The notes beneath the pieces are model-generated. The model did not search any database. It was not told the origin of the DNA and was given only the letters and a program-made list of their open reading frames with translations. Made by a program: the position numbers and the translations under genes. A stretch of DNA of 35,941 nt from Gammaproteobacteria bacterium (GTDB lineage Bacteria; Pseudomonadota; Gammaproteobacteria; Xanthomonadales; Marinicellaceae), in assembly GCA_024280395.1 (NCBI GenBank), contig JAJRQG010000103.1, positions 1 through 35,941 of the forward strand, in the 5' to 3' direction. Of this stretch, positions 1-35,941 are shown in pieces (position 1 is the stretch's first letter; each line of letters opens with the position of its first letter).

Positions 1-891
1 AATCTGTGCTTGCATCAGTGGTTGTTGTGCCAAAACTTGGGTGGTTGATATTTTGCGTTGATTTAAAAATTGTTTGCTGATGTTGATGCAGCGTTCACCA
101 ATACCTAGCCAACGCATACAGTGTTGAATTCGACCTGGCCCTAATCGCTCTTGTGCCAAGGCAAATCCTGAACCCACTTCTCCGATTAAATTTTCTTTGG
201 GAACTTTGCAGTCATTGAACTCAATTTCTGCATGGCTAAAATAACCCTTGCCTTCTGCACCCATGACCGAAATATTGCGAATCATTTTGTAACCAGGGTT
301 ATCTAAAGGCACAATAATCATGCTGGCACGTTGGTGTTTTTTGGCATTTTCATCTGTCACCACCATGGCGATGGTGAAATCCGCACCATCGGCTGCTGTA
401 GTGAACCATTTTCTGCCGTTGATGTTCCACATGCCATCTTTCAATTCAGCCGTTGAATCTAGCAATGTTGGGTTTGATCCTGCGGTATGGGGCTCGGTCA
501 TAGCAAAGCAACTGCGCATTTCACCTGCTATCAAGGGTTTTAACCATTTTTCTTTTTGTTGATCTGTACCAAATAAATGCAACAATTCTGCATTGCCTGC
601 ATCGGGCGCCTGACAACCAAAAACAAAGTGTCCCAAAGGTGATTGTCCCAAGGCTTCGCCAATCAGTGCTAAATCCACTAGCCCAGAAAACGTGCCTCCA
701 GCATCAGTCGGCATATGTGGTGCCCACAAGCCCAATCTTTTGACTTTTAATCGTGCTTGCTCTAAAGCAGGAAAAAGTTTGTCCCATTGGTGCATTAGGA
801 AGAGGCTTTCCATTGGGAATATCTCTTCATGTAAGAATTGGTTGATGACTTCCAGTTTTTCTTGGGTGGTTGGATTTATATTGAAGTCCAT
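1..891 (-). CDS. Acyl-CoA dehydrogenase family protein (3' end outside window)
   Basis: The reading frame is open from an ATG at 889-891 to the window edge, giving the first 297 residues of a protein that is normally about 400 long. The flavin-binding stretch CFAMTEPHTAGSN and the following WFTTAADGADF are typical of FAD-dependent acyl-CoA dehydrogenases (ACAD10/11-like branch), which oxidise acyl-CoA to 2-enoyl-CoA in the cytoplasm. A good ribosome binding site (AGAGG) lies 6-7 nt before the ATG. The catalytic base region is beyond the edge or not identifiable. The gene diverges from a short-chain dehydrogenase/reductase gene across a TetR-type palindrome, so the two units are probably co-regulated in lipid or acyl-CoA metabolism (inference). 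Substrate chain length cannot be read from the sequence. Confidence 0.9.
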   Translation of the reverse strand, partial: MDFNINPTTQEKLEVINQFLHEEIFPMESLFLMHQWDKLFPALEQARLKVKRLGLWAPHMPTDAGGTFSGLVDLALIGEALGQSPLGHFVFGCQAPDAGNAELLHLFGTDQQKEKWLKPLIAGEMRSCFAMTEPHTAGSNPTLLDSTAELKDGMWNINGRKWFTTAADGADFTIAMVVTDENAKKHQRASMIIVPLDNPGYKMIRNISVMGAEGKGYFSHAEIEFNDCKVPKENLIGEVGSGFALAQERLGPGRIQHCMRWLGIGERCINISKQFLNQRKISTTQVLAQQPLMQAQI

Positions 892-945
892 GGTTGCCTC
901 TTTAGTTATTATTTTTCTAGTGTAGTGGTTTGTTTTGTTTTTGTC

Positions 946-969
946 AATATCGAACGAACGCTCGATATT
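946..969. promoter_or_regulatory. TetR-type operator palindrome
   Basis: Two perfect 8-bp arms, AATATCGA and TCGATATT, flank the core ACGAACGC in the 120-bp gap between the divergent acyl-CoA dehydrogenase and SDR genes. The GAACG/CGCTCG core is of the kind bound by TetR-family repressors of fatty-acid and acyl-CoA genes. No TetR gene is in the window, so the regulator is unknown. The site lies 55 bp upstream of the dehydrogenase start and 43 bp upstream of the SDR start, so it could control both. Confidence 0.7.
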
Positions 970-1011
970 TAATTTGTTTTAGTTTATGATAAATGTCAAG
1001 TAAATCAAACG

Positions 1012-1839
1012 ATGAAACAAAACATGAAAAATATTTTAATCACGGGTGCCGCCAGTGGGCTAGGTAAAGCCATTGCTGAATTGTATGCCGACAAAGGCTG
1101 GCGAATTTTGGTTGTTGACATACAAGATGAGTTGGGGAATGAATTTGTTCAAGAACTCAACAACAAAGGAAAGCAGGCCGAGTATTACCACTGTGATATT
1201 GGCCAAAAAAAGAATTTTGATGCTTTGTATGATCAAGTCAGTGCCAAACACGATTGTATTGATGTGTTAATCAACAATGCAGGTGTTGCCAGTGCAGGAA
1301 CATTGGAAAGTACTACCGAGGCCGAGTGGGATAGATTGATACGCTTGGATTTAATGAGTGTGATTTATGGTACTCAAGCTTTATTGCCATTGTTAAAAAA
1401 ATCAAAAAAAGCCCATATTGCAAGCACCGCCAGTTATGCAGGCTTGGCCAATATGCCAGGGATGATGACTTACAATGTTGCCAAAGCAGGGGTGATTGCC
1501 TTTAGTGAGACATTACACGGAGAAATGGCCATGTACAATATCGGGGTCAGTGTTATTTGCCCTGCATTTTTTCAAACCAATTTAGTACAGTCTATGCAGG
1601 GCGCATCAGATAAGACAAAAGGCTTTATTTCTAACCAAATGCAAACTTCAGGTGTCAGCGCAACCGATGTTGCCAATGATGTATACAATGGTATCAACAA
1701 GCAACAATTCATGATTATTAGCCATGTGCAATCCAGAAGACAAGTTTTAATCAAACGGCTTTTCCCCATATTTTTTATGAAACAGAAAATCAAAATATTC
1801 CTTAAATTAATGCAGGGCATAAAAGGGATAAAAATATGA
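1012..1839 (+). CDS. Short-chain dehydrogenase/reductase (SDR) family oxidoreductase
   Basis: This is a 275-residue classical SDR, an NAD(P)-dependent oxidoreductase. It shows the cofactor motif TGAASGLG (residues 11-18), NNAG near residues 88-91 and the catalytic YNVAK (Tyr154, Lys158). The C-terminal tail is basic and hydrophobic (RRQVLIKRLFPIFFMKQK), which suggests membrane association. An alternative start at 1024 (MKNILITG) fits the family equally well; neither start has a clear ribosome binding site. The stop overlaps the start of the next gene by 4 bp (ATGA), so the two are translationally coupled. The shared palindrome with the divergent acyl-CoA dehydrogenase suggests a role in lipid modification; the substrate is unknown. 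Confidence 0.9.
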   Translation: MKQNMKNILITGAASGLGKAIAELYADKGWRILVVDIQDELGNEFVQELNNKGKQAEYYHCDIGQKKNFDALYDQVSAKHDCIDVLINNAGVASAGTLESTTEAEWDRLIRLDLMSVIYGTQALLPLLKKSKKAHIASTASYAGLANMPGMMTYNVAKAGVIAFSETLHGEMAMYNIGVSVICPAFFQTNLVQSMQGASDKTKGFISNQMQTSGVSATDVANDVYNGINKQQFMIISHVQSRRQVLIKRLFPIFFMKQKIKIFLKLMQGIKGIKI

Positions 1840-2870
1840 GTAAAGAAACAAAAAACTGGATGATTTATGGAGCCAATGGTTATTCGGGAGAGTTAATCGC
1901 TAGACATGCCAAAGCGAATAACTTTACCCCAATCCTTGCTGGTAGAAATCAAGCCAGCATCGAATCCTTGGCAAAAGAATTGGATTGCGAGTTCCGCATT
2001 TTTGATTTATCTGACCCAAGCAATATTGTGAAAAACCTAGAAAGTATGGATGCCGTTATTCACTGTGCTGGGCCTTTTTCTGCCACTGCCGAACCCATGA
2101 TCAAGGCTTGTATTGAAAGCAAAACCCATTATCTAGACATAACAGGTGAGATTGCTGTTTTTGAAATGGCAAAGTCTTATAATCAACAAGCTAAAGATGC
2201 GGGTATCGTACTGTGCCCAGGAGTAGGATTTGACGTAATTCCTACCGATTGTTTGGCTTCACAATTAAAAGAAATCATGCCCGATGCCACGCATTTGGCT
2301 TTGGGGTTTGACTCAAAATCGGGCTTTTCTCCGGGTACAGCCAAAACTTCAGTCGAAGGATTATCAAAAGGTGGAAGAGTACGCAAAAATGGAGAAATAA
2401 TACAAGTTCCTTTGGCATTTAAAACCCGAAAAATCGACTTTGGAGCGGGTGAAAAACTGGCCATGAGCATTCCTTGGGGCGATGTATCTACTGCACATTT
2501 CACCACCAATATCCCCAATATTGAGGTATATATTCCTGCCTCACCGAATTTGGTTAAAAAACTAAAGAGAATGAATTACATCAGGCCACTACTTGGGCTT
2601 GGCTTCGTGCAAAACTTCTTGAAAAAACGCATCGAAAAATCTGTACGTGGCCCCAGTGAAAAAACCCGTGCCAAACTCAACACTTATTTGTGGGGAGAGG
2701 TTAAAAATGCCAAAGGCGAAGTCAAAACATTGCGCCTAGAATGTAGCAATGGCTATACATTAACCATGACCGGCAGTGTGAAAATGGTTGAATACGTCTT
2801 AAATACCGACAAAACGGGTTATCAAACACCGACCACTTTGGTGAATAATAAGCTTTTGGATGAAATTTAG
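1836..2870 (+). CDS. Saccharopine dehydrogenase-like NAD(P)-binding protein (trans-acting enoyl reductase type)
   Basis: The protein has 344 residues and an N-terminal Rossmann fold with the motif YGANGYSGELIARHA (residues 11-25), which marks the saccharopine dehydrogenase NADP-binding family. Members of this branch include trans-acting enoyl reductases and membrane-linked lipid reductases rather than true lysine-pathway enzymes. The central CPGVGFDVIPTDCLA segment is characteristic of the branch. The start overlaps the SDR stop by 4 bp and has an AGGGA ribosome binding site, so the pair forms one operon. It probably acts on an acyl or lipid substrate with the SDR (inference). The next gene is convergent, with no clear terminator in the 32-bp gap. 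Confidence 0.85.
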   Translation: MSKETKNWMIYGANGYSGELIARHAKANNFTPILAGRNQASIESLAKELDCEFRIFDLSDPSNIVKNLESMDAVIHCAGPFSATAEPMIKACIESKTHYLDITGEIAVFEMAKSYNQQAKDAGIVLCPGVGFDVIPTDCLASQLKEIMPDATHLALGFDSKSGFSPGTAKTSVEGLSKGGRVRKNGEIIQVPLAFKTRKIDFGAGEKLAMSIPWGDVSTAHFTTNIPNIEVYIPASPNLVKKLKRMNYIRPLLGLGFVQNFLKKRIEKSVRGPSEKTRAKLNTYLWGEVKNAKGEVKTLRLECSNGYTLTMTGSVKMVEYVLNTDKTGYQTPTTLVNNKLLDEI

Positions 2871-2902
2871 AACACTGTATCCGAGCTTTAAAATCCATTT
2901 GA

Positions 2903-4294
2903 TTATTTCAACGTTTTTATAAGGTCATAAGCAAGCTCGTCTATTTGTCTACTGTTTCGATTGAAAGCAGAGACATTTGAAAGAATAATTATTCCCTCTT
3001 GTAATTTTGGAATGATTATCATTGATGATCTATAGCCACCTGTGCCGCCATTGTGTTCGTAGATGTCATTGCCATTTAATTTTTTGTTTATAAGCCAACC
3101 AAGCCCAATACTCTTACTCCAAGCATTGTTGGTTCTCTGGCGGGTTAATGCCATGGCTTTGTTAGATTGATCAAATTGCGCCAGTGCAAATTTTGTCAGG
3201 TCTTCTACTGATGATAGTATGGCCCCAGCTCCTGATAACACATTCAAATCCCAGTTTGGAGTGATGTCTCCGTTTGCATTTAAGCCTTTAATTAATAGTT
3301 GTTCAACCGTATTTATATTTGTCGTAGAGTTTGTCATTTTAAAAGGTTTAAAAATCATTTCATCCAATAGTTGTTGATAACTTTTATGGGTTATTTTTGA
3401 TAAGGTATAACCCAATATGCCAACTCCTACATTTGAATAAGCAAAAGATTTCTGATTGAGACTTAATTCTTTTTCAAGATACGCCCTTAACTGTTCAATT
3501 CCATAGTTTTTAAAAGGATTATTGCTATTAGTAGTATTGGAATTAAAATTACTGGGCATGCGAGGCAAACCTGAATGATGTGATGCCAGCTCCTTGAAAC
3601 TGATTTTTGCATTGTCTTTAAATGTTATATCTAAGTACTTGTCAATTGTGTCATCAAGATCAATCTTTCCATCAAGCACTAAATTGGCAAGCAATGTTGA
3701 AGTAAAGACCTTGGTAATAGAACCTATTTCAAAGACATTGTTGTGATTATCAACTTTGATCAGTTCATCATCTCTACGCAGCAACCCAAAATAATCTACT
3801 TTTCCTGCTTCAATTAAGGCAATTGATATCTGCGTGTTGTTTGGAAACAAATGACTGTGCTCAATGATTATATCCAACTGTTTTTCACTCAGTGGTGTTT
3901 CACTGGCACTAATTCTGCTTGTGGCTGGTTTAACTTTTTCAGTAAAGGGAAAGACATACAAACCACTTATATTTTCACCTTTGTCACTGGTCAACCGGAT
4001 AGACAGAACTGAGTTACTGAATTGTGTTTTATAAATTGAGCTAGCCTTGCCTAATGACTCAAAAAACTCAACTGCTTTTATTTCTCCGTCTTCATTTTTT
4101 AATCTTGTAAAAAATGCAGTGCTTTTGGTTAATGGCAATGCTATCTTCATTTCGTCGGAATAAAGTGCAAATATCTTTTGATACTCACTTGCGTTGTAAT
4201 GTTCAACCAGCTGCGACATCAGCTTTTTATGTACACTCGATTCGGCACAGACTAAATTTGAGAGGAGTAATAATGTAATAATTATAGATTTCAT
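2903..4294 (-). CDS. Secreted serine hydrolase, class C beta-lactamase/PBP4* family
   Basis: This 463-residue protein begins with a clear signal peptide (MKSIIITLLLLSNLVCA). Residues ~20-120 resemble a small DUF3887-type domain (inferred from composition). Residues ~135-463 form a beta-lactamase-like serine hydrolase with all three active-site motifs: SITK (Ser192, Lys195), YSN (Tyr286) and HNGGTGG (His414). Such proteins are periplasmic or secreted esterases, peptidases or D-aminopeptidases; few are true beta-lactamases. The HNG triad in place of KTG is usual for the non-lactamase members. It is a single gene between convergent neighbours, with no obvious ribosome binding site. A link to the BlaI/M56 pair 4 kb away is possible but not shown. 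Confidence 0.9.
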   Translation of the reverse strand: MKSIIITLLLLSNLVCAESSVHKKLMSQLVEHYNASEYQKIFALYSDEMKIALPLTKSTAFFTRLKNEDGEIKAVEFFESLGKASSIYKTQFSNSVLSIRLTSDKGENISGLYVFPFTEKVKPATSRISASETPLSEKQLDIIIEHSHLFPNNTQISIALIEAGKVDYFGLLRRDDELIKVDNHNNVFEIGSITKVFTSTLLANLVLDGKIDLDDTIDKYLDITFKDNAKISFKELASHHSGLPRMPSNFNSNTTNSNNPFKNYGIEQLRAYLEKELSLNQKSFAYSNVGVGILGYTLSKITHKSYQQLLDEMIFKPFKMTNSTTNINTVEQLLIKGLNANGDITPNWDLNVLSGAGAILSSVEDLTKFALAQFDQSNKAMALTRQRTNNAWSKSIGLGWLINKKLNGNDIYEHNGGTGGYRSSMIIIPKLQEGIIILSNVSAFNRNSRQIDELAYDLIKTLK

Positions 4295-4366
4295 GTGAAC
4301 AAAGCCAGTTTAAAGTTAAATCATAGCAGTTTTTACAACAAAATTATATGGGCTTGTAAACCTTCG

Positions 4367-6283
4367 TTACGATCCCTCAATCCATTGCAACACTTCCGCG
4401 TAAGGATATTGTTCTAATTTAGCAAAATTCGGAAGTTGTCTAATTTTGTATTTTCTAAAAATTGGTGTGGCAATACCACACAGGTATTTACATAAATTGC
4501 TGTGGCTGTATTTGTCTGCGATTTGTTCAACAAACTCACCTGTTAATTGTTGAAAATCATATTCATCAATGGACTGTAAGTTGTTTGGACTTGAAAAGTC
4601 TGCTTGACCATTTATACAATGCGAACAATGGCCACATTTGTCAAAGTCTAAGTCTTCACCAAAATAGTTGGCCAGTTGTTTGCTCAGACATTTATCTGCT
4701 GCAAAAAAATCTAGCATATTGTGTATTCTTTTGATCTCAACGGATTCTTTTTGGCTAAATTTTTCAAACATCTCATCTGCCAACACTTCAATATCAAAAT
4801 CTTTGTTCACTATTGAAAACCGTTCCACCGCTTGTTTTGCCTGAAGCTCCAGAAGGCCCTTTTCTTCAAAGTATTCTAAAGCCACAATAATGCGGTTACG
4901 ATCTGTTTGGTAATTTTTCAAAATGGACTGTATATCCACATAAGTAAACTTTTGTTTAACCGTACAATTGGCAAAAAGTGCCGAAATAAATGCCTTCCTT
5001 TCTCCTTGAAACCTATTGATAATGGCTTGAGTATCTTGCAAGTTTTTAAAGGAATACTCTTCAAAATACGTGTATTGTGGCTTGATAATTCCGTCCATTT
5101 CCAAATAGACCAACAACGTTTTTAACGGCAATACCCGTATATTGGTTTCATTTGATAATGACACCATCTTTATTTCCCAAAAGGGTTCTTGAGTGATTTT
5201 TATTTGTTCAAGCAATTGTTTAATCGCAACTTTTTCTGGCGTATCTCCGTACACGAAATTTTCTTGTATGTTCAAACTGTCATTATTGGCCATAATTTCA
5301 CACAAAGCAGTTTGCCCATCGCGGCCTGAACGACCAATTTCTTGTGAATAATTTTCAATCGACTTAGGCAAGTCATAATGAATAACTCGACGTACATTAC
5401 TTTTATCAATACCCATACCAAAGGCAATAGTGGCTACAATACAAGGAATAGAACCTTGCATAAATTGATTTTGTATCAGTTCTTTTTCTTCGGTTTTCAT
5501 GCCCGCATGAAAGTGATGGCTGTTGATGCCATTGTCTTTGAGGTAGTCTGATACCCATTGTGCCGTTTTTTGTAAAGTCACATAAACAATGGTAGGTGCT
5601 TTGGCATCTTCTTGTATTCGTTTTAACAAGCTTAGTTTTCGTTGTTGTACCGGTGTTGGACTCATTTGTAAAAACAGGTTGTTGCGATAAAATCCTGTTA
5701 TAACCACATCTTCAGTTTGTATGGAGAATTTTTCCTGCATGTCGACTATTACTTGCTTGGTGGCTGTTGCCGTCAACAACAAGGTTTGTGAAATATTAAA
5801 TTCTTGCTTATATAAAGGCAATTTTAAATAATCGGGTCTGAAATTGTGCCCCCATTCAGAAATACAATGGGCTTCATCAACCACCAACAAAGAAATTTGC
5901 ATGCGTTGTAATTGCGATCTAAATCGTTCGTTTTTAAATCGCTCAACCGAAATCATGAGAATCTTTAACTCGTTTTGTTTGGCTTTTTCCAACACTTGGT
6001 TGTACTGTTCGCGCTCCAATGAAGAATCCAAGCGTGCCGCTGAAACATTGTGTTTTAATAAAAAATCTAACTGATCTTTCATCAATGACAACAAAGGTGA
6101 CACCACCAAGGTAATGCCTGGCAGTTGCAATGCGGGCAATTGATAGCACAAAGATTTCCCAGACCCCGTGGGGAATATCGCACAGGCAGATTTACCTGCC
6201 AGTATTTTTGTTATGGTCTCTTGTTGACCTTTTTTGAAAGATTCAAAGCCGAAAGTTTGTTGTAGTTGTGTTATGATATTCAT
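4367..6283 (-). CDS. RecQ-family ATP-dependent DNA helicase
   Basis: This 638-residue superfamily 2 helicase unwinds DNA 3' to 5' in repair and recombination. Visible motifs are Walker A FPTGSGKS (Lys43), DEAH (136-139) within the RecQ signature DEAHCISEWGHNFRPDY, the SAT-like LLTATATK, and motif VI with QEIGRSGRDGQ. A zinc-binding cluster follows near residues 530-555 (CLSKQL...CGHCSHC). No HRDC domain is evident at the C terminus, which differs from E. coli RecQ. The signature SEWGHNFRPDY is the form found in RecQ paralogues outside the classic enterobacterial type, so a recQ label is not certain. The start has a strong AAGGAG ribosome binding site 8 nt upstream. Confidence 0.93.
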   Translation of the reverse strand: MNIITQLQQTFGFESFKKGQQETITKILAGKSACAIFPTGSGKSLCYQLPALQLPGITLVVSPLLSLMKDQLDFLLKHNVSAARLDSSLEREQYNQVLEKAKQNELKILMISVERFKNERFRSQLQRMQISLLVVDEAHCISEWGHNFRPDYLKLPLYKQEFNISQTLLLTATATKQVIVDMQEKFSIQTEDVVITGFYRNNLFLQMSPTPVQQRKLSLLKRIQEDAKAPTIVYVTLQKTAQWVSDYLKDNGINSHHFHAGMKTEEKELIQNQFMQGSIPCIVATIAFGMGIDKSNVRRVIHYDLPKSIENYSQEIGRSGRDGQTALCEIMANNDSLNIQENFVYGDTPEKVAIKQLLEQIKITQEPFWEIKMVSLSNETNIRVLPLKTLLVYLEMDGIIKPQYTYFEEYSFKNLQDTQAIINRFQGERKAFISALFANCTVKQKFTYVDIQSILKNYQTDRNRIIVALEYFEEKGLLELQAKQAVERFSIVNKDFDIEVLADEMFEKFSQKESVEIKRIHNMLDFFAADKCLSKQLANYFGEDLDFDKCGHCSHCINGQADFSSPNNLQSIDEYDFQQLTGEFVEQIADKYSHSNLCKYLCGIATPIFRKYKIRQLPNFAKLEQYPYAEVLQWIEGS

Positions 6284-6383
6284 GACATTCTCCTTATTGA
6301 TTAAATTAATTCCTTTTCAACAGTCTGAATAATAACTTAATCTGTTACAATATTCAATTCAAAAAATTACTCAGAGAAAAGAC

Positions 6384-7133
6384 ATGAAATTTATATTGTT
6401 ATTACTTTTTACTTTTACCGCTTATGCCGATGACTTCAAGGGTGTTGAAGACAAATTAAATACAGCTCTAAAAGCTGAAATAAGAACCGAAAAAGATAAA
6501 GACCGCGATAGAAATAGAAGACCTGTTTCAACGCTAAAGTTTATGGGTTTACATGATGACATGAAAGTGGTTGAATTGATTCCAGGCGGTGGTTGGTATA
6601 CCAAACTTTTAGCACCTGTATTACAAGAAAAGGGTGAGCTCTACCTGGCCTATGGCACTGGCGGAGTTGCAAAAAACCTATTAAAAGACAACAAAGATTT
6701 TGAGCATGTTTCGGTTGTAGCGACAGATGCCAAACTGTATCGAAAAGAAGGTGCTAAATTCTATTCATTAGAAAATGCCGATTTGGGTTTAAAGAAAATG
6801 GACATGATATTAACCTTCAGAAATTACCACAACTTCGCTTTTGAAGGCAGAAAAGCCATGAATGATGCTGCCTATGATTCGCTTAAAATGGGCGGGATTT
6901 ATGGTGTAGTTGATCACACACGCAGACACATGCAAGCCGACGACAATGAAAACAGAAGACGCATTGATCCTGTATTGGCCATCAAAGAAATACAGGATGC
7001 TGGATTTATCTTGATAGATTATACTGATTTGCACTACCGTCCAGATGATGAATTGCGTTACGAAGTCGGCAGAAAAACCGTCACAGGTAATACGGACAGA
7101 TTCACCATGAAATTCAAAAAAGTTAAGAAATAA
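6384..7133 (+). CDS. Exported class I SAM methyltransferase-like protein (COG4798 type)
   Basis: The protein has 249 residues and an N-terminal signal peptide (MKFILLLLFTFTAYA), so it is predicted to reach the periplasm. The rest resembles the COG4798 'predicted methyltransferase' family: RPVSTLKFMGL followed by the glycine-rich motif I VVELIPGGGWYTK and later YGVVDHTRR. The family's substrate and the source of SAM in the periplasm are not known, so some members may not be active methyltransferases. It is a single gene. A TACAAT hexamer at 6346-6351 may be its -10 box, and a weak AGAGAA ribosome binding site precedes the ATG. Confidence 0.85.
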   Translation: MKFILLLLFTFTAYADDFKGVEDKLNTALKAEIRTEKDKDRDRNRRPVSTLKFMGLHDDMKVVELIPGGGWYTKLLAPVLQEKGELYLAYGTGGVAKNLLKDNKDFEHVSVVATDAKLYRKEGAKFYSLENADLGLKKMDMILTFRNYHNFAFEGRKAMNDAAYDSLKMGGIYGVVDHTRRHMQADDNENRRRIDPVLAIKEIQDAGFILIDYTDLHYRPDDELRYEVGRKTVTGNTDRFTMKFKKVKK

Positions 7134-7309
7134 GAGCAAAAGTACAATTTACCATGAAGAACATGTAGAACTTGAAGTATAAGAAAACGAGCATGTTTTA
7201 AATAGATAACTCTAAAACACTGTTAATATTTAAATAAACATTCATTAAACCTTCATTCTCTTCATGAACTTCATGGTGAAAAATGTTCTTTCAAGTTGCT
7301 TGGTAAACC

Positions 7310-8290
7310 CTAAAGACTGTCATCCTCGCGAAGGCGGGGATCCAGTTTATCACTCACCTCATTTGTTGGTGGCTGATACTTATCAATCAAATACAAAGGT
7401 CGTTGTTTGTTTTCTTCAAATAAACGGCCCAAGTATTCGCCAATAATTCCTAAAGCCATTAATTGAATCCCACCTAAAAATAAGATAACCACCATCATGG
7501 TTGGATAGCCTTGTGGGTCACCACCAAATATCAAGGCTTTGACAATAACCTTTATACCATAAGCAAACGAAAGCAGTGCAACAAGGGTACCTATCCACGT
7601 TGCAAACCGCAAAGGAACATAAGAGAAAGAAGTGATTCCATCAACTGCAAAAGAAAAAAGCTTTCTAAAGTTAAATTTTGTGGTTCCTGCAGCGCGTTCT
7701 TTCCGGTCGAAATAAATCGCTTTTTGTTTGTAACCAACCCATGCAAAAATTCCCTTCATAAAACGATTGCTTTCACGCAATTTATTGATGGCTTTAACCG
7801 CCTTAATATCCATCAAGCGGTAATCTCCCGTGTCCTTTGGGATCGAGATGTTGCTCATTTTATTAATAATTTTATAAAACCATGAAGCCGTGGCTTTTTT
7901 TATAAATGTTTCACCTTCCCGTGCCTTACGTGTAGCATATACCACATCAAAACCGTTGTGCCATTCATCCAACATCAAAGGGATTAACTCAGGTGGATCC
8001 TGTAAATCGACATCAATCACCACCACTACATCTGCATTGGCATGATCCAATCCTGCCGTAAGGGCATATTCTTTTCCAAAATTTCTGCTCAAAGTGATAA
8101 AACCAATGCGGTCATCTTTGTGCCGCAAAAACTCAATGTGTTGTACCGTACCATCGGTTGATCCATCATCAACAAACAACAGGGTCCAATTGACATCACA
8201 GGTGGCCAGAATTTGTTTCATTTTTTCATAAAACAAATCCACCACTTCTTGCTCGTTAAATACCGGTACGATTATTTGAAGATTACTCAT
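7310..8290 (-). CDS. Family 2 glycosyltransferase, polyprenyl-phosphate sugar transferase type, with REP-derived tail
   Basis: This 326-residue GT2 enzyme has the GT-A start IIVPVFNEQEVV, DDGSTDGT and the metal-binding VIDVDLQDP. Two C-terminal membrane helices (about residues 230-255 and 265-290) give the architecture of GtrB/DPM1-like proteins, which load a sugar onto polyprenyl phosphate at the inner face of the membrane. The last residues, LDPRLREDDSL, are encoded by a REP-like palindrome at 7316-7346, so the natural C terminus has been replaced or extended. The promoter hexamer TATAAT on this strand (8298-8303) ends 7 nt before the ATG and there is no Shine-Dalgarno, so the mRNA is probably leaderless. 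The gene diverges from the BlaI-like gene. Confidence 0.92.
   Translation of the reverse strand: MSNLQIIVPVFNEQEVVDLFYEKMKQILATCDVNWTLLFVDDGSTDGTVQHIEFLRHKDDRIGFITLSRNFGKEYALTAGLDHANADVVVVIDVDLQDPPELIPLMLDEWHNGFDVVYATRKAREGETFIKKATASWFYKIINKMSNISIPKDTGDYRLMDIKAVKAINKLRESNRFMKGIFAWVGYKQKAIYFDRKERAAGTTKFNFRKLFSFAVDGITSFSYVPLRFATWIGTLVALLSFAYGIKVIVKALIFGGDPQGYPTMMVVILFLGGIQLMALGIIGEYLGRLFEENKQRPLYLIDKYQPPTNEVSDKLDPRLREDDSL
7316..7346. repeat. REP-like palindromic element (DPRLREDD type)
   Basis: An imperfect palindrome with ends ACTG and CAGT; the central stem pairs ATCCTCGC with GCGGGGAT around a GAAG loop. It is GC-rich in an AT-rich setting. This sequence type is a widespread intergenic repeat in proteobacteria and, read in one frame, encodes DPRLREDD. 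Here it overlaps the last codons of the glycosyltransferase gene and could also act as a transcript-end hairpin. Only one copy of this type is seen in the window. Confidence 0.85.
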
Positions 8291-8297
8291 GGCGAAT

Positions 8298-8303
8298 ATT
8301 ATA
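8298..8303 (-). promoter_or_regulatory. -10 box of the glycosyltransferase gene (leaderless)
   Basis: A consensus TATAAT on the minus strand ends 7 nt before the start codon at 8288-8290. Transcription would begin at or within 1-2 nt of the ATG, and no Shine-Dalgarno is present. No good -35 hexamer is seen. Confidence 0.55.
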
Positions 8304-8326
8304 ACCCAATAATTGTTTCATAACTA

Positions 8327-8355
8327 TTGACAATACAAACTATTATCTCTACACT
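8327..8355 (+). promoter_or_regulatory. Sigma-70 promoter of the BlaI/M56 operon
   Basis: A perfect -35 box, TTGACA (8327-8332), is followed after exactly 17 bp by the -10 box TACACT (8350-8355). The predicted transcript start is near 8362, giving a leader of about 24 nt. The -10 box lies inside the left arm of the operator palindrome, so repressor binding would block RNA polymerase directly. Confidence 0.75.
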
Positions 8356-8385
8356 TGTCGTGATTAAATCGACAAGCGTAGAGAT
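8345..8385. promoter_or_regulatory. BlaI/MecI-type operator, 16-bp inverted repeat
   Basis: The arms at 8345-8360 and 8370-8385 match at 15 of 16 positions, with a 9-bp spacer. Each arm contains a TACA-CT-TGT-like half operator, the pattern recognised by BlaI/MecI/CopY repressors. The right arm ends on the base before the ATG of the blaI-like gene, so the same sequence could also fold as an RNA hairpin over the ribosome entry site. This strongly suggests autoregulation. Confidence 0.8.
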
Positions 8386-8748
8386 ATGAAACTATCAGAA
8401 TTTGAATTAGAAGTCATTAACCTGCTGTGGGAGTTAAAAGAGTCTACCGCTCCAGAGTTGCACAGACACATCATTAAACATAAACAAGTCACCTATTCAA
8501 CAGTTAAAACAATTATTGACCGGCTTGAAAAAAAGCAGGCAATAAAACGCATTAAGAATTTTGGACGTACCATTGTTTATGCTCCAGCGATAAAACAAGA
8601 GTCTTTACAAAAACCCATGATAAAGAAGTTTATCGAGAAAGTGTGTGCAGGCAATCCTCGTTTATTGCTCAATCACCTTTTGGAAGATGAAAAATTATCC
8701 GATGATGATATTGCTTACCTACAATCAATCATAAACAAAAGGAAATAA
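8386..8748 (+). CDS. BlaI/MecI/CopY family transcriptional repressor
   Basis: This 120-residue protein matches the length and form of BlaI/MecI repressors: an N-terminal winged helix (LSEFELEVINLLWELKES, then the recognition segment YSTVKTIIDRLEKK, about residues 45-60) and a short C-terminal dimerisation region. Such repressors are inactivated when a partner M56 membrane protease senses a signal. The partner gene follows after 2 bp. The start is fixed by the operator that ends immediately before it. No beta-lactamase gene is adjacent, so the regulon may be something other than drug resistance. Confidence 0.93.
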   Translation: MKLSEFELEVINLLWELKESTAPELHRHIIKHKQVTYSTVKTIIDRLEKKQAIKRIKNFGRTIVYAPAIKQESLQKPMIKKFIEKVCAGNPRLLLNHLLEDEKLSDDDIAYLQSIINKRK

Positions 8749-8750
8749 TT

Positions 8751-10067
8751 ATGTATCAATATTTTGCCATTAATATAATCTACAGCTTACTTGTCTTTAT
8801 CTATTTGTACTTGCTCAAAACAGCACCTTTTAGAATTCGTTTTAGATTTGTCGCACTTGGGTTGGCTAGCTGGTTATTGCCCTATGATTTAATTAACAAC
8901 TATTTGTCTCAGGGCAATACTGTTGTATTTTCATCCGCAATTACTGAGTTCAATGGTTCTATAAAACAAGCCATTGTTTCACAGGTTAAAGATGAAACGT
9001 TTTTAACTTTGTTGAACCTGATAAAGGTAATGACCGTTGTTGGATTTATTGTCTTTATTAAAGACATACTGACTTTAAAAACAAAAATAAACAAAGAGAG
9101 CTTAGAATCTAGTTTTTACAAAAGAATAAAGGGCATTGATATTTACAAGGTTAAAAACAATGAATCTGTATTTAGTGTAGGCATAATTAATCCAAAAATT
9201 TACATAAGCGAAGAACAGTTAAACTCCTCTTTTGTTAATAGTATTATCGCGCATGAAATACAACACATTAAACACAACGACCCGCTTTGGTTATTGTTTA
9301 TTACTTTTGTACAACGACTGCTTTGGTGGAATCCGATTGTGTATTTATTGGCAAACAAGGGTCGTGAATTACTAGAACTGCGTTGTGACCAAGCCTGCAA
9401 CGAGCGTGATGATGATAATAAATACCAACAGGATTTGGCTGAATTGTTAATCCAATCCCACCAAAATTCAAACCCACTTGCCAGTAATTTTTTCGGCAAA
9501 TCAAAACTAAATATTTACAGAATTAAACAATTATCTAAGGAGTTCACAATGAACACAAAAAATAAAGCACTTATATTTTCAACAGCTGTTATTCCCTTTA
9601 TCATTATGTTATTGGTCAGTACAACATCGGTTTCTTCAAATGATTCAGTAAAAAATGATGGAAATTTCGATACCATGCCAATTAATGACAATCAGGCTAA
9701 AATTGTACTGGATGCACATCTCTATTTTGACGCTCCAAACATCGCAATCAACTCTATAGATCCCAATGCCAATTTAAAAACAAACTTTAACAGCCACAAA
9801 TCTTTTGCTGCCAGTTATATTGTGAATTTGGATGAACAATTTTCTATGGAGTCCAATGAGGTATTGGATTTTAAAATAGATATATTACCAACTGTTTTTG
9901 AAAATGATTCTTTAATGTTTACAACCAATATAGAGTTCTCATTACAGAATGAAAACATACTCCTTACCCCTGCTTTGGCTATTAGACGGCATGATACAGG
10001 GCATATCATATTGGATGATGGCAAAGGACGTTATAAATTTGAACTTTTCATAACAGTTAGACAATAG
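8751..10067 (+). CDS. M56 family (BlaR1-like) membrane metallopeptidase, signal transducer
   Basis: This 438-residue integral membrane protein has N-terminal helices (about residues 4-21 and 84-101) and a cytoplasmic zinc metallopeptidase domain with the motif AHEIQHIKHNDP (His168 and His172 as zinc ligands), as in BlaR1/MecR1. A further helix at about 273-291 (ALIFSTAVIPFIIMLLVS) is followed by ~145 residues outside the membrane. That tail is much shorter than the penicillin-binding sensor of BlaR1 and lacks SxxK, so the signal is probably not a beta-lactam. An AAGGA ribosome binding site lies at the end of the blaI-like gene. Expected role: cleave or trigger cleavage of the repressor after an envelope signal. 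Confidence 0.9.
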   Translation: MYQYFAINIIYSLLVFIYLYLLKTAPFRIRFRFVALGLASWLLPYDLINNYLSQGNTVVFSSAITEFNGSIKQAIVSQVKDETFLTLLNLIKVMTVVGFIVFIKDILTLKTKINKESLESSFYKRIKGIDIYKVKNNESVFSVGIINPKIYISEEQLNSSFVNSIIAHEIQHIKHNDPLWLLFITFVQRLLWWNPIVYLLANKGRELLELRCDQACNERDDDNKYQQDLAELLIQSHQNSNPLASNFFGKSKLNIYRIKQLSKEFTMNTKNKALIFSTAVIPFIIMLLVSTTSVSSNDSVKNDGNFDTMPINDNQAKIVLDAHLYFDAPNIAINSIDPNANLKTNFNSHKSFAASYIVNLDEQFSMESNEVLDFKIDILPTVFENDSLMFTTNIEFSLQNENILLTPALAIRRHDTGHIILDDGKGRYKFELFITVRQ

Positions 10068-10089
10068 CAGGACATGTGTGGAACCGCTG

Positions 10090-10106
10090 CTTTAGCTGCG
10101 CTAAAG
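10090..10106. repeat. CTTTAGC/GCTAAAG hairpin, REP-like
   Basis: A 7-bp perfect stem, CTTTAGC and GCTAAAG, with a 3-nt loop lies 22 nt after the M56 gene stop. It shares its core with the elements at 10189-10200 and 10636-10713. No U-run follows, so it is a poor terminator and more likely a degenerate repeat. Confidence 0.45.
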
Positions 10107-10188
10107 TTACAAACTTGGAACTTTAACACAGTTAATAAAATTACTTTATTGTTTTAAAATTGAATTGTTGTTACGAATATTGTTCGCA

Positions 10189-10210
10189 GGACTAAAGTCC
10201 CGATTCCGTA
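10189..10210. repeat. GGnCTAAAGnCC-CGATTCC repeat, copy 1
   Basis: GGACTAAAGTCC followed by CGATTCCGTA closely matches GGGGCTAAAGCCCC plus CGATTCCTTA at 10684-10707, on the other side of vanZ. Compensating base changes in the stem (GGACT/AGTCC against GGGGCT/AGCCCC) suggest a conserved hairpin. Confidence 0.6.
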
Positions 10211-10228
10211 TGAACTACGCACGAATAT

Positions 10229-10597
10229 TTAGTTCAATCCAAATGTTTTCTTTATAAAAGGAATTTGAGCAGTAAACACCGCAAATACAAACCCGACAAT
10301 CACGCCAATGGTATTGACATGGAAGTCTTCAATATCACCCATGCGATAGTCAGTCATGGATTGCAACACTTCCATTAGCCCGCCTAAAATTATAAATCCA
10401 ATGGCATACAGATTGCGAACCCAAACTTTGGGATACAACCAAGCAAACCAAATCATCAAAGTGAAATAAGCAATAAAATGGCCGATTTTGTCGCCATTTT
10501 TAACATCGGGCATTGCTGCGTTGATGTTGATTAATGATAAAACGATAACAGCCAGGACAAGCATCCAGCCAATTGTTACAAGTAATTTTCGATTCAT
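10229..10597 (-). CDS. VanZ family membrane protein
   Basis: The protein has 122 residues and about four hydrophobic segments. The VanZ-like signature runs from NGDKIGHFIAYFTLMIWFAWLY (about residues 34-55) to the GGLMEVLQSMTDYRMGDIEDF region, with the acidic and aromatic residues typical of the family. VanZ proteins are small inner-membrane proteins; the founding member raises teicoplanin resistance, but most chromosomal relatives have no known role and no resistance should be inferred. It is a single gene lying between REP-like hairpins on both sides. Confidence 0.88.
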   Translation of the reverse strand: MNRKLLVTIGWMLVLAVIVLSLININAAMPDVKNGDKIGHFIAYFTLMIWFAWLYPKVWVRNLYAIGFIILGGLMEVLQSMTDYRMGDIEDFHVNTIGVIVGFVFAVFTAQIPFIKKTFGLN

Positions 10598-10635
10598 GAT
10601 TTTATTCTTATTTCCATACTTCGAGGGTGTGAAAC

Positions 10636-10713
10636 AACTATCGGACGTGGGGCTTTAGCCTCTCCATACTCGACAAAATTGGCGGGGCTAAAGCCCCGAT
10701 TCCTTAGATAGTT
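10636..10713. repeat. Composite inverted repeat with GGGGCTTTAGCC / GGCTAAAGCCCC arms
   Basis: The outer arms AACTATC (10636-10642) and GATAGTT (10707-10713) and the inner arms GGGGCTTTAGCC (10649-10660) and GGCTAAAGCCCC (within 10684-10697) are mirror images around an AT-rich centre. The right inner arm also folds on its own (GGGGCT-AA-AGCCCC). The element fills most of the gap between vanZ and the stop of midA. It is probably a REP doublet, and could terminate midA transcription or protect its 3' end. Confidence 0.65.
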
Positions 10714-10715
10714 AT

Positions 10716-11858
10716 TCATAATAAGTGTAGCTGGTTTGAAAAAGAAAAGCCCAACAGCTCATCATCGAAATTTTTTGAAAGTGCAATGACTTTAAATTTT
10801 TCACCCATTTCATTGGGCATAACCAGTTTTTTCATTTCTGTGGTGTTTCTGTAATATTCTGTATAATTATTCTCGCTATCTCCGAGCAGTTGTTCAATAC
10901 CCATAGACATTAAAAAATGGGCTTGTGTGGTATAACCATCAATATCTAAACCACACTCATCACCTGCTTCTGCCACTGCGGTAAAATCCACAAAAGCGGT
11001 CATGTCCTGAATGCCCACGTTCTCAAAATAATCAAAATTGGCTTGGTGTTGCATAAAACAAACCAGAGTACCCTGGTTGCGTTGGGGGTGATAATAGGCA
11101 TTGCGTTCGTACCCATAGTCTACAAACAACACAACACCTTGTTGCAAGCTTTCGGTAATGGTTTTTAACCAAGCCGATAAATTGGGTACAAATTCTGAAA
11201 CATAGCCGTCTGCCAAACCCAGTTCTTTGGCTTGAATTTGTTCTTTTAATGGTTCAGGCATTGATCGCCAGCTTTGTTTAAAACCATCATCCCAAACTAC
11301 CATCATTTGCTGGTATTGTTCATCTTCCAATTTAAATACTTCCACAGGAAGCGCATCGAGTACTTCATTGGCAAAAATAATTCCATTAAATTTTTCTGTA
11401 GACGGCTGTTGAATCCAAGTCACTATATTCTGTAAATGCTTGGGTAATCCCTGTATTTTATCTTGTTGTCTTTGTTGTAAGTCAGCACTGACTTCTAGAA
11501 TACAATATTTTTCAGGCAAACAATTTAATCTATCCAACTCTAACAAACAATCAAAACAGAACTGTCCGGTTCCTGCGCCCAATTCCAATACAATTGGTGT
11601 CTCGATTTGATCCAAAACTTGTTGAAATTGTTTCGCCATGCACTTGGCAAATAAACCACCCAACTCTGGAGATGTCACAAAATCTCCCTGTTCACCAAAC
11701 TTGTGTGTACCCGATGAATAATAGCCCAAGCCAGGTTGATACAAGGCCATTTGCATAAACCATGAAAAACTTATCGAGCTTTCTTCGGCTATTTTTTCTC
11801 GAATTTTTTCCTCAAGTGCTAAACTGTGTTGTTTTAATGATAAATCAATTTGTGGCAT
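10716..11858 (-). CDS. MidA/NDUFAF7-like SAM-dependent protein methyltransferase
   Basis: This 380-residue class I methyltransferase belongs to COG1565 (DUF185). It shows FGEQGDFVTSPELGGLFAKC near the N terminus, motif I VLELGAGTGQFCFDCL (about residues 95-110), NEVLDALPVEVF (about 165-176) and LFVDYGYERNAYYHPQR (about 240-256). The mitochondrial homologue methylates an arginine in complex I subunit NDUFS2; the bacterial target is not established. Its ATG lies only 3 bp from the divergent folM ATG. No Shine-Dalgarno precedes it, and its promoter must overlap the folM coding sequence. Confidence 0.92.
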   Translation of the reverse strand: MPQIDLSLKQHSLALEEKIREKIAEESSISFSWFMQMALYQPGLGYYSSGTHKFGEQGDFVTSPELGGLFAKCMAKQFQQVLDQIETPIVLELGAGTGQFCFDCLLELDRLNCLPEKYCILEVSADLQQRQQDKIQGLPKHLQNIVTWIQQPSTEKFNGIIFANEVLDALPVEVFKLEDEQYQQMMVVWDDGFKQSWRSMPEPLKEQIQAKELGLADGYVSEFVPNLSAWLKTITESLQQGVVLFVDYGYERNAYYHPQRNQGTLVCFMQHQANFDYFENVGIQDMTAFVDFTAVAEAGDECGLDIDGYTTQAHFLMSMGIEQLLGDSENNYTEYYRNTTEMKKLVMPNEMGEKFKVIALSKNFDDELLGFSFSNQLHLL

Positions 11859-11861
11859 AAA

Positions 11862-12584
11862 ATGAACAAAGTTATGTTAATTACTGGAGCAGCCCAACGA
11901 ATTGGTGCTTATATTGCCAAAGCAGCCCATGCTGATGGTTACAATACTGTGTTGCATTATCGACATTCGGCCAAACAAACGCAAGACTTGCAACGACAAC
12001 TCAATGATATTCGCACAAATTCCTGTATCAGTGTACAAGCTGATTTTGATAATGAAGACAATTTTCAATCTATCGTTAATACCACAGAGAAACAATTTGG
12101 ACGCTTAGATGTATTGGTCAACAACGCATCAGAATTTTTCCCAACACCATTATCCGAATTAACAAGAGAAGATTATGAGAAGTTATTCAATAGTAATGTC
12201 AAAGGACCATTGTTTCTTTCAAAAGCCTGTTACTCATTATTAAAAACAACAAAAGGTACAATCATAAATTTAGTAGACATACATGCCGATAAGCCCTTAA
12301 AAAACTATCCTGTCTACTCCATGGCAAAAGCCGCCAATAAGATGATGGTCATGGCACTGGCAAAAGAGTATGCGCCAGAGATTCGGGTCAATGGTGTATC
12401 TCCAGGCTATATCCAAGAACCAATTGATGGCAAAGAAATCAATCCAGAAACAATCAGTAGAATCGCGTTAAAGCAAAAAGGGGAAATTAAAAACATTTAT
12501 CAAGCGCTTAAGTACTTAATGGACAACAGTTATGTTACAGGGCAAATAATTAATGTCGATGGTGGCCGAAGCTTGAATATGTGA
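11862..12584 (+). CDS. folM: Pteridine reductase / dihydromonapterin reductase (FolM-like SDR)
   Basis: This 240-residue SDR has the pteridine-reductase form of the cofactor motif, TGAAQRIGAYIA (residues 8-19; TGxxxRxG), a NNASEF segment and the catalytic YSMAK (Tyr152, Lys156). It ends in GQIINVDGGRSLNM. FolM-type enzymes reduce dihydromonapterin or dihydrofolate with NADPH. The start at 11862 is preferred over 11850 because the protein then begins at the beta-strand MNKVMLITG and does not overlap midA. No ribosome binding site is visible. A strong bidirectional hairpin follows. A diverged remnant of the same C terminus lies 5 kb downstream at 17632-17724. Confidence 0.87.
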   Translation: MNKVMLITGAAQRIGAYIAKAAHADGYNTVLHYRHSAKQTQDLQRQLNDIRTNSCISVQADFDNEDNFQSIVNTTEKQFGRLDVLVNNASEFFPTPLSELTREDYEKLFNSNVKGPLFLSKACYSLLKTTKGTIINLVDIHADKPLKNYPVYSMAKAANKMMVMALAKEYAPEIRVNGVSPGYIQEPIDGKEINPETISRIALKQKGEIKNIYQALKYLMDNSYVTGQIINVDGGRSLNM

Positions 12585-12598
12585 TTGTTATTAGTAAA

Positions 12599-12632
12599 AA
12601 AACAGGGCTAACATTTTTATTAACCCTGTTTT
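12599..12632. terminator. Bidirectional hairpin terminator between folM and a small secreted protein gene
   Basis: The arms AAAACAGGGCTAA (12599-12611) and TTAACCCTGTTTT (12620-12632) pair with one mismatch around an 8-nt AT loop. T- and A-rich flanks allow termination in both directions, which suits the convergent genes on either side. Confidence 0.75.
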
Positions 12633-12648
12633 AGCAAAACATATTACT

Positions 12649-12843
12649 TTAATAGCGTATGCAATATTGTCGAACACCATCAATATAAAGGCAACCGAAG
12701 TACCATCCATCTTCAGGTGTTTCTGATGTCATAACATTTAGATTGGTTTTCATTTTTGATTTATTCAAACTGTCATTATCAACCTGAGCAATTGTTACAC
12801 TAGTTGATAATGAGATGATTAAAATTAATAATATTTTTTTCAT
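12649..12843 (-). CDS. Small secreted protein with two cysteines, unknown function
   Basis: A 64-residue protein starts at an internal ATG (12841-12843) preceded by an AAGGA ribosome binding site 7 nt upstream; longer upstream starts have no such site. It begins with a signal peptide (MKKILLILIISLSTSVTIA), leaving a mature peptide of about 45 residues. The mature C-terminal part contains two cysteines (GWYFGCLYIDGVRQYCIRY) that could form a disulfide. I recognise no family. It diverges from another small secreted protein (13108-13359) that also has a DGxY(F)GC motif after its signal peptide, so the two may be distant relatives (inference). Both sit upstream of the hybrid two-component gene. 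Confidence 0.6.
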   Translation of the reverse strand: MKKILLILIISLSTSVTIAQVDNDSLNKSKMKTNLNVMTSETPEDGWYFGCLYIDGVRQYCIRY

Positions 12844-12978
12844 GATTTTTCCTTGATATTTAATAAAATAAAAAAATCCATTTACAAAAGTCCTTAGTGT
12901 GAAAACCAAAAATATTTCGATAAGCACGAGATGCATTTTAAGGGAGAAACGCTAAATTCAGTTATCAGTAAAAGGACT

Positions 12979-13000
12979 AAAACCAACTGAAAACCAACTG
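12979..13000. repeat. Tandem 11-bp direct repeat, possible regulator site
   Basis: Two exact copies of AAAACCAACTG stand head to tail (12979-12989 and 12990-13000) between the divergent small secreted protein genes, 47 bp upstream of the promoter at 13047. One helical turn per repeat would place both copies on the same DNA face, as for an AraC-type regulator. The hybrid protein encoded just downstream has an AraC output domain, so it is a candidate binder (inference). Confidence 0.4.
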
Positions 13001-13046
13001 TTTCATTAGTTTTAAGGACTCGTTTTTTAGGATTTGGGACATTGTA

Positions 13047-13075
13047 TTGACTAGGTTTTTTAATATACTTAGAAT
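13047..13075 (+). promoter_or_regulatory. Sigma-70 promoter of the small secreted protein gene at 13108
   Basis: TTGACT (13047-13052) and TAGAAT (13070-13075) are separated by 17 bp. The predicted start near 13082 gives a leader of about 26 nt that contains an AAGGA ribosome binding site. Confidence 0.7.
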
Positions 13076-13107
13076 ACAATCGAATTTAATAAAGAAGGAA
13101 AAAACAA

Positions 13108-13359
13108 ATGAAATACACTAAATATTTAACATTGATTTCAATCATTTTATTAATCAACTCAAATAGCACTTCAGCATTTATTGAGACGGGGAGTCCAATT
13201 AATGATGGTGTATACGGATGTTATCATAATAATGAGGAAAGTTATTATGCAATAGTTGGTTTCGGAGAACAGTGTCCTATTGTACCTGTTTTACGGGAAA
13301 AAAATTATGATCCTCTAGACCACACTTGCAATGTAACAATAGAACCTTTAGGGTTTTGA
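13108..13359 (+). CDS. Small secreted protein with cysteines, unknown function
   Basis: This 83-residue protein has a signal peptide (MKYTKYLTLISIILLINSNS, cleavage probably after TSA) and a mature part of about 58 residues with three cysteines in DGVYGCYHN, GEQCPIVP and DHTCNV. A strong AGAAGGA ribosome binding site and a near-consensus promoter support expression. I recognise no family. The mature sequence is rich in Tyr, Gly and Asn and could be a small periplasmic or extracellular factor. It is the gene directly upstream of the hybrid two-component gene, on the same strand, with about 230 bp between them that contain several inverted repeats. Confidence 0.65.
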   Translation: MKYTKYLTLISIILLINSNSTSAFIETGSPINDGVYGCYHNNEESYYAIVGFGEQCPIVPVLREKNYDPLDHTCNVTIEPLGF

Positions 13360-13395
13360 TTTATAAAAGTTCTATTTCTTAGCTATAATTAGTTA

Positions 13396-13444
13396 GGCCT
13401 TTGCATAAGTATTATGACGAGTAAAAAATAGTTATGCAAATGCC
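13396..13444. repeat. Inverted repeat pair, possible miniature transposable element remnant
   Basis: GGCCTTTGCATAA (13396-13408) and TTATGCAAATGCC (13432-13444) match at 12 of 13 positions, with a 23-nt interior. No U-run follows. A TTA trinucleotide lies just outside each end (13393-13395 and 13448-13450). The terminal-repeat style resembles the ends of small IS elements, so this may be a tiny deletion derivative; a regulatory stem-loop is the alternative. Confidence 0.45.
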
Positions 13445-13502
13445 CTCTTAGAGTCGTTTCATGTGATTTAGGTTGAAGACAACTAAATAAAGAACTACAC
13501 TT

Positions 13503-13530
13503 TCACATCGGTTTTCGTATTTCGGTGTGA
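13503..13530. promoter_or_regulatory. Operator-like dyad upstream of the hybrid two-component gene
   Basis: TCACATCG (13503-13510) and CGGTGTGA (13523-13530) form an inverted repeat with one mismatch and a 12-bp spacer (centre to centre about two helical turns). It lies about 50 bp upstream of a TATAAT hexamer (13578-13583) that could be the -10 box of the hybrid gene. The binding protein is unknown. Confidence 0.4.
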
Positions 13531-13587
13531 TATAGTTTCTTAATTCTTATTATTAATGAATAGCCATTGATTTGGCTTATAATTTAA

Positions 13588-13779
13588 ATTGGCAGTCAAA
13601 TTAATACAATTATTTCATCAAATAAGCTTTTAATTATAATCTTTAAATTTTATTTATTAATTGCAGCTTTTAATTCAAATGCTACAGATATTAATTTTAA
13701 TAAGATTTCAAGCTTTAACCAACTGCCCAAACAAACTATTTGGTCCATCGCAAAAGATCAGGAAGGTTTTATTTGGTTT
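13588..13779 (+). other. Upstream coding extension of the hybrid sensor gene, no canonical start codon
   Basis: The frame of the hybrid gene stays open upstream of the first GTG to a TAA at 13585-13587. The extension encodes a convincing signal peptide (KLLIIIFKFYLLIAAFNSNA) and then the first propeller strand (FNQLPKQTIWSIAKDQEGF IWF), both expected at the start of this family. Yet the extension has no ATG, GTG or TTG. ATT codons at 13609 and 13612 sit where the family start should be, 25-30 nt after a TATAAT box at 13578-13583. Either translation begins at a rare ATT, or the start codon has been lost by mutation or sequence error. Confidence 0.7.
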
Positions 13780-16700
13780 GTGAGTGACTCTAATATATGG
13801 AAATACAATGGTCATACTATCTTTCCCATTCAAAACTCATTTTCTTCTTCTAATCTGACAAGCTTAAGAAAAATTCTAGTCGATAGCTTCGGAAACATAT
13901 GGATTGGAACGAAAAATTTAGGGCTACTCCGCATAGAAAACAATAAAATCGAACCTTTTATTGCTCAAAACAACAGCAGCATCAACTCCAATAAAATCAC
14001 AGCTATTTGTGATGGGAAAACAGGCCTATGGGTTGCTACAGATAAAGGATTAAACTTTATTAATTCTAATAATGAAGTTAAGAATTATAAATTGCCTCGT
14101 TCAACTCTAAAACTAACTAACCTTATTACCAGCATTGCTGATATTTCAGAACAAGAATTACTGATAGGTACTCAATCCTACCTGTTCACTTTTAATAAAC
14201 TTTCTCATAAGTTTACCAAACATGTATTAAATGGATTAAATAAAACATATATTAACATTGTATACAAAGATTATGAGGAGAATCAGTGGGTTGGTACCGA
14301 TACTGGTGTTTTTACTAAGGAAATTGGCAGTGAAGGTTTTAAGCCCTATTTTAGTAGTGCAATTAACTTTAGGATAAACTCAATAACCATAGATGATAAG
14401 TCTGTGTGGCTTGGCTCTGGTCTTAATGGCTTATATAGGATATCAAAACACGATTCTTCTATTATCAATTATCGCAACAATCCAATTGATGACTCTTCTA
14501 TTTCAGGAAATTCAATCTTGACATTATTAGACGATTCAAAGACATTATTTATTAGTAGTTTTCATGGCGGAATAAATTATTTTGATACAAAGGCATTAAT
14601 TTTTGGCCTTGAAAACAATTCAATTAATAGTATATATTGTGCTAAATCTGAGGTTTTTTATAACATTGATGTTGACGAAAGTAATAACATCTGGGTTTCT
14701 TCTGAAGCTGGCTTGATTGAGTATCAACAGTCTAGTGGAAAATGTATAAATTACCACTTAAATTTTCTTAAAAATAATGTCTATAGACACGATTCCCCTT
14801 TTTATTCTTTCAAAGATTCATCAAATAGAAGATGGATTACTTCTTCATCCGGTATTAGTTCAATTGATAAAGATACAGGTTTAATTGATACTTCTCTTCA
14901 ACCTAAATTTAATAAGGCTGTTTTATTCATGCTTGAGAAAGAAGAAAATTCATTCGTGTTAGGCACAAGAGATGGTTTGTATACGTATAAAGATCAAAAA
15001 TTTATCAAAATTCACTCAAAGGATGAACCTTTATTGAAGGCAGAAGTTCATAATTATCAAAAAAATAAAAATAATTATTTTTTTGCTACTAATTCTGGAG
15101 TAGCCATATTAGATAACAATAATAAATACAGTTTATATAGTAAAGTTCAATCACAATTACCCACGACAGAAATTCTTTCGCTCGTCATGAATGACAAGCA
15201 AGATCTTTGGGTTGGAACTTATAACTTTGGATTGTTTAAATTTAACAAAAAAGGAGACTTAATAGTTAGATATGATGATAAAAACGGACTAAACACAAGC
15301 CTAAGTATTTTCAGTATATTAAGCGAGGGAAACAACAGCCTTTGGATGGGTACAAACAATGGCTTAATACATCTAAACTTAAAAACCAACTTGGCGCATA
15401 CTTATCATAAAAATGACGGTTTACAAGGAGATTATTTTTTAAAATCTTCGTCTTTCAAAACGCCTGATGGAAAGCTCTATTTTGGTGGTAGAAATGGATT
15501 TAATTCTTTTTATCCAGAACAGATAAAACTAAATATTTCTCCTCCAAATATTGTTTTAACAAATTTTACTCGATTTGGCAAACCTGTTGAGTCAGGCGTT
15601 GAACAAAACGGGTTTTTACTTAAAAAAAATATTAACGATTTAAAAGAATTAACCTTAACTCACAACGATTACGTTATAGGCTTTGAGTTTTCAGCATTGG
15701 ATTTTGCTGACCCATCGCGCAATAAGTATGCTTATATGATGGAAGGGTTAGATCCCGAATGGATTTATACAAATGCCGATAATCGCCGGATTAGTTATTC
15801 CAATCTAAAACCAGGCGAATATACTTTTAGAGTTAAAGGCTCTAACAAAGATGGTGTATGGAATGAAAAGGGCAAATCTTTAAAGGTTGTTGTAAAACCA
15901 GCGCCATGGTTTAGCTGGTGGGCTTATATCATTTATAGTAGCGCCTTTTTTCTTTTGTTGTCTTGGTACATTAACCGAAAAAATCAAACCAATAAAAGAA
16001 TCACTAAAATGCTTCGAATTGAAGTCGCCAAACAGACTAAAGATTTGAAAACTCAAAAAACCAAGGTAGAATCCCTGTTGGCCAAGAAAAACGAATTGTT
16101 TGCCAATGTGTCACATGAGTTCAGAACGCCACTGACTTTGATATTGGGCCCGATTAATAAATTATTAAAAACCAACTTGCCCATCACGAGCATCAATGAT
16201 TTAAAAATGGTTAATCGAAATGCCAACCGTTTATTAACCATGATTGAACAAATGCTACAATTGGCCAAGGTTTCAAGCAATGAAAAACTTCAGTTTTTCC
16301 CACTAGAAACCAAGCCTCATATTTTTGATATTGTTAAATCGTTTACACCTCTGGCTCAACAAAAACGAATTAAATTGTCGTTAAACAGCAATGTTGAATC
16401 CGCCATCAGCACCACAATTGATGCATTGGATATCATCTTAGGCAACCTTTTATCCAATGCCATTAAATATACCCAAACGGGTGGCGAAATTACTGTTACC
16501 TCAGATATTACAAACAACAGAATCAATATTAGCGTGAAAGACACGGGTAGCGGGCTTGACCAACAACAACAAAAAGACATATTTAATCGCTTCAAACGCT
16601 TAGATTTACATCAAAACATACAAGGCATTGGTATTGGCTTAAGCGTGGTTGAAAGCTTGTTGAATGTTAACAATGCTAGCATGCAAATTGTAAGTAAGCC

Positions 16701-17616
16701 AGGCGAGGGCAGTACTTTTACGGTGAGCTTTAACACCATTGAAATGAAATTTGAAGAGCCGCTAGAAAAATCAGAGAGCTTGTTATTAAGACAACTTACT
16801 GTTGAAACAACAGATACCATCAGGGCAAACACTGACACACAACCTAAGCTAAGAATGCTTAAGGAAAACATATTAATCATCGAAGACAACGATGACATGC
16901 GTGCCCATATTGCCGATACTTTAAAAGACACTTATCACTGCTTACTTGCAGACCGAGGTAAAGCGGGTATAGAAATAGCAATTAAACATGTGCCCGATAT
17001 CATTATTTGTGATGTAATGATGCCAGAAATGGATGGTTTTCAAGTTTCTAGAGTAATGCGTTCGGATACTCGGACTTCACATATTCCTTTGATTTTATTA
17101 ACCGCTCTTCATGATAGAGAAAGTAGAATTAAAGGATGGCGCGAGCATGTAGATGTTTATCTAACTAAGCCATTTGATGCCCAAGAGCTATTAATTCAAA
17201 TTGAGAATGTTTTAGTCATTCGCAATATTTTAAAAAGAAAAGCTGGACAACAAATAATAATAGGGGAAAACAGAAACAGTGATCTTCCCAAAAGAGACCA
17301 ATTGTTTGTCAATAAACTCAATCAATTAATAGTAAAGAAATATAAAAACCCTCTATATTTACGCCCTCAATTAGCCAGCGATATGGCAGTTAGTGAACGA
17401 CAGTTACAGCGTAAATTAAAAGCATTAATTGATAAAAACCCTATGGATTTATTAAGAGAATATCGATTGAGCCAAGCTGCCAACATGCTAAAAGAGGGCT
17501 ATCAAGTTGGTGTCACATCTGATGCGTGTGGATTTAACTCTGTGGCCTATTTTTCACAATGCTTTAAAGCCCAATTTGGGTTGTCGCCGAAAGTTTATCA
17601 GACTACTTGTAAGTAA
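13780..17616 (+). CDS. Hybrid two-component system protein: propeller sensor, histidine kinase, receiver and AraC output
   Basis: At 1278 residues from the first GTG (more with the upstream extension) this is a one-protein signalling system. A periplasmic Reg_prop propeller with repeats such as IWIGTKNLGLLRI, LWVATDKGL and LWVGTYNFGLF covers residues 1-600. A Y_Y_Y domain follows at ~620-705 and one membrane helix at ~710-730. The HisKA domain has SHEFRTP (His779). The ATPase domain has NLLSNAIKYT (~889), DTGSGL and GIGIGL (~948). The receiver has IIEDND (~1032), phosphoacceptor Asp1078 and Lys1130. An AraC-type HTH covers ~1175-1278. Such proteins are typical of Bacteroidetes glycan-use loci and rarer in gammaproteobacteria. 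The GTG start would delete the signal peptide, so the true start lies upstream. No glycan genes adjoin; the neighbours are two small secreted protein genes. Confidence 0.93.
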   Translation: MSDSNIWKYNGHTIFPIQNSFSSSNLTSLRKILVDSFGNIWIGTKNLGLLRIENNKIEPFIAQNNSSINSNKITAICDGKTGLWVATDKGLNFINSNNEVKNYKLPRSTLKLTNLITSIADISEQELLIGTQSYLFTFNKLSHKFTKHVLNGLNKTYINIVYKDYEENQWVGTDTGVFTKEIGSEGFKPYFSSAINFRINSITIDDKSVWLGSGLNGLYRISKHDSSIINYRNNPIDDSSISGNSILTLLDDSKTLFISSFHGGINYFDTKALIFGLENNSINSIYCAKSEVFYNIDVDESNNIWVSSEAGLIEYQQSSGKCINYHLNFLKNNVYRHDSPFYSFKDSSNRRWITSSSGISSIDKDTGLIDTSLQPKFNKAVLFMLEKEENSFVLGTRDGLYTYKDQKFIKIHSKDEPLLKAEVHNYQKNKNNYFFATNSGVAILDNNNKYSLYSKVQSQLPTTEILSLVMNDKQDLWVGTYNFGLFKFNKKGDLIVRYDDKNGLNTSLSIFSILSEGNNSLWMGTNNGLIHLNLKTNLAHTYHKNDGLQGDYFLKSSSFKTPDGKLYFGGRNGFNSFYPEQIKLNISPPNIVLTNFTRFGKPVESGVEQNGFLLKKNINDLKELTLTHNDYVIGFEFSALDFADPSRNKYAYMMEGLDPEWIYTNADNRRISYSNLKPGEYTFRVKGSNKDGVWNEKGKSLKVVVKPAPWFSWWAYIIYSSAFFLLLSWYINRKNQTNKRITKMLRIEVAKQTKDLKTQKTKVESLLAKKNELFANVSHEFRTPLTLILGPINKLLKTNLPITSINDLKMVNRNANRLLTMIEQMLQLAKVSSNEKLQFFPLETKPHIFDIVKSFTPLAQQKRIKLSLNSNVESAISTTIDALDIILGNLLSNAIKYTQTGGEITVTSDITNNRINISVKDTGSGLDQQQQKDIFNRFKRLDLHQNIQGIGIGLSVVESLLNVNNASMQIVSKPGEGSTFTVSFNTIEMKFEEPLEKSESLLLRQLTVETTDTIRANTDTQPKLRMLKENILIIEDNDDMRAHIADTLKDTYHCLLADRGKAGIEIAIKHVPDIIICDVMMPEMDGFQVSRVMRSDTRTSHIPLILLTALHDRESRIKGWREHVDVYLTKPFDAQELLIQIENVLVIRNILKRKAGQQIIIGENRNSDLPKRDQLFVNKLNQLIVKKYKNPLYLRPQLASDMAVSERQLQRKLKALIDKNPMDLLREYRLSQAANMLKEGYQVGVTSDACGFNSVAYFSQCFKAQFGLSPKVYQTTCK

Positions 17617-17631
17617 ACACCTTTCTCTTTC

Positions 17632-17724
17632 TTTGGTGATGGTTCCCAACCAACCTTGATTAAAAATAATTACATCATTGGACAAATCGTTAATGTGGAT
17701 GGCGGTCGCAGTTTAAACATGTAA
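17632..17724 (+). pseudogene. Remnant of a folM-like gene 3' end
   Basis: Directly after the hybrid gene, a short frame ending at TAA 17722-17724 encodes NNYIIGQIVNVDGGRSLNM, almost the same as the C terminus of the intact FolM (NSYVTGQIINVDGGRSLNM, ending at 12584). Homology covers about the last 20 codons; upstream of that the match fades and there is no start codon. The DNA is clearly diverged from the intact gene (many synonymous changes), so it is not a recent duplication. It marks the right edge of the block between the two folM ends. Confidence 0.75.
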
Positions 17725-17768
17725 GCTATAAAATACTTGATTGCCGTCATACAAGTTTACAAAAAAAA

Positions 17769-17797
17769 TTCAAACCTAGCTAAAAAGGCAGTATAAT
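17769..17797 (+). promoter_or_regulatory. Promoter of the dodecin operon
   Basis: A consensus -10 box, TATAAT (17792-17797), lies 17 bp after TTCAAA (17769-17774). The predicted transcript start is near 17804, immediately before a perfect dyad. Confidence 0.6.
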
Positions 17798-17806
17798 AAA
17801 TAGCAC

Positions 17807-17823
17807 AAAGACCACTGGTCTTT
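17807..17823. promoter_or_regulatory. Perfect 17-bp dyad at the dodecin transcript start
   Basis: AAAGACCA, a central C, then TGGTCTTT form a perfect inverted repeat just downstream of the -10 box. Its position at about +3 to +20 suits a repressor operator that blocks transcription, or a short 5' stabilising stem. It lies 31 bp before the first dodecin ATG. Confidence 0.6.
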
Positions 17824-17854
17824 ACGATTAACCTTTAAATATGGAGAAATACTA

Positions 17855-18055
17855 ATGAGTATAGCTAGAATAACAGAAATTACCGCGTCATCGGATACAA
17901 GTTTTGAAGATGCAGTAGAACAAGGCATAAGTCGTGCCGCAGAAACCATTCAAGGCATCACTGGAGCATGGGTGGAATCGCAAAAAGTAACCGTTACTAA
18001 TGGTAAAATTGACCAATACCGCGTCAATATGAAAGTAACATTCATTTTAAAATAG
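17855..18055 (+). CDS. Dodecin family flavin-binding protein, copy 1
   Basis: This 66-residue protein is a full-length dodecin: MSIARITEITASS, then a helix, then TGAWVESQKVTV and IDQYRV. The Trp at position 39 and the following residues build the aromatic flavin sandwich. Dodecins assemble as hollow 12-subunit spheres that store or buffer riboflavin and FMN in the cytoplasm. A GGAGA ribosome binding site lies 7 nt before the ATG. It is followed after 9 bp by a second dodecin with about 74% identity (49 of 66 positions). This copy is slightly acidic (net about -1), with Asp14, Asp19 and Glu22 where the second copy has Ser or Lys. Confidence 0.95.
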   Translation: MSIARITEITASSDTSFEDAVEQGISRAAETIQGITGAWVESQKVTVTNGKIDQYRVNMKVTFILK

Positions 18056-18064
18056 GAGATTTCA

Positions 18065-18265
18065 ATGAGCGTAGCAAGAATAACAGAAATTTCAGCTTCA
18101 TCATCAAAAAGCTTTGAAAAAGCAGTCAAAAACGGCATCAAACGAGCAACTGAAACATTACAAAATGTTACTGGTGCTTGGGTAGAAAGCCAAAAAGTTA
18201 CCGTTATTAATGGTGAAATTGACCAATACCGTGTCGTTATTAAGGTTACTTTTATATTGAACTAA
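18065..18265 (+). CDS. Dodecin family flavin-binding protein, copy 2
   Basis: A second full-length 66-residue dodecin keeps TGAWVESQKVTV and IDQYRV, so flavin binding should be retained. It differs from copy 1 at 17 positions, and the changes are biased to charge: Lys15, Lys19, Lys22 and Lys26 replace Thr, Asp, Glu and Ser, giving a net charge of about +3. An AGGAGA ribosome binding site lies within the 9-bp spacer, and a strong terminator follows, so the two copies form a closed two-gene operon. The pattern suggests divergence after tandem duplication, perhaps toward mixed spheres or a different partner (inference). Confidence 0.95.
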   Translation: MSVARITEISASSSKSFEKAVKNGIKRATETLQNVTGAWVESQKVTVINGEIDQYRVVIKVTFILN

Positions 18266-18301
18266 ATTCAACATAAAATCACCATGAAATCAAACGTCGA
18301 T

Positions 18302-18333
18302 AAGGCAAAACTCATTATGTTTTGCCTTTTTTT
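18302..18333 (+). terminator. Rho-independent terminator after the dodecin operon
   Basis: AAGGCAAAAC (18302-18311) and GTTTTGCCTT (18319-18328) form a perfect 10-bp stem with a 7-nt loop, followed by a T run to 18333. Confidence 0.9.
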
Positions 18334-18369
18334 GTGGTATATTACATTCCAATTGTTTAGGTAAATACC

Positions 18370-18840
18370 ATGAAAAAAGAAGACCACGCAAAAGTTAGGA
18401 CTATTCCCCCTCTCATTCCTTTATTTTTTATTATTTTGGCATGGTTAACTGACAAATATATTTACACTTTAACTATTCCCGTTAACAATAACATTCAAAT
18501 CATTTTTGCTTATATAATGATGGCACTGGCCGTTGTATTATTTTCTTTTAGTTTATTCTTTTTCATCAAAACCCGACAAAACCCTGAACCACATACGCCC
18601 ACCAATGCTCTCTATACAGGCGGTGTTTTTAGAATTACCCGTAACCCTATCTATTTGGGGTTTTTGGTGGCTCAAATCGTGGTTGCCATAAAACTCAATA
18701 ATTTATATGTGCTTTTGTATTTGCCTATCGTTTGGTGGTTTTTGAACAAATGGGTGATAGAGCCAGAAGAAACCTACCTTGAAAGCCTGTTCGGCCAAGA
18801 GTATCTTGATTACAAGAAAAAAGTGAGGAGGTGGTTATGA
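18370..18840 (+). CDS. Membrane-bound isoprenylcysteine methyltransferase (ICMT)-like protein
   Basis: This 156-residue integral membrane protein has about four hydrophobic segments and the C-terminal signature of the ICMT/PEMT methyltransferase family: TGGVFRITRNPIYLGFL (about residues 82-98) and EPEETYLESLFGQEYLDYKKKVRRWL at the C-terminal end. Family members methylate lipids or prenylated groups at the membrane using SAM; the bacterial substrate is unknown. It is the first gene of an operon, with its stop overlapping the ubiG ATG (ATGA), so a role linked to the quinone or lipid pathway is possible but unproven. An AGGT ribosome binding site precedes the start. Confidence 0.85.
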   Translation: MKKEDHAKVRTIPPLIPLFFIILAWLTDKYIYTLTIPVNNNIQIIFAYIMMALAVVLFSFSLFFFIKTRQNPEPHTPTNALYTGGVFRITRNPIYLGFLVAQIVVAIKLNNLYVLLYLPIVWWFLNKWVIEPEETYLESLFGQEYLDYKKKVRRWL

Positions 18841-19532
18841 GCAATGTTAAAACCAGCGAAATTGAACACTTCAATGAACAGGCGGCTTTTTGGTGGGACG
18901 AACAAGGCCCTTTTAAAACCTTGCATCACATCAACCCAGTTCGTACTGACTATGTAAAACAGTTTGTAAATTTATCTGATAAAAGTGTATTGGATGTTGG
19001 TTGTGGAGGAGGTGTCTTTTCTGAAAGCATGGCCACCAATGGCGCAAAAGTAACCGCAATTGATTTGGCCCAAGATTCATTGGAAGTGGCAAAACTACAC
19101 CTTTATGAAAGTGAACTTAACATTAATTACCAAGAAATCAGCGCTGAAGACTTTGCTACCGATAACGAAGCTTGTTTTGATGTCATCGTCTGCATGGAAA
19201 TGCTAGAACATGTTCCTGATCCACAATCTATCGTCAATGCCTGTGCAAAAATCTTAAAACCCGGTGGTTGGCTGTTTTTATCCACCATCAACCGCAGTGC
19301 CAAAGCCATGGCGCTGGGAATTTTCGTTGCAGAACATGTAATGGGTTTGGTACCCAAGGGTACTCACCACTTTGAACAATTAATTAAACCTTCTGAGTTG
19401 GCGAACGGCGTTGAAAAAGCAGGTTTAACAGTCAGAAACATTAGTGGCATGAAATACAACCCACTGTCAACAAAAGCATGGTTAGAACCACATGATGTTA
19501 GTATCAATTATATGCTTTCTGCACAAAAATAA
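18837..19532 (+). CDS. ubiG: Ubiquinone biosynthesis O-methyltransferase UbiG
   Basis: This 231-residue enzyme carries out both O-methylations of the ubiquinone head group using SAM. It has the UbiG start EIEHFNEQAAFWWDEQGPFKTLHHINPVR (read from about residue 8), motif I VLDVGCGGGVFSES, MEMLEHVPDP, and the late block TKAWLEPHDVSINYML. The ATG at 18837 is chosen over a GTG at 18831 because GAGGAGG (18825-18831) is then correctly spaced and the GTG lies inside it. The gene overlaps the ICMT-like gene by 4 bp and its TAA shares one base with the next ATG, so the three genes are translationally coupled. Confidence 0.95.
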   Translation: MSNVKTSEIEHFNEQAAFWWDEQGPFKTLHHINPVRTDYVKQFVNLSDKSVLDVGCGGGVFSESMATNGAKVTAIDLAQDSLEVAKLHLYESELNINYQEISAEDFATDNEACFDVIVCMEMLEHVPDPQSIVNACAKILKPGGWLFLSTINRSAKAMALGIFVAEHVMGLVPKGTHHFEQLIKPSELANGVEKAGLTVRNISGMKYNPLSTKAWLEPHDVSINYMLSAQK

Positions 19533-20176
19533 TGCAAGGCTTTTTATTTGATTTAGATGGAACTCTAGTCGATACAGCCATTGACATGATTGACTCGTTA
19601 AAACTATTGGCAGCAGAAAACAACATCGTTATTGATCCTGACTATAATGAATACAAAGAATTAATTACTTTTGGTTCAAGAGCAATCGTTACTTCGATTT
19701 TTGGACACCTTGACGATTCATCTATTATGGATTTACAATCTAGATATTTACAAATTTACCAGCAAAATTTAAGTGCTGGTTCTTGCTTGTTTGACGGTGT
19801 TGGCGCCTTTATTGAAAAACTAGACAGCAACAATATTCCATGGGGGGTTGTAACCAATAAACCCGCTTATTTGGCCCAGCCCTTAGTTAACTCACTAACA
19901 CAGCTAAACAACTGTAAGGTCTTAATCGGCGGAGATACAACGAAACACTCTAAACCTCATCCAGAACCCATCAATCACGCCATAAAAATCTTGGGTATTG
20001 ACCCAAAGACCAGTTGGTATATTGGTGATGCAAGAACCGACATACAAGCGGCCAATGCTGCCAACATGAACTCCGCAGTAGCCTTATGGGGATATTTGAG
20101 CAAGGAAGATAACCCTCATGATTGGCAGGCTGACATTCTTCTAAATCATGCTGTCAATATGCTAGAATTATCCTAA
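19532..20176 (+). CDS. HAD-superfamily phosphatase (phosphoglycolate phosphatase / MupP type)
   Basis: This 214-residue HAD hydrolase has motif I FDLDGTLVDT (residues 6-15), motif II WGVVTNKP, the motif III lysine in KPHPEP and motif IV YIGDARTDIQAA. It belongs to the Gph-like group. In pseudomonads the gene next to ubiG is mupP, which dephosphorylates N-acetylmuramate 6-phosphate in peptidoglycan recycling, so MupP is a good alternative to phosphoglycolate phosphatase. The presence of mpl, another recycling gene, at 33-34.5 kb is consistent with that but not proof. The start overlaps the ubiG stop by one base. Confidence 0.9.
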   Translation: MQGFLFDLDGTLVDTAIDMIDSLKLLAAENNIVIDPDYNEYKELITFGSRAIVTSIFGHLDDSSIMDLQSRYLQIYQQNLSAGSCLFDGVGAFIEKLDSNNIPWGVVTNKPAYLAQPLVNSLTQLNNCKVLIGGDTTKHSKPHPEPINHAIKILGIDPKTSWYIGDARTDIQAANAANMNSAVALWGYLSKEDNPHDWQADILLNHAVNMLELS

Positions 20177-20199
20177 AGGAAGTTCTAAAAACAGGCTCC

Positions 20200-21147
20200 T
20201 TAAATCACGCCTCCTTGTAATCCGCCAGTATGTAAAATAACAACCTTACTGCCCTCGGAAATTTCTCCCTTTTTTATCAAATCATAAACAGCATAAAAAG
20301 CCTTGGCAGTATAAATTTTATCTAATTTTATTTCGGTATCATTGGTGAATTTTTGAGCGAAGTTCAATGTTTTGTTGTCCAGCTTTGCATATCCTCCTGC
20401 ATGATAATCACAGTATAATTTCCATTCAATTCTCTTGTACTGTGTGGATAGGTTTTGAATCTCTTGTTGTAAAAACTCTCCACCTTTTAATACAGGGATA
20501 CCCAGCACCTTAGTTTTCCAGCCCTGCTTGGCAACGCCATCAATCAACCCCGCCAAAGTACCACCTGTTCCACATGCTGAAACAATGTGTGTAGGTTCCA
20601 GTATTTGTTGTTCCAACTCTACCACAATTTCCTCAACTCCTTTAACGGCCAATAAGTTGCTTCCACCCTCTGGAACAAGATACATCTTATTATTATATTC
20701 ACCTATAACAGACCGAACTATTGGCGCTATAACTCTTAGCCGGTAATCATGCCTATTTAGAAACACCAACTTCATGCCTTTTTGTTCAGCTGATTTTAGA
20801 GTGGCACTCCATTTACTTCTATTGGATTTCAATTCTTCACCTCGAATGAAACCAATACTGTTTAACCCACAATAATCGGCAGCTGTTGCTGTCGCCAATA
20901 TATGGTTTGACCAAGCGCCGCCAAACGTTGCAATAGTTGTGTAGTTTTCATCTATGGCTTGTTTGAAATTGTACTTTAACTTTCTCAATTTATTGCCTTG
21001 TACCAAAGGGTGGTTTAAGTCATCTCTTTTAATAAAAACAGTTGTCCCCAAATAGTTTTCTAACCGTTCAACAGGTGTAGGGGCCAACCTTTGATCAAAC
21101 AAATTTTGCCATTGTTGCTTTTTATTCATCACTTTGTAAATGGTCAT
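20200..21147 (-). CDS. PLP-dependent 1-aminocyclopropane-1-carboxylate deaminase / D-cysteine desulfhydrase family protein
   Basis: The protein has 315 residues with fold-type II PLP features: FIKRDDLNHPLVQGNKLRKL (about residues 38-57; the PLP lysine is likely Lys53), TFGGAWSNHILATA, CGTGGTLAGL (phosphate-binding loop) and a terminal HTGGLQG. Relatives are D-cysteine desulfhydrases, which release pyruvate, ammonia and sulfide, and ACC deaminases; the short chain length and motif set do not decide between them. An AGGGG ribosome binding site lies 6 nt before the ATG, and a TACAAT hexamer sits immediately upstream of it, so the leader would be very short. It converges on the gph-like gene. A second start (MNKKQQW) six codons in is possible. 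Confidence 0.87.
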   Translation of the reverse strand: MTIYKVMNKKQQWQNLFDQRLAPTPVERLENYLGTTVFIKRDDLNHPLVQGNKLRKLKYNFKQAIDENYTTIATFGGAWSNHILATATAADYCGLNSIGFIRGEELKSNRSKWSATLKSAEQKGMKLVFLNRHDYRLRVIAPIVRSVIGEYNNKMYLVPEGGSNLLAVKGVEEIVVELEQQILEPTHIVSACGTGGTLAGLIDGVAKQGWKTKVLGIPVLKGGEFLQQEIQNLSTQYKRIEWKLYCDYHAGGYAKLDNKTLNFAQKFTNDTEIKLDKIYTAKAFYAVYDLIKKGEISEGSKVVILHTGGLQGGVI

Positions 21148-21423
21148 ATGAACCCCTATTGTACCGAATTATTTCTACCACAATAGGAAAACGCAAAGTT
21201 AGTTTGGTTATAACCCCAAGGGAGATGACCAATTTTGTAACAAAAAATAGTTTTCATCGATATATTAACCTTATTTGTTACAGCTATACTCATTCCAGAC
21301 ATGATTTCATACTATATCCTTTATTCTCAACAACATTGGTTGAAATGTACAAGCTGTTTATAATATCATAGGATTTGGGTACATCTTATTTGGGTGTAAA
21401 TTGGGAATTTTGGATTTAAACTT

Positions 21424-23340
21424 ATGAATTTTTTATCAATAGTGCTTCTAACTTCGCTATTATCAGCCTTTCACGTCAAAGCAAATGACTTTGAAAGCAT
21501 ATCAGCGGATATCAATACTGGCTTTCTGCCTGTTGAAACAGCTCAACGTGCACACGAAAACTATGTGCCTTCTGCCGCTGCAGTACAACAAATGGTTGAT
21601 GCCAATGTTGACGTTGTTAAAGCTGTACAAACTGTTGCAAAAGAATGGAGCTCCTGCGACGACACTTATGCCTCTGTAAAAAAAGGCGTTCAAATATCCC
21701 CAGATCGTGCTGATGAGATTGTGGCCTCTGTTGCCACTATTAAAGGTTGCCAGTGTAACGCACAAAGCTTTTGGGCAAGATCTCGTTTAGAACAAAGACT
21801 TAGGCCAAGACTAAGTAGGGCTTTGGTAGAAATTGGTTCAAGTTGTAGTTGTGCTTCTGCTGGGATTGAAGCAGCTATGGAGATTGTTCCAAACAAAGCC
21901 GAAGATATGATTGACGCAGTAATTGTAGCCAAAAATAGAGCCGAAAGAACTGTTGACTCTATCGGTCAAATTGGGAAGATTCCTGAACAAAAATATTGGG
22001 GAGATAGCAATATCAAAACCAAAGATACCAACCTTGTTAGGAATTCCGATGTTTGTGATGGCGACTACAATGAATTAGACGAATTTTCTCCTGCTGAAAC
22101 ATGGAGCAGCAATGGTAATATTTCAGATCTAGGCCAACATAAATTGCTATGTAAAGAAGTTGATGATGAAAAAGATGCAGAGGAGGCCAAACAAGACAAA
22201 CTTATTATTTCACAATATGTCGAAGGACAAGGCAGCAATCAAGCATTAGAATTATACAATGGCAGCAATAAATCCGTCGATTTGTTGATGGACAATTACC
22301 AACTAGAAGTATACTTCCATGGATATGATTTCCCTGGAGAAGTTATACAACTCAAAGGTTTAATCGAACCTCAATCCACTTTTGTCATTACCGATGCCAA
22401 CGCCGCCGCCGATGTTTCAACAACCGCCAATCAGAAAGTTAATGGCCTTGTTTTCAAGGGTGCCGATGCCATTGTTTTAAAAACGGGTTTTAATCTTAGT
22501 CCCTGTGAATGTTCTGTCTCAACAGTGGCCGCTGCAATCAATGGTGTAGACAAAGAAAACAAAAACCAAAAGCCGATTTCAGAAACCAAACAAGAATTCA
22601 TCAAGAGAATCGAACAACATTACCAAAACACCAACACTCAATCTACTATCATTGACAGTATCGGACAGATTTTACAGAACGATAATAACAATGATAACAA
22701 TAATGATGCACCAATTGTTGTCGATAAAACCCTTAGACGTGTGGCCAATACTTGCAAGGGCGACAGAATTGAAATGGATGCCTTTACAGTTAAAAAAGAG
22801 TGGCAATCTTATGCTGTAGACAACTTTTTAGATTCAGGCAATTTTGACAAAGCCGACTGTTCTGCAAGCAGAAAAGACTTATTGCTGTCCGAGTATGTAG
22901 AAGGCACTGATGACAATGCCATGATTGAAATTTTTAATGGTACAGATAGACCGATTAATTTTTCTGATGAAAAATATTTCCTAGAAGTTTATAACGACGA
23001 TGACGAAAACCCTGATCAAATAATCTACTTAAAAGGCGACGTTCAAAAAAATGGCACTTTTGTAATTGCTCACAGTAACGCAGAAAAAGATTTGAAAGAT
23101 ATAGCCAACCAAACCTCTGGAGAGTTAGACTTAAAAAACACCAGAGCGGTTGTTTTGAAAAAAGTTGTTCTTCCTGCTTATCAAGCTTGTTATGCCGACA
23201 TTGCAACTTGGATTACCAATAACGATTTAAAAAATATCACGTATACACTGCCACCTGATCGCGACCCCGGAACAGGGCCTATTTCAGATGATGATCCAAC
23301 CGATGGTGATGATGGTGGAGAGTTAGCAAGCCCAAATTAA
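21424..23340 (+). CDS. Large secreted protein with two LTD-like modules, unknown function
   Basis: This 638-residue protein has a signal peptide (MNFLSIVLLTSLLSAFHVKA). Residues ~40-190 form a Cys-rich helical region with WSSCDDTY, GCQCNAQ and GSSCSCASAG. Two similar modules follow. Each begins with CxGDxxExDxF (about residues 216 and 451) and continues into a lamin-tail-domain-like stretch, LIISQYVEGQGSNQALELYN (259 on) and LLLSEYVEGTDDNAMIEIFN (486 on), then IxLKGxxxxxxTFVI. The modules are separated by a low-complexity Asn/Asp run (DNNNDNNND) and the protein ends in an acidic Asp/Gly tail. LTD domains are common on extracellular nucleases and surface proteins, but no catalytic domain is visible. 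A terminator follows; the nearby sugar genes are probably a separate unit. Confidence 0.75.
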   Translation: MNFLSIVLLTSLLSAFHVKANDFESISADINTGFLPVETAQRAHENYVPSAAAVQQMVDANVDVVKAVQTVAKEWSSCDDTYASVKKGVQISPDRADEIVASVATIKGCQCNAQSFWARSRLEQRLRPRLSRALVEIGSSCSCASAGIEAAMEIVPNKAEDMIDAVIVAKNRAERTVDSIGQIGKIPEQKYWGDSNIKTKDTNLVRNSDVCDGDYNELDEFSPAETWSSNGNISDLGQHKLLCKEVDDEKDAEEAKQDKLIISQYVEGQGSNQALELYNGSNKSVDLLMDNYQLEVYFHGYDFPGEVIQLKGLIEPQSTFVITDANAAADVSTTANQKVNGLVFKGADAIVLKTGFNLSPCECSVSTVAAAINGVDKENKNQKPISETKQEFIKRIEQHYQNTNTQSTIIDSIGQILQNDNNNDNNNDAPIVVDKTLRRVANTCKGDRIEMDAFTVKKEWQSYAVDNFLDSGNFDKADCSASRKDLLLSEYVEGTDDNAMIEIFNGTDRPINFSDEKYFLEVYNDDDENPDQIIYLKGDVQKNGTFVIAHSNAEKDLKDIANQTSGELDLKNTRAVVLKKVVLPAYQACYADIATWITNNDLKNITYTLPPDRDPGTGPISDDDPTDGDDGGELASPN

Positions 23341-23377
23341 CCAATAAAATAGCTTAACTATATTGGCTTAACTATAT

Positions 23378-23412
23378 AAAGGGTGAAAGTTGAACATTTC
23401 GCCCTTTTTTTT
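23378..23412 (+). terminator. Rho-independent terminator after the LTD-protein gene
   Basis: AAAGGGTGAAA (23378-23388) and TTTCGCCCTTT (23397-23407) pair with one G-U and run into eight T's ending at 23412. The -10 box for the next gene begins 11 nt later. Confidence 0.88.
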
Positions 23413-23422
23413 ATGGATGTTG

Positions 23423-23428
23423 TACAAT
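23423..23428 (+). promoter_or_regulatory. -10 box of the nucleotide-sugar operon (leaderless)
   Basis: TACAAT is followed by 6 nt (TCACTT) and the ATG at 23435. The block closely matches TATAAT-TCACAC-ATG before tusA. No Shine-Dalgarno is present, so the transcript probably starts at the ATG. Confidence 0.5.
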
Positions 23429-23434
23429 TCACTT

Positions 23435-24706
23435 ATGAATAAAAATAAAAAAATAGCTATTGTTGGACTGGGATATGTTGGCCTTCCTCTGGCTGTTGCT
23501 TTTTCTGCACATTATCCAACTTTGGGTTATGACATCAATCAAAAACGCATTGATGAATTGAAATCATTCAAAGATTCTACGCTTGAAACAACTACCGAAC
23601 AATTACAACAAGCCTTGCAATTGTCCTTTAGCTCAGATTTAAATGATATTAGCAAGGCCAATATTTATATCATCACGGTTCCTACACCTGTTGATTCCAA
23701 CAATTTACCCGAACTTTCTCCCTTAGAAAAAGCCTCCATTGCCATCGGCAGCATTCTTAAAAAGGGCGATGTGGTTGTGTATGAGTCAACAGTTTATCCT
23801 GGTGCAACTGAAGAATACTGTGCCAAAATCCTTGAGCGTGAAAGTGGATTAATTCTCAATCAAGATTTTACTTTGGGTTATTCTCCTGAACGCATTAACC
23901 CAGGTGACAAAGTACACACATTACAGACCATAATCAAAGTAGTGGCTGCATCAGATAAAAAAACCGAAGCATTATTAGAAGATCTGTATTCTAAAATCAT
24001 TGATGCTGGTGTCTTTATGGCAAAATCCATTCAAGTTGCAGAGGCTGCCAAAGCGGTCGAAAACACTCAGAGAGACATGAATATTGCATTTATGAATGAA
24101 TTATCCGTGATGTTTAACCACATGGGAATTGATACCCTAGATGTCATTAAAACCGCTTCTACCAAATGGAATTTTTTGCCTTTTACCCCTGGTTTGGTTG
24201 GAGGACATTGTATTGGCGTAGACCCTTATTACTTAATACATAAATCACAAGAAAGTGGTTATTACCCTCAGCTAATCACAACCGCCAGAAGAATCAACGA
24301 GAGTATGAGTCAATATGTTGTTGATCGGTTTTTAAAAAAACTGGCTCTAAGTAGAGTTCATATCGTAAATGCCAAAGTGTTAATTCTTGGTCTCACGTTT
24401 AAGGAGAATTGCCCCGATTTAAGAAATACCAGGGTAGTTGAAATTATTGATGAATTGTCCAATTGTCATGCAAATGTTGATGTTTTTGACCCTTGGGCAG
24501 ATACCATACAAGCAAAAGAGTTTTTTGGATTACAACTTCAAGATACACTTAAAAAAGGTTATTACGATGCTATTTTGTTAACGGTATCTCACAAACAATT
24601 TATTGAAATGGGCGAGAAAGGCATTAAAAACTTACTTAACGATAAAGGCATTGTTTTTGATATTAAAGGCATGTTGCCTTCTGAGTCTGTAGATGAGAGA
24701 TTATAG
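23435..24706 (+). CDS. UDP-sugar 6-dehydrogenase (UDP-GlcNAc/GalNAc dehydrogenase, WbpA/TviB type)
   Basis: This 423-residue NAD-dependent dehydrogenase oxidises C6 of a nucleotide sugar to a uronic acid. It begins with IAIVGLGYVGLPLAVAFS and contains TVPTPVD, YESTVYPGATEE, GYSPERINPGD, the KAVENTQRDMNIAFMNEL segment and the active-site GGHCIGVDPYYL (Cys259). These features place it in the UDP-N-acetylhexosamine dehydrogenase branch (WbpA/WbpO/TviB) rather than classic Ugd; substrate choice remains inference. The ATG at 23435 is preferred over an upstream TTG at 23390 because the latter lies inside the terminator hairpin. The stop abuts the ATG of the epimerase gene, so they form one operon. 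Confidence 0.92.
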   Translation: MNKNKKIAIVGLGYVGLPLAVAFSAHYPTLGYDINQKRIDELKSFKDSTLETTTEQLQQALQLSFSSDLNDISKANIYIITVPTPVDSNNLPELSPLEKASIAIGSILKKGDVVVYESTVYPGATEEYCAKILERESGLILNQDFTLGYSPERINPGDKVHTLQTIIKVVAASDKKTEALLEDLYSKIIDAGVFMAKSIQVAEAAKAVENTQRDMNIAFMNELSVMFNHMGIDTLDVIKTASTKWNFLPFTPGLVGGHCIGVDPYYLIHKSQESGYYPQLITTARRINESMSQYVVDRFLKKLALSRVHIVNAKVLILGLTFKENCPDLRNTRVVEIIDELSNCHANVDVFDPWADTIQAKEFFGLQLQDTLKKGYYDAILLTVSHKQFIEMGEKGIKNLLNDKGIVFDIKGMLPSESVDERL

Positions 24707-25711
24707 ATGACAATATTGGTTACAGGTGCCGCAGGGTTTATCGGATCGCATGTTTGCGAATACCTTCTAAAACGCGGTGATAAAGTTGTCGGTATAGACA
24801 ATATGAATGATTATTATGATGTTAATTTAAAACAGTCAAGATTAAATAAAATCGCCCATGATAACTTTTCCTTTATTCAAGTTGATATCGCAGATAAAAA
24901 TGCCATAGATGAACTCTTTAAAAAAAACAATATTCGAAAGGTTATAAACCTAGCCGCACAAGCAGGTGTGCGTTATTCAATAGAAAATCCATGGTCATAC
25001 TTAAACAGCAATTTAACCGGTTTTCTTAGCATCATTGAAGCCTGTAGACACAACAAAATCGAACACCTTGTTTATGCCTCATCTAGCTCAGTATATGGAG
25101 CCAATACCAATTTGCCTTTTCGTGTTGAAGACAATGTAGACCACCCATTATCTTTGTATGCTGCTACCAAAAAATCCAACGAATTAATGGCGCATTGTTA
25201 TTCTAATTTGTACCAACTGCCAACAACTGGACTGAGGTTCTTTACCGTTTATGGCCCTTGGGGAAGGCCAGATATGGCCTTGTTTTTATTCACCAAGAAT
25301 ATCTTAGCAAACAAGCCAATTCAGGTATTCAACTATGGCAACCACACCAGAGATTTTACTTTTATTGATGATATTGTCGAAGGAATTATCAGGGTGTTAG
25401 ACAATACTCCTACCAGCAACCCTGATTATGATTTTTCACAATCTAACCCTGCCAGTAGTTCTGCGCCCTATCGGGTTTATAATATTGGCAATGATAACCC
25501 TGTTAAATTAATGGATTATATTAAAGCCATAGAAAACGCACTGGGGATCAAAGCCGAAATGGAACTTTTGCCGCTACAAAAAGGTGATGTTCCTGATACA
25601 CAGGCAGATGTGAGCAAACTGATTGCCGACGTCGGATTTAAACCCAGCACCAGTGTTCAAGATGGAATAAATCAATTTATCCAATGGTATAGAAGCTACT
25701 ACAAAGTATAA
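24707..25711 (+). CDS. NAD-dependent nucleotide-sugar epimerase (UDP-glucuronate 4-epimerase type)
   Basis: The 334-residue extended SDR has [15 protein letters not shown] (residues 6-20), the segment [18 protein letters not shown] that is typical of UDP-glucuronate 4-epimerases, [15 protein letters not shown], and the catalytic pair in SSSSVYG and YAATK (Tyr151, Lys155). [14 protein letters not shown] follows. It inverts C4 of a nucleotide uronic acid. Following directly on the 6-dehydrogenase with no gap, it probably acts on that enzyme's product, as TviB/TviC do in Vi antigen synthesis, so the substrate could be an N-acetylated uronic acid. The product most likely feeds a surface polysaccharide; no glycosyltransferase or flippase is adjacent. 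Confidence 0.92.
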
Positions 25712-25714
25712 AAA

Positions 25715-26740
25715 ATGAAAGGGTTTCTAAACCAACTTATTGATCATGACTCAAAATTAATGAGGTTTAATCAACACACAGAAATCATTCAACAAGGATT
25801 GGCTCCGTTACTTGCGCAAACCAATAAATCGCTAATGCTCCAAAAAGCTAACTTGTTGGAACAAAATAAATTACAAAACTGGAAATCTAAAGCGCAAATA
25901 TTGTTTGGATCTCTATCAAAACATAATATTGATTTTTTGGTTTTCAAAGGTTTTGCTTTTACTTATTTACTCTACCAAAGCTCTCATCTTCGCCCCTATT
26001 CAGATATCGATATTATCATTGATAAGTCTAACTATGACAAAACAAAAGAAATCCTCTTACAATTGGGCTATCAACTGTATCCATCTAGGCAAGGGCGGTT
26101 TGTTAGCTTTCAAAACAGTTTTTATGATGGCGGCTCCCCACAAACTGTTATAGATTTGCATTGGCAAATTAATAATCGAATTGAGTTCCATAAACATTTT
26201 GATTTTTTGAGTTTGTTTACCAATGCTCAAACTCTTTCCTTTGATGAAACAACATTTAATACATTGGCCAATATTGACGCCTTTATCTTGGGTTGTTTTC
26301 ACTTCCAAGCACACCGACCGCAAGACAGAAAACACATCTGGTTGTATGATTTAGCACTACTGTGGAAGACTATGCCAAAACTGATTCAAGAACAATGCCT
26401 TTCAAAAGCAAAAATTACTCAACAATTGGCCATTGTACATAACACCCTAAGACTAATAAATTCAACTTTTTTAGACTGTTTTAAATTGGAATTAGATGAT
26501 GAACCTCCAAACAATGAAGCAACTGGATTTTACCTTGAACAACGTGATAAAAAACTAGCTGATATTAAAACCAGATTAATAAATATTCATGGATTAAACA
26601 ATAAACTCAAATTTCTTAGCGAATATATCTTTCAAAGTAAACAATATGTGAAACAAAGGTTTGATCTTAATAGTAAACGGTGGGTTTACCTGTATTACCC
26701 AAAAATGTGGCTACAAGATTTTTTTAAACTATTCAAATAA
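25715..26740 (+). CDS. Nucleotidyltransferase-like protein (NTP_transf_5 / PF14907 type)
   Basis: The protein has 341 residues. The middle part matches the uncharacterised nucleotidyltransferase family: LVFKGFAFTYLLYQ (about residues 76-89), the metal-binding RPYSDIDIIID (about 93-103), LLQLGYQLYPS and VIDLHWQIN. The pattern DIDxxxD plus a later Asp is that of polymerase-beta-like nucleotidyltransferases. Such proteins recur in polysaccharide and peptide-modification loci, but their substrate is unknown. It starts 3 bp after the epimerase stop, so it is the third gene of the sugar operon. The C-terminal ~100 residues are basic and aromatic with no recognised domain. Confidence 0.8.
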   Translation: MKGFLNQLIDHDSKLMRFNQHTEIIQQGLAPLLAQTNKSLMLQKANLLEQNKLQNWKSKAQILFGSLSKHNIDFLVFKGFAFTYLLYQSSHLRPYSDIDIIIDKSNYDKTKEILLQLGYQLYPSRQGRFVSFQNSFYDGGSPQTVIDLHWQINNRIEFHKHFDFLSLFTNAQTLSFDETTFNTLANIDAFILGCFHFQAHRPQDRKHIWLYDLALLWKTMPKLIQEQCLSKAKITQQLAIVHNTLRLINSTFLDCFKLELDDEPPNNEATGFYLEQRDKKLADIKTRLINIHGLNNKLKFLSEYIFQSKQYVKQRFDLNSKRWVYLYYPKMWLQDFFKLFK

Positions 26741-26807
26741 CCAAATGAAAAAGCCCAACTGCAAATCAATACAGCTGAGCCTTTGTAGATGAAACTTTTT
26801 AAACTTC

Positions 26808-27380
26808 TTAATTTCTTAATTTATTGGGCAATAATGCTGCTCCACCCATAAATAAAACGGCAATAACACCGGCAACTATCACACCGGACATCCCATCAAC
26901 CAATGCTGGATAAGCATCATTACCAGTTACAGCAAGGGAAACCTTGCCCCCGGCTATTTTATCAAACAACCAAGACATGTTGGTTTCTAACCAGCCAAAT
27001 ACCAGAACATAAACCCATGCACCAACCAAGCCACCTAGAATCATAAACATTGAATCTTTGCGTCCAGCTCCAAGTGCTGCAAGCGTTGTTCCAGGGCAAT
27101 AACCTCCCAGACCAAAACCTATTCCAAAAATGGCTCCACCAACGATAACCCCAGCATAAGATGCTTTAACACTAATATGTACAGGGTCAATTAAACCTAC
27201 TGCCAAAAGTATAAAAAGTAGTAGGCTAGAAAAACCAATGGCAAACAAAATTACCTTGGCTAAATGTAAATCCGTTAATCTTAAAAACCCAACTATTTTA
27301 TTGGGGTTAGTTGCTCCTACTTTATGTAAAATAAAACCAAAAGACCCACCAACCAGAATTGCAAATAATATTTCTTTCAT
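26808..27380 (-). CDS. YeeE/YedE family sulfur transporter half protein (second gene of pair)
   Basis: A 190-residue integral membrane protein with about five hydrophobic helices. The motif GFGLGGYCPGTTLAALGAGRKD is diagnostic of the YeeE/YedE family; its Cys sits in the position used to relay thiosulfate or polysulfide in YeeE. The start at 27380 (MKEILFAILVGGSFGF) has an AGGAGA ribosome binding site 7 nt upstream; an upstream ATG at 27407 lies inside the preceding gene. It pairs with the half protein encoded just upstream, so together they equal a full-length YeeE (inference). The expected role is uptake of a reduced sulfur compound; a tusA gene, which often works with YeeE, is in the same window but 7 kb away. 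Confidence 0.87.
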   Translation of the reverse strand: MKEILFAILVGGSFGFILHKVGATNPNKIVGFLRLTDLHLAKVILFAIGFSSLLLFILLAVGLIDPVHISVKASYAGVIVGGAIFGIGFGLGGYCPGTTLAALGAGRKDSMFMILGGLVGAWVYVLVFGWLETNMSWLFDKIAGGKVSLAVTGNDAYPALVDGMSGVIVAGVIAVLFMGGAALLPNKLRN

Positions 27381-27390
27381 GATCTGTCTC

Positions 27391-27960
27391 CTATTTCTTA
27401 AATACAATGATTGCTACAGGAACAGCAATGGCGAAAACCCCTGCTGCAAATAAATAGCCACTTAAAGACGTTTGCATCATTCCACTCATCATGTGACCAG
27501 AAGTACAACCTCCCGCCATCCTTGCTCCGAATAATATGAAGAATCCTGATGCAAAGGCACCAATCATTCTTTTCATCCATGAAGAGCCCAGATTATCTCG
27601 CCATACTTGTGGTATCCAGGTTTCTTCTTTTTCTACTCTTGGACCACCAAGTCTGGATGCCAAAAACCCACCTGCAAACATGGCAAGAACAAAAATAAAT
27701 CCATAACTGGCAATATTCAACGTCTTCTTGACATACTTTCCTTTACTTTTATTCAAGTAAGCATTTGAACTTGAATAGGTTTTTGACCCATCATCATTAA
27801 CTGTTTCAACGGCTAATTCTGGTTTTAATTTACAAAAAATAAAACAATCAGCAATCACATATTGTGTAGAAACTCCTATTGGCTTCACCAGTGCTACTGC
27901 TAGCAAAAATGACAACCCAAGAATAATACCGCTTTTCAGCCAGCCCCAAGAACTATTCAT
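27391..27960 (-). CDS. YeeE/YedE family sulfur transporter half protein (first gene of pair)
   Basis: A 189-residue membrane protein with helices near residues 8-28, 88-108, 130-148 and 165-185. The motif RMAGGCTSGHMMSGM with its conserved Cys is characteristic of the N-terminal half of YeeE/YedE. The start at 27960 (MNSSWGWLKSGIILG) is chosen because a GAGGG ribosome binding site precedes it and it begins just before the first helix; the longer form from 28002 adds a hydrophilic leader. Between helices 1 and 2 lies a loop with two cysteines (YVIADCFIFCKLKPE) that is unusual and may bind metal or shuttle sulfur. The next gene starts 10 bp after its stop. Confidence 0.87.
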   Translation of the reverse strand: MNSSWGWLKSGIILGLSFLLAVALVKPIGVSTQYVIADCFIFCKLKPELAVETVNDDGSKTYSSSNAYLNKSKGKYVKKTLNIASYGFIFVLAMFAGGFLASRLGGPRVEKEETWIPQVWRDNLGSSWMKRMIGAFASGFFILFGARMAGGCTSGHMMSGMMQTSLSGYLFAAGVFAIAVPVAIIVFKK

Positions 27961-28112
27961 ATTATGTACCCTCAATTTGTTATTATTTAAATTTAGCTTC
28001 ACAACTTTAGTGTTTGCTAAATTAATCTTTACTAATATACCACCATACGCTTGAAAAAAGCAAATGTTTCAGTTGTGCTTGGTTAAGAATATAGGTTTAA
28101 ACCCCTATGTGG

Positions 28113-28568
28113 CTAGATCTCTTGTGAATTGTTTACAATTTTATGCAGGTCTTCTTTCAAGGTTTTTGAAATTTGTTCAGAGACTGTTAATTTGATAAAC
28201 ATACAACCGCTATCGATAGCATCCACAATATCTGGCTTTGTCAATTCTGCATTTACTATCTTATTGACCATTTTTTTATGGTTGTTTGGCAGGTGTTTTT
28301 GTATGGTCAGAATTAGATCTTGTTTCAATTCGCCCATACCAGAATTTTTTTCAAGCAAAGGATCTATATTTTCTATAAAACCCATTGTTTCAAGCTCTAA
28401 TAAACACTGTGAAGGATTCCATTGAACAGATGAACGTGAAACTATGCTCTCATCATCTGTTTTTCCATCAATCATAATCAATACAAAACGGTGGACATGG
28501 TCAAGCTTATAGGTTCTTTTTTGTATCTCCTCCTCACCCTTTGAGGTTCTCTTGTAAACTATATTCAT
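28113..28568 (-). CDS. Conserved uncharacterised protein, probably cytoplasmic
   Basis: The protein has 151 residues, no signal peptide and no membrane segment. The N-terminal 45 residues (RTSKGEEEIQKRTYKLDHVHR, then FVLIMIDGKTD) resemble a short module I associate with many uncharacterised proteobacterial proteins of signalling or regulatory type; no function is known to me. The next part (WNPSQCLLELETMGFIE) looks like a small winged-helix-like fold. The C-terminal half is helical and charged. It is encoded 27 bp after the small membrane protein gene on the same strand, so the two form a likely operon. The YeeE pair lies downstream on the same strand, 152 bp away, and may or may not be co-transcribed. 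Confidence 0.6.
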   Translation of the reverse strand: MNIVYKRTSKGEEEIQKRTYKLDHVHRFVLIMIDGKTDDESIVSRSSVQWNPSQCLLELETMGFIENIDPLLEKNSGMGELKQDLILTIQKHLPNNHKKMVNKIVNAELTKPDIVDAIDSGCMFIKLTVSEQISKTLKEDLHKIVNNSQEI

Positions 28569-28595
28569 AATTCAATGCTCACATTAAACAATAAA

Positions 28596-28889
28596 TTATT
28601 CAGCGAATGCTTCGATAATACTTTTAATTAATTTGATTGTGATCAATACATAAAATGCGCCAAACAGGAAAACTCCAGCAACAGTTAAACGTAAAATTTC
28701 TTCTGGTACTTGGTCGAAAAAAGGCAGAGCAAAATAACCACCAGTAAAAATTACCACTAAAATGGTCAACGATTTCCAGTACTTACCAACCAATCCCCCG
28801 GAGAATTGTTTTCTTAATGAAATAACCAAATACATACAATAGGCCATAAATAAAGCCGCCAAAATAAAAATGTAGTTTGCAATATCCAT
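28596..28889 (-). CDS. Small three-helix membrane protein, unknown function
   Basis: A 97-residue inner-membrane protein has hydrophobic helices at about residues 5-24, 42-60 and 70-90, with basic residues between the first and second (SLRKQFSGGLVGKYWK). It ends in the charged tail IEAFAE. I recognise no family. It is the first gene of a two-gene unit with the 151-residue protein gene that follows. A 16-bp dyad with arms TGGTGA and TCACCA lies 104 bp upstream (28993-29008) and could be its operator. The pairing of a membrane protein with a soluble partner suggests sensing or scaffolding, but this is not shown. Confidence 0.6.
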   Translation of the reverse strand: MDIANYIFILAALFMAYCMYLVISLRKQFSGGLVGKYWKSLTILVVIFTGGYFALPFFDQVPEEILRLTVAGVFLFGAFYVLITIKLIKSIIEAFAE

Positions 28890-29114
28890 TTATCCCTCTA
28901 AATTATTAGTGTCTAATAATTCTATACTAACAATGCTGTAAATAGAAACAATTCTCAATTATATTTACAAGATTGTGAATAATTGTTACAGATGGTGATT
29001 GTTCACCACTAAAATGGCGGGAAAGTAGCCCAAATATGCAGCTTTTTCATTAAATTTACTCAACGGTTCTTCCTCTTCTTCCTACTTTATTATATAAAAA
29101 CCACTAAATCGGAT

Positions 29115-31022
29115 TTATATTTTTGCAAAAGAATCAAAGATTTTGTCTTTCTTACTGGTTTTTTTCATGTTAGGTAAACTGTTGATAAACTGTCTACCAT
29201 AAGGTTTCGTCATGATTCTTTTGTCACAAATCACCAGTATTCCTTTATCAGTTTCAGATCTTATCAACCGCCCAACACCTTGTTTTAGCGCTATTATTGC
29301 CTTGGGCAACTGGTAATCAAAAAATGAATTGCCTCCATTTTCAACAATCCGGTTGATTCTCGCTTGTAGAACAGGATTGTCTGGATGAGCAAAAGGCAAT
29401 TTATCTATGATGACACAGGAAAGATTGTCTCCTGCCACATCAACTCCTTCCCAAAAACTGGCAGCTCCAAGCAGCACACCATTTCCTGCATCTCGAAAGT
29501 CAGCCAAAATTTGGTGGCGACTGCCTTGGCCTTGAACAAACAAAGGTTTTTGCAATTTATCGTGGAAGAATTTGGCTGCGTTATTTAGTGCACGGTGTGA
29601 AGTGAATAAAAAGAAAACACCGCCTTTGGTTTGTTCTATTAATGGCAGAACATGTTCACAAATTTCCTGATTAAAAGAGTAATCATTGGCATCCGGAACA
29701 TCTCTGGGAACATAAATCATGGCGTTATTTTCGTAATCAAATGGACTGTCTACCAACAATGTTTCACTTTCAAAAAAACCCGTTTCCTTTTGAAAATGTG
29801 CGAATGACTGATTCACTGCCAAGGTCGCGGAGGTTAATATCCAGGCCGCTTGATTTTCATTTCTAAATTGTGTCAACGGATCTGAAATGTCGATGGGGGT
29901 TTTGTGAATAATAAAAAACTTATTGCGGTTTTCGTACCAATATATAAAATCCGATTTTAGCTCTCCTAACAGTTCATCAAGAAACGCTATCAAGGTTTCA
30001 CAACGAACAAAGTTTGAATTAAGTCCTTTGGATTGTGCCGCAATGGGTTTTATACCTTCTGCTAACTCCAACAATGATTGTTTTAACAGCTCTAAATGCT
30101 CAAAATTGGCTTTCTTGTCTAACAAGTTCTTTAGAGTATCTGTTTCTGACACATCAGAAAATTGCAAATGCAAATCTCGCAAAGCCTGTTCAACATGTTC
30201 AATTTTGCTTGATATTGCTGCAAATGCACCGGTCACTTCACCCGCTTCTTTGGTTGTGTCATTGAGTAAATCTTTGCACTGATAGGAAGAAAATGATTGG
30301 CTAAAAAATCGCGAAGCAATTTCTGGCACTTGGTGGGCTTCATCCAAAATGATCACCTCTGCATCGGGTAACAATTCACCAAACCCTTCTTGTTTTAATG
30401 CCATGTCAGCAAACAACAGATGGTGGTTGACCACCAAGATGTCCGCCTCCATTGCCCGCCTACGTGCTTTCATCACCAAACATTCAACATAACTTGGACA
30501 CTCTGAACCCAAACAATTTTCTGCCGTTGAGGTAACATGCCGCCAAATCAAGTCGTTTTCAGGCACCGCTTCTAGTTCTGCTTTATCGCCAACATTGGTT
30601 TTGTGTGACCATTTTTCTATCAATTGTAATGGAATCACCATGTCAGGATTGTGTGCTATTCGCGAATGCAAAGCATTGTACATGCGGTGATGGCAAAGAT
30701 AATTAGAGCGGCCTTTTAAAAGTCTTATTTTGGGTTTTAAATCCATAATCTCTAAAACCTTCGGCAAATCACGGTAAAACAATTGTTCTTGTAAATTCTT
30801 GGTACCCGTTGAAACAATGGTCTTTTTGTTTTGTAAAATAGCTGGCACCAAATAGGCAAATGTTTTGCCTGTACCGGTTCCTGCTTCGGCAATTAATGTC
30901 CCGTTTTCTGTAATGGTGTACATGATCCTTTCAGCCAAAGACAACTGAACTTCCCTTACTTTAAACCCTCCTAGTTTTTCAGCAAATACTCCTTTTTCAC
31001 CCAGAACATCAATAATACTCAT
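29115..31022 (-). CDS. yoaA: YoaA/DinG-family ATP-dependent DNA helicase
   Basis: This 635-residue XPD-like superfamily 2 helicase has Walker A AEAGTGTGKTFAYL (about residues 41-54), an iron-sulfur cluster region with CHH and CLGSECPSYVEC followed by ADILVVNHHLLFADM, the DEAH box IILDEAHQVPE, and the C-terminal GVDVAGDNLSCVIIDKLPFA and GVGRLIRS. The CLGSECP form is typical of YoaA rather than DinG. YoaA helps repair stalled forks together with the replication clamp-loader subunit chi. It starts 1 bp after the stop of the TPR lipoprotein gene, so the two are co-transcribed. A 225-bp gene-free stretch follows its stop. Confidence 0.93.
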   Translation of the reverse strand: MSIIDVLGEKGVFAEKLGGFKVREVQLSLAERIMYTITENGTLIAEAGTGTGKTFAYLVPAILQNKKTIVSTGTKNLQEQLFYRDLPKVLEIMDLKPKIRLLKGRSNYLCHHRMYNALHSRIAHNPDMVIPLQLIEKWSHKTNVGDKAELEAVPENDLIWRHVTSTAENCLGSECPSYVECLVMKARRRAMEADILVVNHHLLFADMALKQEGFGELLPDAEVIILDEAHQVPEIASRFFSQSFSSYQCKDLLNDTTKEAGEVTGAFAAISSKIEHVEQALRDLHLQFSDVSETDTLKNLLDKKANFEHLELLKQSLLELAEGIKPIAAQSKGLNSNFVRCETLIAFLDELLGELKSDFIYWYENRNKFFIIHKTPIDISDPLTQFRNENQAAWILTSATLAVNQSFAHFQKETGFFESETLLVDSPFDYENNAMIYVPRDVPDANDYSFNQEICEHVLPLIEQTKGGVFFLFTSHRALNNAAKFFHDKLQKPLFVQGQGSRHQILADFRDAGNGVLLGAASFWEGVDVAGDNLSCVIIDKLPFAHPDNPVLQARINRIVENGGNSFFDYQLPKAIIALKQGVGRLIRSETDKGILVICDKRIMTKPYGRQFINSLPNMKKTSKKDKIFDSFAKI

Positions 31023-31023
31023 T

Positions 31024-31527
31024 TTAAAATCTATCAGGAGGCTTGATTTGACAGCTTTCAGTTTGTTCTAATGCCTTGGTTTGTTGCGCATAGTAACCCG
31101 TTTTACCCGCGGCTATGGCCAATATTCGCCAAGATTTTTCGCATATTATTCCTTTTGAAGGACCATTTTTTGTGGCTATTCCTGCCCAATACTGTGCTCG
31201 TTTGTAATTGCCTTGATGCAGTGAAATTTCAGCAATCAATTGACTAATCTGCGGAGAATTGGGTTGGATTTCATACGCCCTTTCCAAGCTAGCAATGGCT
31301 TGAGAAAAATGATTGTCTTGATAAAATTTCTGTGCCTGGTTATATAAACTGTGTGTCGCACTGCTCATCAATGGCAAGGTATGAATCACCGAAGAATCTG
31401 CATCATTTGAATTGATTAAACTATCAATACTGGCATCTCTTACATCTGCTGGTGGTGCTTGCCTTTTTGGAAGCATGCCACAAGCAGTGATTGTTAATAT
31501 GATAAAAAGCAGTAAAGTTATACGCAC
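31024..31527 (-). CDS. TPR-containing lipoprotein
   Basis: This 167-residue protein starts at a GTG and has a lipoprotein signal peptide ending in the lipobox LTITAC (Cys16). A proline- and aspartate-rich linker follows. The second half contains about two tetratricopeptide-like repeats (SLYNQAQKFYQDNHFSQAIA, then SLERAYEIQPNSPQISQLIA). It is predicted to be anchored in the outer membrane, facing the periplasm, and to hold a protein partner. Its placement 1 bp upstream of a DNA-repair helicase gene gives no functional hint. A -10-like TAAAAA lies 6 nt before the GTG and there is no Shine-Dalgarno, so it may also be leaderless (weak). Confidence 0.8.
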   Translation of the reverse strand: MRITLLLFIILTITACGMLPKRQAPPADVRDASIDSLINSNDADSSVIHTLPLMSSATHSLYNQAQKFYQDNHFSQAIASLERAYEIQPNSPQISQLIAEISLHQGNYKRAQYWAGIATKNGPSKGIICEKSWRILAIAAGKTGYYAQQTKALEQTESCQIKPPDRF

Positions 31528-31606
31528 TGTAGATTTTTAAAATTAAAGAAAATATTTTAACAGAAGAAACCAATCAATGAGAAATTAACCACAGACAATT
31601 ACCGAT

Positions 31607-32662
31607 TTAAATCGGCAAATCCAATTGAACCAATATATCTTTGTTATCAAATTGGATGCCAAGCCCAATTAGCCTTACGGGTCTCTTGCCTCGATTCCAA
31701 GCGGTTGTGAGTAATTGTTGATAGGCAAACTCTTCAGGCTTTGAAATTGTCGTCTGAACTGTAGTAGTTTTAAAATTATTAAAGCGCAATTTTACATACA
31801 AAGCCTTGATGGGGAGTTTTTGTTTCTTTTGACTGGATTCTAGTCGAACGATTAAACTTTCATATAGGCGAGGAATTTCATTAAGGCATTTCTGTAAGGT
31901 AATTCTATCATGAACAAATGTGTCTTCGATACTCAATGACTTGCGAATACTATTGGTAGAAACGGGTCGGTTATCGATTCCCCGTGATAAATTATACAGC
32001 TGATCTCCAAATTTTCCAAAGTGGTTGTGCAGTTCTTGAGTTGATTGTTTTTGTAAATCTGCACAGGTGATTATTCCCAACTTTTGCATCTTTTTATTAG
32101 TCACTTTGCCTACACCAAATATTTTTTTTACTGGTAAATCAACCACAAACCGTGCAATATTATTGGGTGTAATGACAAACTGCCCATTGGGTTTGTTCCA
32201 ATCGCTGGCAATTTTAGCCAAAAATTTATTGGGGGCAATGCCCGCTGAGGCATTCAGATTGTGCTCATCTTTGATTTGTTTCCTGATTTTCTCCGCAATC
32301 AGTGTTGCGCTTCCTTTACACTGTTTGCAATCACTTACATCTAAAAACGCCTCATCCAAGGAAAGTGGCTGTACTATTGAAGTATACTCCCTAAATATGG
32401 CTTGAATTTTCTTTGAAACTTCGCGGTACAGCACCATATTGACGCCCAGCATGATCAACTGTGGGCATTTCTTTACAGCTTGACTCATGGGCATCGCCGA
32501 GTGCACACCAAAAGCACGGGCTTCATAATTGCAGGCAGCTACAACTCCACGCGTTTCTGGTTTTCCTCCAACAGCTACAGGTTTGCCTTTTAAACTGGGG
32601 TTTTCACGGGTTTCAACAGCAGCATAAAAACAATCCATATCAATGTGAATTATTTTTTTCAC
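31607..32662 (-). CDS. dinB: DNA polymerase IV (Y-family translesion polymerase)
   Basis: This 351-residue protein is a full-length DinB. It begins with IIHIDMDCFYAAVE (metal-binding Asp8) and contains GGKPETRGVVAACNYEARAFG, the catalytic SLDEAFLDVS and the helix-hairpin region VKKIFGVGKVTNKKMQKLGI. The C-terminal little-finger domain follows, with LGIQF near the end. Pol IV copies past damaged bases with low fidelity. The ATG overlaps the rluE stop by 4 bp, placing dinB last in the mpl-rluE-dinB operon rather than as a separate damage-induced gene. No LexA box is seen upstream, because upstream is coding sequence. Confidence 0.96.
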   Translation of the reverse strand: MKKIIHIDMDCFYAAVETRENPSLKGKPVAVGGKPETRGVVAACNYEARAFGVHSAMPMSQAVKKCPQLIMLGVNMVLYREVSKKIQAIFREYTSIVQPLSLDEAFLDVSDCKQCKGSATLIAEKIRKQIKDEHNLNASAGIAPNKFLAKIASDWNKPNGQFVITPNNIARFVVDLPVKKIFGVGKVTNKKMQKLGIITCADLQKQSTQELHNHFGKFGDQLYNLSRGIDNRPVSTNSIRKSLSIEDTFVHDRITLQKCLNEIPRLYESLIVRLESSQKKQKLPIKALYVKLRFNNFKTTTVQTTISKPEEFAYQQLLTTAWNRGKRPVRLIGLGIQFDNKDILVQLDLPI

Positions 32663-33192
32663 AAGATTTGATGTTTTCCTAAACTTAAATTCCCCAATTG
32701 ATAATCACCAATACTTAAACGAATCAAGCGCAACACAGGCAAATCAATATGCGCCATCATGCGTCTTACCTGTCTGTTTCTGCCTTCATTGATGGTGATT
32801 TCCACCCATGATGTGGGAGAGTTTTTTCGCTGTCGAATAGGTGGCTCTCGCTTCCAAAGAAAAGCCGGTTGTTTTAATAACATCTTCACCTTGACCGCTT
32901 GTGCTCTTCCATCTTTTAGATTCACCCCTTTTCTTAATTGATCCAATTCTGGCTTTTTTGCTATACCTTCAACTTGTACCAAATATACTTTATCTACCTT
33001 GTGCTTGGGGTTAGCTAACATGTTTTTTAACTTACCATCATCGGTCAGCAACATCAATCCCTCAGAATCATAATCGAGTCTGCCAATGGAATAGATTTTT
33101 TTAATGTCAATAAAATTCGACAAAGTCTGTCGACCACTCTCATCGGTGAACTGGCTTAAAACACGGTAAGGTTTGTTGAAAGCAACTAGCAT
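32659..33192 (-). CDS. rluE: 23S rRNA pseudouridine synthase, RluE type
   Basis: This 177-residue RsuA-family enzyme lacks the N-terminal S4 domain, as RluE does. It starts with the family strand LVAFNKPYRVLSQF, carries the catalytic motif IGRLDYDSEGLMLLTDDG (Asp as nucleophile, about residue 39) and ends with the RNA-binding segment NEGRNRQVRRMMAHI. RluE converts U2457 of 23S rRNA to pseudouridine. Its start overlaps the end of mpl by 7 bp and its stop overlaps the dinB start by 4 bp, so the three genes are tightly coupled. Confidence 0.9.
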   Translation of the reverse strand: MLVAFNKPYRVLSQFTDESGRQTLSNFIDIKKIYSIGRLDYDSEGLMLLTDDGKLKNMLANPKHKVDKVYLVQVEGIAKKPELDQLRKGVNLKDGRAQAVKVKMLLKQPAFLWKREPPIRQRKNSPTSWVEITINEGRNRQVRRMMAHIDLPVLRLIRLSIGDYQLGNLSLGKHQIL

Positions 33193-34553
33193 TGCAATCG
33201 CTCTAAAAATCGTCTAGGGACGTTTTCAAAACTTCCATTGCTCATAAACACAACCGTGCTTTCTTTTTCGCACAAATCAGGCAAAATATTGATTAAGCTA
33301 TCTACTGAATGAACGGAAACAACACCTTGCTCTTTTAAACAGTCAATAACTTTATCCTGCCAGCTCAAATTGGGATAATTCATCACTATCGCAATGTCCG
33401 CACCTTTTAATGAAGCAGGCAAAGCCTCTGCATGAGCACCTGCTCGCATGGAATTACTGCGGGGTTCGAAAATTGCAATTAACTGCCGATCACCAATTTT
33501 GTTTTTAACGCCTTCAATGGTGGTGGCAATAGCGGTAGGATGGTGAGCGAAGTCATCATAAATTTTGATGCCTTGTGCTTGTCCAATAAATTCCATTCTG
33601 CGCTTAATGCCTTGGAATTTTTCTAAGGATTTCGCCGAGTCGGATAAACTTATGCTTTGTTGCATGGCCGCAGCCATGGCTGCTATGCCGTTAAGCATAT
33701 TGTGTTTGCCTGTTTGATTCCAATTAACTGTTGCTTGTTTCTGACCTTGATAAAACACCACAAATTGAGAGCAGTCTGAAACGGTTGGTTTTGCCCAAAC
33801 ATCGGCTGTTTTATTTACTCCAAAAGTGATGATTGGTGTCCAACAACCCATTGCTAAAACATCATTTAAGTTTTCATCGTCTTTGTTCACAATCAACATA
33901 CCATTATTGGGAATGGTTCGTACAAAATGGTGAAATTGAGTTTTGATGGCATCTAAATCCTTAAAAATATCGGCATGGTCAAATTCAAGATTGTTTAAAA
34001 TAGCTACATTGGCGTGATAATGTACAAATTTTGAGCGTTTATCAAAAAAAGCCGAATCGTATTCATCGGCCTCTATGACAAAAGATTCTGCTTCGGTATT
34101 GCGCGCTGAAATGCCAAAATCTTGAGCCACTCCACCAATTAAGAAACCTGGATTGTGTTGATTGTCTTCAAGAATCCATGCCAACATCGAGGAGGTGGTT
34201 GTTTTGCCGTGGGTTCCAGCAATCGCATACACCTTTTTATGTCGCAACAAATGCTCACCCAGCCACTGAGGTCCTGATGAATAATGTTGAGGGTTTTGTA
34301 ACAAGGTTTCAATCACTGGCATGCCACGTGTCATGACATTGCCAACTACTACTTCATCAAAATTTTCATCCAAGACAGAATCGTCATAACCTTGGTGCAT
34401 TTGAATTCCCTGGTTTTCCAATTGAGTGCTCATCGGCGGATAAACATTTTTATCCGAACCGCTGACTACATAGCCCAATGATCGGGCCAAAGCCGCCAAT
34501 CCGCCCATAAAAGTGCCACAAATACCCAGTATATGTATTTTTTGTTTATTCAT
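33186..34553 (-). CDS. mpl: UDP-N-acetylmuramate:L-alanyl-gamma-D-glutamyl-meso-diaminopimelate ligase
   Basis: This 455-residue Mur ligase recycles the murein tripeptide by joining it to UDP-MurNAc with ATP. It has the N-terminal ILGICGTFMGGLAALARSLG, the ATP-binding AIAGTHGKTTTSSMLAWIL, EADEYDSAFFDKRSKFVHY and the late DDFAHHPTAIATTIEG and FEPRSNSMR, all in family order and at the usual length. It is first in an overlapping operon with rluE and dinB. A -10-like TAAAAT on this strand (34560-34565) ends 6 nt before the ATG without a Shine-Dalgarno, which suggests a leaderless transcript. The divergent tusA start is only 29 bp away. Confidence 0.96.
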   Translation of the reverse strand: MNKQKIHILGICGTFMGGLAALARSLGYVVSGSDKNVYPPMSTQLENQGIQMHQGYDDSVLDENFDEVVVGNVMTRGMPVIETLLQNPQHYSSGPQWLGEHLLRHKKVYAIAGTHGKTTTSSMLAWILEDNQHNPGFLIGGVAQDFGISARNTEAESFVIEADEYDSAFFDKRSKFVHYHANVAILNNLEFDHADIFKDLDAIKTQFHHFVRTIPNNGMLIVNKDDENLNDVLAMGCWTPIITFGVNKTADVWAKPTVSDCSQFVVFYQGQKQATVNWNQTGKHNMLNGIAAMAAAMQQSISLSDSAKSLEKFQGIKRRMEFIGQAQGIKIYDDFAHHPTAIATTIEGVKNKIGDRQLIAIFEPRSNSMRAGAHAEALPASLKGADIAIVMNYPNLSWQDKVIDCLKEQGVVSVHSVDSLINILPDLCEKESTVVFMSNGSFENVPRRFLERLQC

Positions 34554-34559
34554 TCGGTC

Positions 34560-34576
34560 ATTTTATCAGATATAAT
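34560..34576. promoter_or_regulatory. Back-to-back -10 boxes of mpl and tusA
   Basis: The 29-bp gap between the two start codons holds ATTTTA at 34560-34565 (TAAAAT for mpl) and TATAAT at 34571-34576 (for tusA). Each lies exactly 6 nt before its ATG. Any -35 elements must lie in the opposite gene's first codons, and both mRNAs should be leaderless. Confidence 0.55.
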
Positions 34577-34582
34577 TCACAC

Positions 34583-34819
34583 ATGAGCATAGATTATGAC
34601 AAATTTGTAGATGCCAAAGGTTTGAAATGCCCGCAACCTTTGTTATTGGCAAAACACGGAATTGACCAAATCAAAGCAGGGCAAGTGCTCTTGCTTGAAG
34701 CTACCGATTCACACACGGATTTAGATTTAGATGTGTGGTGTGAAAGATTTGGACACACAATCATTGACTGCAAAGACTCTAATGGTGTATTTAGTTTTTG
34801 GATCAAAAAATCTATTTAA
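34583..34819 (+). CDS. tusA: TusA-family sulfurtransferase
   Basis: This 78-residue protein has the TusA/SirA signature DAKGLKCPQPLLLAKHGI, with the sulfur-carrying Cys in the CPxP motif (about residue 14), and the usual two-layer alpha/beta length. TusA relays sulfur as a persulfide, for example to tRNA thiolation, molybdenum cofactor or sulfur oxidation systems. Other TUS genes are not in the window. A YeeE/YedE pair, often partnered with TusA-like proteins, lies at 26.8-28 kb. TATAAT 6 nt upstream and no ribosome binding site suggest a leaderless message. Confidence 0.92.
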   Translation: MSIDYDKFVDAKGLKCPQPLLLAKHGIDQIKAGQVLLLEATDSHTDLDLDVWCERFGHTIIDCKDSNGVFSFWIKKSI

Positions 34820-34913
34820 AACCATGTCATGTATTTCACCTATTTATCGAAAGGATTCGAAATGATAGTTATACAAATAAATTTTCAGTTGCTCAATAAA
34901 ATAGGTGATAAAT

Positions 34914-35941
34914 ATGTTTCGATTGATGACAATGTTCACATTGTGCTTAGTAATTTTAAATGCAACAAGCAGCATTGCGGAAGAGTGGTTCTCTCAATTA
35001 CCACAACTAATCAGTGAATCTGATAAAAAACAAATTCCAAATTTTGAGAGTGATTTAAGCCTTTCATTAAAGGGCAGTCTTGTTGCTCAAGAGTCCTTGA
35101 TTATGAATTTGTATGGGATTGAAAAACACCGCTCAATTTCAGTTAAACTCATGGATGAGATGCTACAAATGTATGGTGATTTAGTTGTACCAAATCAATT
35201 AATAGAGCTTTATTCGAAACTGGGTTATGAGTATATTGTTGGCAAAAACATCAAAGTAGATATTCATATGGGCTTTGGCATGTTGACCCGATTAATAAAA
35301 AACAAAAAAGATAATTCTCTTGCCATAGCTCAATTAAGAAAAGCTTTAAGAGAATCAAACCACCTTCCAGATCAAGAGTTTATTCGTTATAGCTGGGATG
35401 TTTTTGATCCCGAACACCCATTATCTATCGATGAACTCATTCAGTCCTATCAACAGTATTATGCTCACGAACCAGACATAGAAAACGACAGTGAAACCGA
35501 ACAAGCTCCAAATGCCAAGTTATTTAAGGCGTGTGAAAACAATGTTTTTGCCGTCAATCACACCTTTCTTAATTTACACAAAACCTTGCAGGATAAAATG
35601 ATTGTTGATGATTCAGCAGATGCTCAAGAAAGAACATCCGCTTATCAACAATTGAAAGCAGCTACTGAACCTGAATTTACCGAAATGGTGAATTTGAAGT
35701 TTAATAGTGTTGGTGTATCCAGCGCTATCCGTCTTGTGTTTTTAACCACCCTTGCCTATGATACCAGTTCTAAACATTATAGAAAGACGACTTTTGATCC
35801 CAGCATTGAAGATGATTTTGTTCAAATTTTCACTGAAAACATGCCGGGTTATTTGGTTTATCAAAAACTGCTAGAAGGCTTGGATTTAGAAGTGTTGTGT
35901 TATCAAGATTGGTTATATTTTAAACCACTTACAAGCAACAA
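34914..35941 (+). CDS. Secreted protein of unknown function (3' end outside window)
   Basis: A frame open from ATG 34914 to the window edge gives at least 342 residues. An AGGTGA ribosome binding site lies 6-7 nt before the ATG. The N terminus is a signal peptide (FTLCLVILNATSSIA, then EEWFSQLP), so the protein is exported. The rest is largely helical and hydrophilic, with an acidic stretch (EPDIENDSETEQ) near residue 190, and has no motif I can assign. It might be co-transcribed with tusA, which ends 94 bp upstream, but a separate promoter cannot be excluded. No catalytic signature or membrane helix beyond the signal peptide is visible in the part seen. Confidence 0.75.
   Translation, partial: MFRLMTMFTLCLVILNATSSIAEEWFSQLPQLISESDKKQIPNFESDLSLSLKGSLVAQESLIMNLYGIEKHRSISVKLMDEMLQMYGDLVVPNQLIELYSKLGYEYIVGKNIKVDIHMGFGMLTRLIKNKKDNSLAIAQLRKALRESNHLPDQEFIRYSWDVFDPEHPLSIDELIQSYQQYYAHEPDIENDSETEQAPNAKLFKACENNVFAVNHTFLNLHKTLQDKMIVDDSADAQERTSAYQQLKAATEPEFTEMVNLKFNSVGVSSAIRLVFLTTLAYDTSSKHYRKTTFDPSIEDDFVQIFTENMPGYLVYQKLLEGLDLEVLCYQDWLYFKPLTSN

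Follow-up and report, generated by a model that had tools for sequence, protein, structure and literature searches.

A hybrid two-component sensor gene that lacks a canonical start codon, as do three of its relatives, and probably starts at ATT

A near-cognate codon pairs imperfectly with the initiator tRNA in the ribosomal P site, initiation factor IF3 acts against such pairing, and the yield is low; the gene infC, which itself has a near-cognate start, codes for IF3, i.e. for the factor that acts against near-cognate starts. AUU starts are already known as a kind, from infC, from pcnB and from cvfC1 of S. aureus. The part of PMC13009471 drawn on here describes the decoding of near-cognate starts as inefficient and modulated by IF3, and presents S. 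aureus cvfC1 (AUU) and ccpN (AUA) as genes with conserved near-cognate starts that lower the yield; the S. aureus starts have predicted extended Shine-Dalgarno motifs and have been shown by ribosome profiling and reporters. The AUU start of E. coli pcnB, as cited in that same part of PMC13009471, limits expression. An AUU start on a phosphorelay protein has been demonstrated for RcsD-Hpt of Y. pestis, in the consulted part of PMC10191623. As for the architecture of the sensor that is presented here, the hybrid two-component systems of Bacteroidetes, in the part of PMC3243724 drawn on, carry a Reg_prop propeller, YYY, kinase, receiver and AraC domains in one chain.

The window, i.e. the whole stretch of DNA that was analysed (35,941 nucleotides), belongs to a gammaproteobacterial genome of 3.77 Mb in 158 contigs, and contains an open frame with the following features:

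13588 to 17616, + strand: open frame of the hybrid two-component sensor, 1342 codons plus stop
15700 to 15897, + strand: Y_Y_Y domain, by domain profile match
16087 to 16275, + strand: HisKA domain, by domain profile match
16420 to 16731, + strand: HATPase_c domain, by domain profile match
16870 to 17202, + strand: response regulator receiver domain, by domain profile match
17371 to 17601, + strand: HTH_18 (AraC-type) DNA-binding domain, by domain profile match

Together with Reg_prop repeats, these domains are all located in a single chain, and the description of the gene as a hybrid two-component sensor in the first-pass annotation holds, as propeller, kinase, receiver and AraC output domains have all been found. 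The beginning of the frame is bounded and occupied as follows:

13585 to 13587, + strand: in-frame TAA that bounds the sensor frame
13612 to 13683, + strand: signal-peptide-like segment ISSNKLLIIIFKFYLLIAAFNSNA (translation) with a hydrophobic core, cleavage site placed by eye
about 13723 to 13785, + strand: Reg_prop repeat (PF07494) straddling GTG 13780, residues 46-66 counted from 13588
13780 to 13782, + strand: GTG, the first canonical in-frame start, within the propeller

Among the 65 codons from 13588 to 13782, GTG 13780 is the sole ATG, GTG or TTG in frame, exactly as had been claimed for the interval that begins at the TAA. The sequence before 13780 is coding, because a Reg_prop repeat spans the GTG and the tblastn matches to relatives extend through this region, and the earlier claim to that effect is borne out. 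The annotation had also placed a good signal peptide and the first propeller strand upstream of the GTG: the propeller part stands by the Reg_prop match, while the signal peptide is a putative one, judged by hydrophobicity (a mean of 2.6 over ten residues) and by inspection. Translation from GTG 13780, with a protein that works without export, has in its favour that this is the first canonical start in frame; such a start would cut into the Reg_prop repeat and remove sequence that is conserved in relatives, and the sensor domain would presumably remain in the cytoplasm, hence we regard this possibility as extremely unlikely.

Two more elements are located immediately upstream of the frame:

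13562 to 13577, + strand: short terminator-like hairpin (1 found against 0.1 expected)
13578 to 13583, + strand: TATAAT, a possible -10 box

The TATAAT, as well as the ATT codons at 13609 and 13612, lie where the first-pass annotation had put them, and two further in-frame ATT codons, at 13588 and 13600, precede these. Given its position, the TATAAT suggests a short leader; it is absent from the output of the promoter scan, which listed other pairs, and the number of promoter-like sites in this region barely exceeds expectation (4 against 2.5).

The comparison with relatives has been made at the protein level, because there is no close DNA relative of the sensor among the 11 genus genomes, where only its own locus and two short matches of 33-39 bases were found. 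Eight matches cover the N-terminus, seven at 55, 52, 51, 51, 49, 48 and 45% identity, plus G047:C70 at 46%; three others (G008:C201 at 67%, G005:C80 at 61% and L054 at 54%) stop short of the N-terminus and are uninformative on the start. In three of these eight best family matches with a readable N-terminus, i.e. G007:C281, G002:C25 and G001:C213, a canonical start is likewise lacking ahead of the hydrophobic core. The remaining five differ from the window gene: four have an ATG (G006:C22, G006:C29, G007:C85 and G047:C70), while in the fifth, G007:C50 (L247), the only candidate is a TTG within the hydrophobic segment, and a premature in-frame TAA occurs after 784 codons, ahead of the kinase part. 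In the wider family, which consists of 43 rows assigned by hand to the bacterial sensor family and corresponds to 41 distinct genes, 37 of the 41 have, by script, a canonical start upstream of the hydrophobic core and four have none, the window gene and the three relatives named above.

The N-terminus script has also flagged as start-less two Bacteroidetes hybrid sensors, L069 (near 2988) and L099 (near 2103), where an ATG precedes a long A run, out of frame with the gene; these are either slippage-controlled genes or homopolymer errors.

In 886 kb of the window genome (window included), 12 of 497 non-overlapping ORFs with a length of 200 codons or more have at least 30 codons before the first ATG, GTG or TTG; upon inspection, an ordinary canonical start follows the long open run in nine of the 12, and the real anomalies are three, the window gene, a GGDEF gene and a fabI-like gene. 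When the count is limited to ORFs whose N-terminus is hydrophobic, the script flags as start-less 10 of 199 in the window genome, of which two, the window gene and the GGDEF gene, are real cases by eye, and 3 of 65, 4 of 80 and 2 of 70 in the stretches of G007, G002 and G001, where all nine flagged ORFs have an ATG or TTG further down by eye; the control count is therefore 0 of 215 after inspection (9 of 215 by script alone), and spans three of the five genomes in which the eight relatives are located. Masked bases in some G001 stretches produced false long gaps. Compared with this control, the three of eight best relatives give a Fisher p of 3e-5, and the three of 40 family members besides the window gene give p 0.004, both values being too small on account of shared ancestry and of the choice of the eight. 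The start-less state of the window gene is not a lone defect, and it occurs more often than by chance.

A separate case in G001 is a short-chain dehydrogenase frame (L337, G001:C154, 4081-4827, minus strand) with 72 codons before its canonical start, which is another possible near-cognate start; it is without a hydrophobic core and lies outside the 215 control ORFs.

All four start-less genes have intact frames, of 1342, 1353, 1347 and 1317 codons, and all four carry Reg_prop, Y_Y_Y, HisKA, HATPase_c, receiver and HTH_18; comparison of the four gives a pN of 0.29-0.40 and a pS of 0.735-0.763, i.e. saturated. The tree places the window gene and G007:C281 in one group with the pair of G002:C25 and G047:C70, and G001:C213 outside it, and by hand parsimony the start has changed at least three times, while the start-less frames are still whole. 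Because the frames are full-length, with all domains, and protein change is far below saturated silent change, a long silence of the start-less genes is excluded by their sequences; a recent loss in the window gene's own lineage is possible. The alternative that had been offered by the first-pass annotation, taken here as a recent loss of the start codon by mutation that has left the gene silent or nearly so, would have to have taken place in parallel in several lineages whose genes all keep intact frames and all domains, and the recurrence and the constraint on these frames disfavour it; the ATG of G047:C70 at the aligned codon agrees with it, and the in-frame TAA of G007:C50 indicates that some copies may decay, but we judge it unlikely on balance.

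The position of the start has been sought in nine alignments of the N-terminal region, varying in method and length, which single out one candidate:

13612 to 13614, + strand: ATT, the most likely start codon by alignment, with ATT 13609 and ATT 13600 as alternatives

In eight of the nine alignments, ATT 13612 falls in one column with an ATG in G047:C70 and, in the sister gene of the latter, G002:C25, with an ATT, while one alignment disagrees altogether on this column; the codon before the aligned start is GTG in G047:C70 and GTT in G002:C25. It had been proposed that an ATG in relatives at 13609 or 13612 would support mutation and that a conserved ATT would support non-canonical initiation: both occur, the former in G047:C70 and the latter in G002:C25, and the presence of ATG and ATT in one column agrees with a start codon that alternates between the two. 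In G007:C281, the aligned codon is ATC in seven of the nine alignments, with ATT on both sides. In G001:C213, ATT AAA AAA TAT follows directly after the stop, so that Lys-Lys-Tyr is succeeded by a hydrophobic run, and an AGGA is located upstream of this ATT (duplex -4.0 kcal/mol). ATT 13600 had been considered as a conserved start, owing to an Ile-Asn-Thr string in three genes, and was dropped, as the alignments matched 13612.

The ribosome site points elsewhere, since ATT 13612 has no Shine-Dalgarno pairing (+0.9 kcal/mol) and ATT 13600 and 13609 both have a duplex of -2.1, near the genome median of -2.4 for 348 apparent ATG starts, about a quarter of which score +0.4 or worse; the better-supported ribosome site (13600/13609) is not that of the better-aligned codon (13612). 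No Shine-Dalgarno pairing was found at the candidate starts of G007:C281 and G002:C25. The exact start codon is unsure, because the A+T-rich signal-peptide region makes chance ATT codons common.

In both G002:C25 and G006:C22, strong hairpins are located at the start region, immediately 5' of the start; in the latter gene, a 14-pair hairpin followed by a T run has the first in-frame ATG in its loop.

Ribosomes could also enter these frames by another route, i.e. by reinitiation once a mini-frame has terminated at the TAA, by stop readthrough or by a frameshift from TTG 13589. Three start-less genes do have an in-frame start a few codons before the stop (TTG 13567 in the window, an ATG in G007:C281 and a TTG in G002:C25), and out-of-frame runs begin at TTG 13589 in the window (14 codons) and at a TTG in G007:C281 (8 codons); in G001:C213, on the other hand, the closest in-frame start lies 22 codons upstream of the stop, the upstream frames of the start-less genes are dissimilar, and a start codon within ten codons is, in our judgement, common by chance. 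A frameshift origin was set aside after out-of-frame starts near the stop had been listed for nine genes, with none near G002:C25. We hold a route of this kind to be improbable.

Other odd starts occur in the same assembly and genus. The infC gene in the five genus genomes examined has an apparent ATC start behind a clear GAGGA, and the genus therefore appears to use non-canonical starts. A RelA/SpoT-family gene (L216, G000:C27, from 8310, plus strand) has 29 codons without a canonical start, and its apparent start is an ATA within one codon of the position of the ATG in nine of nine relatives. A GGDEF membrane protein gene (L215, G000:C26, 7029-7898, minus strand) has 65 codons without a canonical start; its likely start is an ATC with the purine-rich AGGACAGG upstream, at a position where, of the seven best relatives whose N-terminus is complete, six have ATG and one has TTG. 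An enoyl-ACP reductase gene, which we take to be fabI (L207, G000:C22, 8119-8892, minus strand), has an in-frame TAA at codon 5 and is intact in nine of nine relatives. Such cases in the window assembly mean either that near-cognate starts are tolerated in the lineage or that there are base errors, and the stop in the fabI-like gene and the ATA in the relA-like gene lend some weight to an assembly error at the start codon of the sensor as well; three relatives from three other assemblies are independently without a start, and these are free of the base-error doubt, which makes an assembly error very unlikely.

The reading that we prefer, with a probability of about 70%, is that the gene is alive and is translated from a non-canonical codon, for which ATT 13612 is the most likely candidate, followed by ATT 13609 or 13600. 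This was the first of the two options of the first-pass annotation and is the best fit to the data; from the sequences, we infer that ribosomes start at ATT 13612, that the yield is low and that the low yield is of benefit. A start at 13612 would place a 24-residue signal peptide before a periplasmic propeller; the initiator tRNA would read AUU poorly, with no Shine-Dalgarno at 13612 to assist, and few copies of the sensor would be made. A low copy number might suit a sensor whose output is set by its ligand, and, with non-canonical starts recurring in this sensor branch, the dose of the sensor would be sensitive to IF3 and to the general accuracy of initiation.

Another element that may be related to the function of the sensor is located upstream:

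13108 to 13359, + strand: gene of an 83-residue secreted-looking protein with three conserved cysteines

Where the upstream DNA is long enough, a small secreted-looking protein gene with a C-x(1,2)-H motif is located 5' of the sensor in 30 of 44 rows, or in 27 of 41 when each distinct gene is counted once; among the other ORFs of 300 codons or more in the stretches that were analysed, 11 of 682 have such a gene, where the criterion was written after examples had been seen and the 682 still contain possible sensors of this family. Three invariant cysteines are common to 12 aligned examples, and Pfam and NCBIfam scans of these 12 proteins gave no convincing match (the best E values were 0.0043, under the Pfam cut-off, and 0.058). 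The small secreted protein and the sensor may be a ligand-sensor pair. A broader and rather doubtful proposal is that a sensor branch paired with small secreted cysteine proteins, as possible ligands or inhibitors, is held very scarce by AUU starts that receive little Shine-Dalgarno support or none, in which case the dose, and with it the choice of the active pair among many paralogous ones, would follow the level of IF3 and the accuracy of initiation.

If the ATT start is true, 4-kb sensor genes can persist over long evolutionary times without a canonical start, and the ATG and ATT versions of one start codon form a natural set in which start choice can be related to sensor dose. Gene callers that are limited to ATG, GTG and TTG would remove the signal peptide and misplace the protein; the ORF listing used here began at 13780.

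In comparison with known systems, the window sensor has the domain layout of the Bacteroidetes hybrid two-component systems, as given in the part of PMC3243724 consulted, but it occurs in a gammaproteobacterial genus, 3' of a small secreted-protein gene. The likeness to infC that had been suggested is partial: a near-cognate start would be common to both, the one of infC being conserved and apparently ATC in this genus, but infC has a GAGGA upstream, whereas ATT 13612 is without a Shine-Dalgarno. The same lack of Shine-Dalgarno support sets ATT 13612 apart from S. aureus cvfC1 and ccpN, as described in the part of PMC13009471 drawn on, with 13600/13609 near the genome median; the E. coli pcnB differs in that its product is not a sensor. 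RcsD-Hpt, in the consulted part of PMC10191623, resembles the window sensor in having an AUU start on a phosphorelay protein, the start in the window being deduced from sequence; unlike in the window sensor, the RcsD-Hpt start is internal to a frameshifted gene and has a predicted ribosome site. Among titles and abstract openings, searched with limited wording, we found none that reported a hybrid sensor of the propeller type with an AUU start. What is unusual here, relative to these systems, is the recurrence within one sensor branch, together with the poor ribosome site at the best-aligned codon.
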